Source: Pectinatus brassicae
Lineage (GTDB): Bacteria; Bacillota; Negativicutes; Selenomonadales; Selenomonadaceae
Assembly: GCF_014201835.1 (NCBI RefSeq)
Contig: NZ_JACHFH010000010.1
Span: 1-64,000, forward strand
Reading direction: 5' to 3'
DNA: 64,000 bases
The first letter of the stretch is position 1. Every line of letters starts with the position of its first letter. Shown one piece after another: positions 1 to 64,000 of this stretch. The notes under the pieces were generated by a model that ran no database searches, had not been told where the DNA came from, and saw only the letters and a program-made list of their open reading frames with translations. Made by a program: the position numbers and the translations under genes.

Positions 1-41
1 CTTTTTTCGGATTTATTTTGTGAAAAATTAAAAATAAACAC

Positions 42-90
42 AAAAAAAGAGCTGTGGACAAAATGATTTCTCATTTTGTCACAGCCCCTT
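42..90 (-). terminator. Intrinsic terminator of the dnaG-rpoD operon
   Basis: Read on the minus strand, ACAAAATGA pairs with TCATTTTGT around a GAAA loop. The stem continues with GGCTGTG against CCACAGC with one bulged base, and seven T follow. It lies directly after the stop codon at 79 and closes the leftward operon. Confidence 0.8.
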
Positions 91-573
91 TTTATTTTTA
101 CGTCTTAATTTTTTTACGAATTTACTGCCAGGTAATAAATGAATGACTTTTACGCCTGTATTTTGAATACGTCGAAGCGGGGCAATGCGTACTTTGGTAT
201 GAGGTTTCATATCAGCAATAGTGCCGAAATCACCGCGGCAAAGATAAGTCATTTTTATTTTTTCGGGCTTTATGGCCTTGCGCAAAGCCTGAATAATGCT
301 TTCAGGCGAGTTGTTTGGTTCACAAATAAATAAATCTACGGCGATGTAACGCAATGCTGTATAAGCATGAATGGTTATATGGCCTTGCTGCAGAGGGATG
401 AAAATAACAAAATGGTTATCATCGGCAAATTTTGTTATTTTTATATCTAAGGATGTTAAATTTATGGTAGCGAGAGTATCTTGCAAAGCCAGAGATAATA
501 AATCAGCATTTATTATTTTTTCTGTTTTGCAACTATACATATCAATGGCTAGCTGACGTGCTAGAATTTTCAC
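79..573 (-). CDS. AdoMet decarboxylase-like protein lacking the pyruvoyl serine
   Basis: This 164-residue protein resembles the bacterial S-adenosylmethionine decarboxylase (SpeD/SpeH) family, whose members self-cleave at a Glu-Ser bond to make a pyruvoyl cofactor for polyamine synthesis. Here the cleavage motif, normally ESH followed by hydrophobic-T-I-H, reads QGHITIH. Gly64 stands where the serine should be, while His69 and Cys84 match the family's processing histidine and catalytic cysteine. It therefore should not form pyruvate or decarboxylate AdoMet by the known mechanism. A basic C-terminal tail (last ~15 residues mostly Lys/Arg) makes it about 30 residues longer than typical members. 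The GTG start at 573 is chosen because AAGGAG lies 7 bases upstream; a TTG at 594 would overlap rpoD. It is the last gene of the dnaG-rpoD operon. Fold assignment is good; its present function is unknown. Confidence 0.75.
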   Translation of the reverse strand: MKILARQLAIDMYSCKTEKIINADLLSLALQDTLATINLTSLDIKITKFADDNHFVIFIPLQQGHITIHAYTALRYIAVDLFICEPNNSPESIIQALRKAIKPEKIKMTYLCRGDFGTIADMKPHTKVRIAPLRRIQNTGVKVIHLLPGSKFVKKLRRKNKKGL

Positions 574-586
574 ATGAATACTCCTT

Positions 587-1708
587 TTATTCAAGAAAAT
601 CTTTTAGTTTTTTGCTGCGACTAGGGTGACGTAATTTGCGTAGGGCTTTAGCTTCAATTTGGCGTATGCGTTCACGAGTTACCCCAAAACTTTGACCGAC
701 TTCTTCTAAGGTTCTGGCACGGCCATCATCAAGACCAAAGCGTAAGCGTAAGACTTTTTCTTCGCGTGGAGTAAGTGTCTTTAAGACATCTTCTAATTGT
801 TCTTTCAATAGGACAAAAGAAGCGGCTTCAGCTGGAGCGGGAGCGTCGTGATCTTCGATGAAGTCACCTAGATGCGAATCTTCTTCTTCACCAATTGGTG
901 TTTCCAGGGAAACAGGTTCTTGAGCTATTTTCATTATTTCGCGAACACGTTCAACCGTAACATCCATTTCTTTGGCAATTTCTTCTGGAGCTGGGTCACG
1001 GCCTAAGGATTGTAAAAGCTGTCGGGAAACACGAATTAATTTGTTGATTGTTTCAACCATATGAACTGGTATACGAATGGTTCTGGCCTGATCAGCGATT
1101 GCTCGTGTAATTGCTTGGCGAATCCACCAGGTAGCATAGGTACTAAATTTATAGCCTTTGTTGTAGTCGAATTTTTCAACGGCTTTTATTAGTCCTAAAT
1201 TTCCTTCTTGTATTAGATCGAGAAACAGCATGCCGCGGCCGACATATCTTTTAGCAATGCTGACAACAAGTCGCAGGTTGGCTTCAGCTAATCGCTGCTG
1301 GGCGGTTACGTCGCCTTGTTCCATGCGTTTAGCTAAGGCAATTTCTTCATCGGCACTAAGCAAAGGAACACGACCAATTTCTTTTAAATACATGCGGACA
1401 GGATCGTCAATATTAACGCCTTCCGGGATGCTTAAATCAATATCGTCGTCAGATTTATCATCTTTGGCTGAAGACTTTTTGGAACGACTTTTTTTATCGT
1501 CTTCATCGACAAAATTAATTCCTTTTTTGGTAAACTTCTCATATAACTCATCGATTTCATCGGGAGATAAATCAATGTTTTGTAAGGCTTCTAATACTTC
1601 ACCATAGGTTATTGTTCCGCCCTTTTGTGTTCCTTTAGAAAGCAGCGCCTGAATTAATTCGGCACTTTGTGAGACAGCAGTAGATGCGTCTTTGGTTATT
1701 TTCTGCAT
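587..1708 (-). CDS. rpoD: Housekeeping RNA polymerase sigma factor RpoD (SigA)
   Basis: The 373-residue primary sigma factor directs RNA polymerase to -10/-35 promoters. A short N-terminal region 1.1 is followed by an acidic/lysine-rich linker (about residues 70-95), then region 1.2 beginning [12 protein letters not shown]. The region 2.3-2.4 block contains [18 protein letters not shown], and the region 4.2 helix-turn-helix has [18 protein letters not shown]. Length and order match Firmicute SigA rather than the longer proteobacterial RpoD. GAGGAGG lies 7 bases before the ATG. It follows dnaG after about 50 bases, the classical dnaG-rpoD macromolecular-synthesis arrangement. The many TTGACA/TATAAT-like promoters in this window are what this sigma factor should read. 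Confidence 0.97.
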
Positions 1709-1760
1709 TTACATGCCTCCTCTCTGATAATGTTGAGGTATAAAATATTTAGTGTAATAC

Positions 1761-3554
1761 TCACTTAACTCCATCCATTTCTTTTCTAATTCGCTGAATC
1801 TTTATAAGTTCCTGCTGAAATCTGTCGTCACCACTGCGCTCGAGTTCATCAGCTCTTAAACTATGTTCAAGGTAGCTTTTTTCTAAATGAGCGCGGTGAA
1901 TGATTTTAAGGTAATCATCGAGAAGCTTTGATTCATTGGTGTTTTTCTTTTCGACTAGGCAGCGGGATAATTCGGTATAACTATCATCACTGAGTTTTTC
2001 TGATGCTGTGATATCGTTGATAAAATTATTGTTGTGTATTTGTTCAGTTAAAAATGTTAGAATTTCGCGATGTTGTTTATTTTCAAATTCGTTAATCGGT
2101 GTAGTAGCCAAAATATAATCTAAAACATCAGGTTCCTGCCATATTCTGGTTATTATATGCCGACCTGCTTTGATAGCAGCACTGTCACCAGCAGAGTTGA
2201 TTGTTTGACTGATTTGAAAATTGCTGGGGGCAGATGATTGATTGCTATGTTTACGATATTTTTGCAGTTCATTGCGTAAATCAGTTTCATCAATACCTAA
2301 GGTCTGTGATACCTTGACCGCATAGGCATTGGATTCTACTAAATTATCAATTGAAGAAAGTATTGGCAAAATAAATGAAACTGCTTTTAGCTTTCCTTCC
2401 AGAGATGTGTAGTCGATATTTTGCATTATATAATGCAGGTGGAAGTCTATAAAACTAACAGCATTATCAATTAATTTGTTAAAAGCGGCAGCATCATGCT
2501 TTTGCAAAAATTCATCAGGGTCTTTGCTGCCATCAGGCAGCAATATGACTTTTACTGCAGCGTGCTGCCCTCGGGCAATAGATAAAGCACGCAAGGTAGC
2601 ATTTTGTCCAGCCGAGTCGCCGTCATAGCAAAAATAAATATTGGAGGTGTACCGCAGTATTTTTTTACATTGTTCAGCAGTAAATGCCGTTCCCAAGGAA
2701 GCAACACTATTAGCAATGTTATGACTGGCTAAGGCAATAGCATCCATATATCCTTCGACTATAATGGCATAATCGTATTGACGGATATATTTTTTGCTTT
2801 CATTAAGACCAAATAGCAAATTGCGCTTATTAAATAATAGAGTTTCGGGCGAGTTTAGATATTTGGGTTGGCCGTCTTTTATCAAACGTGCACCAAAACC
2901 CACGGTTCTGCCTTTTTCATCTTTTATTGGGATAATAATACGTTCGCGAAAACGATCGTAATAACCGCTGGTCTTTTTTTTAACAATTAATCCGACTTGT
3001 AATAATAAATTTTCATTGATACCGCGTTTTATAAATGCTGATGATAATTTATCCCAGCCGGGGGGAGCAAAACCCAAGTGAAATAAATTAATAATATCAT
3101 TATTGATGCCACGCTTTTTCAAATAGAGCAATCCAGGTTTTCCATAACTTGTTTTAGTGAGACAATTGTGGAAAAATGCTTGAGCCATTTCATGAATACG
3201 ATATAAATTTTTTATATTATTTTCATGTTCGATTTCACGGTCAGACTTTTTCTTTTGGGGAATGGGGATATTAAGGCGTTCAGCCTGAAGTTTGATGGCG
3301 TCACCGTAAGAAATATTTTCAACAAGTGATAAAAATTTAAAAACATTTCCGCCAGTGTGACAGCCAAAGCAATAAAAGAATCCCTCATCGGGTACAACAG
3401 AAAAAGAAGGGGTTTTTTCCTGATGGAATGGACAACACCCCCAATAATTATGACCGCGTTTTTTTAATGGAACATATGCTGAGATTACTTTTATAATGTC
3501 GGATGAAGAATGAACTTTGTTAACAAAGTCATTATAAGTAATATTATCTATCAT
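1761..3554 (-). CDS. dnaG: DNA primase DnaG
   Basis: DnaG makes RNA primers at the replication fork. The 597-residue protein has the N-terminal CHC2 zinc ribbon (Cys41, His44, Cys62, Cys65), the catalytic core and the TOPRIM domain with VEGYMD (Glu267) and the metal-binding YDGDSAG motif. A less conserved C-terminal domain for helicase binding follows. The start is placed at the ATG at 3554, because GGGTG lies about 7 bases upstream; an in-frame ATG five codons earlier has no ribosome-binding site. It is the first gene of the leftward operon with rpoD and the SpeD-like gene, transcribed from the promoter at 3622-3650. Confidence 0.97.
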   Translation of the reverse strand: MIDNITYNDFVNKVHSSSDIIKVISAYVPLKKRGHNYWGCCPFHQEKTPSFSVVPDEGFFYCFGCHTGGNVFKFLSLVENISYGDAIKLQAERLNIPIPQKKKSDREIEHENNIKNLYRIHEMAQAFFHNCLTKTSYGKPGLLYLKKRGINNDIINLFHLGFAPPGWDKLSSAFIKRGINENLLLQVGLIVKKKTSGYYDRFRERIIIPIKDEKGRTVGFGARLIKDGQPKYLNSPETLLFNKRNLLFGLNESKKYIRQYDYAIIVEGYMDAIALASHNIANSVASLGTAFTAEQCKKILRYTSNIYFCYDGDSAGQNATLRALSIARGQHAAVKVILLPDGSKDPDEFLQKHDAAAFNKLIDNAVSFIDFHLHYIMQNIDYTSLEGKLKAVSFILPILSSIDNLVESNAYAVKVSQTLGIDETDLRNELQKYRKHSNQSSAPSNFQISQTINSAGDSAAIKAGRHIITRIWQEPDVLDYILATTPINEFENKQHREILTFLTEQIHNNNFINDITASEKLSDDSYTELSRCLVEKKNTNESKLLDDYLKIIHRAHLEKSYLEHSLRADELERSGDDRFQQELIKIQRIRKEMDGVK

Positions 3555-3621
3555 AAGTTTCACCCGCATATTAATTTTGTTAGATAAAAAACATTTTTTA
3601 AAAATCAGTCAGACAGTCATA

Positions 3622-3650
3622 ATTCTATATCTAAATCGAAAATCCTTCAA
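3622..3650 (-). promoter_or_regulatory. Promoter of the dnaG-rpoD operon
   Basis: On the minus strand TTGAAG (-35) and TAGAAT (-10) are separated by exactly 17 bases, giving a start near 3615 and a leader of about 60 bases before dnaG. It is divergent from the pepD promoter. Confidence 0.7.
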
Positions 3651-3753
3651 CAATTTTATTTTTATTAAATTTTTATTAAGTTTTTTTGCCTGTTAACAAT
3701 ACAATTCAATAAAACTAGATGATATCCTTTTTTAGAAATAAATTCGTTGTTTT

Positions 3754-3782
3754 TTTACAGCGGATTTGTTAGGATATACCAT
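3754..3782 (+). promoter_or_regulatory. Promoter of pepD
   Basis: TTTACA and TACCAT are spaced by 17 bases. The expected start, near 3789, lies just before the AGGAGG at 3794-3799 and supports the TTG start of pepD at 3807 over upstream ATGs. Confidence 0.6.
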
Positions 3783-3806
3783 ATGACATTTATAGGAGGA
3801 ATTGAC

Positions 3807-5264
3807 TTGAAAGAGAATAGTATATTAGAAAATGTCTTATATGAATTTGAAAAGCTAGCACAAATACCGCGACCATCCGGTCACGAGAAAAAAGTTAGTG
3901 ACTATATTGCAGAGAGATTAAAAAAACTTGGTCTTAATGTAGTGCAGGACCAATACAATAATATTATTGCCGATAAAAAAGCAGCTGAAGGTTATGAAAA
4001 TGTCCCAAGAATTTTATTACAGGGACATATGGATATGGTTTGCGTTGCTGATCCTAATATTGAATACAATCCGTTGCAGGATGCTATAAAAATTAAAAAT
4101 GATGGTAAATATTTAACAGCTGAAGGAACAAGCTTGGGGGCTGATGATGGAATTGGCATTGCCAGCATAATATATTTATTGACACAGAACTTTATACACG
4201 GACCATTGCGAATAATTTTTACGGTCGATGAAGAAGATGGCATGACCGGGGCACGTGGTCTTGATAAAAAATACTTGCAGGATATTAAATATGTAATAAA
4301 CTGTGATTCCGAGGACTATGATGTTGTTACTGTCGGCAGTGCGGGCAGTGTACGCCTCAATTTTAATAAAGAAGCAGAATATGAAGCACCAAAAAATAAT
4401 AGTGCCTGTCAAATAATTATAAAAAAATTATTGGGAGGTCATTCTGGTACAGAAATAAATCAAAATCGTGGTAATGCCATAAAAACATTAGCCTTTTTCT
4501 TGCAACGCCTTCAAGATAAAGCTGTTGATTTTGCTTTGGCCGACATTAAAGGCGGTGTAGCTGACAATGCTATAGCACCTGAAGCGCAGGCCGTAATTGT
4601 TGCTGATGATGCTGATATGGCAAAAATACAAACAATTCTGGATGAAGTTAAAGCCGAATTTGTGGAAATGCATGGACATGTGGAAAAAAATGCTGAGTTT
4701 ATTTTAACAACAGCTGATATGCCGCAGCAGGTCCTTGCGGCAGGCAGTGCCAATGCCTTGATTGCTCTTTTAAATATACTGCACAGCGGTGTATTTGCTA
4801 TGTCACCCAAAGCAGCAAGACTGCCGGAATTATCGGCTAATATCGGCCGTGTTCGTTTAGAAAATAAAAAAATAAAAGTATCAATATTGGCACGTAGTGC
4901 TACTAATGCCAGCTTGGAAAATCTGAAAAACAGTTATCGGGTTTTTGCAAAAGTGGCAGGTTTTGCTATTGAGTTTGCACCGACATCACCAGCTTGGAAT
5001 GGTAAGCCTGACACTGATTTAGTGCAGCTGGCTGCTGAAGTATTCAAGCAGCAAAATAATAAAGAAATGAAAGTGGAATTTATTCATGGCGGTTTGGAAT
5101 GCAATTATTTTGCTGATAAAAATCCAGAGTTGATAATAATATCAATTGGTCCGAATAATATTGATATCCATACACCACAGGAAAAATTGCAACTCGATAC
5201 AATTGTGCCACAGGTATTATTGATGCAGGAAATTATGACAAGATTGGCTAAAGGCGGTAAATAA
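3807..5264 (+). CDS. pepD: Aminoacyl-histidine dipeptidase PepD (M20 family)
   Basis: This is a cytosolic M20-family metallopeptidase of the PepD (Xaa-His dipeptidase) type, 485 residues, the same length as E. coli PepD. Metal-site motifs are visible in order: QGHMDMVC (His74, Asp76), LGADDGIG (Asp113/Asp114) and VDEEDGMTGA (Glu142 as general base, Glu143 as ligand). A lid/dimerisation segment and the late His motif (DIHTP) follow. The start is a TTG with AGGAGG 7 bases upstream; the ATGs at 3747 and 3783 lie at or before the expected transcription start and lack ribosome-binding sites. An acyltransferase gene follows after 4 bases, so the two are probably co-transcribed. Assignment to dipeptide recycling is by family knowledge; the precise substrate range is not shown by the sequence. 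Confidence 0.93.
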   Translation: MKENSILENVLYEFEKLAQIPRPSGHEKKVSDYIAERLKKLGLNVVQDQYNNIIADKKAAEGYENVPRILLQGHMDMVCVADPNIEYNPLQDAIKIKNDGKYLTAEGTSLGADDGIGIASIIYLLTQNFIHGPLRIIFTVDEEDGMTGARGLDKKYLQDIKYVINCDSEDYDVVTVGSAGSVRLNFNKEAEYEAPKNNSACQIIIKKLLGGHSGTEINQNRGNAIKTLAFFLQRLQDKAVDFALADIKGGVADNAIAPEAQAVIVADDADMAKIQTILDEVKAEFVEMHGHVEKNAEFILTTADMPQQVLAAGSANALIALLNILHSGVFAMSPKAARLPELSANIGRVRLENKKIKVSILARSATNASLENLKNSYRVFAKVAGFAIEFAPTSPAWNGKPDTDLVQLAAEVFKQQNNKEMKVEFIHGGLECNYFADKNPELIIISIGPNNIDIHTPQEKLQLDTIVPQVLLMQEIMTRLAKGGK

Positions 5265-5268
5265 TAAT

Positions 5269-6399
5269 ATGGCTGGGATAAAAAAGGAACGAATAAAGGC
5301 GATTGAGTATATGCGCGGTATTTCTATGCTGGGAGTTGTTGCTATTCACGTCGGGTCTCAATATATAGTAAATAATCCTACGGCCAATATGAATCTTGTG
5401 GCGGTTTATGAAATAATAACCAGATTTTCAGTGCCTATTTTTTTCTTTATTTCGGCCTTTGGCCTTTTTTATAATCTTGACATAAATAAGAAATTTGATT
5501 ATAGAGCTTTTCTTAAACGGCGGTTTAAGACGGTTTTAGTCCCCTATATAACGTGGTCAATCATATATATATTATTATATGGTATAGCCTATGCTAATAT
5601 ACTGCTGCTGCATCCGGTCCAGCTGGTTTTTGTGCTGTTTTTTGGACTGGCGTGCTATCAGCTGTATTTTATGGTTATTTTATTATGGTTCTATTTATTT
5701 ATGCCATTATGGATATTTGTTGTGAAACACAGTAATTGTAAGCTGCTTGTTATATTGTTCATACTGCAGATGATCTTTGATTATTATTCTAGTTTTATAA
5801 TGAACCCATATGGGATAATGAATGCCGCAGTTCGCAATTTGTTGATATATCGCTTGAATTATTGGGTTGCTCATTATGTTTTTATTTTTGTTTTGGGTGG
5901 ATATCTTGCGGTGCATTTTGATGAATTTAAAATATTTATGAGAAAAAATAGAATGGCAATAATAATGTTTTTTGCAGTTACACTGCTGGGGATGCTAGGC
6001 TATTATTATCAATGTTTATTTATAAAAAAATATACACTGCTTGAAGCCATTAATACGGCACACCAATTGTCACCAGCAGGGATTTTTTATACACTGGGTG
6101 CTACGATATTTTTATTTAGTGAGTTTTATAATGGAAAATGTCCGACATTGCTGCAAAAATTGTTTGCCGTATTGGGAAAGCATTCTTATTTTGCCTATTT
6201 ATGTCATCCTGTCTTTATTTCGTTGCTGGCATTTGTTATGACACGCTTTAATATCGTGATGACAGGTGTAAATAGTATAGTATTTTATATTTTAACGATT
6301 ACATTTACAGTAATTACAGCAAAAATATGCAATGATTTTTCAGAAAAATATTGTTCCTGTATAAATGAAATTACTATAGGTAAGTATCGTCGGAGGTAA
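5269..6399 (+). CDS. Membrane acyltransferase, acyltransferase-3 family
   Basis: The 376-residue protein is a multi-pass membrane protein with about ten hydrophobic segments. It opens with an acyltransferase-3 signature (IEYMRGISMLGVVAIHV, residues ~12-28), including the conserved Arg and the His that usually acts in catalysis. Members O-acylate cell-surface polysaccharides, peptidoglycan or lipids from the cytoplasmic face. An R-F segment near residue 85 (LKRRFKTVLVPY) is also typical. It begins 4 bases after pepD, with AAAGGCGG inside the pepD end as ribosome-binding site. The substrate cannot be inferred; surface polysaccharide modification is plausible in an LPS-bearing cell. Confidence 0.85.
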   Translation: MAGIKKERIKAIEYMRGISMLGVVAIHVGSQYIVNNPTANMNLVAVYEIITRFSVPIFFFISAFGLFYNLDINKKFDYRAFLKRRFKTVLVPYITWSIIYILLYGIAYANILLLHPVQLVFVLFFGLACYQLYFMVILLWFYLFMPLWIFVVKHSNCKLLVILFILQMIFDYYSSFIMNPYGIMNAAVRNLLIYRLNYWVAHYVFIFVLGGYLAVHFDEFKIFMRKNRMAIIMFFAVTLLGMLGYYYQCLFIKKYTLLEAINTAHQLSPAGIFYTLGATIFLFSEFYNGKCPTLLQKLFAVLGKHSYFAYLCHPVFISLLAFVMTRFNIVMTGVNSIVFYILTITFTVITAKICNDFSEKYCSCINEITIGKYRRR

Positions 6400-6406
6400 A
6401 TATATC

Positions 6407-6435
6407 TTGCATTTTATATGAAGGTATGTTATATT
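6407..6435 (+). promoter_or_regulatory. Promoter of rpmB
   Basis: TTGCAT and TATATT are spaced by 17 bases in the 87-base gap before rpmB; AAGGAGG precedes the ATG. Confidence 0.65.
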
Positions 6436-6486
6436 AGTCGTACTGTGTGTTATCTAACTTATGAATATTAAGGAGGCGTGTTATAG

Positions 6487-6681
6487 ATGGCAAATGTTTG
6501 TGAAATTTGTGGAAAAGGTGAAATGGCAGGTATGAATGTCAGTCATTCTCATTTAAAAACAAAACGTACCTGGAAGCCTAATATCCAACGTGTACGTGCA
6601 GTTGTAAACGGTGAAGTAAAACGCATCAATGTTTGCACTCGTTGCCTGCGCACCAGCAGCAAAGTTCAGCGTGCTAACTAA
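6487..6681 (+). CDS. rpmB: 50S ribosomal protein L28
   Basis: This 64-residue L28 is a structural protein of the large ribosomal subunit. It carries two CxxC pairs (Cys5/Cys8 and Cys50/Cys53), so it is the zinc-binding C+ form rather than the zinc-independent paralogue. The central basic segment (HLKTKRTWKPNIQRV) is typical. It is monocistronic, between its own promoter and a strong terminator at 6706-6732. Such isolated rpmB genes are common in Firmicutes. Confidence 0.97.
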   Translation: MANVCEICGKGEMAGMNVSHSHLKTKRTWKPNIQRVRAVVNGEVKRINVCTRCLRTSSKVQRAN

Positions 6682-6705
6682 TACGCGCTTTTATGGTAAA
6701 TGAGG

Positions 6706-6732
6706 CCCTTATCCTATGGATAGGGGTTTTTT
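6706..6732 (+). terminator. Intrinsic terminator of rpmB
   Basis: CCCTTATCC pairs with GGATAGGGG (one T-G wobble) around a TAT loop, followed by six T. Confidence 0.9.
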
Positions 6733-6770
6733 CTATGTATAGATGATTTGTTGAGTAGGAGTGATTAAGG

Positions 6771-8015
6771 GTGTTTTCACCTAAAATAGTAGCAGCTAAG
6801 GAAAAAGCTTTAGAAAAATGTCAGGAATACTTTATTAGTCCTGATAAAGCAGCAGAACATAATACGTTAAAGATATTAAATGCCATGCGTCAGGTGAAAG
6901 TATCCGATGCTCATTTTAACACATCTACGGGTTATGCTTATGATGATATTGGCCGTGGTAAATTAGAAGAATTATATGCACAAATATTTAAAGGTGAAAA
7001 AGCCTTGGTACGTACCCAGTTTGTTTCAGGTACGCATACCTTATCCACTGTATTGTTTGGGATATTACGTCCCGGGGATGAGCTTTTATCGATTATGGGA
7101 GCACCATATGATACTATGCGCACAGTTATCGGTCAGGAACATGACAGCTGTGGTTCATTAAAGGAATTCAAAATTAATTATCAGGAAGCACCGCTTAATG
7201 CGCAGGGCAAACCTGATTTTACTGAAATAAAAAAACGTATAAATAAAAACACTAAAATGGTGCTTATTCAAAGATCACGTGGTTATAGTATGCGGCCAAC
7301 CTTAACTGTTGATGAGATCGGCGAAATTTGTACCTTTGTTAAAAAGATTAAGCCGGATTGTATCTGCTTTATTGATAATTGCTATGGTGAGTTTATCGAA
7401 GAAAAAGAACCGCTTGAAGTTGGCGCTGATATAATGGGAGGTTCACTTATAAAGAATCCTGGCGGCGGAATTGCTCCGACGGGTGGGTATATTGTTGGTC
7501 GGGCTGACTTAGTTGATATGGCATCGTACCGTATGACTTCACCAGGGATGGGGGCAGAGCTTGGCGCTTCTTTGGAAAATAATCGTTTATTATTCCAGGG
7601 ACTGTTTTTAGCACCGCACGTTGTAGCACAAGCCGTAAAAAGTGCTGTTTTCGCCGCCGCGTTTTTTACAGAGCTTGGCTATCTGGCACTGCCTAAGATT
7701 TCAGATAAACGCGGTGATATAATACAGGCGATAGAATTAAAGACACCAGAAAATTTAATTGCCTTTTGCCGTGGTATTCAAAAATATTCGCCGGTTGATT
7801 CTTTTGCAGCGCCAGAACCTTGGGATATGCCGGGCTATGAAGACCAAATTATAATGGCAGCGGGTACTTTTGTTCAGGGGGCATCAATAGAGCTTAGTGC
7901 CGATGGGCCAATGCGTGCACCATATAGTGTATATATGCAGGGAGCACTTACTTTTGAACATGGCGTTATTGCTGCCATGGGTGCAGCACAGGAATTAGAA
8001 AATATTGTAAAATGA
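6771..8015 (+). CDS. PLP-dependent lyase, methionine gamma-lyase/aluminium-resistance (YnbB) family
   Basis: This 414-residue fold-type I PLP enzyme belongs to the family annotated as methionine gamma-lyase or aluminium resistance protein (B. subtilis YnbB). The cofactor lysine is probably Lys228 in GGSLIKNPGGG. Asp202 in FIDNCYGEF would contact the pyridine nitrogen. TQFVSGTHT near residue 85 resembles the phosphate/substrate loop of cystathionine-type enzymes. The GTG start has AGGAG 9 bases upstream. It stands alone between the rpmB terminator and a bidirectional terminator. The true reaction of this family is poorly established, so the lyase label is a family guess. Confidence 0.88.
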   Translation: MFSPKIVAAKEKALEKCQEYFISPDKAAEHNTLKILNAMRQVKVSDAHFNTSTGYAYDDIGRGKLEELYAQIFKGEKALVRTQFVSGTHTLSTVLFGILRPGDELLSIMGAPYDTMRTVIGQEHDSCGSLKEFKINYQEAPLNAQGKPDFTEIKKRINKNTKMVLIQRSRGYSMRPTLTVDEIGEICTFVKKIKPDCICFIDNCYGEFIEEKEPLEVGADIMGGSLIKNPGGGIAPTGGYIVGRADLVDMASYRMTSPGMGAELGASLENNRLLFQGLFLAPHVVAQAVKSAVFAAAFFTELGYLALPKISDKRGDIIQAIELKTPENLIAFCRGIQKYSPVDSFAAPEPWDMPGYEDQIIMAAGTFVQGASIELSADGPMRAPYSVYMQGALTFEHGVIAAMGAAQELENIVK

Positions 8016-8020
8016 CAGAT

Positions 8021-8065
8021 AAAAAGCCACTCCTTATAAGTGTTAACGAGGAGTGGTTCTTTTTT
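8021..8065. terminator. Bidirectional terminator between converging genes
   Basis: CCACTCCT pairs perfectly with AGGAGTGG around a 14-base loop. Five A precede the stem and T-rich sequence follows, so it can end both the rightward PLP lyase transcript and the leftward SGNH hydrolase transcript. Confidence 0.8.
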
Positions 8066-8073
8066 GTCTGCAG

Positions 8074-9690
8074 TTACTTTGACCAAATAAATAAATCTTT
8101 ATGCTGGTTTATTATATCAGCCATTAACTTTTTGCCGTCGAGATTGGGATGGAGGCCATCCGAGGAATAAATATCAGCTAAATTGCCATTTTTATCATAA
8201 AAATAGGGCTCGATATCGATATGATATGGTAAGGTTAAAATGTAACCATTAACTTGAACGAGTTTGTCTTTCCATTTGGGGTCAGTATTAGTATGGAAGG
8301 AATTTTTTATGTTCTGTCGGTTAAGAGGCGGAAGGGTAATAAATACAGGGCGAATATTGTTGTCGAGACATTTTTGCCGCAGTTTTTTCAAATTATCAAT
8401 AATGGTGGGAGCGGCAATTGTTTCATTGCGAATACTATTGGTACCACATAATATTAATAAGTTTTTGGGGGCAAAAGGCAGGACATCTTTATCAAAACGG
8501 TCCAAAGCCATTTTGACGGTATCACCGCTTTTAGCAAGATTAACTGTGGGAAAATCTAAATATAATTGATAATTGTATTCTTTATTGGCTGGTGAATATG
8601 ATAAGTTACCGCCACCGTGAGTAATGCTGTCACCAAATGTTGCTACATCAACGTTGATATCCTTAGGTGATGGGACAATAATCTTTTGGCTGTCCGACCA
8701 AAGGCCAATAGGCTGACCAGTACTGGAAAGACCTCTTACGCGCCAGTAATATGTACCCGATTTTATGAGTGCTTCAGTATCATAACATGTGAAAAGACCG
8801 TCAACGGTTAATGTTTTTATATGAGATTTATCGATTATAGCAGGGTTGTTATTTAATGGAATATTGGATAATAATTCAATTTCATAGCGGCTGACATTGA
8901 CCATAGGAAGCCAATGATAAACAGGATACAAGGGCATTGTTTCAGGAGCGATAGCATCATAATTATCAATAAGCGGACTGACTGGATAGGGCTTATTTTT
9001 ATCAACATATATTGGCTGGGCATGGGAGAAAATGCCAATGGGCCGACCGTAGATATTCAGGGCCCGTACCCGCCAAAATAGTTGAGGGATTTTTTTAAAG
9101 GCAGTTAAATCAACCTGATAGCCATGCGTAAATATTTCCTGGGTAGAATAGAGATGATTTTTCTGTGATAAACTGATACCCTCTGGATCATCAGGCGGGC
9201 CGGATAATATTTCCAGTTCATAATATACGGCATTAGGAACCGTGTGCCAAATGAGAAATGGTTTATAACTGGCCGGGTTTTTACGATCATAATTAGTGAT
9301 TGGATGTGGTTTTAAAGGACTGCCTGTAAAAACAGGGTCACCTTTAAATGAGGAGGCCTGGCCGATACTGCCGAATAGGCCAAAAGCTTTAATACGATAA
9401 TATACGGGAATTAAGGCAGTGGGGGGGGCGAAATCATTATTAAAGGTAAAAGATCTTTTTATTAGCTTATATTGCTCCTTAACGGCAGAATTTTCAGGAT
9501 TTTTTATAAAAGTATCAATTTCATAATAGCAGGGATAAGGTAATCTTTGCCAGGTTATTTCGTCTTTATTGGCAAAATGTATTTGCCAAGCTAGTTTTTG
9601 TAAGGATAAGGGATCCGTTTTTTCGGTTAAAAAAATACAAAGTAAAGTAAAATATAACATTATTATGGAAAAAACTATGATTTTTTTCAT
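8074..9690 (-). CDS. Membrane-anchored SGNH/GDSL hydrolase with three internal repeats
   Basis: The 538-residue protein starts with a hydrophobic anchor or signal (residues ~3-21, no convincing lipobox), so it probably acts outside the cytoplasmic membrane. Three repeats of roughly 100 residues follow (~46-115, ~146-225, ~258-337). Each runs from an aromatic-rich YYE(I/L)-type strand to a (Y/F)(Y/W)RVRAL...G.PIG motif, resembling fibronectin-III-like modules. The C-terminal SGNH hydrolase domain (~350-538) shows block I FGDSITHGG (Ser355), block III CGTNS and block V DGLHP (Asp511, His514). This predicts an esterase/lipase or deacetylase on envelope glycans or lipids; the substrate is unknown. 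The ATG at 9690 is chosen over a TTG five codons earlier because GAGG lies 7 bases upstream. That site sits in a hairpin loop (9691-9706). The gene is monocistronic. Confidence 0.85.
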   Translation of the reverse strand: MKKIIVFSIIMLYFTLLCIFLTEKTDPLSLQKLAWQIHFANKDEITWQRLPYPCYYEIDTFIKNPENSAVKEQYKLIKRSFTFNNDFAPPTALIPVYYRIKAFGLFGSIGQASSFKGDPVFTGSPLKPHPITNYDRKNPASYKPFLIWHTVPNAVYYELEILSGPPDDPEGISLSQKNHLYSTQEIFTHGYQVDLTAFKKIPQLFWRVRALNIYGRPIGIFSHAQPIYVDKNKPYPVSPLIDNYDAIAPETMPLYPVYHWLPMVNVSRYEIELLSNIPLNNNPAIIDKSHIKTLTVDGLFTCYDTEALIKSGTYYWRVRGLSSTGQPIGLWSDSQKIIVPSPKDINVDVATFGDSITHGGGNLSYSPANKEYNYQLYLDFPTVNLAKSGDTVKMALDRFDKDVLPFAPKNLLILCGTNSIRNETIAAPTIIDNLKKLRQKCLDNNIRPVFITLPPLNRQNIKNSFHTNTDPKWKDKLVQVNGYILTLPYHIDIEPYFYDKNGNLADIYSSDGLHPNLDGKKLMADIINQHKDLFIWSK

Positions 9691-9706
9691 TTTGCGACCT
9701 CGCAAA
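9691..9706 (-). promoter_or_regulatory. Hairpin exposing the SGNH-hydrolase ribosome-binding site
   Basis: On the minus strand TTTGCG and CGCAAA form a 6-bp stem, with AGGT, the Shine-Dalgarno core, as loop. The stem ends directly against the ATG at 9690. It may tune translation initiation; no regulator is implied. Confidence 0.5.
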
Positions 9707-9737
9707 TTATTTGATTAAAAAAATAATCATTAAAAAC

Positions 9738-9766
9738 ATTATATATAAAAGAGCTTACCAGGTAAA
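9738..9766 (-). promoter_or_regulatory. Promoter of the SGNH hydrolase gene
   Basis: On the minus strand TTTACC and TATAAT are spaced by 17 bases. The -35 overlaps an 11-base palindrome, TTACCNGGTAA (9755-9765), that could be an operator. Confidence 0.7.
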
Positions 9767-9849
9767 GGAGAATTTATTTATAAAACAAAAAAAGCAGAAT
9801 ATTAATATATATAATAAATCAGCAATAAAATACACCAAGTGAGATTATC

Positions 9850-9878
9850 TTGACGATAAGCGGCTAAGCTTTTATAAT
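9850..9878 (+). promoter_or_regulatory. Strong consensus promoter far upstream of mfd
   Basis: TTGACG and TATAAT are spaced by 17 bases, giving a start near 9886. An intrinsic terminator-like hairpin begins only about 10 bases later, so the default product may be a transcript of about 50 bases. The whole 9691-10080 gap holds no normal-size gene; its other contents are listed separately. Confidence 0.7.
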
Positions 9879-9894
9879 AATATTCATGTGTGCA

Positions 9895-9934
9895 GGGACT
9901 ATCAAGTAATTATTTCGTTGATAGTCCCCTTTTG
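9895..9934 (+). terminator. Terminator-like hairpin in the mfd leader
   Basis: GGGACTATCAA pairs perfectly with TTGATAGTCCC (11 bp) around a 12-base loop, followed by CCTTTT. The T-run favours plus-strand function; on the minus strand there is no T-run. It lies between the promoter at 9850 and mfd, so it is an attenuator or the end of a very short RNA. Confidence 0.65.
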
Positions 9935-9968
9935 GCTTGCTAAATAAATTATATTAATTAAGGATAGT

Positions 9969-10004
9969 ATGCCAAATGATAGAAGAAAAATAAGACAATT
10001 ATAA
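9969..10004 (+). CDS. Possible 11-residue leader peptide before mfd
   Basis: An ATG at 9969, with AAGGA four bases upstream, opens an 11-codon frame (MPNDRRKIRQL) ending at TAA. It lies after the hairpin at 9895-9934 and before mfd. Three of its residues are Arg and one is Lys. Such a short frame could arise by chance in AT-rich sequence. Confidence 0.25.
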   Translation: MPNDRRKIRQL

Positions 10005-10022
10005 ATTTTATATAAAAGTAGA

Positions 10023-10069
10023 TTTATCCGCAGGTGCTAATAGGTTATATCAATTAGCTGTTGGATAAA
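10023..10069 (+). promoter_or_regulatory. Stem adjoining the mfd ribosome-binding site
   Basis: TTTATCC (10023-10029) can pair with GGATAAA (10063-10069), which overlaps the first two bases of the AAGGAGG of mfd. The enclosed 33 bases show little strong pairing. It could hold or expose the ribosome-binding site. Confidence 0.35.
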
Positions 10070-10080
10070 GGAGGACTTTG

Positions 10081-13000
10081 ATGAACGGCTTTTTGGAAAA
10101 AATATTAATGGATCCTAGTGTTCAACAATTAATACCATGTTATGACAGTGAAAAAATGCAGTCATATATATATGGTTTATCGGGAGCCCAAAAGCACGCT
10201 GTAATGGCAGCGTGTTATACTAAAAATCCCAAAACAGCAGTTATTATTTGTAATAATAATGATGCTGTCAGTGAATGGTTAGCTGATTTAAATGCGATAC
10301 TGCCCGATGAGGTCTTAATTGCAGAGTTGCCGGCACTTGATATGCTGACGGTTTCAGCTACGGCTAAAAGCACAGAATTGTTGGCAAGACGCATGGAGAT
10401 TTTGGGGCAGCTTACACAAAATAAACCAATGGTGGTTGTTGCCAGTACAGCAGCTGCCGTACAGAAAAATTTATCACGGACAGATTTTGATAAATTTAGT
10501 CTGACATTAAAAATAGATGAGGAGATCGACAGAGAAAAAATATTAGCTGATCTAGTGAGTTTGGGCTATGAAAGCATTGATCAGGTAGAACATGTTGGAC
10601 AGTTCAGCATGCGGGGCGGCATCGTTGATATTTTCCCATTAAATGCAGTTGACCCTTTTCGTATTGAATTTTTTGATAATACGATTGAGTCAATTAGGGT
10701 TTTTGATATAAAATCGCAGCGTTCGGTAAAAAATGTCGGATTATTGACGATAATGCCATTAGCACCAATTGAAGATGGGCAGAGTAGAAGTTTGTTTTTA
10801 TCATATTTACCAGCAAATGCCGTTGTAATTATCGATGAACCATTGCGGGTTAGAGATGAAATAAAAACAATGGTAAAAGAGATTCCAGAGATAAAAAATA
10901 ATATTTTTTCCTGGGAAGAGGTACTTACAGCAGCAGCGGAAAAAAATGTAATATATTCCTCATTATTATTGCAGCGTTTGGAAAGTATAGAACTGGATAA
11001 AACGATAAGTGTCGTAGTAAAAACAGTGGCGCCTTTTCAGCGGCAGTTGGATTTATTATGCGAGGAATTAAAGAATTGGCTTAAAAGCAAAAAAGATATA
11101 ATTATATTGATGGATGATGAGCAAAAAGCCGAATATATTCATGATATATTAAATCAGCATAAAGTTTCAGCTAATTTTTCGCGCACGGGAAAATTAACTA
11201 AGGGTTTAGTTTGCATAATGACAGGTACTTTGTCCAATGGTTTTGAACTGCCGGAATCCGATTTTGTTTTAATAACAGAAAAAGATATAATGGGCAGGCA
11301 GAAAAAACGTTCATCTACTAAGCACAAACAAAGCAATAAGGGTGAGAAAATAACGCATTTTCGCGATATAAATATAGGCGATTATGTTGTGCATATCAAT
11401 CATGGTATAGGTAAATATCTAGGTGTAAAAACAATAATCGTCAATAATATACATCGTGATTATCTTACGATAAAATACGGTGGTGACGATAAACTGTTTG
11501 TGCCGACTGATCAGGTTAATTTACTGCAAAAATATATTGGCAGTGAAGGTGATGTACCGCGTCTTACCAAAATGGATGGCGTTGCTTGGACCAAGGCTAA
11601 AAATAAGGCTAAGGAAGCAGTCGAAAAGATTGCCAAGGATTTAGTAAAGCTTTATGCTGAGCGCAAAGATTGTATTGGCTATGCCTTTTCGGCAGACACA
11701 CCATGGCAACAGGAGTTTGAAGAGGCATTTCCTTATGAGGAAACACCTGACCAGCTGTCAGCCATAAAGGAAATAAAAGCTGATATGGAAAAAGCTAAAC
11801 CAATGGATAGGCTATTATGCGGTGACGTTGGTTTTGGTAAAACAGAAGTGGCGATACGGGCTGCGTTTAAAGCGGCAATGGATGGGAAACAGGTTGCCGT
11901 ATTGGTGCCAACTACAGTCTTGGCACAGCAGCATTTCCAGACGTTTAGTAAAAGATTTGAAGGCTTTTTGCCGACAGTTGATGTAATATGCCGCTTTCGC
12001 AGTGCTAAAGAGCAAAAAGAAACTTTAACGAAGCTTGCTATTGGCCAGGTTGATATTTTAATAGGAACACACGCCATTTTAAACAACAAAAAGGTGCAGT
12101 TTAAGGATTTAGGGCTGCTGATAGTTGATGAAGAACAACGATTTGGTGTTAAGCAAAAGGAAAAAATAAAAAAGATAAGCGCTAATTTAGATGTCTTGAC
12201 ATTGAGCGCAACACCGATTCCCCGTACACTGCATATGTCACTGGTTGGTGCCAGAGATATGAGCATTATTGAAACACCACCGAAGGAACGTTTTTCAATA
12301 CAAACATATGTCATTGAAAATAATGATGCGATTCTTTGTGATGCTGTGCGCCGGGAAATAAGACGCGGCGGGCAGGTATACTTTATTTATAATCGTGTTG
12401 ATACTATCGATAAGATGTATTTAAAATTGACAGATATGCTGCCGGAGGCCCGTATAAGATCGGCGCATGGTCAGATGCCTGAAGGGTTGCTGGAAAAGGC
12501 TATGATGGATTTTTTTGAAAGCAAATATGATATATTATTGGCAACGAGTATAATTGAAAATGGTCTTGATATTGCTAATGCCAATACAATTATAATTTAC
12601 GATGCTGACAAATTTGGCCTGTCACAGCTATATCAGATGCGCGGTCGGGTAGGACGCTCAAAAAACATGGCGTTTGCTTATTTTGTTTATCAGCGAGACA
12701 AGGTTCTGTCGGAAACAGCAGAAAAAAGACTTAAAGCGATAAAGGATTTTGCTGAATTAGGCTCAGGGTTTAAAATTGCTATGCGTGATTTGGAAATACG
12801 CGGTGCCGGTAATTTATTGGGTTCGCAGCAGCATGGACATATTGCCAGCGTCGGTTTTGAAATGTACTGCCGACTGCTGGAAGAAGCCGTTGAGGAATTA
12901 CGTAGTGGTAAAAAAATAAGCGAGAAAATAGAACCCATAATAGAAATAAAAGTGGATGCGTATATTGATGGAGACTATATAAGTGATGCTATGCATAAAA

Positions 13001-13386
13001 TGGAAATATACCAGAAAATAGCAGCACTGCGCAATGACGAACAGCTGGAAAATTTGCAGGAAGAATTACAGGATCGTTTTGGCAGTATGACTGAGCCGGT
13101 GCATCGTTTATTTAAAATAGCGAAAATCAAGAATTATGCTCGTAACTTAGGTATAAAGTCAATTGTAGAAAAAAAAGGACATGTCGATATTACCGTATTT
13201 GCCCAGCATAATATAAAAGCTGAAGATATGCTGGAACTACGAAAATATATGGGAAGCTTAATAAAATTTATTCAAGGGCAGGAAAATATTATCAGATTAA
13301 AATTAACGCCGAAAAATTTAGAAAATCCGATAGAAATTATTATTCGGACGATAAGGCGTTTAGCAGGAATACAAAGAGAAGAATGA
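10081..13386 (+). CDS. mfd: Transcription-repair coupling factor Mfd
   Basis: Mfd removes RNA polymerase stalled at DNA lesions and recruits UvrA for excision repair. The 1101-residue protein has the UvrB-homologous N-terminal module, then the CarD-like RNA-polymerase-interaction domain (IGDYVVHINHGIGKYLG, from ~residue 428). The superfamily-2 translocase follows, with Walker A GDVGFGKTE (~581), DEEQ box (~683), SATPIPRT and GRVGRS motifs. A C-terminal regulatory domain completes it. The ATG at 10081 is six bases after AAGGAGG. Its stop overlaps the region where mazG begins, so the two are co-transcribed. The gap upstream holds a promoter, a terminator-like hairpin and further structure, suggesting attenuation of a kind not usually described for mfd. 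Confidence 0.97.
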   Translation: MNGFLEKILMDPSVQQLIPCYDSEKMQSYIYGLSGAQKHAVMAACYTKNPKTAVIICNNNDAVSEWLADLNAILPDEVLIAELPALDMLTVSATAKSTELLARRMEILGQLTQNKPMVVVASTAAAVQKNLSRTDFDKFSLTLKIDEEIDREKILADLVSLGYESIDQVEHVGQFSMRGGIVDIFPLNAVDPFRIEFFDNTIESIRVFDIKSQRSVKNVGLLTIMPLAPIEDGQSRSLFLSYLPANAVVIIDEPLRVRDEIKTMVKEIPEIKNNIFSWEEVLTAAAEKNVIYSSLLLQRLESIELDKTISVVVKTVAPFQRQLDLLCEELKNWLKSKKDIIILMDDEQKAEYIHDILNQHKVSANFSRTGKLTKGLVCIMTGTLSNGFELPESDFVLITEKDIMGRQKKRSSTKHKQSNKGEKITHFRDINIGDYVVHINHGIGKYLGVKTIIVNNIHRDYLTIKYGGDDKLFVPTDQVNLLQKYIGSEGDVPRLTKMDGVAWTKAKNKAKEAVEKIAKDLVKLYAERKDCIGYAFSADTPWQQEFEEAFPYEETPDQLSAIKEIKADMEKAKPMDRLLCGDVGFGKTEVAIRAAFKAAMDGKQVAVLVPTTVLAQQHFQTFSKRFEGFLPTVDVICRFRSAKEQKETLTKLAIGQVDILIGTHAILNNKKVQFKDLGLLIVDEEQRFGVKQKEKIKKISANLDVLTLSATPIPRTLHMSLVGARDMSIIETPPKERFSIQTYVIENNDAILCDAVRREIRRGGQVYFIYNRVDTIDKMYLKLTDMLPEARIRSAHGQMPEGLLEKAMMDFFESKYDILLATSIIENGLDIANANTIIIYDADKFGLSQLYQMRGRVGRSKNMAFAYFVYQRDKVLSETAEKRLKAIKDFAELGSGFKIAMRDLEIRGAGNLLGSQQHGHIASVGFEMYCRLLEEAVEELRSGKKISEKIEPIIEIKVDAYIDGDYISDAMHKMEIYQKIAALRNDEQLENLQEELQDRFGSMTEPVHRLFKIAKIKNYARNLGIKSIVEKKGHVDITVFAQHNIKAEDMLELRKYMGSLIKFIQGQENIIRLKLTPKNLENPIEIIIRTIRRLAGIQREE

Positions 13387-13400
13387 AAAGAGGTAAAAAA

Positions 13401-14852
13401 ATGGGAAGTATAAGCATTGTGGGATTAGGTCCTTCTGATGGAGGTCTAATAACAAGACAAACATGGTCACTGATGGAAGATGCACAGGTATTATATATAA
13501 GAACAGAGCATCATCCAGCAGTTGAGGCTGTAAAAAAAGCAGATATTGAATTTAAAACTTATGATGATTTTTATGATAAAGGGGAATCGTTTGACGTTGT
13601 TTATGAGCAAATAGCAAACGATATTGTAAAAAAAGCACAAGACGGAATGGATGTTGTTTATGCTGTTCCGGGCAGTCCCCTGGTAGCAGAAAAAACAGTA
13701 ATGTTAATAAAAAATCTTGCTTATAAAAATAATGTGCCAATAAAAATTTATTCCGGTATGAGTTTTTTAGAATTGATTTATACACAATTAGGTATAGACC
13801 CTATAGATGGATTATGTATTCTGGACTCTTTTGATTTAGATAAGAAAAATATTGATAGTTCAGTTGATATGATAATAACGCAACTATACAGTAAACATAC
13901 GGCTTCAGAGGTTAAATTGACATTGATGGAACATTTTCCTGATGAACATGAAGTAGTGCTTTTATATCATTTAGGGCTGCCTGATGAAAAGATTACACGA
14001 GTGTGTCTTTATGAATTGGACAGGCAAAATGACATTGATTATTTGACAAGTCTTTATGTCCCAAGGCATTATGACAAAAAAACAGTCTTTACAATGAAGC
14101 CATTATCAGATATAATACATACGCTGAGGTCTCCCGAAGGCTGTCCATGGGATATAATACAAACTCATAAATCATTGCGTCGAAATCTTATTGAAGAAGT
14201 TTATGAAGTTATCGAAGCAATTGACTTAAATGATTCTGCGCTTTTGTGCGAAGAATTGGGCGATTTGCTGATGCAAATAGTCTTTCATGCCAGAATGGCA
14301 GAAGAGTCAGGTGATTTTTCTATGCAGGATGTAATCAATGGCGTCAGTCAAAAGCTCGTGCATCGTCATCCGCATGTTTTTGGTGAGGTTTCAGTGGAGG
14401 ATGCTGGTGAAGTACTTTTAAACTGGGAAGCTATTAAACGTCAGGAGAAAAAAGACAGAAAATCAGTACTTGACGGAGTACCGAAAGACCTGCCGGCCTT
14501 AATGAGTGCGTATAAACTGCAAAATAAGGCTGCTAAGGTTGGTTTTGATTGGGAGCAAATTGATTCAGTATGGGATAAGCTGGGTGAGGAAATAACCGAA
14601 CTGAAAATGGCTGTTGCCCGAGACAATAAAACCGCTATTGAAGAAGAGCTGGGCGATGTTTTATTTACCGTGGTGAATTTGTCACGGTTTATGGATGTAG
14701 ATGCAGAGGTTTCATTAATAAATTCTAATCGTAAATTTTGTCGTCGTTTTTCCTATATCGAAAAACAGCTTAAAAAACAAAATAGGGATTGGCAGGAATT
14801 TACTTTAGTACAATTAGATGAGTTATGGAATCAGGCTAAACAACAGGAGTAA
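13401..14852 (+). CDS. mazG: Tetrapyrrole methylase-MazG fusion (YabN family)
   Basis: This 483-residue protein resembles B. subtilis YabN. An N-terminal SAM-dependent tetrapyrrole methylase-like domain (residues 1 to ~215, with ISIVGLGPSDGG and AVPGSP) is fused to a MazG nucleoside-triphosphate pyrophosphohydrolase module (from ~240). The metal-binding EExxE/EELGDLL helices appear twice, around the tandem MazG repeats. MazG hydrolyses non-canonical or excess NTPs; the methylase-like half has no firmly known substrate. The ATG at 13401 has AGAGG seven bases upstream. An alternative ATG at 13383 overlaps the mfd stop as ATGA, but its ribosome-binding site is weak. It sits in an operon with mfd, followed by hup, as in many Firmicutes. 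Confidence 0.92.
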   Translation: MGSISIVGLGPSDGGLITRQTWSLMEDAQVLYIRTEHHPAVEAVKKADIEFKTYDDFYDKGESFDVVYEQIANDIVKKAQDGMDVVYAVPGSPLVAEKTVMLIKNLAYKNNVPIKIYSGMSFLELIYTQLGIDPIDGLCILDSFDLDKKNIDSSVDMIITQLYSKHTASEVKLTLMEHFPDEHEVVLLYHLGLPDEKITRVCLYELDRQNDIDYLTSLYVPRHYDKKTVFTMKPLSDIIHTLRSPEGCPWDIIQTHKSLRRNLIEEVYEVIEAIDLNDSALLCEELGDLLMQIVFHARMAEESGDFSMQDVINGVSQKLVHRHPHVFGEVSVEDAGEVLLNWEAIKRQEKKDRKSVLDGVPKDLPALMSAYKLQNKAAKVGFDWEQIDSVWDKLGEEITELKMAVARDNKTAIEEELGDVLFTVVNLSRFMDVDAEVSLINSNRKFCRRFSYIEKQLKKQNRDWQEFTLVQLDELWNQAKQQE

Positions 14853-14887
14853 ATCAGCAAATAATGATGGCTGTTATTGAAAAAGAG

Positions 14888-14896
14888 TGTTATAAT
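14888..14896 (+). promoter_or_regulatory. Extended -10 promoter for hup
   Basis: TGTTATAAT matches the extended -10 consensus (TGnTATAAT), about 140 bases before the hup start. No good -35 is visible. An A/T-only 9-bp inverted repeat lies downstream at 14942-14962. Confidence 0.45.
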
Positions 14897-15036
14897 GTTT
14901 ATTTATGAAAACGGCAAAATACTCTTTTTTATAAAAAAACTATAAATTTTAATAAAATTTATGGATAAAAAAGGTAATACTACAATTTACAGCGAATTGA
15001 GAGTATCGTAACAAAATGAAAAAGGAGGCTATATTC

Positions 15037-15309
15037 GTGAATAAATCCGAATTAGTGGCTAGCGTTGCCGAACAAGCAGGCTTAACCAAAAAAGATGCAG
15101 AAAAAGCAGTTAATGCTATTTTTGCTAGTGTGCAAGAAACTTTAGTTAAAGGTGATAAGGTACAAGTTATAGGTTTTGGTACCTTTGAAGTTAGAACTCG
15201 TGCTGCTCGTGCAGGCCGCAATCCTCAAACTGGTGAAACTATTCAGATACCAGAATCCAAAAACCCTGTATTTAAAGCAGGCAAAGCATTAAAAGATGCT
15301 GTAAACTAA
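15037..15309 (+). CDS. hup: DNA-binding protein HU
   Basis: This 90-residue nucleoid protein is a typical HU. It has helices 1-2 ([24 protein letters not shown]), the GFGTFEVR strand and the DNA-intercalating arm around [12 protein letters not shown], ending with the conserved [12 protein letters not shown]. The GTG at 15037 is the start, because AAGGAGG ends about 10 bases before it and the resulting length is canonical; an ATG seven codons earlier lies upstream of the ribosome-binding site. HU bends DNA and compacts the nucleoid. It is followed by a perfect terminator, so it is probably mainly monocistronic. Confidence 0.96.
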
Positions 15310-15324
15310 TATGATAATTCATTT

Positions 15325-15359
15325 GCAGAGCTTGTTAATTCAAGCTCTGCATTTTTTTT
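15325..15359 (+). terminator. Intrinsic terminator of hup
   Basis: GCAGAGCTTG pairs perfectly with CAAGCTCTGC around a TTAATT loop, followed by a T-rich run. Confidence 0.93.
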
Positions 15360-15370
15360 AGGAGAAATAT

Positions 15371-16114
15371 ATGAAAATAGCAGTTATAACGGGAGGAACA
15401 TCGGGCATAGGGTTGGCTGCAGCTGAGATATTGTTAAAAAACAATTATAAAGTTATAGCTATTGCTCGTGCTGCTGATAAATATAAACAAGCTAGAGCAA
15501 AACTCGCTGTTAATAATAAAGAATATATTTTTATACAGGCTGATATAAGCAAATATGCAGACTGTAAAGCAGCTGCTCAAACAATAGAACAAAGGTATGG
15601 AAAAATTGATGTACTAATTAATAGTGCCGGGCTGTATCAGGAAAATGCCATTGAAAATGTAAGTGAGCAGGTTTTTGACTACATGATGGCAGTTAATGTT
15701 AAAGGAACATATTTTATGTGTCAGCAGATGATACCTTTGCTGAAAAAAAGCACAGCTTCGCCAGCAATAGTTAATATATCGTCGGATGCCGGTATAAACG
15801 GCAATTATTTTTGTACATTATATTGTGCCGCTAAAGGGGCTGTTACAGTCTTTAGTAAAGCATTGGCGCTGGAATTGGCAGTGTTTAATATAAGAGTTAA
15901 TTGTGTTTGCCCTGGTGATGTAGATACACCTTTAACACAGCAGCAATTTGCAGGTAGTGATGATATAAAAAAAGCAACGGAGGAATTATATCCTTTGGGA
16001 CGTATAGCTGCGGCTGAAGAAGTTGCTGAAGTGATATGTTTTTTAGCATCACCTAAGGCAAGTTTTGTTACGGGAGCTGTTTGGACCGTTGATGGTGGGT
16101 TGACATCAAGTTAA
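15371..16114 (+). CDS. Short-chain dehydrogenase/reductase
   Basis: The 247-residue protein is a classical SDR oxidoreductase. It has the NAD(P)-binding TGGTSGIG (residues 7-14), the NSAG motif, catalytic Ser137/138, and Tyr151 with Lys155 in YCAAK. The C-terminal VTGAVWTVDGG is also typical of the FabG-like branch. AGGAG lies 7 bases before the ATG, just past the hup terminator. Neighbours hup and recA give no pathway hint. The substrate is unknown; FabG-like 3-oxoacyl reduction or a sugar/alcohol substrate are both possible. Confidence 0.88.
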   Translation: MKIAVITGGTSGIGLAAAEILLKNNYKVIAIARAADKYKQARAKLAVNNKEYIFIQADISKYADCKAAAQTIEQRYGKIDVLINSAGLYQENAIENVSEQVFDYMMAVNVKGTYFMCQQMIPLLKKSTASPAIVNISSDAGINGNYFCTLYCAAKGAVTVFSKALALELAVFNIRVNCVCPGDVDTPLTQQQFAGSDDIKKATEELYPLGRIAAAEEVAEVICFLASPKASFVTGAVWTVDGGLTSS

Positions 16115-16155
16115 GAATTTGCATATAAATACATTCAGTTTTCTTTATTATTTTA

Positions 16156-16184
16156 TTGATTTTATTTACAGACTCAGGTATAAT
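16156..16184 (+). promoter_or_regulatory. Promoter of recA
   Basis: TTGATT and TATAAT are spaced by 17 bases. No LexA box of the Firmicute (GAACnnnnGTTC) or E. coli (CTGT-N8-ACAG) type is seen in or next to it. Confidence 0.7.
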
Positions 16185-16219
16185 CAAGCTAAAGAGAAGA
16201 AAGGCTGGGATTTGAATAT

Positions 16220-17317
16220 ATGGAAAAAAATCAAGGCTTGGATAAAGAACAGGCATTGGAAAATGCTTTGAAACAAATAGAACGGGATTTCGGCAAAGGC
16301 TCAATAATGAAATTGGGCGAAGCGGCTGCTGATATGAACATTGAAGTCATTCATACAGGCAATCTAGCCCTTGATATCGCTTTGGGGGTAGGCGGACTGC
16401 CACGGGGACGTATTATAGAAATTTACGGACCGGAATCTTCGGGGAAAACAACGGTAGCGCTGCATGCAGTGGCAGAGGCACAAAAAATAGGCGGTGTAGC
16501 AGCTTTTATTGATGCTGAACATGCACTTGATCCGGTATATGCCAAAAAATTAGGTGTAGATATTGATAATTTATTAATTTCTCAACCAGATAATGGTGAG
16601 CAGGCTTTAGATATTGCTGATGCATTAGTGCGCAGCGGTGCTATTGATGTAGTGGTTGTCGATTCAGTAGCAGCTTTAGTGCCAAAAGCTGAAATTGAAG
16701 GTGAAATGGGCGATTCACATGTTGGTTTGCAGGCACGGCTTATGTCACAAGCTATGCGTAAATTAACAGGTTATATCAGCCGTTCCAAGACAACAGCTAT
16801 TTTTATTAATCAAATTCGTGAAAAAGTGGGTGTTATGTTTGGCAGCCCTGAAACTACGACTGGCGGTCGTGCTTTAAAATTTTATTCCACTATTCGGCTT
16901 GATGTTCGCAAGATTGATACAATAAAACAAGCTAATGAAGTTGTTGGTAATCGCACTAGGATAAAAGTTGTGAAAAATAAAGTGGCTCCACCGTTTAAAC
17001 AGGCTGAATTTGATATTATGTATGGTGAAGGCATTTCCCGGGAAGGTAATGTCATTGATTTAGGCGTTAATTTTGAAATTGTTGACAAAAGTGGTACATG
17101 GTATTCGTATGAAGGAACACGGCTGGGCCAAGGAAAAGAAAATGCTAAGGTGTTCCTGAAAGAAAATGCAGCACTTTGCCAGGAAATTGAAGATAAAATT
17201 CGTATAAAAGTTATGCCGCCAAATGAAACAATAGAAAAAGACAATAAAAAAAACCAGGAAAAAGCAAAAACAGTTGAGGCAAATACTAAGGTAAATGCAA
17301 ATGATCCTAAAAAGTAA
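16220..17317 (+). CDS. recA: Recombinase RecA
   Basis: RecA forms filaments on single-stranded DNA, drives homologous recombination and activates LexA cleavage. The 365-residue protein shows Walker A GPESSGKT (70-77), [10 protein letters not shown], the MAW-type core with [21 protein letters not shown], and loop L2 with [13 protein letters not shown]. The C-terminus is a Lys/Asn-rich tail. The ATG at 16220 has only a weak ribosome-binding site (AAGG or GGGA at a long distance). recX overlaps its end by 23 bases, so the repressor-like partner is translationally linked. Confidence 0.98.
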
Positions 17318-17753
17318 CAAATCAGCATTAGAAAAAGCTGTTGATTATTTGTCAATTCGTGATTATTCAGTAAAACAGCTGCGTGATAAATTATATCGCT
17401 GTTCTTATGATGAGCAGGAAATAAATGAGGCACTTGAAAAATTAAAGGCAAGACATTATTTAGATGATGCTCAATTATGTGCCAGACAGGCACAAGTGTA
17501 CTTGCGGGAAGAACGTTATAGTATTAAAGCATTGCAATTTAAATTGCTGGCGAAGGGATTTTCCAGTGAGATTGTTAATAATTGTCTCACTGCTGATTTT
17601 ACCGAGTACGAAAAAAGAGCAGTTATAAAAATTCTACCCAGTCGTTTAAGAAAAACGACAGACAGGGAAAAAAATATGCAGTATCTTTATCGCAAGGGAT
17701 TTTCTGTTGCCAGTATTCGATATGGGATAGATAAACTACTGAAAGAGGAATAA
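17295..17753 (+). CDS. recX: RecA regulator RecX
   Basis: RecX caps or inhibits RecA filaments. This 152-residue version has the three-helix repeats of the family: [22 protein letters not shown], a middle repeat with [11 protein letters not shown], and a C-terminal repeat ending [15 protein letters not shown]. Its length is normal for Firmicutes. It starts inside the recA end (a second ATG two codons later is equally possible) and is followed by a palindromic terminator. Position and sequence agree, so the call is secure. Confidence 0.93.
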
Positions 17754-17760
17754 AAAGCAC

Positions 17761-17800
17761 AAAGGCAGAAATAATATGCATATTGTTTCTGCCTTTACTT
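17761..17800 (+). terminator. Terminator of recA-recX
   Basis: AAAGGCAGAAA (17761-17771) pairs with TTTCTGCCTTT (17786-17796), and the bases between them also pair almost completely. The T-run is contained in the stem (CTTTACTTTA), so efficiency may be moderate. The remaining gap to guaB holds its promoter and nothing else recognised. Confidence 0.65.
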
Positions 17801-17903
17801 TACCCAAATACTGAACCTGAAAGCAAAGTGTACAGATGTAAATGAAATAAAGCTATGCTGTGATGCGCAGGATAATTATTTAGTAGTTTTTTGAGAGAAA
17901 ATG

Positions 17904-17933
17904 TTGACAAATATTAAATAAAAGTACTATTAT
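17904..17933 (+). promoter_or_regulatory. Promoter of guaB
   Basis: TTGACA and TATTAT are spaced by 18 bases; the expected start is about 30 bases before the GTG at 17971. No riboswitch-like fold was recognised in the leader. Confidence 0.7.
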
Positions 17934-17970
17934 TTATACAAATCAAATTTACAGAAAAGGAGAATGTAAC

Positions 17971-19476
17971 GTGGCATATTATTTTGAAGAACCAGCGCAT
18001 ACGTTTGGTGAATATCTATTGGTTCCTGGTTATTCATCTGACAAATGTATTCCTGCTAATGTTTCTCTTCAAACCCCGTTGGTAAAATTTAAAAAAGGGG
18101 AAGAGCCCAAAATCAAATTAAATGTCCCTATGACATCAGCAATAATGCAGGCTGTATCAAATGATACTATGGCGATAGCTTTGGCTAAAGAGGGCGGCGT
18201 ATCATTTATATTTGGTTCGCAGTCAATTGAAAGTCAAGCTGAAATGGTTACTAGGGTTAAAAATTATAAATCTGGTTTTGTAAATAGTGATTCCAATATT
18301 AAACCAACCACTACTTTAGGGGAGATTTTGGAATTAAAAGATAAAACGGGACATTCTACTATGGCTGTTACTGACGATGGTACTGCTACCGGTAAATTAG
18401 TGGGTATTGTCACCAGCCGTGATTATCGTATTACACGCATGACTTTGGATGCGCAGGCTAAGGATTTTATGACGCCTTTTGCCAAATTAATTTATGCTGA
18501 TGCTGAAACGACAAATTTATCACAGGCAAATGATATGATTTGGGATAATAAACTCAATATGCTGCCATTAATTGATAAAAACCAGCGTCTTCGTTATATG
18601 GTATTTCGCAAGGATTATACTGATAACAAAGAAAATAAATTAGAATTAATCGATTGCAAGAAACGTTATGTGGTAGGGGCTGGCATAAATACACGTGATT
18701 ATGCCCAACGTGTACCGGCGCTGCTTAAGGCTGGCGCTGATGTACTTTGTATTGATTCATCAGAAGGATTTAGTGAATGGCAGAGCATTACATTAAAATA
18801 CATTCATGAAAACTTTGGCGAAGATATAAAAGTTGGTGCGGGAAATGTTGTTGATGCTGAGGGTTTTCGTTTTTTAGCCGAAGCAGGTGCTGATTTTATT
18901 AAGGTTGGTATTGGCGGCGGTTCTATTTGTATTACTCGCGAAACTAAGGGTATTGGACGTGGACAGGCTACTGCAGTAATTGATGTGGCTAGAGCGCGTG
19001 ACGAATATTTCCGTGAAACGGGAATTTATATTCCTATTTGTTCAGATGGCGGTATCGTACATGATTATCATATGACACTGGCTTTGGCTATGGGATCTGA
19101 TTTTATGATGCTAGGTCGTTATTTCTCACGTTTTGATGAAAGTCCGACTAATAAAGTGCGCATAAATGGAACATACTATAAAGAATATTGGGGCGAAGGT
19201 TCCAATAGAGCACGTAATTGGCAGCGTTATGATATGGGCGGCGATAAGAAATTATCCTTTGAAGAAGGTGTAGACTCTTATGTTCCGTATGCTGGTCCAT
19301 TGAAAGATAATGTGGGCCTGGCTTTGAGTAAGATGCGCTCGACAATGTGTAACTGCGGTGCTTTATCAATAAAAGAATTTCAGGAAAAGGCTAAATTAAC
19401 CTTGGTTTCTTCAACGAGTATTGTTGAAGGCGGCTCACATGATGTTATTCTAAAAGATCAATTTTCCCATGAATAA
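17971..19476 (+). CDS. guaB: IMP dehydrogenase
   Basis: This enzyme oxidises IMP to XMP, the committed step to GMP. The 501-residue protein has the TIM-barrel start with [11 protein letters not shown], a CBS-pair insertion (about residues 100-225, with GIVTSRDYR and NMLPLID) and the catalytic loop [18 protein letters not shown] with Cys320. The loop differs from the common GPGSICTTR form and belongs to a distinct IMPDH subfamily known in anaerobes. The CBS domains argue against a GMP reductase. The GTG start has AAGGAG six bases upstream. The gene has its own promoter and terminator. Confidence 0.93.
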
Positions 19477-19501
19477 TATAATGTAATTATGGTATAATGA
19501 A

Positions 19502-19535
19502 AACAGTCATTGCGGTTAGGCAATGGCTGTTTTTA
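19502..19535 (+). terminator. Terminator of guaB
   Basis: AACAGTCATTGC pairs with GCAATGGCTGTT (one T-G wobble) around GGTTAG, with a run of five T. A TATAAT at about 19493-19498 just precedes it and could serve thyX, in which case the transcript would start within the hairpin. Confidence 0.8.
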
Positions 19536-19552
19536 GTAAACGGGGGATTATT

Positions 19553-20239
19553 ATGAAAATAAATTTAATAAAATATACTAAAGAACCGGAACGAACCGTG
19601 GCAATGGCGGCACGGTTATGTTATTCTCCAGTAGGCGCGGCAGAATTAGAAGAAAAAATGACTGACGAACAGGTTGAAAAACTTGTAAAGAAAATTGTCA
19701 GCATGGGGCATGCGTCAACGCTGGAACATGTAAGCTTTACTTTTGCCATTGAAGGTATATCAAGAGTGCTTACACATCAATTGGTTCGACATCGCATAGC
19801 TTCTTATTCACAGCAGTCACAGCGGTATGTCGCAGAACATGATTTTGAATATATTATGCCAGCCTCAATAGCTAAAAATGAACAGGCTAAAGAAAAATTT
19901 ACAGCATTGATGGATAGTATAAGAAAAACCTATGATGAATTTTCCGAGATGGGAATTCCTAAAGAGGATGCCCGCTATGTTTTGTCCAATGCCACTGAGA
20001 CAAAGATAGTAGCTACGTTTAATGCTCGCTCGTTACTGCACTTTTTCTCTTTGCGCTGCTGCAATAGGGCCCAATGGGAAATAAGAGCGATGGCTAATAT
20101 GATGCTGAAGGAAGTAAAAAAAGTTGCTCCGCTATTATTTAAAAATGCTGGACCGTCCTGTGTCGAAACAGGTGTATGCCACGAAGGGGATATGACCTGT
20201 GGTTTGTTTGAACAAATGATAAAATTACGTGAGGAATAA
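19553..20239 (+). CDS. thyX: Flavin-dependent thymidylate synthase ThyX
   Basis: ThyX methylates dUMP to dTMP with methylene-tetrahydrofolate and FAD/NADPH. The 228-residue protein has the family signature around [14 protein letters not shown] (Arg79 to Tyr92) and the FAD-binding [11 protein letters not shown] stretch. The ATG at 19553 is chosen because an in-frame ATG ten codons earlier lies inside the guaB terminator hairpin; GGGGGA precedes the chosen start. rlmB begins 3 bases after its stop, giving a thyX-rlmB-NYN nuclease operon as in many Firmicutes. Confidence 0.95.
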
Positions 20240-20242
20240 GCA

Positions 20243-21268
20243 ATGAGAAAAACAAATTTTTCCAACAATAAAAATAATAGAAATAACGATAAAATGGGTA
20301 AAGTAAGTAATAAATCTGCAAGAAATGGTGCAAGGACAGGCAGATCAAATGAAGAAGAAGTACGTTTCACTGGGAAAAAAAGCAGTACCAGCCGCGGTGA
20401 AAATAAATTCCAGGGGAAATCATCTCGCGATAGGGATTATAATAAAAAAGACAAAAATTATAATAAGGACAGAGAATATAAAAAGAAAAATGATTTTGTA
20501 ATAAAAGAAGCGGCAGAAGAACCAGCTGAGATTTCGCCGGACATATTAATCGGTCGTAATGCTGTACGGGAGGCACTTAAAAATGACCGCACCATAAATA
20601 AATTATTGGTGGCAGAAAATGCGCATGGTGGTTCTTTGCAGGAAATAATCGGCATGGCCAGAAAAAATAAAATTATTGTTCAGACAGTAAGTCAAAACAA
20701 ATTGGATTTATTATCAGCAGGTGGACGCAATCAAGGAATACTCGCATATACTCCGCCAGTTGATTATGCTGAACTTGAGGACGTTTTGGAAAAAGTAAAA
20801 CAAAGTGGAGAGGTTCCATTTTTTGTTCTGCTTGATGAACTGGAAGATCCGCACAATTTAGGTGCAATTTTACGAACGGCTGATGCTGCTGGTGTTCATG
20901 GTATTATAATTTCTAAACGGCGCAGCTGCCCTTTATCTTCAACTGTGGCTAAAACTTCTGCTGGTGCTGTTGAATATGTACCGGTTATGCGCGTTAATAA
21001 TGTTAATCAGACACTTACTCGTTTGCAAGAGGAAGGATTTTGGGCAGTAGGCGCCGAGGCTGCTGGAGAAACTTTTTATTATGAAGCTGACTTAACAGGT
21101 CCATTAGTATTGGTTATAGGCAGTGAAGGTAAGGGAATAAGCAATTTAGTCAGCAAAAATTGTGACTTTTTAGTAAAGATACCGATGCATGGTCGTGTAA
21201 ATTCGCTTAATGCTTCCAATGCAGCTGCTATTATGATGTATGAGGCTGTAAAGCAGCGTACTAAATAA
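20243..21268 (+). CDS. rlmB: 23S rRNA 2'-O-methyltransferase RlmB (SpoU/TrmH family)
   Basis: RlmB-type enzymes methylate the 2'-hydroxyl of a 23S rRNA guanosine. The 341-residue protein carries the substrate-binding domain (IGRNAVREAL near residue 101) and the SPOUT catalytic domain with its three motifs: DPHNLGAILRTADAAG, LVIGSEGKGIS and IPMHGRVNSLNASNAAAI. An extra N-terminal tail of about 90 residues is strongly basic, rich in Lys, Arg and Asn, and probably disordered, perhaps for RNA binding. The gene lies between thyX and the NYN nuclease gene. The exact target position is assumed from orthology. Confidence 0.92.
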   Translation: MRKTNFSNNKNNRNNDKMGKVSNKSARNGARTGRSNEEEVRFTGKKSSTSRGENKFQGKSSRDRDYNKKDKNYNKDREYKKKNDFVIKEAAEEPAEISPDILIGRNAVREALKNDRTINKLLVAENAHGGSLQEIIGMARKNKIIVQTVSQNKLDLLSAGGRNQGILAYTPPVDYAELEDVLEKVKQSGEVPFFVLLDELEDPHNLGAILRTADAAGVHGIIISKRRSCPLSSTVAKTSAGAVEYVPVMRVNNVNQTLTRLQEEGFWAVGAEAAGETFYYEADLTGPLVLVIGSEGKGISNLVSKNCDFLVKIPMHGRVNSLNASNAAAIMMYEAVKQRTK

Positions 21269-21282
21269 GGAGAGTATGATGT

Positions 21283-21825
21283 ATGCGAAAAGCTCCGTGG
21301 GCACATCTTATTGTTGATGGATATAATGTAATAAATTGTTGGACGGAATTAGCACGAATGGCATTTGATTTGGAACATGCCCGTGATCATTTGGTGCAGC
21401 TGTTATTAGAATATGGTTCATATGAACATTATGATGTAACGGTGGTTTTTGATGCACTATATACATCCTCCAAACAATCCAGTGACGAAATAAATAAGCA
21501 TTTTACTATTGTTTATACGAAGAAAAAGGAAACGGCAGACAGCTATATTGAAAGATTGGCTTATGAATCGGTACGCGATGGCAGGGATGTTTTTGTAGTT
21601 ACTTCTGATGGTGCGGAACAAAATGCTATATTGGGTGCCGGCGCCTATCGTATGACTGTAAAGGAACTACGCAGGGCTGTATATAAAAATAAAAAACATT
21701 TACGAAAAAATTATGATGCTAAGACTGATGTTTCTTTACATCGAAATGAAGTGGCAGATAGAATTGATCCATTGGTGCTGGATAAGCTAAATTTATTGCG
21801 CAAGAAAAATGACAATGATTTATGA
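21283..21825 (+). CDS. NYN-domain ribonuclease (YacP/Rae1-like)
   Basis: This 180-residue protein is a PIN-like NYN nuclease. The acidic metal-binding residues appear in LIVDGYNVIN (Asp11), VVFDALYT and VVTSDGAEQN. B. subtilis Rae1 (YacP) cleaves mRNA in the ribosomal A site, and the thyX/rlmB neighbourhood matches the yacO-yacP order. The ATG at 21283 has AGGAGA nine bases upstream; two nearby ATGs are out of frame. The family is clear, but Rae1 function in this lineage is inferred. Confidence 0.88.
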   Translation: MRKAPWAHLIVDGYNVINCWTELARMAFDLEHARDHLVQLLLEYGSYEHYDVTVVFDALYTSSKQSSDEINKHFTIVYTKKKETADSYIERLAYESVRDGRDVFVVTSDGAEQNAILGAGAYRMTVKELRRAVYKNKKHLRKNYDAKTDVSLHRNEVADRIDPLVLDKLNLLRKKNDNDL

Positions 21826-21831
21826 TTTTAT

Positions 21832-21870
21832 AGCAAAAATGTGGCTTCCATGTTTGCTTTTGCTTATTTT
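21832..21870 (+). terminator. Possible terminator after the NYN nuclease gene
   Basis: AGCAAAAATGTGG can pair imperfectly with CCATGTTTGCT around CTT, followed by T-rich sequence. The stem has a bulge and a mismatch. Confidence 0.4.
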
Positions 21871-21942
21871 TAAAGTATACAGTAGCAGCTGAAATAGTCT
21901 TATCTAGTAGTTTTTTTTCGATATATTTGTTTGGTAGTTTAG

Positions 21943-21971
21943 TTTACATTTATTTAATCTAGTGATATAAT
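21943..21971 (+). promoter_or_regulatory. Promoter of the rimP-nusA-infB operon
   Basis: TTTACA and TATAAT are spaced by 17 bases; the expected start is near 21978, about 75 bases before rimP. Confidence 0.75.
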
Positions 21972-21996
21972 AGTAATATCAACTTAAGCATGTATT

Positions 21997-22025
21997 TAAA
22001 GAGTGGGTGGCAAACCCACTCTTTA
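21997..22025 (+). promoter_or_regulatory. Strong hairpin in the rimP leader
   Basis: TAAAGAGTGGGT pairs perfectly with ACCCACTCTTTA (12 bp) around GGCAA, inside the short 5' leader. No T-run follows, so it is not a simple terminator. It could protect the 5' end or act in autogenous control by the operon's RNA-binding products (NusA, RimP), which is inference. Confidence 0.6.
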
Positions 22026-22053
22026 GTATTATAAGGATTTTTAGGAGGAAGCA

Positions 22054-22500
22054 ATGGCTGGACAAATAGAAACAAAAGCGGAAAAGCTGGTACAGGATTT
22101 GCTTTTGAATACAGAATATGAATTAGTCGATATTGAATATATAAAAGAAAAAAATTGGTATTTGCGTATTTATATCGATAAAGATGGCGGTATTGATTTA
22201 GATGATTGCCAAAAACTCAGTCATGAAATTGACGATGAGATTGAAAAGCAAAATATCATCAAAGATAGTTATATTTTGGAAATATCATCGCCAGGACTTG
22301 ACCGCCAGTTGAAAAAAGACCGTGATTTTGAGCGGGAATTGGGAAAAGATATTGATATAGTTACTTATACACGCATTGATGGCAAAAAGAAATTCACCGG
22401 GAAATTAACTGCTTTTAATGCTGAATCAGTAACAATTGATGAAGATTTTATTATTTTGCGTTCGCAGATATCATCAGTGCGTTTGCATATTGATTTTTGA
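22054..22500 (+). CDS. rimP: Ribosome maturation factor RimP
   Basis: RimP assists assembly of the 30S subunit. The 148-residue protein shows the N-terminal alpha/beta domain with LVDIEYIKE and the conserved ISSPGLDR motif, followed by the SH3-like C-terminal barrel with GKKKFTGKL. The length is usual. AGGAGG precedes the ATG closely. It is the first gene of the large translation operon and is followed 20 bases later by nusA. Confidence 0.95.
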   Translation: MAGQIETKAEKLVQDLLLNTEYELVDIEYIKEKNWYLRIYIDKDGGIDLDDCQKLSHEIDDEIEKQNIIKDSYILEISSPGLDRQLKKDRDFERELGKDIDIVTYTRIDGKKKFTGKLTAFNAESVTIDEDFIILRSQISSVRLHIDF

Positions 22501-22520
22501 GTTATTAGGAGGATATAGAG

Positions 22521-23630
22521 TTGGCTACTAAAAATAAGGGCTTTTTAGAAGCTTTTGAAGAAGTTGGCAAAGAAAAGGGCATTGCACTGGAAGTATTGTT
22601 TGATGCTATTGAAGCAGCACTAATTTCTGCTTATAAGAGAAATTTTAATTCTGCACAAAATGTGCGTGTAGCACTTGATCGTACAACCGGGGAATTTCAT
22701 GTATATTCGGTTAAAAATGTTGTTGAAGAATTGGAAAATGATATAACTGAAATTTCTTTAGCAGATGCTAAGCGTATTCACAATGACTATGCTGTTGGTG
22801 ATGTTATAGAAACCGAAATTACACCGGCTAATTTTGGCCGTATTGCTGCTCAAACAGCTAAACAGGTTGTTGTTCAAAGAATACGTGAAGCTGAGCGCGG
22901 AAATATTTATGATGAATATTCCAGTCGGGCTAACGATATTTTGACAGGTATAATACAGCGTATTGAAGGCAAAAATGTTATCATTGATTTGGGAAAAACA
23001 GAAGCTATATTGACACCTGCTGAACAAATTTCTTTGGAAAAATATGAACCAAATGAAAGACTTAAACTCTACATTGTTGAGGTTAAGAAAACTACTAAGG
23101 GACCGCAGATTTTATTATCACGCACGCATCCAGGTTTATTGAAACGGTTATTTGAATTAGAAGTACCGGAAATAAGCGATGGTATGGTTGAAATTAAATC
23201 TGTAGCCAGAGAACCAGGCATGCGCTCGAAAATTGCTGTTTATTCTAAGGATGAAGCTATTGATGCTGTAGGTTCCTGTGTAGGACAAAAAGGTCTGCGT
23301 GTGCAGGCAATTGTCGATGAGCTGCGTGGTGAAAAAATTGATATCGTAAAATGGAATCAAGACCCAGCTACATATATAGCAAATGCTTTAAGCCCGGCTA
23401 AAGTTGTTTCTGTTGCCATAAAAGAGGATGAAAAAATTTCTAAGGTAGTTGTGCCTGATTATCAATTGTCTTTGGCAATAGGCAAAGAGGGACAAAATGC
23501 TCGTTTGGCAGCAAAGCTTACTGGTTGGAAAATAGATATAAAAAGCGAATCACAAGCGGCTGAATCTGGGATGGATGAAGGTATGGAAGTTATAAACGTA
23601 ATAGGTGAAGAATCTTTTTCCGTTGATTAA
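22521..23630 (+). CDS. nusA: Transcription termination/antitermination factor NusA
   Basis: NusA binds RNA polymerase and modulates pausing, termination and rRNA antitermination. The 369-residue protein has the N-terminal polymerase-binding domain (1 to ~125), an S1 domain (~135-200), and KH1 and KH2 ([13 protein letters not shown] and [19 protein letters not shown]). It lacks the C-terminal acidic repeats of E. coli NusA, as is normal in Firmicutes. The start codon is TTG with AGGAGG upstream. The gene sits between rimP and rnpM. Confidence 0.97.
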
Positions 23631-23647
23631 TATCTAAGGAGAACAAA

Positions 23648-23920
23648 ATGGCTGTAAAAAAAATTCCAGAACGAATGTGTGTTGGCTGTCATCAAAATCA
23701 TAGCAAAAAAGAACTTATACGAATAGTCAGAACCCCGGAAGGTGAGTTTCAGATTGATACAACTGGTAAAAAATCTGGTAGGGGTGCATATATTTGTCCT
23801 AAGATGGAATGCTTAGAGGCAGCTATTAAGGGACATAAATTAGAAAAATCTTTTAAGAGTAAAATAGATAATAGTATATATGAAAAATTGAAAGCGGGAT
23901 TTTCAGATATAGATGGATAA
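23648..23920 (+). CDS. rnpM: RNase P modulator RnpM (YlxR)
   Basis: This 90-residue YlxR-family protein has the conserved PERMCVGCH start and GRGAYIC, the nucleic-acid-binding core of the family. B. subtilis YlxR was shown to bind and modulate RNase P and renamed RnpM. The AAGGAGA site lies six bases before the ATG. It ends 8 bases inside ylxQ, so the two are translationally coupled. Confidence 0.93.
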   Translation: MAVKKIPERMCVGCHQNHSKKELIRIVRTPEGEFQIDTTGKKSGRGAYICPKMECLEAAIKGHKLEKSFKSKIDNSIYEKLKAGFSDIDG

Positions 23921-24233
23921 TGTGCAGCAAAAATTAATGAATCTGCTTAGCATGGCGGCACGGGCCAATAAACTTATGGCCGGTGATTTTGCTGTCAGTA
24001 AAGCTATAGAAAATAATAAGATACAATTATTATTGATTGCTTGTGATACAGCAGAAAAAAGCAAAAAAGAATATGAGAAAATAGCACTAAGTGCGGGTGT
24101 TGCTTTAAAGATTATACCAATAGAAAAGCAGCTTTTGGGTAATAATATAGGTAAAACAGAACGTGCGGCAATTGCCATATGTGACAGGGGTTTTGCTAAA
24201 GCAATAACTAAAATATTAGATGACATCAGCTAA
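23913..24233 (+). CDS. L7Ae-family RNA-binding protein YlxQ
   Basis: The 106-residue protein is a bacterial L7Ae/L30e-fold member (YlxQ), expected to bind kink-turn RNA. Family landmarks are [19 protein letters not shown] and the [17 protein letters not shown] region. It overlaps rnpM by 8 bases and precedes infB by 14. The role of YlxQ in ribosome or RNase P biology is not settled. Confidence 0.92.
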
Positions 24234-24247
24234 ATGGGGGTGGATCG

Positions 24248-26701
24248 ATGTCAAAATATAGAGTATATGAACTTGCTAGAGAATTTGCAACCGACAGTAA
24301 AAATATTTTGAATATATTAAAGTCAAATAACATTGAGGTAAAAAGTCATGCCAGTACGGTAGGTGACAATGAACGTAATATTGTAGAAAAAAGTATAAAA
24401 AAAATAGCGACACCAATTGAAAAAAAGGTGCCGGTAAAGCAGCAAACTATGCATTCAGATAGTTCACATAAAACACAGCAGCATGAAAAAAAACAAATGA
24501 ATCGAGGCGGTGACAAAATAAATACTTCAGTATCAAAACAATCAAATAACAGATCTGCAAATAATAGCAGCAGACCTAATAATCATAATACAAATAATAC
24601 CAATAACAACAATAGACACAATGATAAACCTAATGCTAATGGACAGCAGTCCAGAACACAGCAGGCGGTGCAGCATAATAATCAAAAAAATGTGACCCAT
24701 AAAAAACCAGCAGAAGCAAATGCTAATGTAAAGCAGCAAAGTGACAATAATCGCAGCCGTAATAATAATACGCGTAATAGCAATACCAGCAATAATAACC
24801 ACACTTCTAATAATAGACGAAATAACAATAACAATAACAATAACAACAATAACAATAGTAATAATAATCGCAATAATAACAATAGAAAAAGCTGGAAAAA
24901 TAACCGCAACAATAGAAATCATCAGCCAGTGCAGAAACAGGAAATTATTCGTCCTAAAGTAATAAAAGTTGGCGAAAGCATTTCTATTAAAGAATTAGCC
25001 AGCAAAATGACATATACTATTTCTGATGTCATAAAGAAACTTATGATGCTGGGCATAATGGCAACAATCAATCAGGATATCGATTTTGATACGGCTGTAC
25101 TAGTCGCTGCAGAATTTAATATAAACGTAGAAGAATTACCACCAGAAGTTGATTTAACAGAAATACCGGAAATTATAGATGCGGAAAAAGATTTATTGCC
25201 TCGTCCACCGGTTGTTACTGTTATGGGGCATGTTGACCATGGTAAGACATCCTTGCTTGATGTAATAAGAAAATCTTCCGTAACGGCTAATGAAGCTGGT
25301 GGAATAACTCAGCATATCGGTGCCTATCAGGTAATGTGCAAAGACAGAAAAATTGTATTTCTTGATACACCGGGGCATGAGGCCTTTACAGCAATGCGTG
25401 CTCGTGGAGCTCAGGTAACAGATGTTGCTGTACTTGTAGTTGCTGCCGATGATGGTGTTATGCCACAGACACTTGAAGCTATCAATCATGCTAAAGCAGC
25501 TAAGGTGCCAATTGTTGTAGCAATCAATAAAATAGATAAACCTGGTGCTAATCCAGAAAAAGTAAAACAGGAACTGTCTGAGCATGAGCTTATTCCCGAA
25601 GACTGGGGCGGCGATACCATTATGGTACCTGTATCGGCCAAACAGAAAATGGGAATAAACGATTTATTGGAAATGATATTATTAGTAGCTGAAATGGGCG
25701 AACTTAAAGCTAATCCAAATCGTGATGCCCGTGGTATAATCATTGAAGCTGAGCTTGATAAAGGCCGTGGGCCGGTAGCAACAGTTTTAGTACAAAATGG
25801 TACGCTCCATGTTGGTGACTCAATAATTGCTGGAACGACTTTTGGTAAAGTAAGAGCTATGATTAATGATCGTGGCGAAAAAGTTAAAAAAGCAGGTCCA
25901 TCTGTACCAGTTGAAGTTTTAGGTTTATCTGATGTACCAGCTGCTGGTGATGAAATGGCAGCCTTAGATGAACATTTAGCTCGTACAATTTCGGAAAAAC
26001 GTATTGAAAAACAACGTACAGAGCTTATCAATAATAAAAAAGTATCATTGGATGATTTATTCCAGCAGATAAGTGAAGGTCAGATAAAAGATCTTAATAT
26101 CCTGATAAAAGCAGATGTACAGGGTTCACTAGAAGCACTGAAAACATCTTTACTAGGACTCAATAAAAGTGATGAAGTGCGCGTAAGCATAATTCATACT
26201 GGAGTTGGCGGCGTAAATGAATCTGATGTTATGCTGGCTTCTGCGGCTAATGCCTTAATCTTGGCATTTAATGTACGTCCTGATGCCAATGCTAGAAAAT
26301 TAGCTGATACTGAAAGCATAGATATTCGTACTTATCGTGTTATTTATGAAGCAATAAATGATATTGAAGCAGCAATGAAAGGGATGCTTGCACCTAAATA
26401 TAAGGAAGTAATTCAAGGTAAGGTTGAAATTCGTCAGGTAATGAAATTCTCCAAAGCCCTAGTTGCTGGCTCATATGTATTAGAAGGTAAGATAACCAAT
26501 TCCTCACAGATTCGCATTATTCGTGATAATGTTGTTGTATTTGAAGGAAATATTGATTCGCTGCGCCGCTTTAAAGATGATGTTAAAGAAGTGGCTGCTG
26601 GTTATGAATGTGGTATAACTCTTGAAAATTATCGTGACTTTAGAGAAAAAGATATTATCGAAGCTTATACCATGGAAGAGATAGCTCCGCAGAGCTTGTA
26701 A
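24248..26701 (+). CDS. infB: Translation initiation factor IF-2
   Basis: IF-2 is the GTPase that positions initiator tRNA on the ribosome. The 817-residue protein has an IF2-N segment at the start, a second IF2-N domain (~245-297), the G domain with [12 protein letters not shown] (~327), DTPGHEAF and NKIDKP, and then domains II, III and the C-terminal tRNA-binding domain. Between the N-terminal segments (about residues 95-225) lies a linker made largely of Asn, Arg, Ser, Thr, Gln and His, with 12 consecutive Asn at residues 192-203. Many bacteria have a variable linker here, but it is usually Ala/Pro/Glu/Lys/Gly-rich. The gene overlaps no neighbour, but lies tightly between ylxQ and rbfA. Confidence 0.97.
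24821..24856 (+). repeat. Asn-codon microsatellite in infB
   Basis: Twelve AAT/AAC codons in a row, beginning with four copies of the hexamer AATAAC, encode Asn192-203 of IF-2. Units of whole codons mean slippage would change length without a frameshift. Confidence 0.85.
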
Positions 26702-26719
26702 GATAAAGGTTGTGAAACA

Positions 26720-27100
26720 ATGGGTGTTCGTGTTGAAAAAATCCAGGAACAAATAAAGCATGAGGTCAGCCAAATCATTTTGCGTGGATTAAAAGATCCA
26801 CGCATAGGCTTTGTAACTATTACTAGTGTGGATGTATCCAGTGATTTACGTAATGCGCGTATTTATGTAAGTATATTAGGCAATGACAAGCAATTTGAAG
26901 ATACATGGCAGGGGCTAAAAAACTCCGTAGGGTACATTCGGCAGGAATTAGCTAAGCATATGCGTTTAAGATATGTGCCGCAGCTGTCTTTTTATCCTGA
27001 TACAACCATGGAATATAGTGCACATATTCAAAAACTTATCAATAAAATACATCAGTCGGATCAAGAGGGGATAACTGACGATGGAAATAACGATAAATGA
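26720..27100 (+). CDS. rbfA: Ribosome-binding factor A
   Basis: RbfA is a KH-fold 30S assembly and cold-adaptation factor. The 126-residue protein shows RVEKIQEQIKHEVSQII, the conserved LKDPRIGFVTITSVDVSSDLRNARIYVS block and a C-terminal RYVPQLSF stretch. It lies in the usual position after infB, and its end overlaps nrnA by 20 bases. Confidence 0.95.
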   Translation: MGVRVEKIQEQIKHEVSQIILRGLKDPRIGFVTITSVDVSSDLRNARIYVSILGNDKQFEDTWQGLKNSVGYIRQELAKHMRLRYVPQLSFYPDTTMEYSAHIQKLINKIHQSDQEGITDDGNNDK

Positions 27101-28025
27101 TGCTGCAAAAAAAATATCGCAAAATAAAAATATAGCAATTGCCCCGCATGTAAATCCTGATGGTGATGGCCTTGGTTCAACACTAGGTCTTTACCATGCT
27201 TTGGTAAAATCCGGGCATAATGTAAAAATATTTGTTGATGACGATATTCCTAATGCTTTTCGTTTTTTACCGGGCTGGGAAAATTTTATAAGGCCTGAGG
27301 AACAGGTAGATGGTATTGACCTGTTAATTGTTCTTGATGCTGAACCAGAACGTATTGGTCGTGTAACAGAAGTTATAAAAGCGCCAATATTAAATTTAGA
27401 TCATCATCGATCTAATACAAAAACGGCAAATTTTTTATATTTGGCACCAGAAAGAGCTGCTACCGGTGAAATTATTTATTTGCTGCTCGACAATATGCAG
27501 ATTGAACTTGATACGAATATAGCCATTTGTCTGTATACAGCTATTGCAACTGACTGTGGCTTTTTTAAGTATTCCAATACCAGCAGCTTTACGATGCAGA
27601 CAGCAGCTAAAATGCTTGATTATGGTGTAGAACCAAATCGTATATCAGAGGCATTAGAGCAAAAGAAATTTACTGATGTAAAAATACTTCCAGCAGTTAT
27701 TGATACTTTAACATTATATAATGATGGGAAAATTGCCATTATCAGTGTAACTAAGGATATCAAAGAAAATTGTGACAGTACAGCTGATTTTGTTGAATAT
27801 GCCCGTATCATCGAAGGCGTTGATGTTGCTATTGTTGTAAAATATTCTGATGATAAAGTTACGCGTATCAGTATGCGCTCTAAGTATACTGATGTGGCGT
27901 CAATTGCTGAGAAATTGGGCGGCGGTGGTCATATAAGAGCTGCCGGCTGTACAATAAATGACGATTTGGTAAATGCTCGTAAGTGTATTTTGGCTGTAGT
28001 GGAAGCAGAAATGGCGGCGAAATAA
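27081..28025 (+). CDS. nrnA: Oligoribonuclease/pAp phosphatase NrnA (DHH-DHHA1)
   Basis: NrnA degrades nano-RNAs and dephosphorylates 3'-phosphoadenosine 5'-phosphate. The 314-residue protein has the DHH domain, with HVNPDGDGLGST, VLDAEP and NLDHHRS metal-binding motifs, and the DHHA1 domain with GGGGHIRAAG. Its start lies inside rbfA with GAGGGG ten bases upstream; truB follows directly. This matches the Firmicute infB-rbfA-nrnA-truB order. Confidence 0.95.
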   Translation: MEITINDAAKKISQNKNIAIAPHVNPDGDGLGSTLGLYHALVKSGHNVKIFVDDDIPNAFRFLPGWENFIRPEEQVDGIDLLIVLDAEPERIGRVTEVIKAPILNLDHHRSNTKTANFLYLAPERAATGEIIYLLLDNMQIELDTNIAICLYTAIATDCGFFKYSNTSSFTMQTAAKMLDYGVEPNRISEALEQKKFTDVKILPAVIDTLTLYNDGKIAIISVTKDIKENCDSTADFVEYARIIEGVDVAIVVKYSDDKVTRISMRSKYTDVASIAEKLGGGGHIRAAGCTINDDLVNARKCILAVVEAEMAAK

Positions 28026-28026
28026 C

Positions 28027-28899
28027 ATGGGAATTAATGGCTTTATAAATGTGCTTAAACCGCCGGGAATGACATCACATGATGTAGTTGGTTGTATGCG
28101 ACGTGTCTATAAAACTAAAAAAGTCGGTCATGCTGGTACACTTGATCCAGCGGCAGCGGGTGTACTTATAATAGCAATTGGTTATGCTACGCGTGTTTTA
28201 GAATATATTACTGATGTTGATAAAGGTTATCGTGCTGAGGTTTTATTGGGAATAAAAACTGACAGCGGTGATGATACTGGTAAAATTTTAGAACAAAGTG
28301 ATGTAGTTATGCCAGATGAGGCTAAGATACATGAGGTCCTAGAACAATTTCAGGGTGAAATAGAGCAGGTGCCGCCTGTATATTCAGCCATAAAAATTAA
28401 TGGGCAAAAAGCTTATGATTTAGCGCGAAAAAATATAGCTGTTGAAATGCCTAAGCGCCAGGTGATGATTCATGATATTTCACTGCAGAATATTTATGAA
28501 AAAAGTTTTTGCATTGATGTAAACTGTTCTAAAGGAACCTACATACGTTCATTATGCAGTGATATTGGTGATGCTTTGGGAATTCCAGCTACAATGGCTT
28601 TTTTAGTGCGTACAGGTATTGGACGTTTTAAGTTAACAGAGGCCTTTACGCTCGAAGAAATAGCCAATGCGCCTTTAGCTGTTTTACAGGGAATGGACAG
28701 TCTATTAGGACAAATGGATGATTATGAAATAAATGATGCAGCTATGGCTGACTTTCGTCAGGGTAAACGCATTGCTTATACTGGCATAAAAGACGAGGGA
28801 ACGGTATTGCTCGTTCATAACAAAGATGATTTTGCCGGTATCGGCAAAATTACTGCTGATAAAAATATAGCACCGCATAAGGTTTTTGCTGATAAATAA
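28027..28899 (+). CDS. truB: tRNA pseudouridine-55 synthase TruB
   Basis: TruB makes pseudouridine 55 in the tRNA T-loop. The 290-residue protein has the catalytic Asp40 in GHAGTLDPAAAGVL, the KVGH and YSAIKINGQKAYDLAR motifs, and a C-terminal PUA-like portion. It starts one base after nrnA. In most Firmicutes ribF follows; here a strong terminator and a converging LPS operon follow instead, so this operon ends at truB. Confidence 0.96.
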   Translation: MGINGFINVLKPPGMTSHDVVGCMRRVYKTKKVGHAGTLDPAAAGVLIIAIGYATRVLEYITDVDKGYRAEVLLGIKTDSGDDTGKILEQSDVVMPDEAKIHEVLEQFQGEIEQVPPVYSAIKINGQKAYDLARKNIAVEMPKRQVMIHDISLQNIYEKSFCIDVNCSKGTYIRSLCSDIGDALGIPATMAFLVRTGIGRFKLTEAFTLEEIANAPLAVLQGMDSLLGQMDDYEINDAAMADFRQGKRIAYTGIKDEGTVLLVHNKDDFAGIGKITADKNIAPHKVFADK

Positions 28900-28938
28900 A
28901 AATAGCAGCGTCCAATTAAGGATGCTGCTATTTTTATA
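28900..28938. terminator. Bidirectional terminator: truB operon and LPS operon
   Basis: AAATAGCAGCGTCC pairs with GGATGCTGCTATTT (one G-T wobble) around AATTAA, flanked by A-rich and T-rich runs. It closes both converging operons. Confidence 0.85.
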
Positions 28939-28955
28939 TTTAATTTTTTTGATGA

Positions 28956-29957
28956 TCAAATATTTAGAAGGCGGGAAACTTTGGTTTTGATTTTATTATA
29001 GGAATACTGTAAATACCAATAAATTCCTTGTGTATATTTCCTATATAAAATATGGGAATAGCCCATTCGTTTCATAGTCTTATAGGATGTAGCCTTACTT
29101 AATGGAGAGCCATTCCATAAAGAGGATTTTTCTATGGAGAAAAATTTTTCTTTTAATGGATTAAGACACCATTCATCCCAAGGTTTATAACGACCGACAT
29201 AATGTACAAACACAGTATCAGCAGGAATTGATATATTTTTATATTTTAAATCAAGTAAATAATCATATTTTTTATCCAAGTAAATACATTTTTCATCAAG
29301 AACAAGATTTAGGGCATCTTGATCCTGCCAATTAAATCGATCACGATTTTTAAAGGCAATATCCATAGTTTTGGAAGAAATATCCTCGTTATTCCAATTG
29401 GGAACATTGATAAACATAAACCCAGCATTAAAATAAGAAGAACCCTTTAAGTTTAGGAAGGCAGATTGTCGTTGCCGTACTATTGTAATATCATTTACTA
29501 CAGCAGCAATTTTATTATCAAAATGGATGTTGGAGAATTCCTTTAATGAACCAAAACATTGAATATCAGCATCTATATAGATAATTTTACTGACTAGTCC
29601 ATTTAGAATTTTTGGCATAAGCAGTCTATTATATGTAGCCTTAGCAAAATGATTAGTATAGGAGAAGTCCTCAAATATAGCAGGATTAATTAAATATATG
29701 ATGACAGTTGCATTATTATTTAATGCAAATAGCTTAAGTTTATTTTTATTTTCTTCATCAATAAAATCAATGAAAACATGAAATATTATTTTTTCATGAG
29801 GGTTATTATTAATGATTGAAGTCATCGATACGCCCATCGGTCTGACAAAATTATTATCAATACCATAGCCAATATTAATAGAATTATCATATTCAAATTT
29901 AGTTAGTGGCACCTTGCTATAAATAAATTTTTGTAGCACGAATTGTTTTGATTGCAT
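28956..29957 (-). CDS. Glycosyltransferase family 8 (LPS core hexosyltransferase)
   Basis: This 333-residue GT-A enzyme resembles the LPS core alpha-glucosyl/galactosyltransferases (WaaO/WaaJ-type). It has NIGYGIDNNFVRPMGVSMTS, the DxD motif in IYIDADIQC (Asp129/Asp131), WQDQDALN and a HYVGRYKPWDEW motif, followed by the small C-terminal domain of LPS GT8 enzymes. It should transfer a sugar from a UDP-sugar to the outer core on the cytoplasmic face. GGAG precedes the ATG. It is the last gene of the LPS operon. The exact sugar is unknown. Confidence 0.88.
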   Translation of the reverse strand: MQSKQFVLQKFIYSKVPLTKFEYDNSINIGYGIDNNFVRPMGVSMTSIINNNPHEKIIFHVFIDFIDEENKNKLKLFALNNNATVIIYLINPAIFEDFSYTNHFAKATYNRLLMPKILNGLVSKIIYIDADIQCFGSLKEFSNIHFDNKIAAVVNDITIVRQRQSAFLNLKGSSYFNAGFMFINVPNWNNEDISSKTMDIAFKNRDRFNWQDQDALNLVLDEKCIYLDKKYDYLLDLKYKNISIPADTVFVHYVGRYKPWDEWCLNPLKEKFFSIEKSSLWNGSPLSKATSYKTMKRMGYSHILYRKYTQGIYWYLQYSYNKIKTKVSRLLNI

Positions 29958-29991
29958 AAAATCTCCAATTTCTGTAATCGTAATATATATT

Positions 29992-31326
29992 TTAGTGATA
30001 TTTTATTAGATAACGACTTATTATTCGTAATAAAATAATAAATACGATAAAAATATAGAAATATAATAAATAAGTTTTTTTAAAAATTTTTATTGTTGTT
30101 ACATTAGTAGTTTGATAATTGTATTTTATATATAGACCCCATATAAAGAAATATGCAGCTATAGTATTTAGATTTGAAAAATTATAATCAACTAATCCAT
30201 GCAGGAGATAATTAATTGTTATTAAAAAGAAGCCTAAATCTAGAGGATCCTTTTTCTTTTTCCAATTTTTGATAGTAAAAAATATTATATTACCATAATA
30301 TAATATGTATAATAAGGCGCCAATAATTCCAAACTGCGCTAAAAACATTACTAGTTCATTATGTGCATGGGGAATTACTAAAGTATTATTAATATTGGCG
30401 GATAAATCATGTTTGAGATTTTCTTTTGATTCATCAGATATTAGATTTTGTTTAAGTATAGCATTTGGAAAGTTATCTAAGCCTACACCAAAATAAAAAT
30501 TATGTAGGAATAATCGATATCCATCTCTCATATAGAAATAATGTCCACGGGTAGATACATTATTAGTGTTAAAAATGTTATTCACACGATTATTTATTTT
30601 TCCATTAAAAGAATAAAGACTAGTAAGCAAAGTGATAAAGATTAGTATAAAAATAAATTTTATATACCATTTTTTAATTAAAACAAAAAACAGAAAAAAA
30701 CAGTCAATAATGAAGATAATCCAAATAGCTCTAGTATTATTGGTGAATAAACTTATTAATACAATAGATGTTATTATTAAAATGAGGATTCTTTGATAAA
30801 ATTTAAGATGTTTTCTTAAACAGAAGATAAAAAAAACGGGTATTTGTATCAATAATAAATTGGCAAAACTCATAATATTATTATCAAAACCACCAACTCG
30901 ATTTAAGCCATGAGTAAAATAGATATAAATACTATAAACATCATTGCAAATAAAGCTAAATAGGAGGGAAAAAAATAATAAATATAATGTATTTTTCCTA
31001 ACATCAAAGAATATAAGGGATAAAAAAGGAATCATCATTTTTATCCAGGCTTCATATGTTAAAATTGATCGAGAAAAATTTGTGCTAAAAAATGAGATAA
31101 AAAATACTATTAAAAAAAATATTATAAGTGGTGATAGATATGGTTTATAATATTCCCAATTAAAATATTTTGAGGATTGTTTTAAATTAAATATAAGTAT
31201 TAATAAAAAGGCAGTACGAATAAATGTGTCGGCAACTTTTCCCTCAATAAAAAAGGTTAAGGAGAATATTAACATACAAAAAATTATTATTTTTTCTAAA
31301 AAACTGTGATATGGTTTAAATATCAT
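29992..31326 (-). CDS. waaL: O-antigen ligase family protein (WaaL-like)
   Basis: The 444-residue protein is strongly hydrophobic, with about 11-12 membrane segments and one large external loop. The loop holds RGHYFYMRDGYRLF, GVGLDNF and the conserved HAHNE motif that marks Wzy/WaaL-type polymerases and ligases. In this LPS core operon, ligation of O-antigen or another glycan to lipid A-core is the likely role, although an O-antigen polymerase cannot be excluded. It begins 2 bases after htrL-like, with AGGAGG 11 bases before the ATG. The coding sequence is extremely AT-rich (the 60 bases from 30001 contain 9 G/C). Confidence 0.8.
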   Translation of the reverse strand: MIFKPYHSFLEKIIIFCMLIFSLTFFIEGKVADTFIRTAFLLILIFNLKQSSKYFNWEYYKPYLSPLIIFFLIVFFISFFSTNFSRSILTYEAWIKMMIPFLSLIFFDVRKNTLYLLFFSLLFSFICNDVYSIYIYFTHGLNRVGGFDNNIMSFANLLLIQIPVFFIFCLRKHLKFYQRILILIITSIVLISLFTNNTRAIWIIFIIDCFFLFFVLIKKWYIKFIFILIFITLLTSLYSFNGKINNRVNNIFNTNNVSTRGHYFYMRDGYRLFLHNFYFGVGLDNFPNAILKQNLISDESKENLKHDLSANINNTLVIPHAHNELVMFLAQFGIIGALLYILYYGNIIFFTIKNWKKKKDPLDLGFFLITINYLLHGLVDYNFSNLNTIAAYFFIWGLYIKYNYQTTNVTTIKIFKKTYLLYFYIFIVFIILLRIISRYLIKYH

Positions 31327-31328
31327 TA

Positions 31329-32249
31329 CTATTTAAACCTCCTGAATAAATAGTTTAGATAATAATTAAAAGCTTGGTTGTATTTTTTTTCTTTTAGAGA
31401 TATTTTACATAATTTTTTATACTGTTGGTAATTTTTTTTCTTGAAAGGTCTTATCGTTAAATGTTCTGCACCTAATTCCTTAAACCAACTAAGCCATGTA
31501 TCGGTTTTATACAATTTAAAGATATCAGGGTTTTTCCTATAAGCCATTAAAGCTATTGTCTGATCATCATCAGCAAATCCGCAATCGGTAAGGCTTATCA
31601 TGCTTTCACGGCAAAGATTGTGATAGACAGGCCATAAGAATTGTGGACCTATGATACCAGTGCCGGTTATTATGGAATCCATATCTTTAACAATATCAAA
31701 AATAGGTTTATCAATTCCCACATCTTCTATTACGAAAAGGTGCATCTTATCAACAAAATCATACTGCCAGAGAAAATCAAATTCTTTGGTATGAGGATAA
31801 TCGTCAGTGCCGTTTTTGTTAAAACCAAAATCAAGCCAGGCGATAAATCCTTTGGCTAAATCACGTTTTATAGCATCATCTACAAAATAAGATTTTAGAT
31901 AAGTAATATAATTATATTTGACATTCCAAGATTCAGGGTTATTAGGGGCTTTTCGGAAATAGCGGAAAATTTTTGATTGCATTGCTAAAGATATTTTTTC
32001 ATAAATTTCTTTATCACAGTTGAGAAAATTATCAATTACTATCACTGTTGTGCGATTTTCTAAACCATAAGATTTTCTTATATTAAAAATTTCTTCGGCA
32101 AAATCTTTTTCGGTATATATTATAAGATTGTTTTTAATTCTGGCCCAGAATTTAAAATAATCAATATATTTGTTGCTGCTTCGTTGGGAGTTTGACCAGT
32201 TATTACGGCCTATATCGAAAAATGCGGTAACAATTGTTAGTTCGCTCAT
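31329..32249 (-). CDS. WlaTC/HtrL (YibB) family protein, putative glycosyltransferase
   Basis: This 306-residue protein resembles the HtrL/YibB family found beside E. coli LPS core genes and as WlaTC in Campylobacter. It opens with LTIVTAFFDIGRNNW and contains WLDFGFN, which may act as an acidic metal-binding motif, and FADDDQTIAL. The family is poorly characterised; it probably has a GT-A-like fold. In the operon between a GT4 enzyme and the O-antigen ligase, an outer-core sugar transfer is likely. RBS AAGGAC precedes the ATG. Confidence 0.78.
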   Translation of the reverse strand: MSELTIVTAFFDIGRNNWSNSQRSSNKYIDYFKFWARIKNNLIIYTEKDFAEEIFNIRKSYGLENRTTVIVIDNFLNCDKEIYEKISLAMQSKIFRYFRKAPNNPESWNVKYNYITYLKSYFVDDAIKRDLAKGFIAWLDFGFNKNGTDDYPHTKEFDFLWQYDFVDKMHLFVIEDVGIDKPIFDIVKDMDSIITGTGIIGPQFLWPVYHNLCRESMISLTDCGFADDDQTIALMAYRKNPDIFKLYKTDTWLSWFKELGAEHLTIRPFKKKNYQQYKKLCKISLKEKKYNQAFNYYLNYLFRRFK

Positions 32250-32274
32250 GATAGCACGTCCTTTTTATATACGT

Positions 32275-33318
32275 TTAGATAAGATTTTGAATTAAGACTA
32301 AATAACTCTGTAACATTTGTGACTCGGCAAATTTTTGGCAAACAGTATTATAGCCATTATTGATCAAGAAATCTACGTCAATTTTTTTATGTTTTATTTG
32401 TAATAGGCAGTGGGCTAAGCTTTTATAATCTTCCGGTGGGAATAGTAAACCATTGTAATTATCGGTTATTAATTCTCTAGCGACGGAGATATCGGTAAAA
32501 AGAACAGGGCATTTAGAGGCCATAGCCTCACATGCTACTAAGCCTTGTCCTTCATAATGGGTAGAGAGAACAAATGTATCTATTTGAGGAATAAGGTCAG
32601 TAAATTTGCCTGTTGTGAAAAATACATTATTGTTTAAATCATGTTTGTTTACATAGTTTTCACATTTACTTTTAGTTTTTCCAGTGCCCATCAATATTAA
32701 ATTTACTGTTTCATTATGGTTCTTTATTAAATATTCTACAGCCTTGATTAATGTAAGATGGTCTTTTTGTTTAGCAAATCTAGCCACCATCCCGATTGTG
32801 AAAATGTCATGCGTTTTTTTGGGAACTTCAGAAAATTTTTTTATCTCGATACCATTATATATAACGCTGACTTTATTTTTATTAATATATTGTTTTTTTA
32901 GATGCTCAGCTACAGTTTGGGAAACGCATATATATTTGGTAGTATACTTATCTAAGTATTTTGTCAGATAACGGCGTAAAATAGTATATTTTTCTGTATT
33001 ATGCTCAATATGAATTAATTTTACATCCATTTTACTATGAGCTAAAGCAAATTTAGTCCAAATGTGAGTACTGTAGCCATGAACCATAATTAAATCAGGC
33101 TGAAAAGCTCGGATTAGTTTACTTAATGATAAAATATAATCTAATATAAATTTATCTTTAATTACAGTAATGTTTTCTAAAGAAGTATTATTGTATTTAC
33201 GAAAAATATTTATTACATTGTACCCATTGTTTTTAAGAAAATTACTAATAGTCATGGAAACATTTAATGCTCCTGAAGGATTACCGGATACGATATTGAA
33301 AATTTTTTTAGCGGTCAT
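32275..33318 (-). CDS. Glycosyltransferase family 4
   Basis: The 347-residue GT-B enzyme shows the GT4 hallmarks: N-terminal acceptor domain with SGNPSGALNVSM, the hinge IYNGIEIKKF, the donor-domain start GMVARFAKQKDH, and the E-x7-E type motif in YEGQGLVACEAM. These enzymes are retaining transferases using nucleotide sugars. A GGGGG stretch precedes the ATG. Its operon position predicts a core or outer-core LPS sugar; donor and acceptor are not determinable from sequence. Confidence 0.88.
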   Translation of the reverse strand: MTAKKIFNIVSGNPSGALNVSMTISNFLKNNGYNVINIFRKYNNTSLENITVIKDKFILDYILSLSKLIRAFQPDLIMVHGYSTHIWTKFALAHSKMDVKLIHIEHNTEKYTILRRYLTKYLDKYTTKYICVSQTVAEHLKKQYINKNKVSVIYNGIEIKKFSEVPKKTHDIFTIGMVARFAKQKDHLTLIKAVEYLIKNHNETVNLILMGTGKTKSKCENYVNKHDLNNNVFFTTGKFTDLIPQIDTFVLSTHYEGQGLVACEAMASKCPVLFTDISVARELITDNYNGLLFPPEDYKSLAHCLLQIKHKKIDVDFLINNGYNTVCQKFAESQMLQSYLVLIQNLI

Positions 33319-33347
33319 TATTATACTGCCCCCAATATATGGATTTG

Positions 33348-34334
33348 TTATAAAAGATGGTTTTCCAGCAGAATCGTTTTTATTCGTTCAAATTTTATTT
33401 CGTCCATACAGGTTTGTCCGGCAGGTTTAGGACATTTATCCCAATTAAGGCAAGGAACACAAGGTAATTTACTTTGTACTACAATGGCATTTTTGGGAGC
33501 CCAGCGCAATGGGTCACTAGGACCGTAAAGTGCGATAATTGGCAGCTTTTTAACTGTACCTAAAATATGGAGCGGACCAGTACACATAGATAAAGCCCAA
33601 GAAGCGTATTTTGCTAATTCTGGTAAATCACGTAAAGTAAGTTTACCAGAGAGATCTATTTTATTGCCAGTTATGCTTTTTATGTAGTTGCTGTCATTGC
33701 CAGAACCAATGTATATAGGAATAATACCGTTGTCATTCAAATAGCAGTTAAGCTTGCCTAATTCTTTGAGATTCCAATTTTTAATGTCAGCTGCTGTTCT
33801 TGGGACTATGAGAACTATTTGTTTAGTGGTATCATGGATAGTTTTTATCCAGTCAGCTATTTCTAATTGACGCTCATGTGTACAGTTACCAATTCGGGGA
33901 GTTAAGTTATTTTTGTCAAAATTAATATTTAATAGAGTTTTTGCATATAAAGAAAAATCCTCTACAGCTTTTGCAGTCATTTCTTTTCTTGGGAAAAAAT
34001 GGTGCCGGTTTATGGAAACACAATAACCCTTGTTAAGTAAGCGGCAACCAGCTTGCCAAGCGAATATTGTTGAACTTAATCGGCCATCAACAATTATGGC
34101 ATCAGTATAACCTTTTTGTTTTATTTGGGCGATGATATTTTTTTTTGCTTGCTTATGTTTATAAGAAAAAACATCATCGATATATATATGGTTTTGTAAA
34201 ATATCAGTTGCTTTATCGGCTGCTAAAAAACCAATCATGACATTTTTAATATTTTCTTTTATAAGTTGTGCAAGTGGTGTTGTTAAAATAACATCACCAA
34301 TGCCCAGACGGTTTATAATTAATATTTTTTGCAT
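33348..34334 (-). CDS. Heptosyltransferase-family glycosyltransferase (GT9)
   Basis: This 328-residue GT-B enzyme belongs to GT9. It has the ILIINRLGIGDVILTTP start, a donor-domain CTGPLHILG motif and ALYGPSDP. A C-terminal cysteine cluster (CVPCLNWDKC plus TC) is typical of the family. A second GT9 gene in the operon looks like WaaC, so this one could add a further heptose (WaaF/WaaQ-like) or another sugar. Its ATG overlaps the stop of the upstream GT4 gene by one base (TAATG), showing tight coupling. Confidence 0.85.
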   Translation of the reverse strand: MQKILIINRLGIGDVILTTPLAQLIKENIKNVMIGFLAADKATDILQNHIYIDDVFSYKHKQAKKNIIAQIKQKGYTDAIIVDGRLSSTIFAWQAGCRLLNKGYCVSINRHHFFPRKEMTAKAVEDFSLYAKTLLNINFDKNNLTPRIGNCTHERQLEIADWIKTIHDTTKQIVLIVPRTAADIKNWNLKELGKLNCYLNDNGIIPIYIGSGNDSNYIKSITGNKIDLSGKLTLRDLPELAKYASWALSMCTGPLHILGTVKKLPIIALYGPSDPLRWAPKNAIVVQSKLPCVPCLNWDKCPKPAGQTCMDEIKFERIKTILLENHLL

Positions 34335-35464
34335 TATATTTCCTTATCAGTGCGCATGTTTTTTATCATTTTTGTGAATATATTTAGGTAGATCTCAGTC
34401 ATTTTATCAATATTCAATTCTTTCTTTATGTATTGAGCAATAAATTCACTGTCACTAGAAGGTAAACTAAAAGCGTTATTAATTTCATCAGACAGACTGT
34501 ACATGGTAGCAGGTTTGTCATGACCATCAAAATTGACATCGCAGGCATAACCTATATTTTGTTTTGTTATTAACCCAATAAAAGATTGAATATTGCGTAT
34601 AGCGATAACGGGTTTTTGGCAGGCCAAACACTCAATGGCTACACGCCCCTCACCAATTAATATATCAGAGGCATTATACCATGTACTAATATCCGTAACA
34701 AAATTTTTGACACTTAGCCATTGTCCATATTGGGCGTTAAATTCATTAACTTTATTTTCTATTTGGCTGCGGAGAGGACCTTCGCCAATCAGTACAGTAT
34801 TATAGAATTGTCCTTTTTTTGCCAAATAATGCATCGTGTCAATTATAAGTAATGATACGGCACCTTTTACATTACTCATGCGGCTGACATGAAGAATTAA
34901 TTTTTTTTGCAGTGGTAGTCCAAGCTGTTGTCTTGCAGATGATTGTTCGTGGGGATAAAAAGAAGAAAAATCAATGCCATTATTAATTACTTCAATATGT
35001 TCTTGTTTAAAATGATATTCTTTTTCTAAAATCAATGCTAGATTTTTACTGACAGCTATCATTTGCGGAAAGATGCGTGGATATAATTTTTTCAATTTGG
35101 CTCTGTGCCATGGGTCATGCATAGTAATTGTATATTGTATATTACTGTTTTTAGATAGCAAATAGGCCCAAATGCCAGCAGTTCTTTGCTGACAGGCAAT
35201 AATATCTATTTTTTGTGTGTTTAATAAATTTTTTAAATATATGAAACTGCGATACCAGCTAAAGAAATTTATGCCGCGTGACTGGATTGTAACAATACGT
35301 ATATTAGGATGATGTTTTGATAATGCTTGTAGTTTTTTTGTGTCACTATTGGTGTTGACAGCCAAGATTATATTATGTTTTGCTAAACCCTTTATCAAAG
35401 CCTCAACATGTGTTTCGGCACCACCTGTTCGCCATGGTTGTGTGAACAATATTAAAATATTCAT
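34334..35464 (-). CDS. Glycosyltransferase family 4
   Basis: The 376-residue GT-B protein starts MNILILFTQPWRTGGAETHVEAL, with the GGAE acceptor loop of GT4. Later features are VINNGIDFSSFYPH, the donor-binding HVSRMSNVKGA, and GEGRVAIECLA with the conserved Glu pair. AGGAAA precedes the ATG. It is one of three GT4 genes in this operon, which suggests an outer core with several hexoses. The specific linkage is unknown. Confidence 0.88.
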   Translation of the reverse strand: MNILILFTQPWRTGGAETHVEALIKGLAKHNIILAVNTNSDTKKLQALSKHHPNIRIVTIQSRGINFFSWYRSFIYLKNLLNTQKIDIIACQQRTAGIWAYLLSKNSNIQYTITMHDPWHRAKLKKLYPRIFPQMIAVSKNLALILEKEYHFKQEHIEVINNGIDFSSFYPHEQSSARQQLGLPLQKKLILHVSRMSNVKGAVSLLIIDTMHYLAKKGQFYNTVLIGEGPLRSQIENKVNEFNAQYGQWLSVKNFVTDISTWYNASDILIGEGRVAIECLACQKPVIAIRNIQSFIGLITKQNIGYACDVNFDGHDKPATMYSLSDEINNAFSLPSSDSEFIAQYIKKELNIDKMTEIYLNIFTKMIKNMRTDKEI

Positions 35465-35489
35465 TTTTTCCTGCCATAAATTTATTTAA

Positions 35490-36578
35490 TTAAAAAGAGC
35501 TATATATATCAATAATCGAAGTAAGCATTTTTTCAGTGGAGAAACGATATTTAACATCATTTCTGGCACTTATCCCCATTTTTTCCCTTAATAACTTATC
35601 TTTAGACAGATCATTAAGTTTTCGAGAAAGAGAGGCAGTATCTCCATAAGAAACTAAAAAACCTGTAGTATTAGTATTAATAATTTCGTTAATACCACCA
35701 ACATCATAAGCAATGGCGGGCAGCTGTGCTGCCATTCCTTCAGCTAATACTAATCCAAACGTTTCAAAGTAAGATGGTAAAACTACAGCATCAGCAGCAG
35801 ATAAATAATTTTCTACATCTGGTTTATGCCCTAGAAAATGAACTCTATTAGACAGACCATTTTTAAATATTTGCCAGCGAAGCTGCCATTTACCTTTTCC
35901 CGTACCTATTATTAATAAATGCCAATCTTTGGCACTAGCATAGTTGGCAAAGATATCGATCAGATGCTGATGTCCTTTGTTATGAAGATTTTTTATACGC
36001 GAAATAATAATTGGACAAAAGACGTTTTGGGGAATAGCATATTTATTTCTGATAGTGGATCTATTATTGTTGGAAATAAATTTTTTTGTGTCAATGCCAT
36101 TATAGATAGTAGTAATTTTATCAGAGCTAACACCGTTTTTTATAGCTGCCTGACGGACAAAATTACTTACAGCAATTATTTTATCACATTTTAATAGTAA
36201 TTTTTCCTTAATGTTACCAAAAATTCCATGTGCAGTATAAACTACGGGTAAAGATGGATAATATTTGATTTTGCATTTCATTGCACTGATACCGGCAGCA
36301 GCAGAATGCGCATGAATCAGATTTATATGATATTTTTTTATTATAAATTTCAGGCAAAAAGCAGCAAAATCTGTACTAAGGCGTAGAGGCAGAAATACTT
36401 GTTTAATTCCCTTTGTAGATAATGACTGGGCAAGTTTTCCTCCACCAGAAACAACAATGACATTATAGCCTTTTTGGACTAATAAAGGTGCAAGCATTGC
36501 TACATGGCTTTCTGCACCACCAATATTCATGCGGGGAACAAGAAGCATTATATTTTTTATCGAATTATTATTTATCAT
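35490..36578 (-). CDS. Glycosyltransferase family 4
   Basis: This GT-B enzyme of 362 residues has the start NIMLLVPRMNIGGAESHVAML, HAHSAAAG, IYNGIDTKKF and PSYFETFGLVLAEGMA with the EtfGlvlaE-type donor motif. It is close to GT4 transferases of LPS/capsule loci. The ATG at 36578 lies 4 bases after the Stealth gene's stop. An in-frame TTG five codons earlier would overlap that gene; neither site has a strong ribosome-binding site. Donor sugar unknown. Confidence 0.88.
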   Translation of the reverse strand: MINNNSIKNIMLLVPRMNIGGAESHVAMLAPLLVQKGYNVIVVSGGGKLAQSLSTKGIKQVFLPLRLSTDFAAFCLKFIIKKYHINLIHAHSAAAGISAMKCKIKYYPSLPVVYTAHGIFGNIKEKLLLKCDKIIAVSNFVRQAAIKNGVSSDKITTIYNGIDTKKFISNNNRSTIRNKYAIPQNVFCPIIISRIKNLHNKGHQHLIDIFANYASAKDWHLLIIGTGKGKWQLRWQIFKNGLSNRVHFLGHKPDVENYLSAADAVVLPSYFETFGLVLAEGMAAQLPAIAYDVGGINEIINTNTTGFLVSYGDTASLSRKLNDLSKDKLLREKMGISARNDVKYRFSTEKMLTSIIDIYSSF

Positions 36579-36582
36579 AAAT

Positions 36583-37596
36583 TTATTTCTCAAAACTTGA
36601 TTTTTCTGGTAAAATTTTGTTAAAAGAAGTAATTATGCGTTCTTTTATGCCATTAAAATCAATGTTATCATTATCGTTTATACAAATCATGGGGACTTTT
36701 TGATTAATAATAGTTTGGTAGAGTTCGGTATTATCAGGTATATTTCCATATACTTCAAAAACACGTCCCTTGGAGTGTCGGGCAATAGGCTCAAAGTTTC
36801 CATTAACAAGTTGCCAACAGCGTATTAGCCATTGATTAACGTCATTGCGGTTACGGAATTTATGAGTGCTGGATTCATTGAGCATATCAAATTCTTTATT
36901 CCAAATGTCTTTATAGGTACTTTTTAAGTAAGAATAGGGAAGATGATTATTAGAAAATCCACGAAAATGATGCTCACCAGAAAGGATAAGATTGCGAAGT
37001 GCATCCCAGCCATAATGTGGAGACATCCATTTCCAAAAATATTTATGCACCTGTGTTTTTTTGTCAAAGTGTGTATTTAGCACGGCAACATTATTAAATT
37101 TTGTAAACGGTAATGTGTCCACTTTTATTGGGGGACTAATAGCTGTAGCAATACAAAAATCTGTAGGCAGACCGTTTTTAAAGAAAAATGTCCTATCAAG
37201 TGGTTTGATAATAAACATATCATCATTAAACGCAACAAAATGTTCAGCAAGGCCCTTGATGCGATGTAAATTAAGTTCTAGGGGTCTTGAACTGAATGTT
37301 GGGAGATATTCAGTTGGGAGATAATCTGTATGTTTAACAATATTTAATTTAGGATTTTTGGTATTGAGCCATTTAGGTAGATGTCCCCAAGTTACAAAGT
37401 GAATTTTATTGACCCACGGAGTAAATTTTTCAACACTGCGAAACCAATATTGTAGATTATCCCAATCGCGATAACGACTAACGCGTTTATCGCCATCTAT
37501 ACTAGTATCATATTGGGATTTTTCGTTTTGCCAATTAGGATCATTGCCATCAACCCAATATATAACAAAGTCAATAGGATGGTTATCAATAGGCAT
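36583..37596 (-). CDS. Stealth-family sugar-phosphate transferase
   Basis: The 337-residue protein carries the Stealth conserved regions: CR1 PIDFVIYWVDGNDPNWQ (residues ~7-23) and CR2 from RYRDWDNLQYWFRSVEKF through FVAFNDDMFI. The later CR3/CR4-like segments contain HYGWDALRN and LIRCWQLVNG. Stealth proteins transfer hexose-1-phosphate to form phosphodiester-linked polymers, and include capsule synthases and the eukaryotic GlcNAc-1-phosphotransferase. Here it would place a sugar-1-phosphate on the LPS core or an attached glycan, which is inference from context. The ATG at 37596 is chosen because AAGGAAG lies 8 bases upstream and it clears the acyltransferase stop; longer frames overlap that gene. 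Confidence 0.87.
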   Translation of the reverse strand: MPIDNHPIDFVIYWVDGNDPNWQNEKSQYDTSIDGDKRVSRYRDWDNLQYWFRSVEKFTPWVNKIHFVTWGHLPKWLNTKNPKLNIVKHTDYLPTEYLPTFSSRPLELNLHRIKGLAEHFVAFNDDMFIIKPLDRTFFFKNGLPTDFCIATAISPPIKVDTLPFTKFNNVAVLNTHFDKKTQVHKYFWKWMSPHYGWDALRNLILSGEHHFRGFSNNHLPYSYLKSTYKDIWNKEFDMLNESSTHKFRNRNDVNQWLIRCWQLVNGNFEPIARHSKGRVFEVYGNIPDNTELYQTIINQKVPMICINDNDNIDFNGIKERIITSFNKILPEKSSFEK

Positions 37597-37601
37597 ATTT
37601 G

Positions 37602-38477
37602 TTACTTCCTTTTGAGATGATTTTTTGTTGTTTGGTTTTGATTGATTGATTTCCAACGATTGTGCAGCCAAAACCATTCATTTGGATATTTTTTTATATG
37701 TTCTTCAATTTTTTGTGTCAACAACATGGTGGCTTTTCTGATATCTTCATGCTTATCAGCTGTTTTTTCCACAAAAACAGCTTTATCAATAATAATATTA
37801 TGAGTGCGCCCAGGACCTTTAGCAATAAAGATAGGAATTATAGGAGCTTCAGTGCGGCGGGCAATTGTAGCAGCACCATGGGCACAGGAGGCATCACGAC
37901 CTAAAAATGGCATAACAATACCATCCTCGGCAGCATCCTGGTCCATTATAAGACCAATAAGATAGCCCTTAGCAATCATCTTAAACATGCCGCGAACATC
38001 GTATTTATACATTATATACATGCCAACCATAGCACGGTATTCATTCATAAAGCGGTCAGCACCACGATTGGACTGTTTTTGTGAAACTCCTACTAGTTTA
38101 TAGCCGTTTTGCGCTAAAGCTCCACCCAATAGTTCCCAATTATCGCTATGCGCAGCAGCGATGATACCACCGCGTCCTAATTTTAAGGCGGCATCAAGAT
38201 TTTCCTGTCCCAATAAATTGATATAATCATTCATATTATCGCGCATAATTGGAAAGCGTAATACTTCAATGATCATGGGACCAAAGCGCGTCCAGCTGTT
38301 TTTTACGATTTTTTTTGCTTCTTGCTTGGATATATTTAAACCGTGTATGGCATTGTTTAATGCCATATTTTTTCTTTTTTGCGGGACAAAAACCCAGGTT
38401 AATTGTCCAATGATATCACCAATTAAATAAGCAATTTTTTCTGGCAGCAGGCAAAATATTTTACTTATTATTTTCAA
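37602..38477 (-). CDS. Lipid A late acyltransferase (LpxL/HtrB family)
   Basis: This 291-residue inner-membrane protein belongs to the LpxL/LpxM family, which adds a secondary acyl chain to lipid A. The catalytic HX4E motif is present as AAHSDNWE (His110, Glu115), with MDQDAAEDGI and IPIFIAKGPG further on, and the WFWLHNRWK ending typical of the family. The frame's first plausible start is a TTG at 38477 without a clear ribosome-binding site. An AGAAGG lies about 20 bases upstream, so initiation at a rare ATT/ATC codon (38498 or 38495) would give the usual longer hydrophobic start. The acyl chain added is unknown. Confidence 0.88.
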   Translation of the reverse strand: MKIISKIFCLLPEKIAYLIGDIIGQLTWVFVPQKRKNMALNNAIHGLNISKQEAKKIVKNSWTRFGPMIIEVLRFPIMRDNMNDYINLLGQENLDAALKLGRGGIIAAAHSDNWELLGGALAQNGYKLVGVSQKQSNRGADRFMNEYRAMVGMYIMYKYDVRGMFKMIAKGYLIGLIMDQDAAEDGIVMPFLGRDASCAHGAATIARRTEAPIIPIFIAKGPGRTHNIIIDKAVFVEKTADKHEDIRKATMLLTQKIEEHIKKYPNEWFWLHNRWKSINQNQTTKNHLKRK

Positions 38478-38510
38478 GATATAATAAAGGGTGATAATAA
38501 CACCTTCTAA

Positions 38511-39542
38511 CTATTTAGATAAATTTATTATTGTTTGTAATTTTTGTATAACCATATCAGGCTTAATGATGCTTAGGCAGTCACGATTGAATTTACATTT
38601 CCTTTTCCAGCAATGTTTGCATTCATAAGGAACTTCTAAAACATTTTGAGTTTGCTGATAAAGGCCATTGCGATTAGCGTCAGTTGGCCCCATAATCATT
38701 ATAGCAGGAGTTTTTAAAGCAGCAGCTATATGCAAATTGCCAGTATCACCGCCGATTACAGCAACGGAATTTTTTATTATATAGGCTAATTCCTTTAAGG
38801 AGGTAGAATTTACAAGATTAACAGCTTTAGTTTGCGCTGTATCTTGAATTAGTTTAGCTAAATTTTTATCGATACTGCCGGCGCCAGTTAAAATAGGCAC
38901 AATATCATTAGTATTGCACCAGTCCACAATTTGGGAAAAATATTTGGTTGGCCAGCGTTTATTGGACCAATTGGCACCAATGACTAAAGTCAAATACTTA
39001 TTTGTTGGTAAAATATTGTTGGCAAATAGAATTTGCTGGGCATTATGCGTGTCAGTATTTGTTATGCCCAAAGGAAAATCAATATTTTGTGGCGCACAGC
39101 CTAAATAGCGAACAGTATCAAGATAGCGCTCGACAATATGGCCATTATAATTAGGTCCCTTGACGGCTTTACTGATAAAGCCGCTGCCCTCACGCATATT
39201 TACATAGCCAATTTTTTTATCAGCATGGCTTAAAAACGCGATTACAGCAGACTTTAACAAGCCCTGCAAATCTATGCAAATGTCGTAATGACGTTTGTTT
39301 AATTGTGCGGAAAAAGGCTTGATATATTTTAAAAATGATGATAAAGAATTGAGTTTTTTGCGCTCAAAAACAATAATATCATCAATAGCCGGGCTGTTTC
39401 TTACAATATCAAGAGCGACTGGTGAGACAACCCAGGTAATATGGCTGTTAGGCCAGGTTTCTTTTATGGCGGCAGCTGTTGGTAAGGCATGAATGACATC
39501 ACCAATAGCGCTTAGTTTTATAATTAGAATATTTTTTGTCAT
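38511..39542 (-). CDS. waaC: LPS heptosyltransferase I-like (WaaC)
   Basis: The 343-residue GT9 protein begins NILIIKLSAIGDVIHALP, and DLQGLLKSAVIAFLS is characteristic of heptosyltransferase I. The donor domain has VIGGDTGNLHIAAAL, and a C-terminal cysteine cluster (CKHCWKRKCKF) follows. WaaC adds the first heptose from ADP-heptose to Kdo2-lipid A. The ADP-heptose genes rfaE1 and rfaE2 lie directly upstream, which fits. The start is four bases after the rfaE2 stop without a strong Shine-Dalgarno, suggesting coupled translation. Confidence 0.88.
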   Translation of the reverse strand: MTKNILIIKLSAIGDVIHALPTAAAIKETWPNSHITWVVSPVALDIVRNSPAIDDIIVFERKKLNSLSSFLKYIKPFSAQLNKRHYDICIDLQGLLKSAVIAFLSHADKKIGYVNMREGSGFISKAVKGPNYNGHIVERYLDTVRYLGCAPQNIDFPLGITNTDTHNAQQILFANNILPTNKYLTLVIGANWSNKRWPTKYFSQIVDWCNTNDIVPILTGAGSIDKNLAKLIQDTAQTKAVNLVNSTSLKELAYIIKNSVAVIGGDTGNLHIAAALKTPAIMIMGPTDANRNGLYQQTQNVLEVPYECKHCWKRKCKFNRDCLSIIKPDMVIQKLQTIINLSK

Positions 39543-39546
39543 GGTA

Positions 39547-40014
39547 TTATTTTATGTTTTTAATTTTATTTATAATATTAGTAGTGGAGCAGCCGGCTAC
39601 TACATCAATGAATTTAGCCTCACCATTACAGCTAAGAAGGGCTGCTGCTTCAGGCAGTGTTTCTAATGTATAGTCACCGCCTTTTACATAAACAGCCGGT
39701 CTGACTTTTTGTACAAGCTTTTCAGCGGTAGTTTCATCAAATAGTACGACATAATCAACACATTTTAAGGCATCAATTACGATGGCACGTTCATTTTCAG
39801 TAATAATTGGACGGTTTTTGTCTTTCCAGCGCTTTACCGAGTCATCGGTATTAAGACCGACAATTAGACAATCACCATAGGTAGCAGCTTGCTGCAGATA
39901 TGTTACATGACCGGCATGAAGAATATCAAAACAACCATTGGTTAGGACAATTTTTTTGCCGGAATTATGTAAAATAGTACAAAATTGTTCAATATCAGTA
40001 TTTTTTATAATCAT
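39547..40014 (-). CDS. rfaE2: D-beta-heptose 1-phosphate adenylyltransferase
   Basis: This 155-residue nucleotidyltransferase corresponds to the C-terminal half of E. coli HldE. The cytidylyltransferase-fold signature NGCFDILHAGHVTYLQ and LNTDDSVKRWK are present. It converts heptose 1-phosphate to ADP-heptose. In this genome the kinase and adenylyltransferase are separate adjacent genes rather than a fusion; the gap is four bases. Product use by the neighbouring WaaC is expected. Confidence 0.93.
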   Translation of the reverse strand: MIIKNTDIEQFCTILHNSGKKIVLTNGCFDILHAGHVTYLQQAATYGDCLIVGLNTDDSVKRWKDKNRPIITENERAIVIDALKCVDYVVLFDETTAEKLVQKVRPAVYVKGGDYTLETLPEAAALLSCNGEAKFIDVVAGCSTTNIINKIKNIK

Positions 40015-40018
40015 AATA

Positions 40019-41011
40019 TCACTTTTCCAAAACTGTAATCAATTCTTGAGCTGATACGGTAGCTGTCCCCATTTTGCGAACAGCAATACCCGCGGCATAA
40101 TTAGATAATTTTGCGGCATGTACAGGTTCTGCACCTGTGGCAATAGCAGTTATAAAAGCAGCAACACAGGTATCGCCAGCGCCAGAAACATCATATACTT
40201 CACTTTTATCAGAAACTGGAATAGAACTGATTTTGCCGTTAGATTCAAATAGTACCATGCCTTTTTCACCGCAGGTGACTAAAATACCGGCAGCTTTCAT
40301 CTGTGTAAGTAAAAGTTTACCAGCTGTATATAAATCATTAGTATTTTTTATGTCCATATTTACAGCGGCCGCAAGTTCTGCATCGTTTTGTTTGACATAA
40401 GTTACTCCTTTAAAGTCGTGGATGGAATAACGGGAGTCAACCATACAAGGAATATTATGCTGCTTAGAATACGCGATAACCATCGTACGTACGGCTGGTG
40501 TAATAGTGCCGCTGCCATAATCGCTTAAAACAATGCCCTGAGTTTGTGGCAATATAGCAGCCAGCTTATCAAGTAAAAGTTTTTCCTCAGCATTAGGTAA
40601 GGGGCTGTTATTGTCATTATCAATGCGAACTATTTGCTGGCTGACAGTGGCACGACCACCAGCTACAATGCGTGTTTTAGTTATGGTAGAACGGTTTGGA
40701 GATATAGCAAGACCGCTAGTATCAGCAGCATTTTTCTCTAGAATGTTTTTTAAGCCATAAGCGGCATTATCATCACCTAAAATGCCAATTGCTGAAACTT
40801 TTCCGCCAATAGTTGCAATATTATTTACAACATTGGCCGCGCCACCGGCTACAATTTTTTCTTCAGATTGCTGTAAAACAAGCACCGGCGCTTCACGGGA
40901 GATACGGTCTATTATGCCATGCAAATAAATATCAGCAACTATATCACCAATTACTGTAATATGTTGTTTATTAAAATATTTAATGGTATCTAGTAAAATT
41001 TTATTGTCCAT
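40019..41011 (-). CDS. rfaE1: D-glycero-beta-D-manno-heptose-7-phosphate kinase
   Basis: The 330-residue PfkB-family kinase matches the N-terminal domain of HldE. It has TVIGDIVADIYLHG, the GGAANVVNNIATIGG signature 1, and the C-terminal catalytic motif DVSGAGDTCVAAF. It phosphorylates heptose 7-phosphate at C1 for ADP-heptose synthesis. Isomerase (GmhA), phosphatase (GmhB) and epimerase (HldD) are not in this window. The ATG has GGTGAT closely upstream and lies four bases after lptD. Confidence 0.93.
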   Translation of the reverse strand: MDNKILLDTIKYFNKQHITVIGDIVADIYLHGIIDRISREAPVLVLQQSEEKIVAGGAANVVNNIATIGGKVSAIGILGDDNAAYGLKNILEKNAADTSGLAISPNRSTITKTRIVAGGRATVSQQIVRIDNDNNSPLPNAEEKLLLDKLAAILPQTQGIVLSDYGSGTITPAVRTMVIAYSKQHNIPCMVDSRYSIHDFKGVTYVKQNDAELAAAVNMDIKNTNDLYTAGKLLLTQMKAAGILVTCGEKGMVLFESNGKISSIPVSDKSEVYDVSGAGDTCVAAFITAIATGAEPVHAAKLSNYAAGIAVRKMGTATVSAQELITVLEK

Positions 41012-41015
41012 TATA

Positions 41016-42542
41016 TCACCAGTGTACTAAATCAAAGTGTACATGCCAAGACTGTCTTTTTTCACGGTATTCCAGAGCCATGTCAAAGCAGTGAAAATCA
41101 TGATACCAATAGTAGTCACGGTCTTCTAATTCCATATTATTACCAGCATCAAATTCATTGGCAATTACTATACGATCTTTATTGGTTAGTTCATAACTAA
41201 ATCCAGCAGTAACTTTTTGGGAATAATCATCAAATCCATAATCAAATAGAGCATTTTGTGTAGTTGATTGGGAATAATGGTAAGCGGTATAAGCAATTAA
41301 TCTAGGACTTATATCAGCCATGATGGTAGCATTATAAAAAAGACTATTATAACTGCTATTATCATATGATTCATTTACCCAAGAGTATCCAATATTAGGA
41401 TACAATCTAATTTTAGATGAACCAAGGTTAATAGGTTTATGTGACAGGCTGATAGTATTGCTTCGATGCCAGCTTGTTATACCATCTTCTGTCCATTTAC
41501 CATATTCAGAGGTAAAGCCAAAGTTAAGTGGGGTATTGCCGATAGGTGTGTTATAAGTAAAGATTGTTGTTGGTTCTTTTTTCAGCCATCTGTCGTTACT
41601 ATCTTCATAGTAACCATCTTCTACCCTCAGTGAGGCTTTCCCATCAGCCCATCTTATGCCATAAATATTACGTAAATCATGCTTACTATAGTAGTTAAAA
41701 TCAATGTAAGCATTTATTTTATCATTAAGCTGCTTATCATAATAATATTGGATATGTACACCGTCATCACTATCATATTTTACGTGTACAGGGATAAAAA
41801 AATCATTATTTGTAGCATTTTTTCCGATTTTAGTAATATAACGATCTTTTTTATAAACGACCTGTCCCTTTATCCAAAATTTGGCATTATAAGCAACCAT
41901 ATGATCATCCGGCCAGATTTCGATTTTATCAGCAGACATATGATAATCAGGTTTTTTAGCGGGACATTTAGTTATGGTACCATTATAGATAATCATCTCT
42001 TCGGGATAAAATTCTATTTTTTCGCCAGAAATATATTTTAAATTTATGGACCCCTTAGCATTTTCCATCTTGCCTTTTTGAGAATTGTAGTTATATTGGG
42101 TATTATATCCGTCTAATAATACGGAAGGTCCTTCATATTGAGCTATATGTGCTTTATCTTTAATAGTTACATTGCCAGTTACAGAATTCCCCGTCATTAA
42201 GTCAGTGGTTAAACGAGAATACTTATTGGTAACTTTTACATCACCTTTAGCATAGACATCTCCAGTTTTACTGTCATAAGAGATGTCTTTTCCTTCAAAA
42301 ATAATTGGTGCTGGTTTATTAGGATCAATGGGGCGAATAAATTTTTCTTTATTGATTTCATCACGTAATTCGCGTAATTCTTTAGTAGCTAACAACTGTC
42401 GCTGATAATCTTTTTGATCTTGAATATAATTTAATAATTGAACATCAGTATCAGTATCATCAGCATGAACATAGGGCTGACCAATGCTAAAAGCAGTAGC
42501 AAAAACAGCCATAATTGACAAAAAGTGGATTCTTTTTTGCAT
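41016..42542 (-). CDS. lptD: LPS-assembly outer-membrane protein LptD (OstA), compact form
   Basis: LptD inserts LPS into the outer leaflet of the outer membrane. The 508-residue protein has a signal peptide (residues 1 to ~27, ending VHA) and a charged linker (~30-70). The LptA-like beta-jellyroll follows, with ISYDSKTGDVYAKGDVKV. The conserved junction is TITKCPAKKPDYHMSADKIEI (~190-210). The C-terminal beta-barrel has alternating aromatic strands and a terminal Trp, as expected for BAM substrates. It is much shorter than E. coli LptD (784 residues) and has two Cys in the mature part, so the E. coli disulfide pattern cannot form. It heads the LPS operon. Confidence 0.87.
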   Translation of the reverse strand: MQKRIHFLSIMAVFATAFSIGQPYVHADDTDTDVQLLNYIQDQKDYQRQLLATKELRELRDEINKEKFIRPIDPNKPAPIIFEGKDISYDSKTGDVYAKGDVKVTNKYSRLTTDLMTGNSVTGNVTIKDKAHIAQYEGPSVLLDGYNTQYNYNSQKGKMENAKGSINLKYISGEKIEFYPEEMIIYNGTITKCPAKKPDYHMSADKIEIWPDDHMVAYNAKFWIKGQVVYKKDRYITKIGKNATNNDFFIPVHVKYDSDDGVHIQYYYDKQLNDKINAYIDFNYYSKHDLRNIYGIRWADGKASLRVEDGYYEDSNDRWLKKEPTTIFTYNTPIGNTPLNFGFTSEYGKWTEDGITSWHRSNTISLSHKPINLGSSKIRLYPNIGYSWVNESYDNSSYNSLFYNATIMADISPRLIAYTAYHYSQSTTQNALFDYGFDDYSQKVTAGFSYELTNKDRIVIANEFDAGNNMELEDRDYYWYHDFHCFDMALEYREKRQSWHVHFDLVHW

Positions 42543-42637
42543 ATATTTAAATTCTCCTAAAAATAATATATCAATTATATATTATCAGCTAAAATAAAAA
42601 AGACACGATTTTTAATTAACATAATATATATTTTGTT

Positions 42638-42653
42638 TTATACTTAAGTATAA
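42638..42653. promoter_or_regulatory. 16-bp perfect palindrome between lptD and guaD
   Basis: TTATACTT followed by AAGTATAA is a perfect palindrome in the 169-base divergent gap between the LPS operon and guaD. It could be an operator; no matching regulator is in the window. Clear -35/-10 pairs were not found for either gene in this gap. Confidence 0.4.
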
Positions 42654-42711
42654 CAAAAAAGTTGCATAATTTACAGTGTATTGGATCAATAAAATATAAG
42701 GAGCTGGTATT

Positions 42712-43971
42712 TTGCCGGAAAAAATTTTTGCCATAAAGGGAGATATAATCTTTACAGAAACGAATAAGCAGTTTTCAACTTATTTACAGAGCTTTCTTGT
42801 AATAAAGGATGGTATTGTAGAAGGCATATATAAAATACTGCCGGAAAAATTCAATGGGATTTCTGTAAGCGATAAGGGGCATGCACTTATATTACCGGGA
42901 TTTATTGATTTGCATACGCATGCGGCACAATTTAATCAGCTTGGTATGGGCATGGATTATAAATTAATTGATTGGCTGTCATCATATACCTTTAAAGAAG
43001 AAGAAAGATTCAGCAGCGAAAAGTATGCAGAGAAAATTTATCGGGCATTTGCTGAAGAATTAATTAATTGCGGTACTACAAGCGCGGTTATATTTTCAAC
43101 AATTCATAAGAATAGCTGTGATATATTATGCCGCATACTACAGGAGAAAAAAATACCAGCATACGTTGGTAAGGTTAATATGGATGTAAATTGTCCGTCT
43201 TTTCTTTGTGAAAATACGGCTGAATCATTGCAGGAAACAGAAGAGTTTATTAATAAGTGGAAAGATAATTTATTGATAAAGCCGATTATTACGCCGCGCT
43301 TTGCACCAACAAGTTCAAGAGAACAATTAAAGGGTTTAGGTGATTTAGCAGTAAAATATAATTTGCCGGTGCAATCACATTTGGCAGAAAATAAGGCTGA
43401 AATTGCCTGGGTAAATGAACTTTTTCCTGAATGCGGAGCATATTATAAAGTATATGAGCAGTATAATTTATATGGGCAGACGAAAACATTGATGGCACAT
43501 TGTATTCATTTGACTGATGCAGAAATTAAGCATTTAGCAAAAATTGATGTAATGCCAGTGCATTGTCCTGATTCCAACATGAATTTAACAAGCGGGATTA
43601 TGCCAGCAAGAAAAATGCTTAATGAGGGGATAAATATAGGTTTGGGCAGCGATATTGGTGCGGGACATGAGCTATTCATGCCTAATGTTATGGTGCGGGC
43701 TATACAGTCTTCTAAAATATATAATATGCAGCATAATGAATATAAACCATTATCACTGGCAGAAGTATTTTATATGGCGACAAAGGGCTGCGGAAAATTC
43801 TTTGATAATCGCGGCAGCTTGGAAAATGGTTATCAGGCTGATTTTTTAGTTATTGATCTGCCGGAATATAAACAAAATGCTTCTTTAGAGGAACGACTGG
43901 CATATTTTGTATATAGCGGAGAGAAAAAATATATAAAAGAATGTTATGCTAATGGCAAGAAAATTTCATGA
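42712..43971 (+). CDS. guaD: Guanine deaminase
   Basis: This 419-residue amidohydrolase deaminates guanine to xanthine. The metal-binding FIDLHTH (His68, His70) is followed by FNQLGMGMDYKLIDWLSSYTF, which is highly characteristic of guanine deaminases. QSHLAENKAEI (His223), MAHCIHLTDAEI and GLGSDIGAGHELFM (Asp ligand) complete the site. Start is TTG with AAGGAG eight bases upstream. It is monocistronic between a divergent gap and a long hairpin terminator. It belongs to purine salvage or use as a nitrogen source. Confidence 0.93.
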   Translation: MPEKIFAIKGDIIFTETNKQFSTYLQSFLVIKDGIVEGIYKILPEKFNGISVSDKGHALILPGFIDLHTHAAQFNQLGMGMDYKLIDWLSSYTFKEEERFSSEKYAEKIYRAFAEELINCGTTSAVIFSTIHKNSCDILCRILQEKKIPAYVGKVNMDVNCPSFLCENTAESLQETEEFINKWKDNLLIKPIITPRFAPTSSREQLKGLGDLAVKYNLPVQSHLAENKAEIAWVNELFPECGAYYKVYEQYNLYGQTKTLMAHCIHLTDAEIKHLAKIDVMPVHCPDSNMNLTSGIMPARKMLNEGINIGLGSDIGAGHELFMPNVMVRAIQSSKIYNMQHNEYKPLSLAEVFYMATKGCGKFFDNRGSLENGYQADFLVIDLPEYKQNASLEERLAYFVYSGEKKYIKECYANGKKIS

Positions 43972-43975
43972 GTAT

Positions 43976-44024
43976 AATAAATAAAGACTGTATGCCATAA
44001 ATCAGCATACAGTCTTTATTTATT
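43976..44024. terminator. Long bidirectional terminator
   Basis: A perfect 20-bp stem with a nine-base loop (43996-44004) has A-rich and T-rich outer ends, so it should stop guaD transcription and the converging glycogen operon. It overlaps the stop codon at 44023 by two bases. Confidence 0.9.
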
Positions 44025-47000
44025 ACCGATTATATTTTTCTACGAGCTTAGCTAAATATTCAGCCTGATTATTATCAGGCTGCTGCAGTAACTGCCATTG
44101 CCAGTTAGTTCCTACTGTACCTGGCAAATTCATACGGGCAGAAGCATCAAGCCGCAGAACATCCTGTAAGGGCAGTATAGCAATACGACCATTGCTGGCA
44201 TAAGCGTATTTTATGAGCTTATTGCAAAGTTTAACATTAATATCGTTATCAGAATCAGTTACATCTATATTCAGGTGAGCCGATAAAATTGCCTTGGTTT
44301 CAGCATCAAGGTCATTTTTCAGCCAGCCGATAGTTGTATTATTATCATGTGTTCCTGTATAAACGATATTATTATTGGAGCAGACAAAACCAATATTTTT
44401 AAACTCACTGGGATATAATTCAAATTGCAGAACTTTCATGCCGGGAAAATCACAGTCATTCTTTAATTTTTCTACATCAGCAGTAATCAGGCCAAGATCT
44501 TCGGCAATAATGGGAAGATGGCCTAGCTGTTGTTTTATAGAAGTAAAAAATTCGTTGCCTGGGCCATCCTGCCAAAAACCATCACGAGCAGTTTTAGCAT
44601 TGCCGTCAACAACCCAGTAAGCAGCAAAACCACGAAAATGATCAATGCGGATTACATCGACAATTTTATGCAGTGTAGAAAAACGTTCTATCCACCAGCT
44701 GTAATTGTCTTTTTTCATTACATCCCACAAATAATGAGGGTTGCCCCACAACTGGCCATCAGCACTAAAATAGTCGGGTGGCACGCCGGCAATTGTCTTG
44801 GGCGAACCATCAGCATCGAGATTAAAAAATTCCTGATGCGCCCAAACATCAGCACTGTCATGTGATGGAAAAATAGGCAGGTCACCAATTATGCGTATGT
44901 TTTTGGAATTAGCATATTTTTTTAGTTTTATCCATTGTTTGAAAAAAATATATTGCACAAATTTTATATAATTCATTTTATTTTGCTGTTCTTTTTGAGC
45001 ATTAGACAGAGCTGTTTTATCACGAAATTTTAATTCTTTTGGCCAGCTAGTCCAGGCAGAATTATTATAATGTTCTTTTAGCGCAATAAATAAAGCATAA
45101 TCATCAAGCCAATATTTTTGCTGTGCACAAAAATCATTATAATTAGTATCAGGGGAAAATTTATTAAAGGCTTTTTGTAATAATAATTTTTTTTGTTTTT
45201 CTACAGCAGGAAAATCAATGTACTTAGTATTGGTGATTTTATAAGCGTCTGCTGAATCTAATAAGCCAATTTTTACTAATTCATCTGGAGAAATAAGTAA
45301 ATAATTACCAGCAAATACTGAAGATGACTGATACGGTGAAGCTCCATAGCCTACTGGTGTTAATGGCAATACCTGCCAGTATTTCTGCTTGGCTGTTTGC
45401 AGCCAGTCAATGAAATTAAAAGCAGTCATGCCAAGGTCACCAATGCCATAAGGTGATGGCAGACAGGTTGGATGCAGTAATATGCCGCAGGAACGATTGT
45501 TAACATTGGATTTATCAACCTGATGTAAAATTTCAGCTGATAGAGCACTGACAGTAATTTTTAAGATATTATTTTGCAAATGAATATTATCTTTGTTGGA
45601 AAGTATAAATTCCAACTCATCATAACAAAGTCCATGTAAATCAATTTCTACTGGAATATTTTCATTTCTACTGCGATTTATTATTATCAAAAAAGCATCG
45701 TTCTTAGCCTTATGACCAAAGATGTCCTTATTATTTCTTATGCAGCGTAAATAAGCAATAATAGTATTGGATTCATAGACAAATAATAATTCACCTGTTT
45801 GCAGAGCAATATTTTCATTGCGCAGCTTAATTAATTTTTTAAACCAATCCCTCAGATATAGATTAGGGGAATCTTGTTTATCTGGTGTATCGTCCCATTT
45901 ATAAGGTGCACGGTTATAGGGATCACGAAATCCCTGCATGCCAATTTCATCGCCGTAATATATTGAAGGAACGCCAGGGAAGGTCAACTGCCATAAAGCA
46001 GCTATTTTGCTGCGATTCATGCCAAGCTGGTAGTGGTTTTCGTCAAGATGGTAGCGTGATTGGATGATGGCCGGCATGCCGTCATAAAAGGAGGCTTCTC
46101 CCAAAAGTGTTATAATACGTTCTACATCATGGCTGCCAACAAGATTCATCATAGCATAGTAGTTTTGGGCAGGATAGTTTTCCTTTTGACTTGATAAGCG
46201 TTTAATAGTATCAAATCCGGAAATATAGCCTAATAGAAAGTCAAGTACAATACGGCGGAAGGGATAATTCATGGCTGAATCCATTTCATAACCGCATAAA
46301 TATTCACGGGCAACCCCATAACTTACTTTATTAGAGGCATCTTCCCAAACTTCGCCAATCATTATGGCATCTGGATCAATATCCTTTAGTGTTCTATAAA
46401 AATTACGAGAAAATTTTTGCGGCAATTCATCAATTACATCAAGTCGCCATCCACTGATACCGCTTTTAGACCAATGTTTTATGACACTGTTTTCACCATT
46501 TATGATGAAATTCATATAAGAGTCAGTGGTTTCGTTTACATTGGGAAGAGTATGAAATCCCCACCAGCTGTCATATTCATGAGGATAATTATGAAAGGAA
46601 TACCAGGAATAATAAGGAGAGGCTTGTGATTGATAGGCACCAATGGAAGGGTAATTATTATCACGGTTGAAATAAATACTATCACTGCCAGTATGGCTGA
46701 ACACACCATCGATAATTATATTTATTCCTATATCTTTAGCCGTTTGACAAAGATCAATGAATTCGTCATTAGTACCCAAAATGGGATCAATGTTATTATA
46801 ATTACCAGTATCATAGCGATGATTACTGGCTGCTTCAAAAATAGGATTTAAGTAAATTACCGATATACCCAGTTCTTTTAAATAGCTGAGTTTTTCTTTG
46901 ATGCCGGCAATGTTACCACCGAAGAAATCATAGGTGATAATTTCTTTGGTATCAGGGTCTTTGTAATAACAGGGTTGATCATTCCAATCGGCATGGTATA

Positions 47001-47481
47001 CAGCATTCTTCTTAGGTATAATACTATTTCCCTGACGATAAAATCGATCGGGAAATATTTGATACATTATAGTATGTTTAAACCAATCAGGTGTTACTGC
47101 GTCAAACCGATAAACAGTTATTTGAAATGAAGGTGGAACCTGTTCGTAAATATTACCTTTTCCACCCGAGTGTTCAGGTGTATTACCATAAAACAATGTT
47201 TGTTTTTCACTTTCAATGATAAAATAGTACCATAGTAAACAGCCCCGCTTGGGAGTGGCTATTTGGGCAAAATAATGTTGAGGATTTGTCGGTGAGTGTG
47301 TTAAAACGATCATTTTTTCACCGGCGATATCCTGCCAAAGCCGCAGTGAAACAGATTTTATTGGTTCGGTGATATTAATATCAATACCCAAATATAAAGA
47401 GGTATCTGTAGCTACCGCTCCAGTGGGGTAACGATAATAAGGATTGTGGGAATTATGAAATAATAAATTTGCTTCCGACAA
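44023..47481 (-). CDS. GH13 amylase/neopullulanase fused to 4-alpha-glucanotransferase (GH77)
   Basis: One 1152-residue protein joins two glycogen-degrading enzymes. Residues 1 to ~120 form a beta-rich N-terminal module as in neopullulanase/cyclomaltodextrinase. The GH13 barrel follows, with DGVFSHTG (Asp258), GWRLDVIDE (nucleophile Asp348), IGEVWED (Glu377) and GSHDVER (Asp452). From ~664 a complete MalQ-type GH77 domain begins with GILLHPTCLPSPYGIGDLG and carries RIDHFRGF (Asp947), IAEDLG (Glu994) and GTHDNNT (Asp1046). All catalytic acids are intact. The start is TTG after a perfect AAGGAGGTGA. It is the last gene of the glycogen operon. Debranching or trimming by GH13 and redistribution by GH77 would handle limit dextrins left by GlgP. 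No secretion signal is present. Confidence 0.9.
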   Translation of the reverse strand: MSEANLLFHNSHNPYYRYPTGAVATDTSLYLGIDINITEPIKSVSLRLWQDIAGEKMIVLTHSPTNPQHYFAQIATPKRGCLLWYYFIIESEKQTLFYGNTPEHSGGKGNIYEQVPPSFQITVYRFDAVTPDWFKHTIMYQIFPDRFYRQGNSIIPKKNAVYHADWNDQPCYYKDPDTKEIITYDFFGGNIAGIKEKLSYLKELGISVIYLNPIFEAASNHRYDTGNYNNIDPILGTNDEFIDLCQTAKDIGINIIIDGVFSHTGSDSIYFNRDNNYPSIGAYQSQASPYYSWYSFHNYPHEYDSWWGFHTLPNVNETTDSYMNFIINGENSVIKHWSKSGISGWRLDVIDELPQKFSRNFYRTLKDIDPDAIMIGEVWEDASNKVSYGVAREYLCGYEMDSAMNYPFRRIVLDFLLGYISGFDTIKRLSSQKENYPAQNYYAMMNLVGSHDVERIITLLGEASFYDGMPAIIQSRYHLDENHYQLGMNRSKIAALWQLTFPGVPSIYYGDEIGMQGFRDPYNRAPYKWDDTPDKQDSPNLYLRDWFKKLIKLRNENIALQTGELLFVYESNTIIAYLRCIRNNKDIFGHKAKNDAFLIIINRSRNENIPVEIDLHGLCYDELEFILSNKDNIHLQNNILKITVSALSAEILHQVDKSNVNNRSCGILLHPTCLPSPYGIGDLGMTAFNFIDWLQTAKQKYWQVLPLTPVGYGASPYQSSSVFAGNYLLISPDELVKIGLLDSADAYKITNTKYIDFPAVEKQKKLLLQKAFNKFSPDTNYNDFCAQQKYWLDDYALFIALKEHYNNSAWTSWPKELKFRDKTALSNAQKEQQNKMNYIKFVQYIFFKQWIKLKKYANSKNIRIIGDLPIFPSHDSADVWAHQEFFNLDADGSPKTIAGVPPDYFSADGQLWGNPHYLWDVMKKDNYSWWIERFSTLHKIVDVIRIDHFRGFAAYWVVDGNAKTARDGFWQDGPGNEFFTSIKQQLGHLPIIAEDLGLITADVEKLKNDCDFPGMKVLQFELYPSEFKNIGFVCSNNNIVYTGTHDNNTTIGWLKNDLDAETKAILSAHLNIDVTDSDNDINVKLCNKLIKYAYASNGRIAILPLQDVLRLDASARMNLPGTVGTNWQWQLLQQPDNNQAEYLAKLVEKYNR

Positions 47482-47500
47482 AAAATCACCTCCTTAATTC

Positions 47501-47538
47501 TAGAAAAGATGCATATAAATTTAAATGCACCTTTTCTA
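47501..47538 (-). other. Hairpin between glgA and the GH13-GH77 gene
   Basis: On the minus strand TAGAAAAGGTGCAT pairs with ATGCATCTTTTCTA (one G-T wobble) around ten A/T bases. No T-run follows, so it is more likely an mRNA-processing or stability element, or a weak attenuator, than a full terminator. Confidence 0.5.
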
Positions 47539-47555
47539 AAGCATAATGTTTTAAC

Positions 47556-49007
47556 TTACTTGCTGGCTAATTTGCTATATATTTCTTTATATTGTTTAGC
47601 AGAGCTAGACCAGCTGTAGTCTGATTTCATGGCATTTTCTAAAATACGGCGGCGTAAAATAATATCACTGCCTTTTTCTAGTGAGCGTTTTATGGAATAG
47701 AGGAGTTCATGGGCATTATAATTATTGAAGGTGAAGCCATTACCAGTATTTACATAGCTGTCATAAGGCTCAATAGTATCACGCAATCCTCCTACAGCAT
47801 GAACGATTGGAAGTGCTCCATAGCGCAGTGCTACCATTTGACCAATACCACACGGTTCATAGCGCGATGGCATTAAAAATAAACTTGAAGCAGCATAGAT
47901 TTGATGAGCCAGCTTGTTATCAAAAGTTGTTGTTACGGAAACTTTTTTTGGGAAGCGCCACTGCAATCCATGAAACCAGTCTTCATATTTTTGGTCACCA
48001 GTGCCTAGTAAGACGAACTGAACATTCTCATATTGTAAAAGTTCGTCCAATATGCGTATTAATAAATCAAGTCCTTTGGCTTCTACTAAGCGGGAAACAA
48101 ATGAGATTATAGGAGTTTTTCTTTCTATAGGCAGTCCTAGTCTTTTTTGCAGGGCAACCTTATTTTCTATTTTTTTCTCTAAAGCATTAGAAATATCGTA
48201 ATTAGCAGTTAAGTAAGGGTCTGTTTTGGGATCATATTCGGTATAATCTATACCGTTAACAATGCCTGTTAAATCGTTTTTACGTGTACGTAAGATACCA
48301 TCTAATTGTTCACCAAAATATGGCGTTTGTATTTCCTGGGCATAAGTATTACTGACAGTAGTAACAGCGTCAGCATAAATGATACCAGCCTTCATAAAAT
48401 TAATATTATTATAAAATTCAAAATCACCATTAATAAAATAATTATCGTCAAGACCTAAAACATCAGTAAGCATATATCTAGGGAATATTCCCTGATATTT
48501 TAAATTATGGATGGTATAAACAGTTTTTATTTTACTGTAATGACTATTATCACTGTAATTTAATTTTAGATATACACTTACAAGACTGGTATGCCAATCG
48601 TTTAAATTTATTACATCGGGATAAAATTTAATGACAGGCAGCATTTCTAAAATAGCACGGCTGAAAAAAGAAAATCGTTCTGCATCATCATCATAGCCAT
48701 AGTAACCATGATAGTCATCACGTTTAAAATAATCTTCGTTATCAATAAAATAGAAAGTGATGCCATTATATTCCAATGTGTCAATACCAAGATATTTTTC
48801 CCGCCAAGCAATTTTTATCGTACCAGAATAGATATGTTTCATTTGTTTACGGTATTTTTCAGCGATTAAGCTGTATTTAGGCAGTACCACGCGGACATCA
48901 ATGCCCTGTTGTTTTAATTCTTTGGGCAAAGAACCGGCAACATCGCCTAAACCGCCAGTTTTAACGAATGGAGCTGCTTCTGAAGCTGCATAGAGAAGTT
49001 TCAACAT
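47556..49007 (-). CDS. glgA: Glycogen synthase GlgA
   Basis: GlgA extends glycogen from ADP-glucose. The 483-residue GT5 enzyme has the ADP-glucose-binding KTGGLGDVAGSLPKEL near the N-terminus (residue ~18), LNDWHTSLV, the VNGIDYTEYDP hinge and SRYEPCGIGQM near residue 380. Length matches bacterial GlgA (~480). AGGGGGA lies nine bases before the ATG. It follows glgB after 15 bases. Confidence 0.96.
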   Translation of the reverse strand: MLKLLYAASEAAPFVKTGGLGDVAGSLPKELKQQGIDVRVVLPKYSLIAEKYRKQMKHIYSGTIKIAWREKYLGIDTLEYNGITFYFIDNEDYFKRDDYHGYYGYDDDAERFSFFSRAILEMLPVIKFYPDVINLNDWHTSLVSVYLKLNYSDNSHYSKIKTVYTIHNLKYQGIFPRYMLTDVLGLDDNYFINGDFEFYNNINFMKAGIIYADAVTTVSNTYAQEIQTPYFGEQLDGILRTRKNDLTGIVNGIDYTEYDPKTDPYLTANYDISNALEKKIENKVALQKRLGLPIERKTPIISFVSRLVEAKGLDLLIRILDELLQYENVQFVLLGTGDQKYEDWFHGLQWRFPKKVSVTTTFDNKLAHQIYAASSLFLMPSRYEPCGIGQMVALRYGALPIVHAVGGLRDTIEPYDSYVNTGNGFTFNNYNAHELLYSIKRSLEKGSDIILRRRILENAMKSDYSWSSSAKQYKEIYSKLASK

Positions 49008-49022
49008 AAGAATGATCCCCCT

Positions 49023-51050
49023 TTAATTTTTATGTTGATATTTATTATTGTGTTTTCTTTTATGTTTATGATGTTTATTGGTTTTATATTCAGTAACATT
49101 ACTTATTGGCAAATCAACCACTGGGTGATTTAATTCAGCAGTTATTTGAGGAGTTTTTTTTATCCGTAAATAGACAGCACCCAGCGGCGGAATACTTAAT
49201 GAAATTGATTGCGGTTGATTATTCCAAGGATGGGCAGTGCTTTCAATGAGCGTATTATTTATTACATTGGATCCGCCAAATTCGGCAGCATCGCTATTGA
49301 AAATTTCCTGATATGTGCCAGCGATTGGAATGCCAATACGATAGCTATGGTGAACTTCTGGCGTGAAATTGCAAATAACAATAATACAATCATCAGTATT
49401 TTTGGCTTTGCGCATAAAGGAAATTACACTATTGTCAGAATCATTACAATTAAGCCAGGCAAAACCATGCCAGTCAAAATCAATTTCCCATAAAGCTGGC
49501 GAATCTAAATATAACTTATTAAGACATTGGGAGTAATTGCTCATTTTAGTATGCATAGGATAATTTTTTACTAAATGCCAATCAAGACTGTCATCGTAAT
49601 TCCATTCAATAAATTGCCCAAATTCACTGCCCATGAATAAAATTTTTTTGCCGGGATGACTCATCCAATAGGCAAAAAACAAGCGCAAGCCAGCAAATTT
49701 TTGCCAATAATCTCCTGGCATTTTTTCAATAAGTGAGCATTTACCATGGACTACTTCATCATGGGATAAGGGCAGAACAAAATTTTCTGAAAAGGCATAC
49801 ATTAAGGAAAAGGTTATTTTGTCATGATGCCATTTACGATGAATAGGATCCAAGCTGATATATTTTAGCATATCATTCATCCAGCCCATATTCCATTTAT
49901 AATTGAAGCCTAAGCCACCCATGTAAACAGGTTTACTAATTAATGGCCATGAAGTTGATTCTTCAGCAATCATCAGAGCTTGTGGGAAATATTTGAAAAC
50001 AGCTTCATTTAATTTGTGGATAAAATCAACGGCTTCAAGATTGCCATTGCCGCCATATTTATTGGGACACCATTCGCCATCATTTCTTTGATAATCAAGA
50101 TACAGCATATTAGCAACAGCATCGATTCTCAGGCCGTCAATATGAAACTCTTTAAGCCAGAATATAGCATTGGAAATTAAAAAACTATGCACTTCAGTGC
50201 GTCCATAATCGAAATTGGTAGTGCCCCATTGCTTGTTTTCACGTCGTTGTTTGTTGTCAGATTCGTATAATGTTTCTCCGTCAAATCGACGTAATCCTTG
50301 TGCATCATTGCAAAAATGACCAGGCGCCCAATCCATTATTATGCCTATGTTATTTTGATGGGCGGTGTCGACAAGGTAACGAAAATCATCAGGTGTACCA
50401 TAGCGGCTGGTTACAGCATAATAACCAGTGGCCTGATAGCCCCAGGATCCATCAAAGGGATGTTCATATAATGGCATAAATTCAATGTGGGTATAATGCA
50501 TTTCTTTTACATATTTGATTAGCGTATCGGCAGCATCACGATACGAAATATAGTTATTTTCCAGTGTTCTGCGCCATGAACCTAAATGTACTTCATATAT
50601 CAGCATGGGCGAAGTATAGGAATTATGCAATTTTTTTTGTTCGAACCATTCACTGTCATGCCAGGAATAATTTGCTAAATTATAAGTACGTGAAGCAGTA
50701 GCAGGTTTTTTTTCGGAAAAAAAAGCATAAGGGTCGGCTTTATAAATAAATTCATCGCTATTTTGCGGCAAAATAGCATATTTATATAAAGCCCCTTCTT
50801 TAATATGCGGAATAAATATTTCCCATATTTCACTGTCAGCATTTTTGTGCATAGGATGACAATCAATCTGCCAATCATTAAAATCGCCAACGACACTTAT
50901 TTTTCTGGCATGAGGGGCCCAAACAACAAACCGAACACCATCAATATTATTTTCTTTGATAAAATGAGCACCAAACAGTCCATAAGAATGAAAGTTAGTA
51001 CCTTGATGATATAAATAAGTATCATATGGTTTTAAACTTGATGTTATCAT
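49023..51050 (-). CDS. glgB: 1,4-alpha-glucan branching enzyme GlgB
   Basis: GlgB makes the alpha-1,6 branches of glycogen. The 675-residue protein has an N-terminal CBM48 (FVVWAPHARKISVVGDFNDW), the GH13 barrel with DWAPGHF, GLRIDAVAN (nucleophile Asp310), IAEEST (Glu363) and LSHDEVVHGK, and the C-terminal all-beta domain. The last 18 residues are an unusual Lys/His/Asn-rich tail (NKHHKHKRKHNNKYQHKN) not expected in GlgB. The ATG at 51050 has GGAG ten bases upstream; a longer frame from 51119 would overlap glgP and lacks a ribosome-binding site. Confidence 0.95.
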   Translation of the reverse strand: MITSSLKPYDTYLYHQGTNFHSYGLFGAHFIKENNIDGVRFVVWAPHARKISVVGDFNDWQIDCHPMHKNADSEIWEIFIPHIKEGALYKYAILPQNSDEFIYKADPYAFFSEKKPATASRTYNLANYSWHDSEWFEQKKLHNSYTSPMLIYEVHLGSWRRTLENNYISYRDAADTLIKYVKEMHYTHIEFMPLYEHPFDGSWGYQATGYYAVTSRYGTPDDFRYLVDTAHQNNIGIIMDWAPGHFCNDAQGLRRFDGETLYESDNKQRRENKQWGTTNFDYGRTEVHSFLISNAIFWLKEFHIDGLRIDAVANMLYLDYQRNDGEWCPNKYGGNGNLEAVDFIHKLNEAVFKYFPQALMIAEESTSWPLISKPVYMGGLGFNYKWNMGWMNDMLKYISLDPIHRKWHHDKITFSLMYAFSENFVLPLSHDEVVHGKCSLIEKMPGDYWQKFAGLRLFFAYWMSHPGKKILFMGSEFGQFIEWNYDDSLDWHLVKNYPMHTKMSNYSQCLNKLYLDSPALWEIDFDWHGFAWLNCNDSDNSVISFMRKAKNTDDCIIVICNFTPEVHHSYRIGIPIAGTYQEIFNSDAAEFGGSNVINNTLIESTAHPWNNQPQSISLSIPPLGAVYLRIKKTPQITAELNHPVVDLPISNVTEYKTNKHHKHKRKHNNKYQHKN

Positions 51051-51091
51051 TTGGTAGGTTCTCCATTTCCTATTATAGAATTGTGCTGTAT

Positions 51092-53533
51092 TTATAATTT
51101 TATAGGATGTATATTCCAAATATTTTTCGCATATTCTGAAATAGTGCGATCACTGGAGAATATGCCGGAATGAGCAATATTTATAAGACTTGATTTTTGC
51201 CAATTGTTTTTATCCTGATATTTTTTTTCAATTATTTTATGGGCTTGGCAATATGCCGGGAAATCTTTGAATACAAAATATTCGTCATTGCTGCCAAATA
51301 GATAATTGTATAAATCCTGGAAGTCACCGTTTTTAGTAAATGGACCTGTTAATAATTGGTCGACGACACAGTGAATTGCTGAATTATTATTGTATTCATT
51401 CCAAGCAGAGTAATGACCATTTTGGTAATATGATAATATTTCATTAGCATTAAGGCCGAAGATTACACAATTATCAGAACCAACAGCATCATGTATTTCG
51501 ACGTTGGCACCGTCTAGTGTACCAAGCGTTATAGCTCCATTCATCATGAATTTCATATTGCTGGTGCCGGAAGCCTCTTTACCAGCAGTGGAAATTTGTT
51601 CACTGACATTAGCTGCTGGAAATAATTTTTCCGCTAGAGAAGTACCATAATTTTCCAAAAACACAATTTTCATTTTTTTATTAGCACGTTTATCATTATT
51701 GACAATAGAGGCAACAGTGTTTATCAGGCGTATGGTTTCTTTGGCGATATGATAACTGGGAGCAGCTTTGCCGCCAAAAATAAAGGTGCGCGGGGTCATT
51801 TCTAAATTAGGATTTTCACATAAAGCATTATAAAGATGCATTAGATGAAAAATATTCATTATTTGTCGCTTATAAGAGTGAATGCGTTTTATTTGTATAT
51901 CAAATATGGATTCAGGGTCAATGGTGATATTATTTCTAATTTTTATAAGCTTAGACAGATTATTTTTATGCAGCTGTTTTACTTGGTATAATTTTTCAAA
52001 AACATTAGTATCATCTTTATAGTCGAGCAGTTTTATAAGTTGACTGGGATGAGTGCGCCATTTATCAGTGATTAAATCGTCAATTACTTCTGATAGCTGC
52101 GGATTTGATACCATTAACCAACGTCGATGGGTTATACCATTGGTTTTATTGTTGAATTTATGAGGATAGTATTCATGAAAGGCTTTCATACTGTAATCTT
52201 TCAAAATATCAGAATGGATTTTAGCAACGCCATTAACACTATGACTGCCAATAACAGCCAGTCTGGCCATATGAACGAGCCCATCCTGTAAGATGGAAAG
52301 ATTATGAACTATTTCTTCGTTATCTGGATAGCGGTCGCGGACATTTATCAAGAAACGTCGATTTATTTCATCAATAATCATATAAATACGTGGCACAAGT
52401 GCTTTAAACATATCAATAGACCATGTTTCTAATGCTTCCGGCAAAATAGTGTGATTGGTATAAGCCATGGTTTTTATGGTGATATCCCAAGCTTCATCCC
52501 AGTTCATATGCTCAATGTCAACAAGGATACGCATTAATTCAGGAATGGCCATAGCAGGATGGGTATCGTTGATATGGATGGCTATTTTGTCAGGGAGCTT
52601 TATTAAGGGTAAATTTAATTTTTTATAGTGGCGAACAATACTTTGAATACCAGCTGATACAAAGAAATATTCCTGAGTAAGGCGCAAAATTTTGCCTTTT
52701 TTTGAACTATCATCCGGATATAAGCAATTGGTAATAGCTTTTAGGCGATATTGAAAATTTAATTTTTCCTGCAGCTGCTCATGGCTTAAATTGCCGCTTT
52801 CAGCAAAGTTTTCACTGACCTCAGCATTCCATAAACGCAGGGTATTTACAATGCCGTTATGATAGCCAACTATTGGCACATCATAAGGAACGGCAGATAC
52901 GGTGGTATAATTTTCATGAACAGGCAATAATGAACCATCAGGTAGTTTTTTCATATAGGCATTACCGGCAAATTTTACACTTATTTCTTTTTCGGCTTTG
53001 CGGTATTCCCAGGAAAAACCATTTTTAAGCCAATTATCAGGAATTTCAACTTGATTGTTATCAATGATTTTTTGTTCGAATAGACCATATTGATAACGAA
53101 TACTGCAGCCATGTCCAGCAATTCCCAATGATGCCATGGAATCAATAAAACAGGCAGCAAGTCTGCCAAGCCCGCCGTTGCCTAAACCAGCATCGGGTTC
53201 CTGCTCAAATAATTCATCTAAATCAATACCTAAATGCTGCATTGCCAAGTTGCAAACTTCACCAATATCAAGATTCATTATATTGCAATTGAGCAAGCGC
53301 CCTAATAGGAATTCAATAGAAAAGTAATATATTTGCTTTTCTTCATGGTCACTATAATATTTATTGGTTTGTATCCAATTATTGCTTATATATTGCCGCA
53401 ATGTGTGAACTAGTGCCTGATAAAGATTTTCTTTGCTAAGTTCTTCCATGTCTTGTCCAAACATAACACTGGCAGTTTCCAAAAATAGTCGTTCAAACTG
53501 ATTTTTTTCCTCCAATGCTTTATATGTCAGCAT
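51092..53533 (-). CDS. glgP: Glycogen/starch phosphorylase GlgP
   Basis: GlgP releases glucose 1-phosphate from glycogen ends. The 813-residue protein has the GT35 hallmarks: GLGNGGLGRLAACF, INDTHPAMAIPELMR, KRIHSYKRQ and the PLP site EASGTSNMKFMMNGA with Lys661. The ATG at 53533 follows AGGGGTG; an ATG six codons earlier lies upstream of that site. It lies between glgD and glgB, placing breakdown within the synthesis operon. Confidence 0.96.
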   Translation of the reverse strand: MLTYKALEEKNQFERLFLETASVMFGQDMEELSKENLYQALVHTLRQYISNNWIQTNKYYSDHEEKQIYYFSIEFLLGRLLNCNIMNLDIGEVCNLAMQHLGIDLDELFEQEPDAGLGNGGLGRLAACFIDSMASLGIAGHGCSIRYQYGLFEQKIIDNNQVEIPDNWLKNGFSWEYRKAEKEISVKFAGNAYMKKLPDGSLLPVHENYTTVSAVPYDVPIVGYHNGIVNTLRLWNAEVSENFAESGNLSHEQLQEKLNFQYRLKAITNCLYPDDSSKKGKILRLTQEYFFVSAGIQSIVRHYKKLNLPLIKLPDKIAIHINDTHPAMAIPELMRILVDIEHMNWDEAWDITIKTMAYTNHTILPEALETWSIDMFKALVPRIYMIIDEINRRFLINVRDRYPDNEEIVHNLSILQDGLVHMARLAVIGSHSVNGVAKIHSDILKDYSMKAFHEYYPHKFNNKTNGITHRRWLMVSNPQLSEVIDDLITDKWRTHPSQLIKLLDYKDDTNVFEKLYQVKQLHKNNLSKLIKIRNNITIDPESIFDIQIKRIHSYKRQIMNIFHLMHLYNALCENPNLEMTPRTFIFGGKAAPSYHIAKETIRLINTVASIVNNDKRANKKMKIVFLENYGTSLAEKLFPAANVSEQISTAGKEASGTSNMKFMMNGAITLGTLDGANVEIHDAVGSDNCVIFGLNANEILSYYQNGHYSAWNEYNNNSAIHCVVDQLLTGPFTKNGDFQDLYNYLFGSNDEYFVFKDFPAYCQAHKIIEKKYQDKNNWQKSSLINIAHSGIFSSDRTISEYAKNIWNIHPIKL

Positions 53534-53624
53534 ATTGATAACACCCCTCATTGTTTTATAATGAATTTTATTAAAGGCTATAGTCTTATATAGAAGTATT
53601 CTATAAAAACATAACCTTGCTAAT

Positions 53625-54731
53625 TTAAATTACGGTATTTTTTTCCACAATAAATGGATAATTTATGGCACCTTTTAACCATTTTTGTGGTGAAATAGTA
53701 ACACTTTTATCACAGATCACATTTTCAACAAGGGCATCTTCATTGATCGTGCATCCTTGCATAATTATGCTGTTTTTTATTTCAGCACCTTTAGCTATTT
53801 TTACATCGCGGAATAAAATACTATTGCTGACGGTGCCTTCAATGATACAGCCGTTAGCGATAAGTGAATTTTGTACCTTAGCTTTTGATTTGTATTGGGC
53901 AGGAATATCATTTTTTGTTCTTGTATATATTAAGGAATTATCCATAAATAATTCCTGCCAAATTTGGGGATTGAGCAGATCCATATTGGTTTTATAATAG
54001 TCGTGTATAGAGTTTATTGTCGATACATAGCCAGAATAATTATAGCCATAGACATTATATTTATTATGAAGGCGCATAATGCCATCAAGCAGAAAATCAC
54101 AACCGCCGCGTTCATAAGCATATTCGACAATATCGATAAAAGTTTTGCGGGACATCAAATATATACCCATAGAGATGTTAGCATCATTATAACTGGCAGA
54201 ATGATTGGCAATATCGGTAATTAAGCCATTTTCTTTACACTGCAGTACAGTACAAGGTGCAGAACTCTCATGTGTGGCTTTATGATAAATTATAGTTATA
54301 TCAGAATTGGTGTTTTGATGAAAACGCAAGGCATTGTTAAAATTCATGTTAAATACAGTATGTCCGCCAGATAATAAGACGTAATCCTGAGTACTTTTTT
54401 TCATGAAGTCAATATTTTTATAAAATGTTGATAATTCACAGGAGGCAGAATCATTTTTAGCGCAAACAGGCGGCAGATAAAACAAGCCTTCATGGCGCCT
54501 GGCTAAATCCCAGTCTTTACCGGAGCGGATATGGTCAAGCACTGAGCCGAATTTTTGCGGCAGTAAAATGCCTACATTTATAATGCCAGAGTTAACCATG
54601 TTGGATAAAATAAAATCGATTAAACGATAGCGCCCTGCAAATGGAACAGTTGCAATAGGGCGATCTGTGGTAATTTCTTTTATTAATTGGCGATCTTCTT
54701 CTAAATTTATTAAGCCTATAACCCGGTTCAT
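53625..54731 (-). CDS. glgD: ADP-glucose pyrophosphorylase subunit GlgD
   Basis: This 368-residue protein is the regulatory/non-catalytic partner of GlgC in Firmicutes. It has the nucleotidyltransferase fold with RYRLIDFILSNMVNSGI but lacks the usual N-terminal glycine-rich GGxGxRL loop seen in GlgC. The sugar-phosphate region is altered (LLSGGHTVFNMN). The left-handed helix C-terminal domain (NSLIANGCIIEGTVSNSILF) is retained. AGGAGG lies seven bases before the ATG; it follows glgC after 18 bases. Confidence 0.95.
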   Translation of the reverse strand: MNRVIGLINLEEDRQLIKEITTDRPIATVPFAGRYRLIDFILSNMVNSGIINVGILLPQKFGSVLDHIRSGKDWDLARRHEGLFYLPPVCAKNDSASCELSTFYKNIDFMKKSTQDYVLLSGGHTVFNMNFNNALRFHQNTNSDITIIYHKATHESSAPCTVLQCKENGLITDIANHSASYNDANISMGIYLMSRKTFIDIVEYAYERGGCDFLLDGIMRLHNKYNVYGYNYSGYVSTINSIHDYYKTNMDLLNPQIWQELFMDNSLIYTRTKNDIPAQYKSKAKVQNSLIANGCIIEGTVSNSILFRDVKIAKGAEIKNSIIMQGCTINEDALVENVICDKSVTISPQKWLKGAINYPFIVEKNTVI

Positions 54732-54749
54732 CTATTTACCTCCTATGAT

Positions 54750-55907
54750 TTATCCTACTTGTTTTTTACCATTATTGATTGGTGTAATAATTTCGTTTTC
54801 AGCAATTACGATAACAGAACCGTCGTTAGACATTATTTTAGAGTTAGTCATTATTTCACAATTTTGCGCGATAATAGCTTTATCAATCAGTACATTTTCA
54901 GCAATACGGCTAAAGGGCATTATGACGGAATTTATTATTTTACTGTTGGCACCAACTTTAACACCGGAAAATATGACAGAATTTTCCACAGTTCCCTCGA
55001 TAACTGCACCGGAGCTTATTAGAGAGTTTTTTATTTTAGCATGGGGTCCAATAAAATGCGGCGGTAGTGAAGGTGTGGCTGAATATACGCGCCAAGCACT
55101 TCCTAGGTCAAATGACGGAGTATCTTTTAACAAATCCATATTAGCCTCCCAGAGACTTTCAATGGTGCCAACATCCTTCCAGTATCCATCAAATGAATAA
55201 GAATATAGACGAACCTTATTATCAAGCATTTTGGGAATAATATTTTTGCCGAAATCGTGACTAGAACTACTATCGATAGAATCCTCTTCTAAATAATGTT
55301 TTAAAAGCTTCCAATTAAAAATATAAATACCCATTGAAGCTAAATCGCTTTTGGGCTGCTTAGGTTTTTCATCAAAGGCAAGAATTTTTCCCCGCTCATC
55401 AGTTGTCATAATGCCAAAGCGTGAGGCCTCTTTTTGGGGAACACGAATAACACCGATGGTTGCATCGGCTTTGTTCATTTTATGCTCTTCAAGCATCCAG
55501 GAGTAGTCCATGGTATAAATATGATCCCCGGATAAAATAAGAACATATTCAGGATCGTAGTTTTCAACAAAATTGATATTTTGATAAATGGCATCAGCGG
55601 TTCCTTTATACCAATCTGCGCCTTTTTCACGGGCATATGGCGGTAATATAAACATGCCCCCGTTTTTTCTGTCCAAATTCCAAGTTTCACCAGTGCCGAG
55701 ATATGTATGCAATTCTAAAGGTCGATATTGAGTTAAAACGCCTACTGTTTCAATTCCGGAATTGGCACAATTACTTAAGGGGAAATCGATTATACGATAT
55801 TTACCACCGAATGGTACAGCTGGTTTGGCTATTTTTTTCGTTAGACAACCCAAGCGGCTTCCTTGTCCTCCAGCTAAGATCATTGCTAAACATTCTATTT
55901 TTTTCAC
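54750..55907 (-). CDS. glgC: Glucose-1-phosphate adenylyltransferase GlgC
   Basis: GlgC makes ADP-glucose, the committed step of glycogen synthesis. The 385-residue protein has [15 protein letters not shown] near the start, [30 protein letters not shown] and [16 protein letters not shown] (Lys for sugar phosphate). A C-terminal beta-helix follows. GTG at 55907 is the start, with AGGAGG about 8 bases upstream. It is the first gene of the six-gene operon, expected to form a heterotetramer with GlgD. Confidence 0.96.
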
Positions 55908-56221
55908 AAAAAATCCCTCCTCAACACAAGTAAAAGAAAAATTCAAAAAATATATTCTCTAATAAAAATTAATTAATATCGATATATTTAAAATATTAAT
56001 CATATCAAGATTATTGATTTTTAAATACATTAAAGTATGAATGGAGATAACCGTTCATAAAAGAGGAAATCTCTAATCATACTATATAGAGAATATTGCA
56101 AAAATATAAATTCAACGAATAAGAAGTATGGGATATACTCAATTATATTAATTGTAATTACACTTTTTCACTATATATCAGTTCTGTGTGGAGGATTACA
56201 AATCCTGCTTATAAATAAGGA
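55908..56221. other. 314-base gene-free gap upstream of the glycogen operon
   Basis: Very AT-rich sequence that must contain the glgC promoter, but no convincing -35/-10 pair could be fixed. It holds an inverted repeat ATGAATGG/CCGTTCAT around six bases (56037-56058), a TCTCTA/TAGAGA repeat nearby, and a weak AATCCT/AGGATT repeat at the CYTH gene's end. No small gene with a ribosome-binding site was recognised. Confidence 0.5.
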
Positions 56222-56842
56222 TTATTTTAAATAATTTATTAAATTTAAACCACGGGAAAATTTACTGGACAGGGATGGCTTTAGAGAAAATTTTTTTTGC
56301 AAAGTAGTGGCTAGCAGCAATAGATCATCGGCCTGACCAGTTTTTAATTCTAATTCCAGTTCACATATAGGTGCTTTATAAATACCAGCATAAATAAAAC
56401 CAGTGTCAATTACAAGCTCTATTTTAGAGTTATTAATAAATAATACATACTGTTGTCGTTTAAAATTATTAGTTACAAGCGGCGTAAGAGTATTATCCTT
56501 TACAATATCAGCTAAGGCGGGAATTAGCTCAATATCAGAAAATACATTAATATCTGCTTTGATGGAATTTACCGGACGGTTTATTTCCAGACGATTTGTT
56601 ATGAAATTAATAGTTTGCGGCTTACCTTTTATGGTAGCAATATAGCGGCTGTTTTCTTTGCGTACACGATAGGTGAGCATATTGTGGGATAATGAATGAT
56701 CTGCCGTGTCATAATAATAAGCTGTCATATGAATGATCTGTTTGTTATTGAGCAAGTATAAAGATTTTATAAAATTTTTTATAGGGGCAATGTCTCCAGG
56801 CAGGAGCATCATTTTTATTTCTAATTCGCGGTTTTTAATCAT
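56222..56842 (-). CDS. CYTH-domain protein (triphosphate tunnel metalloenzyme family)
   Basis: The 206-residue protein begins with the CYTH signature ExExK (RELEIKM: Glu6, Glu8, Lys10). Basic and acidic tunnel residues follow in TYRVRKENSRYIATIKGK, NRLEINRP and a late ELELELKTG. Such proteins hydrolyse inorganic triphosphate or other triphosphates; some are thiamine triphosphatases or adenylate cyclases. The ATG at 56842 fits the domain start, because the signature lies six residues in, although its ribosome-binding site is weak; longer frames overlap the upstream gene. It may be separately transcribed, since a hairpin precedes it. Confidence 0.82.
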   Translation of the reverse strand: MIKNRELEIKMMLLPGDIAPIKNFIKSLYLLNNKQIIHMTAYYYDTADHSLSHNMLTYRVRKENSRYIATIKGKPQTINFITNRLEINRPVNSIKADINVFSDIELIPALADIVKDNTLTPLVTNNFKRQQYVLFINNSKIELVIDTGFIYAGIYKAPICELELELKTGQADDLLLLATTLQKKFSLKPSLSSKFSRGLNLINYLK

Positions 56843-56871
56843 ATAAAATACCAACTTTCTGTTTAAAATAT

Positions 56872-56906
56872 AAATGAATGCAGCATATAATACACTGCAT
56901 TCATTT
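56872..56906 (-). terminator. Hairpin after the small membrane protein gene
   Basis: AAATGAATGCAG pairs perfectly with CTGCATTCATTT (12 bp) around 11 bases. On the minus strand the downstream tract is T/A mixed, so termination before the CYTH gene may be partial. Confidence 0.55.
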
Positions 56907-56915
56907 CGAATGAAA

Positions 56916-57245
56916 TTAAAGAAGTAATAGTATAAGAGAACCAATAAATAACGTGATACTGAAAGAGGTCAATAAAGAACGAAGACTTTTTTGATGAAGA
57001 GAACTTATTTTGTCGGCAAAATTTCGCAGCATCCATAAAAAAAATGACAGACTGAATAAAAATGCGGGAACATCACTAGTGAAAATGCTGTATATAAGGA
57101 TCAAGAAAGCTATAAATAAAGCTGTTGTTTGTCCTTTGCTCAGCTTTTTCCTTTGGGGGACAGCCGGCGTATGTTTTTTTGCACATTCATTATATGATTT
57201 TTCAGCTTCGTCAAAATCTTTTTGGGAAAAATTTTTATAAATCAT
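56916..57245 (-). CDS. Small membrane protein of unknown function
   Basis: This 109-residue protein is not recognised. It has a charged N-terminus (about 37 residues, Lys/Glu-rich) and then three hydrophobic segments (about residues 41-56, 60-74 and 92-109), ending at the membrane with LILLLL. It lies 10 bases after the ABC transporter gene on the same strand and so is probably co-transcribed with it. A membrane partner of the transporter is conceivable, but nothing in the sequence shows it. Confidence 0.6.
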   Translation of the reverse strand: MIYKNFSQKDFDEAEKSYNECAKKHTPAVPQRKKLSKGQTTALFIAFLILIYSIFTSDVPAFLFSLSFFLWMLRNFADKISSLHQKSLRSLLTSFSITLFIGSLILLLL

Positions 57246-57255
57246 AATATATTCC

Positions 57256-58977
57256 TCACTGTATGGACTGAATCATCGATAAATTATATTTGTCTGATCC
57301 GTATAAAGTTAATTTATATTTATGATGCTTAAGCAAAGTGGAACGATGTCCTACACTTATAATTGTAATCTCAGGCAGCTCACTTTTCAACATTGTATAT
57401 ATATATTCTTCTGTAGGTTCATCAAGGGCAGAGGTAGATTCATCTAAAAATAACCATTGTGGTGCGTTAAGCAATATGCGGGCAAATGCCAATCGCTGCT
57501 GTTCACCTAATGAGAGAATCTGACTCCAGTCTTTGATGGTTTCTAGCTGATTAATAAATTTATCTAATTTGCAAAGATATAAAACTTTTTCCAGTGCAGC
57601 ATCATTGTCCTGTATGTCGTGCTGTGGATAATAGAGGGCATTGCGCAGGCTGCCCAGAGGAAGATAAGGTTTTTGTGGCAAAAACATTATGGAGTCAGGG
57701 GCAATGCTGATCGTACCTTGGGAAAAAGGCCAGATTTGGGCTAAAGTCCGCAATAAGGTGCTTTTGCCACAGCCGGAAGCACCAGTGATAATTAAGTCAT
57801 CATGGGCGGCTAAGTGCAGATTTAAATTGTTTATAATATTTTTACCATTGGGGAGGTCGATTGATAAATTTTTTAATATTAAGTTGTCAGCAGGCTTAAT
57901 TTGAAGCAGTGACTCAATAGCAGAGACGTTATTGATATGAGTGTTAAAGGTGTCAAGACGCTGGATAACAGACAGCCATTCAGCGATGTTAGTATATGAA
58001 TCAACAAGATAAGAGAGCGCATCCTGTACGCGGCCAAATACGGTTGAAATTTGAATAAACCAGCCAATTGGCAGGGTTTCACCAAAATAGCGTGGTGCAG
58101 CTATAAGCAATGGTAAAATTACCGCAATTTGCGAATAACTTACAGTCATACCAGTAAGAATTTTTTGCCTGTTCATTATGCTCCTAAAATTGGTGATGAT
58201 GTTGAAAAAACGGTTTTTAAAGCTGAGGTTCTCTGAGGCTTCACCATGATAAAAGGCGATACACTCACTGTTTTCCCGTAAACGCATTAAAGAGAAACGA
58301 AAATCAGCTTCATATTTTTGCTGATTGAAGTTTAAATTTATCAATTGATGACCAACTTTGTGCGTAATAAATGTACCGAAAAACGAATAAATTAATGTTA
58401 TCCATACCATAAATCCAGGGATTACTAGATGATGAGTACCGACTGAGAATGAAAAACTGCCGGACAATTGCCATAATAAGGCAATAAAAGCAATTAGGAT
58501 AACAATCTGTTTGAATAAGCCAATGCCCAAATTTAATGTAAGCTTAACAAATAAATCAATGTCTTCCTGGATACGCTGATCGGGATTATCAGTGATGTAA
58601 TTACTGTTTTGCAGCTGATAATATACTTTATTATGCAGCCATTTGTTAAGAATATTATTGGTCATCCAGGTACGCCAGCGTATCTGCAGCATTTGCTGCA
58701 GATATAACGCATATACTGCCAGCAATATTAATAAAAAAGCAATAACTGTAAATTTACCAGCGGAATACCAAAAATCCTTATAGGAATAATTTTGTAAAAT
58801 AGTATAAAACTCATTATACCAATCGGTTAATTTTAACATCAGATATACTGATATCAGGTTTAAAATAATGACAATGGCAAGAAGCCCACAAGCGGGCCAT
58901 TTTTCGTCGGATATCCAATACTGCTTGAATAAAAGCCAAAATGGTGAAATATTTTTTTTGAAATTTTTTATCGACAT
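57256..58977 (-). CDS. ABC transporter with fused permease and ATPase, SbmA/YddA-like
   Basis: The 573-residue protein has an N-terminal SbmA/BacA-type membrane domain with about six transmembrane segments (WYNEFYTILQNYSYKDFW, IRWRTWMTNNILNKWL and YYQLQNSNYITDNPDQRIQEDI are family-like). A C-terminal ATPase follows, with Walker A TGASGCGKST, signature LSLGEQQR and Walker B WLFLDESTSALDE. Homologues such as YddA, SbmA-type importers and mammalian ABCD proteins handle peptides, vitamin B12 or acyl compounds. The substrate here is unknown. A small membrane protein gene follows closely. Confidence 0.88.
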   Translation of the reverse strand: MSIKNFKKNISPFWLLFKQYWISDEKWPACGLLAIVIILNLISVYLMLKLTDWYNEFYTILQNYSYKDFWYSAGKFTVIAFLLILLAVYALYLQQMLQIRWRTWMTNNILNKWLHNKVYYQLQNSNYITDNPDQRIQEDIDLFVKLTLNLGIGLFKQIVILIAFIALLWQLSGSFSFSVGTHHLVIPGFMVWITLIYSFFGTFITHKVGHQLINLNFNQQKYEADFRFSLMRLRENSECIAFYHGEASENLSFKNRFFNIITNFRSIMNRQKILTGMTVSYSQIAVILPLLIAAPRYFGETLPIGWFIQISTVFGRVQDALSYLVDSYTNIAEWLSVIQRLDTFNTHINNVSAIESLLQIKPADNLILKNLSIDLPNGKNIINNLNLHLAAHDDLIITGASGCGKSTLLRTLAQIWPFSQGTISIAPDSIMFLPQKPYLPLGSLRNALYYPQHDIQDNDAALEKVLYLCKLDKFINQLETIKDWSQILSLGEQQRLAFARILLNAPQWLFLDESTSALDEPTEEYIYTMLKSELPEITIISVGHRSTLLKHHKYKLTLYGSDKYNLSMIQSIQ

Positions 58978-59117
58978 ATATATTCCTCACAAAATCTTGA
59001 ATTTAAAGATGGTTAAAAGTATAATAAAAAAACAGGTTTATTGCAATAAATATCAGTAATTATACAGATGCTTGGGATAAAATAAAAATGTTTAGTGAAT
59101 AATATTGGAGAGAGAAA

Positions 59118-59768
59118 ATGGAATATAGTTTTGCTTTTTGGAGTTTGATAGCATTTGCTGTGATTTTACTAATAATGGGATATCGGTATTTACCGCAAAA
59201 AAGAATTTTTTACATATTTGGTATTATTATATTAGGAAGTTTATTTTGTATAGTGTTTTTTTGGCATCCACAGCAAAAAAAATCATTAACAGAACAGCAG
59301 AAAATGCAGATTTTTAGCGAACAATCTTTTTTTGTGACGTGGTATGAGGGTTATAAGAAATATATCAATGATGCTGACCATATTTGGAGCAGGTACAATG
59401 ATATTATTGATGAGTTTCATGATGATCAGATAAGTTTGGCTTTGGCGAAAAATGAAATATCAAAGCTGAATCATGATTCTGATGAATTGCAGAAAAAAAT
59501 GCAGACGGCTTTGCCCCCAAAGGGATTGTCTGATATAAACTACAATTTGGTATATGCTGTATTAAACAAGACTAAGCAGTATACAGCGGAACAAAATAAA
59601 ACTATAAAGCTTACCAGCCAGACAATATTGGCGGATAAATTTATAGAACAGAAGCATGATATGCAATATGAGCAAATGGACAATATTAGAATATTAAATG
59701 CACCGGTAGAACTCAATATTGCCAGTGACATAAATACGATAAAAAATAATCTTAGCTTAGAAAATTAA
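59118..59768 (+). CDS. Unrecognised membrane-anchored protein upstream of rsmH
   Basis: This 216-residue protein matches no family that I recognise. Two hydrophobic segments near the N-terminus (about 6-23 and 31-49) are followed by a hydrophilic, mostly helical tail of about 165 residues, rich in Lys, Gln, Asp and Asn, with possible coiled-coil character (LNHDSDELQKKMQ). Both ends of a two-segment hairpin would put the tail on the same side as the short N-terminus. GGAGAGAG lies close before the ATG. It occupies the position where mraZ usually precedes rsmH, about 90 bases upstream, but bears no resemblance to MraZ. Confidence 0.6.
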   Translation: MEYSFAFWSLIAFAVILLIMGYRYLPQKRIFYIFGIIILGSLFCIVFFWHPQQKKSLTEQQKMQIFSEQSFFVTWYEGYKKYINDADHIWSRYNDIIDEFHDDQISLALAKNEISKLNHDSDELQKKMQTALPPKGLSDINYNLVYAVLNKTKQYTAEQNKTIKLTSQTILADKFIEQKHDMQYEQMDNIRILNAPVELNIASDINTIKNNLSLEN

Positions 59769-59861
59769 AAAAAATGATAAAAAAAAGAGGAATATTAATA
59801 TAAATCTAGAAACCATATTAGATAAACTAATAAAATGTTTAAGTAAGGAGTGTTCACCTGA

Positions 59862-60797
59862 GTGGAATTTCATCATTTAAGTGTTATGGCTGATGAAGTT
59901 ATTGACGGATTAAAAATAAAACCTAATGGAATTTATGTGGATTGTACATTGGGAGGGGCAGGTCATTCCTCACGTATAGCGCAGCGACTTAATTCAGAAG
60001 GAATGCTGATAGGCATAGATCAGGACGAAATAGCTGTGCAGGCGGCTAAAGAGCGTTTGTCACAATATGATTGTCAAATAAAAATAATTCATGATAATTT
60101 TAAAAATCTTAATAATATTTTACAGGCTGCTGCAATTAAACAAGTGGATGGTATCTTATTTGATTTAGGCATTTCATCACCGCAAATTGATGATGCTGAG
60201 CGTGGCTTTTCCTATATGCAGGATGCGCCTTTGGATATGCGTATGGATAGAACGGCAGCTGTTTCAGCCTATGATATTATTAATAAATATACCAAAGAAC
60301 AGCTGACAGCTATCTTTACGGATTATGGTGAAGAACGCTGGGCTAAAAGGATAGCCTTATTTATCGAAGAATATAGAAAAGATAAGCCGGTCGAAACAAC
60401 ACAGGAACTTGTTGATATTATTCGGCGGGCAATACCTTCAGCTGTGCGCAGGCAACAAACGGGACACCCGGCTAAACGTGTTTTTCAGGCACTGCGAATT
60501 GAAGTTAATAATGAATTGAAGATATTGGAAGACACATTTACTTGTGCAGTAGATTATTTGGGTGTTGGGGGCAGAATTGCTATAATAACCTTTCACTCCT
60601 TAGAGGATCGTATTGCTAAAAAAACCTTAAAATTTATGTCTAGAGGATGCATATGTCCGCCAGAACTGCCTATCTGCATGTGTGGTCATAAAAAACAAAT
60701 TAAGCTTTGTGGAAAAGCAGTATTACCATCAGTACATGAATTAGAGGATAATTCACGCGCTAAAAGTGCAAAATTACGGATTGCAGAAAAAATATAA
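59862..60797 (+). CDS. rsmH: 16S rRNA m4C1402 methyltransferase RsmH (MraW)
   Basis: RsmH N4-methylates C1402 of 16S rRNA. The 311-residue protein begins EFHHLSVMADEVIDGL, has the SAM-binding DCTLGGAGHSSRI and DQDEIAVQAAKERL, then FDLGISSPQIDDAERGFSY and FHSLEDRIAKK. It also has Cys-rich CICPPELPICMCGHK near the C-terminus. The start is GTG with AAGGAG about 11 bases upstream. It opens the cell-division/wall cluster, as in most bacteria, although mraZ is absent before it. Confidence 0.96.
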   Translation: MEFHHLSVMADEVIDGLKIKPNGIYVDCTLGGAGHSSRIAQRLNSEGMLIGIDQDEIAVQAAKERLSQYDCQIKIIHDNFKNLNNILQAAAIKQVDGILFDLGISSPQIDDAERGFSYMQDAPLDMRMDRTAAVSAYDIINKYTKEQLTAIFTDYGEERWAKRIALFIEEYRKDKPVETTQELVDIIRRAIPSAVRRQQTGHPAKRVFQALRIEVNNELKILEDTFTCAVDYLGVGGRIAIITFHSLEDRIAKKTLKFMSRGCICPPELPICMCGHKKQIKLCGKAVLPSVHELEDNSRAKSAKLRIAEKI

Positions 60798-60828
60798 CAC
60801 TTTCCCCAAAAAAATGGAGGCACAGAGT

Positions 60829-61215
60829 ATGGCACGCTATAATACGTATGGAAATTTAGCTGAAAAAACAGTATACGAACAACCTGCTAGACATACTATA
60901 CAAAAACAAAGAAATGCAGCCAGAGTAATTAAACAGCAAATTCCATTAAATACCAAGTTAAGACTGCGGTGTTTGGCGTTAGTAATGCTTGTTGCTTTTA
61001 TGGCAATGTTTGTTACTTTTCGCAATAGCGCTGCTGTTAGCAGTGGCTATCAGCTTATAAAATTAAATAAAAATGTTGCCGCATTGGAAAGTGAAAATGA
61101 TCGATTGCGCTTGGATATTGCTAAGCTAAAATCGCCGGAACGGATAAAAAAGATTGCTGTAAACAATCTTAATATGGCGCTGCCTGATAAGATGTATTTT
61201 GCTAACCAGAATTAG
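60829..61215 (+). CDS. ftsL: Cell division protein FtsL-like
   Basis: The 128-residue bitopic protein has a basic cytoplasmic N-terminus, one membrane segment (about residues 46-64) and a short extracytoplasmic coiled coil (VAALESENDRLRLDIAKLKSPERIKKIA). Its position right after rsmH identifies it as FtsL, which joins DivIC/FtsB and DivIB/FtsQ in the divisome. GGAGG lies eight bases before the ATG at 60829; longer frames overlap rsmH. It is followed by a terminator rather than by ftsI. Confidence 0.85.
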   Translation: MARYNTYGNLAEKTVYEQPARHTIQKQRNAARVIKQQIPLNTKLRLRCLALVMLVAFMAMFVTFRNSAAVSSGYQLIKLNKNVAALESENDRLRLDIAKLKSPERIKKIAVNNLNMALPDKMYFANQN

Positions 61216-61233
61216 TAATTGTTTCAAATGACA

Positions 61234-61258
61234 GGGGCTGTTTTAACAGCTCCTTTTT
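61234..61258 (+). terminator. Terminator after ftsL
   Basis: GGGGCTGT pairs with ACAGCTCC (one G-T wobble) around TTTA, followed by five T. It separates rsmH-ftsL from murE. Confidence 0.8.
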
Positions 61259-61273
61259 AGTTTGTAATTTATC

Positions 61274-61282
61274 TGTTATAAT
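61274..61282 (+). promoter_or_regulatory. Extended -10 promoter of murE-murF
   Basis: TGTTATAAT matches the extended -10 consensus just after the terminator; the -35 position is only T-rich. The GGAGG of murE lies about 20 bases downstream. Confidence 0.55.
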
Positions 61283-61314
61283 ATATTTGTTTTGTAAAAA
61301 TAGGAGGTATAATA

Positions 61315-62811
61315 ATGCCGAAATATATAAATGAGCTAGTGGGAAAAATAGTATCAGCTAAAGTAACTAATTCTGATAATAAATTGGTTACAGCTATTGA
61401 ATGTGATTCTCGTAAAGTGCGGGAAAATACATTGTTTGTCTGCATTAAAGGAGCTACCGTTGATGGTCATGATTTTGTAGCACAAGCGGTAAAAAATGGC
61501 GCAGCAGCTGTCTTGGCTGAAAAAGATGTTGAGGTTCCTGCTGATGTGGTTAAAATCATCGTTGCCGATGTACATAAAGCTATGGAAGAAATTGTACCGT
61601 ATTTTTATGATTATCCAGGGAAAAAAATGCGCATGATTGGTGTGACCGGAACAAATGGGAAAACAACTATCACCTATATATTGCGTTCTATTTTGCGTAA
61701 TGCTGGATATAAGGTTGGCGTTATAGGCACAATAAAAATACTCATTGAAGATGAAGAACAGGAAATTCACAACACAACGCCGGATATAATTGATCTGCAG
61801 CAAATATTGGCACAGATGGATGAAAAAGGTATGGACTATGTTGTAATGGAAGTATCTTCACATGCCTTGGCTTTAAATCGTGTTGCTGGCTGTGAATATG
61901 ATACAGCCGTATTTACTAATCTTACGCAGGACCATTTAGATTTTCACAAGACTATGAAAAACTATGCTTTGGCTAAAGCTAAATTATTTGATTCACTTAC
62001 AGCAAATGCCAGTAAAGATAATAAAACGGCGATAATAAATATTGATGATAAAGCCGGAAAGATAATGCAACAGCACAGTAAGTGCGAAGTGTTGACTTAT
62101 GCGATAAATAATACAGCAAAATTAAAGGCTGCGGATATAGATATACATGCAAATGGGGCTGAATTTACCTTGCAGACAGATAATGGCGCTTTGGCGTTGT
62201 CGCTGAATATAACAGGGCTGTTTAATATATATAATGTTATGGGCGCAGTAGGAGCTGCTGTTGCTGAAAAAATTGACAGCAAAATTATTGCCGATACATT
62301 AGCACAATTTCATAGTGTGCCAGGCAGATTTGAACTAGTACGTGGTGGTCAGGATTTTTCCGTAATAGTTGATTATGCTCATACACCAGATGGTTTGGAA
62401 AATGTTTTAAAAACAGCTAGGCAGATAGCAAAACAAAGAATTATTACAGTATTTGGCTGCGGCGGTGACCGTGATAGGACAAAAAGACCGATAATGGGAG
62501 AAATTGCTGCCAGATTATCAGATGTGGTATTGGCAACTTCGGATAATCCGCGCAGTGAAGATCCGGAATTTATATTATCAGAAGTAGAAGCGGGTGTATT
62601 GCCGGCATTACATGGCAATATGCATGAAAAGATAACCGATAGAAAAGATGCTATATATAGGGCTGTAGAAATAGCTGCTAAAGACGATATAATTGTTATC
62701 GCAGGCAAAGGTCATGAAGATTATCAGATATTAAAAGATAAAACGATTCATTTCGACGATAAAGAAGTAGCATTAGCTGCAATAAAAACAAAATTAGCGG
62801 AGGATAAGTAA
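61315..62811 (+). CDS. murE: UDP-MurNAc-tripeptide synthetase MurE (meso-DAP type)
   Basis: MurE adds the third amino acid to the peptidoglycan precursor. The 498-residue Mur ligase has the ATP-binding GVTGTNGKTT (about 109-118), the VMEVSSHALALNR motif and a C-terminal domain. DNPR at 410-413 is the signature of enzymes that select meso-diaminopimelate; Lys-adding enzymes have other residues there. It is transcribed from a promoter after the ftsL terminator, and murF starts directly at its stop. Confidence 0.96.
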   Translation: MPKYINELVGKIVSAKVTNSDNKLVTAIECDSRKVRENTLFVCIKGATVDGHDFVAQAVKNGAAAVLAEKDVEVPADVVKIIVADVHKAMEEIVPYFYDYPGKKMRMIGVTGTNGKTTITYILRSILRNAGYKVGVIGTIKILIEDEEQEIHNTTPDIIDLQQILAQMDEKGMDYVVMEVSSHALALNRVAGCEYDTAVFTNLTQDHLDFHKTMKNYALAKAKLFDSLTANASKDNKTAIINIDDKAGKIMQQHSKCEVLTYAINNTAKLKAADIDIHANGAEFTLQTDNGALALSLNITGLFNIYNVMGAVGAAVAEKIDSKIIADTLAQFHSVPGRFELVRGGQDFSVIVDYAHTPDGLENVLKTARQIAKQRIITVFGCGGDRDRTKRPIMGEIAARLSDVVLATSDNPRSEDPEFILSEVEAGVLPALHGNMHEKITDRKDAIYRAVEIAAKDDIIVIAGKGHEDYQILKDKTIHFDDKEVALAAIKTKLAEDK

Positions 62812-64000
62812 GTGCCGTCTTTCAGCTTAGAACAGATAAAAACATATACAAAATGTCAGGTTTTACAGGAAACAGCAAATTCATTTACCAATATAAGCAC
62901 AGATACACGTAAAATAGAAAAAGGCATGCTGTTTTTAGCGATAAAAGGCGAAAAATATGATGGACACGATTTTATTGCAACAGCGATTAATAATGGAGCA
63001 ACGGGCATTATTATTTCTGATAAAAGAAAAATACCAGCAGATTTACAGCACAACATCACAATTGTCGTAGTCGATGATACACTGCAGGCTTATCTTGATA
63101 TTGCAGGTGGCTGGCGCCAGCAGTTTAAATTGCCGTTAGTGGCAGTAACTGGTTCTAATGGTAAAACTACTACTAAGGATTTAACAGCAGCAGTTTTGGC
63201 CGCAAAATATAATGTATTAAAGACACAGAAAAATTTTAATTCAGAAATAGGTATGGCCCTGACTTTATTAGCGCTGCGGCAGGAACATAATATTGCCGTT
63301 ATTGAAATGGGTATGCGTGGATTAGGACAGATAACGGCTCTAGCCAAAGCGGCTAAGCCAGAAATAGGTATAGTGCTTAATGTAGGTCATACTCATTTGG
63401 AACTCTTGGGGTCACAGGAAAATATTGCTAAAGCAAAGGCAGAATTGCCGCAGGCACTTCCCCAAAATGGCAAAGCTGTTTTAAATAATGATGATGAATT
63501 TGTAAGAAAAATGGCAAAAGCAACTGCTGCTGATATTATAACATTTGCTATAAAAAATTCTGCCGACATAAAAGCGGAAAATATAAGAATTATTGATAAT
63601 AATAAAACAAAATTTAATTGCATCTTGCCAAATGGACAATTTGAATTTATAATACCGCTTATCGGTGAACACAATGTTTATGATGCATTAGCAGCGATTG
63701 CTATTGGCTATATTATGCAGATGCCACCGCAGCTTATTCAAGAGGGACTTAATGCTTTTAAATCATCGGGAATGCGGTTTGAGATGACAAAATATAGGGA
63801 TTGTACTATTATTAATGATGCTTATAATGCCAGCCCTGTTTCAATGAAAGCATCAATAAAAAATATAATGACTATGGCGGGAAAAAGGCGTATAGTTGTT
63901 TGTGGCGATATGAAGGAACTGGGAAGCATCGAAAAAACAGCGCATGAAGAGATTGGTGTTTTTTGTGTCAAAAATAATATCGATATTTTAATAACATTAG
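62812..64000 (+). CDS. murF: UDP-MurNAc-tripeptide:D-Ala-D-Ala ligase MurF (3' end outside window)
   Basis: MurF joins D-Ala-D-Ala to complete the UDP-MurNAc-pentapeptide. The frame opens with GTG one base after the murE stop, with GGAGG upstream, and runs through the window end without a stop (about 396 codons seen of an expected ~450). Visible motifs are TDTRKIEKGMLFLAIKGEKYDGHDF, VTGSNGKTTTKDL (from ~112), KNFNSEIGMALTLL, IEMGMRGLGQI, VLNVGHTHLELLGS and NDAYNASPVSMKAS. The C-terminal domain is truncated only by the window. Confidence 0.95.
   Translation, partial: MPSFSLEQIKTYTKCQVLQETANSFTNISTDTRKIEKGMLFLAIKGEKYDGHDFIATAINNGATGIIISDKRKIPADLQHNITIVVVDDTLQAYLDIAGGWRQQFKLPLVAVTGSNGKTTTKDLTAAVLAAKYNVLKTQKNFNSEIGMALTLLALRQEHNIAVIEMGMRGLGQITALAKAAKPEIGIVLNVGHTHLELLGSQENIAKAKAELPQALPQNGKAVLNNDDEFVRKMAKATAADIITFAIKNSADIKAENIRIIDNNKTKFNCILPNGQFEFIIPLIGEHNVYDALAAIAIGYIMQMPPQLIQEGLNAFKSSGMRFEMTKYRDCTIINDAYNASPVSMKASIKNIMTMAGKRRIVVCGDMKELGSIEKTAHEEIGVFCVKNNIDILITL

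Follow-up and report, generated by a model that had tools for sequence, protein, structure and literature searches.

What does a relative of S-adenosylmethionine (AdoMet) decarboxylase do once it has lost the serine from which the pyruvoyl group of that enzyme is formed, and why is it kept? The question is raised by a gene at the beginning of the window, the stretch of 64,000 nucleotides of Pectinatus brassicae DNA that was analyzed. The gene, here called pseudo-speD (SpeD-derived pseudoenzyme), occupies positions 79 to 573 on the minus strand, with a GTG start at 573 and a TGA stop at 79–81, and encodes 164 amino acids. The first-pass annotation had placed it in a sigma-factor operon, regarded its product as a pseudoenzyme with an added basic tail, and suggested that the protein might bind AdoMet, RNA or DNA.

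A SpeD homolog without the pyruvoyl serine

The Pectinatus protein matches the Pfam family AdoMet_dc (PF02675) over residues 8–114 (E 1.3e-19, 71 bits against a cut-off of 25), and scores 65.1 bits with the NCBIfam equivalog model TIGR03330, under the cut-off of 75.65. We carried out the alignment with the Thermotoga maritima enzyme that the first-pass annotation had suggested, using PDB sequences (1tlu, E 3e-9). Gly64 (codon GGC at 382–384, minus strand) falls on the pyruvoyl serine, Ser63, and Gln63 (385–387, minus strand) replaces the glutamate that precedes it. His69 (367–369) and Cys84 (322–324), both also on the minus strand, fall on His68 and Cys83 and are kept, so the original reading of this motif was correct. 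In T. maritima, S63, H68 and C83 are essential in processing and catalysis (PMC10407285), and the Pectinatus protein is predicted to be unable to self-process. Glycine occupies this column in each of the 37 sequences that make up the surrounding clade, which rules out a sequencing error.

An AlphaFold2 monomer model has a core mostly above pLDDT 90 and a C-terminal tail mostly below 70, from which the tail is probably disordered. Foldseek aligned the model with T. maritima AdoMet decarboxylase, including the S63A non-processing mutant, at a target-normalized TM score of 0.83. Much of the AdoMet pocket has nevertheless been lost in the Gly64 clade. Phe49, Pro52-Gln53-Gly54, Glu73, Gly75, Thr83 and Gly85 are invariant in canonical SpeD and in nearly all members that have serine at position 64 (Ser-type), yet Phe49 occurs in 4, Glu73 in 7 and Gly75 in 3 of the 37 Gly64-clade sequences, and Phe49 is the sole survivor of the whole set in the Pectinatus protein. 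In the human and T. maritima enzymes, the counterpart of Glu73 is presumably the glutamate that binds ribose, and that of Phe49 a residue that stacks on the adenine. The loss of most of these residues makes AdoMet binding by Gly64-clade proteins unlikely, and disfavors that part of the first-pass proposal. Dead members still conserve Asp11, Cys15, His65, His69 and Asp80, so the core may still bind another ligand. In the Pro-Gln-Gly loop, Gly54 is replaced by histidine in 32 of the 37 clade members, a residue newly fixed after serine loss.

A conserved basic tail throughout the Negativicutes

Beyond the SpeD core, residues 110–164 (RGDFGTIADMKPHTKVRIAPLRRIQNTGVKVIHLL onward; 82–246, minus strand) form a Negativicutes-specific tail of net charge +13, delimited by a tail profile and by low pLDDT; taken as about 44 residues, the tail has a net charge of about +11. 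The Lys/Arg-rich extension noted at first pass is thus real: across all 82 aligned members the tail carries a net charge of +6 to +21, against a core median of −3, and canonical SpeD lacks it. The shared consensus reads KPEKTKTTYLKRGDFG..KDMKPK.KT.VAPLRRI.NTGAKVI.LL. Comparison with Pfam and PDB sequences returned no known domain or structure for the tail, the best match being a weak one to Phage_Hfq (E 0.14), and the idea that it is a known domain was dropped.

A pseudo-speD homolog is present in 58 of 60 relatives. Of 252 Negativicutes genomes, 246 match the tail-only profile, nearly always with a single copy; small genomes of 1.3–1.4 Mb are among them, and 84 of 86 genera are represented. 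In an even sample of Bacillota, the 16 matching genomes are all Negativicutes, with none among 381 others. Matches to the full-length profile outside the class mostly stop near position 113–126; distant Negativicutes members have both the whole SpeD core and the tail.

The complete Ser/His/Cys set is missing from 74 of the 82 aligned members. The Negativicutes survey suggested by the first-pass annotation found glycine not only throughout the surrounding clade but at residue 64 in 55 of the 82, with serine in 17 and Cys, Ala, Thr, His, Val or Phe in the rest; members that have Ser64 and an incomplete set mostly carry Phe instead of Cys84. The branches of the eight complete members are mostly short and lie close to the root, so the tail came first and catalysis was lost later, several times. 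The complete or dead state requires at least 6 changes on the 82-member tree, and serine alone 4 changes on a smaller tree; weak support for deep branches in the 82-member tree leaves the exact number of losses uncertain, although several losses are not in doubt.

Retention is accompanied by a shift in constraint. Because the Ser-type and Gly64 groups differ in divergence, the relevant comparison of mean pairwise identity is within each group: it is 70% for residues 1–60, 87% for the catalytic stretch and 57% for the tail in Ser-type members, and 33%, 52% and 64%, respectively, in the Gly64 clade. Core outranks tail in the first group and tail outranks core in the second, and constraint has moved from core to tail after catalytic loss. 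Between closely related pairs, dN/dS is about 0.02–0.18 in core and tail alike; neither part is therefore decaying, and the relaxed selection that marks a decaying pseudogene is not seen. Absence of the serine, repeated loss of catalysis, class-wide retention and purifying selection together lend strong support to the original description of the protein as a pseudoenzyme. We infer that the tail is the part that carries the selected function and that the core would serve as its scaffold.

Candidate functions

The serine-less SpeD very probably has a new job. In the account that we tentatively prefer, a class 1b AdoMet decarboxylase in the ancestor of the Negativicutes would have gained the basic C-terminal tail and with it a second, non-catalytic role. 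With another AdoMet decarboxylase in the cell (class 1a, encoded next to the spermidine synthase gene), the catalytic serine would have been free to go, and it was lost several times. Selection would keep the folded core as a tail-presenting scaffold, by analogy with T. maritima probably a dimer, while the tail would most likely bind RNA, DNA, the ribosome or another anionic partner. The protein would then be a class-specific housekeeping or regulatory factor, not an enzyme. Taken as a whole, we put this account at a little under an even chance. The least secure part is the partner: nucleic acid or the ribosome is our guess, and the RNA/DNA binding proposed at first pass survives as the leading one because the tail is conserved, basic and probably disordered. 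Basic tails have other partners as well, among them proteins, membranes and polyphosphate, and gene neighborhoods, which differ between families, give no firm partner. With lower confidence still, this nearly universal single-copy gene, a SpeD joined to a tail that binds nucleic acid or the ribosome and whose enzyme part died by independent losses, could be essential and class-defining as a regulator, and would resemble no known relative of AdoMet decarboxylase.

Other readings of the protein turn in part on the spermidine genes of the same genomes. The window's genome encodes a class 1a AdoMet decarboxylase (404 bits against a cut-off of 255.8) near the spermidine synthase gene speE. This 263-residue protein, with the motif DKSHVTVH, is encoded at positions 1369–2160 of locus L002 (contig C5 of genome G000) and is followed by an Orn/Lys/Arg-type decarboxylase, identified by reading its sequence, with SpeE nearby; the cluster appears to be the genome's real spermidine cluster. 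Given this enzyme and SpeE, pseudo-speD is dispensable for spermidine synthesis. Most Negativicutes genomes, the window's included, likewise hold both a class 1a speD and pseudo-speD, as would be expected if the dead paralog activated the class 1a enzyme in the manner of the trypanosome prozyme. Such a role is disfavored, and we consider it very improbable, because 12 genomes at least 94% complete (G007, G014, G017, G028, G356, G359, G369, G377, G386, G389, G391 and G502) keep pseudo-speD with neither SpeE nor a second AdoMet_dc gene. A lower-scoring SpeE homolog (188–198 bits) without class 1a SpeD occurs in G012, G019, G035, G351, G360, G372, G050 and G352. The first three of these are near-complete and have pseudo-speD as their only SpeD, a pattern that would suit a protein that is still an enzyme and decarboxylates, or catalyzes some other reaction, with an alternative mechanism or cofactor. 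That Gly64 is invariant in its clade instead of drifting, with His69 and Cys84 kept there, would suit it as well. Glycine, however, cannot form a serine-derived pyruvoyl group, which to our knowledge every known member of the fold uses, and elsewhere in the Negativicutes residue 64 varies and Phe often takes the place of Cys84; retained catalysis is thus improbable, if slightly less so than a prozyme-like role. A gene annotated as "S-adenosylmethionine decarboxylase", Vpar_0438, is reported to fall 18-fold in coaggregating V. parvula (PMC6529473); we did not count this as evidence on pseudo-speD, since gene positions in related genomes suggest that Vpar_0438 is the class 1a gene.

A role as ligand sensor, in which the core would bind AdoMet, decarboxylated AdoMet or a diamine (for example cadaverine or putrescine) and the tail would signal to a partner, is unlikely but deserves more weight than either of these. 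His65, His69, Asp11, Asp80 and often Cys84 outlast the serine, relatives of the fold bind AdoMet or amino acids (PMC10407285), and a polyaminated peptidoglycan, to which diamines such as cadaverine and putrescine are attached, is typical of the Negativicutes (PMC10628300). The dismantled pocket of the Gly64 clade speaks against AdoMet itself as the ligand, and the diamine link is an association only. Gene order raises a further candidate, that the protein assists the CtsR-McsA-McsB-ClpC proteostasis system, as a partner or an adaptor. The genes ctsR-mcsA-mcsB-clpC adjoin pseudo-speD or lie near it in families of the Sporomusa type, in two genomes of the Veillonella type and in another family (the two type labels are inferred from sequence and named loci); pseudo-speD is usually divergent from them, and the protein families were confirmed at one locus. 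Yet the two are unlinked in most Selenomonadaceae and in two further large families. The sequence between the genes contains no CtsR box, which led us to reject co-regulation by CtsR, and the linkage may be ancestral synteny only. In our view the neighborhood may mark where the gene lay ancestrally and hints only weakly at function; the adaptor role is doubtful, somewhat more so than the sensor. Last, the gene could be a decaying relic, or a sigma-70 companion owing to its place behind rpoD; the lost serine fits the former, and its position as the last gene of the dnaG-rpoD unit in Pectinatus the latter. With dN/dS far below 1, near-universal single-copy retention and no rpoD linkage outside Pectinatus, this is the most improbable of the explanations considered.

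In the window, the primase gene dnaG (1761–3569), the sigma-70 gene rpoD (587–1708) directly upstream of pseudo-speD, and pseudo-speD itself are all on the minus strand. The 13-nucleotide gap between the rpoD stop and the pseudo-speD GTG (574–586) contains the ribosome-binding site AAGGAG, as read from the sequence. A terminator-like hairpin followed by a U run (43–93, minus strand; −28.6 kcal/mol, z −6.67) overlaps the pseudo-speD stop codon; it escaped a simple terminator scan, was picked up by its folding energy and z score, and is likely the end of the dnaG-rpoD-pseudo-speD unit. The sigma-factor operon and the retention next to rpoD and dnaG described at first pass hold for the genus, in five Pectinatus genomes, but for neither the rest of the family nor elsewhere in the Negativicutes. 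Being confined to Pectinatus, the rpoD linkage carries little functional weight and was rejected as a clue to function.

Several further features of the locus were observed. The ctsR-type arrangement, in more than one layout, is found at most of L034 and L044–L062 and at L218, L219, L224 and L230–L232. Other neighbors occur in families f15, f148 and f4; a ClpB neighbor read from sequence in one f4 genome was discarded, as it is not adjacent in a second f4 genome. An unusual number of pseudo-speD copies have a contig end no more than a few hundred bases away (window positions 1–81; also G001, G005, G013, G015, G027, G029 and G043). In some genomes an rRNA operon is near the gene (L039, L041), which may explain the contig-end position there. 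Contig C57 of G015 (L064) ends with a second, partial pseudo-speD match behind the first one, which may reflect a tandem duplication.

Comparison with known AdoMet decarboxylase relatives

Sequence libraries label pseudo-speD as AdoMet decarboxylase, and spermidine synthesis is likely over-predicted across the Negativicutes as a result. These bacteria are common in the human gut and mouth and in the rumen. A single-copy gene in nearly every member of a diderm class of Bacillota may also have to do with something fundamental in these cells. The change from enzyme to non-enzyme took several separate steps, and intermediates that combine the tail with intact catalytic residues survive, which makes the order of events testable.

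Neofunctionalized SpeD homologs, a degenerate fusion domain and a dead prozyme are already known (PMC10407285, PMC5201418). A stand-alone, tailed, class-wide SpeD pseudoenzyme of bacteria was not found in the literature searched, most subscription papers lying outside it. The closest known system is the class 1b AdoMet decarboxylase (SpeD/SpeH; T. maritima 1tlu and 1tmi), with which pseudo-SpeD shares sequence homology, a common fold and, in the Pectinatus protein, the catalytic histidine and cysteine. It differs in the absent pyruvoyl serine, the replaced glutamate, a pocket that is mostly dismantled in the clade, and the added basic tail. The trypanosomatid prozyme (PMC5201418) is likewise a dead AdoMet decarboxylase relative that, like pseudo-SpeD in most genomes, stands beside an active one; in contrast to it, pseudo-SpeD is a single-domain, tailed protein of class 1b and is retained where there is no active AdoMet decarboxylase or SpeE. 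SpeDC and SpeDA, pyruvoyl ornithine and arginine decarboxylases derived from SpeD (PMC10407285), are also neofunctionalized and often second copies in their genomes. They keep the serine and decarboxylate, whereas pseudo-SpeD, judged by its residue 64, could not form the pyruvoyl group. The degenerate C-terminal SpeD domain of the Victivallis SpeD-SpeDC fusion (PMC10407285) is another bacterial SpeD domain without its active-site residues; that domain makes up one half of a protein whose other half is active, whereas pseudo-SpeD stands alone, carries a tail and extends across a class.
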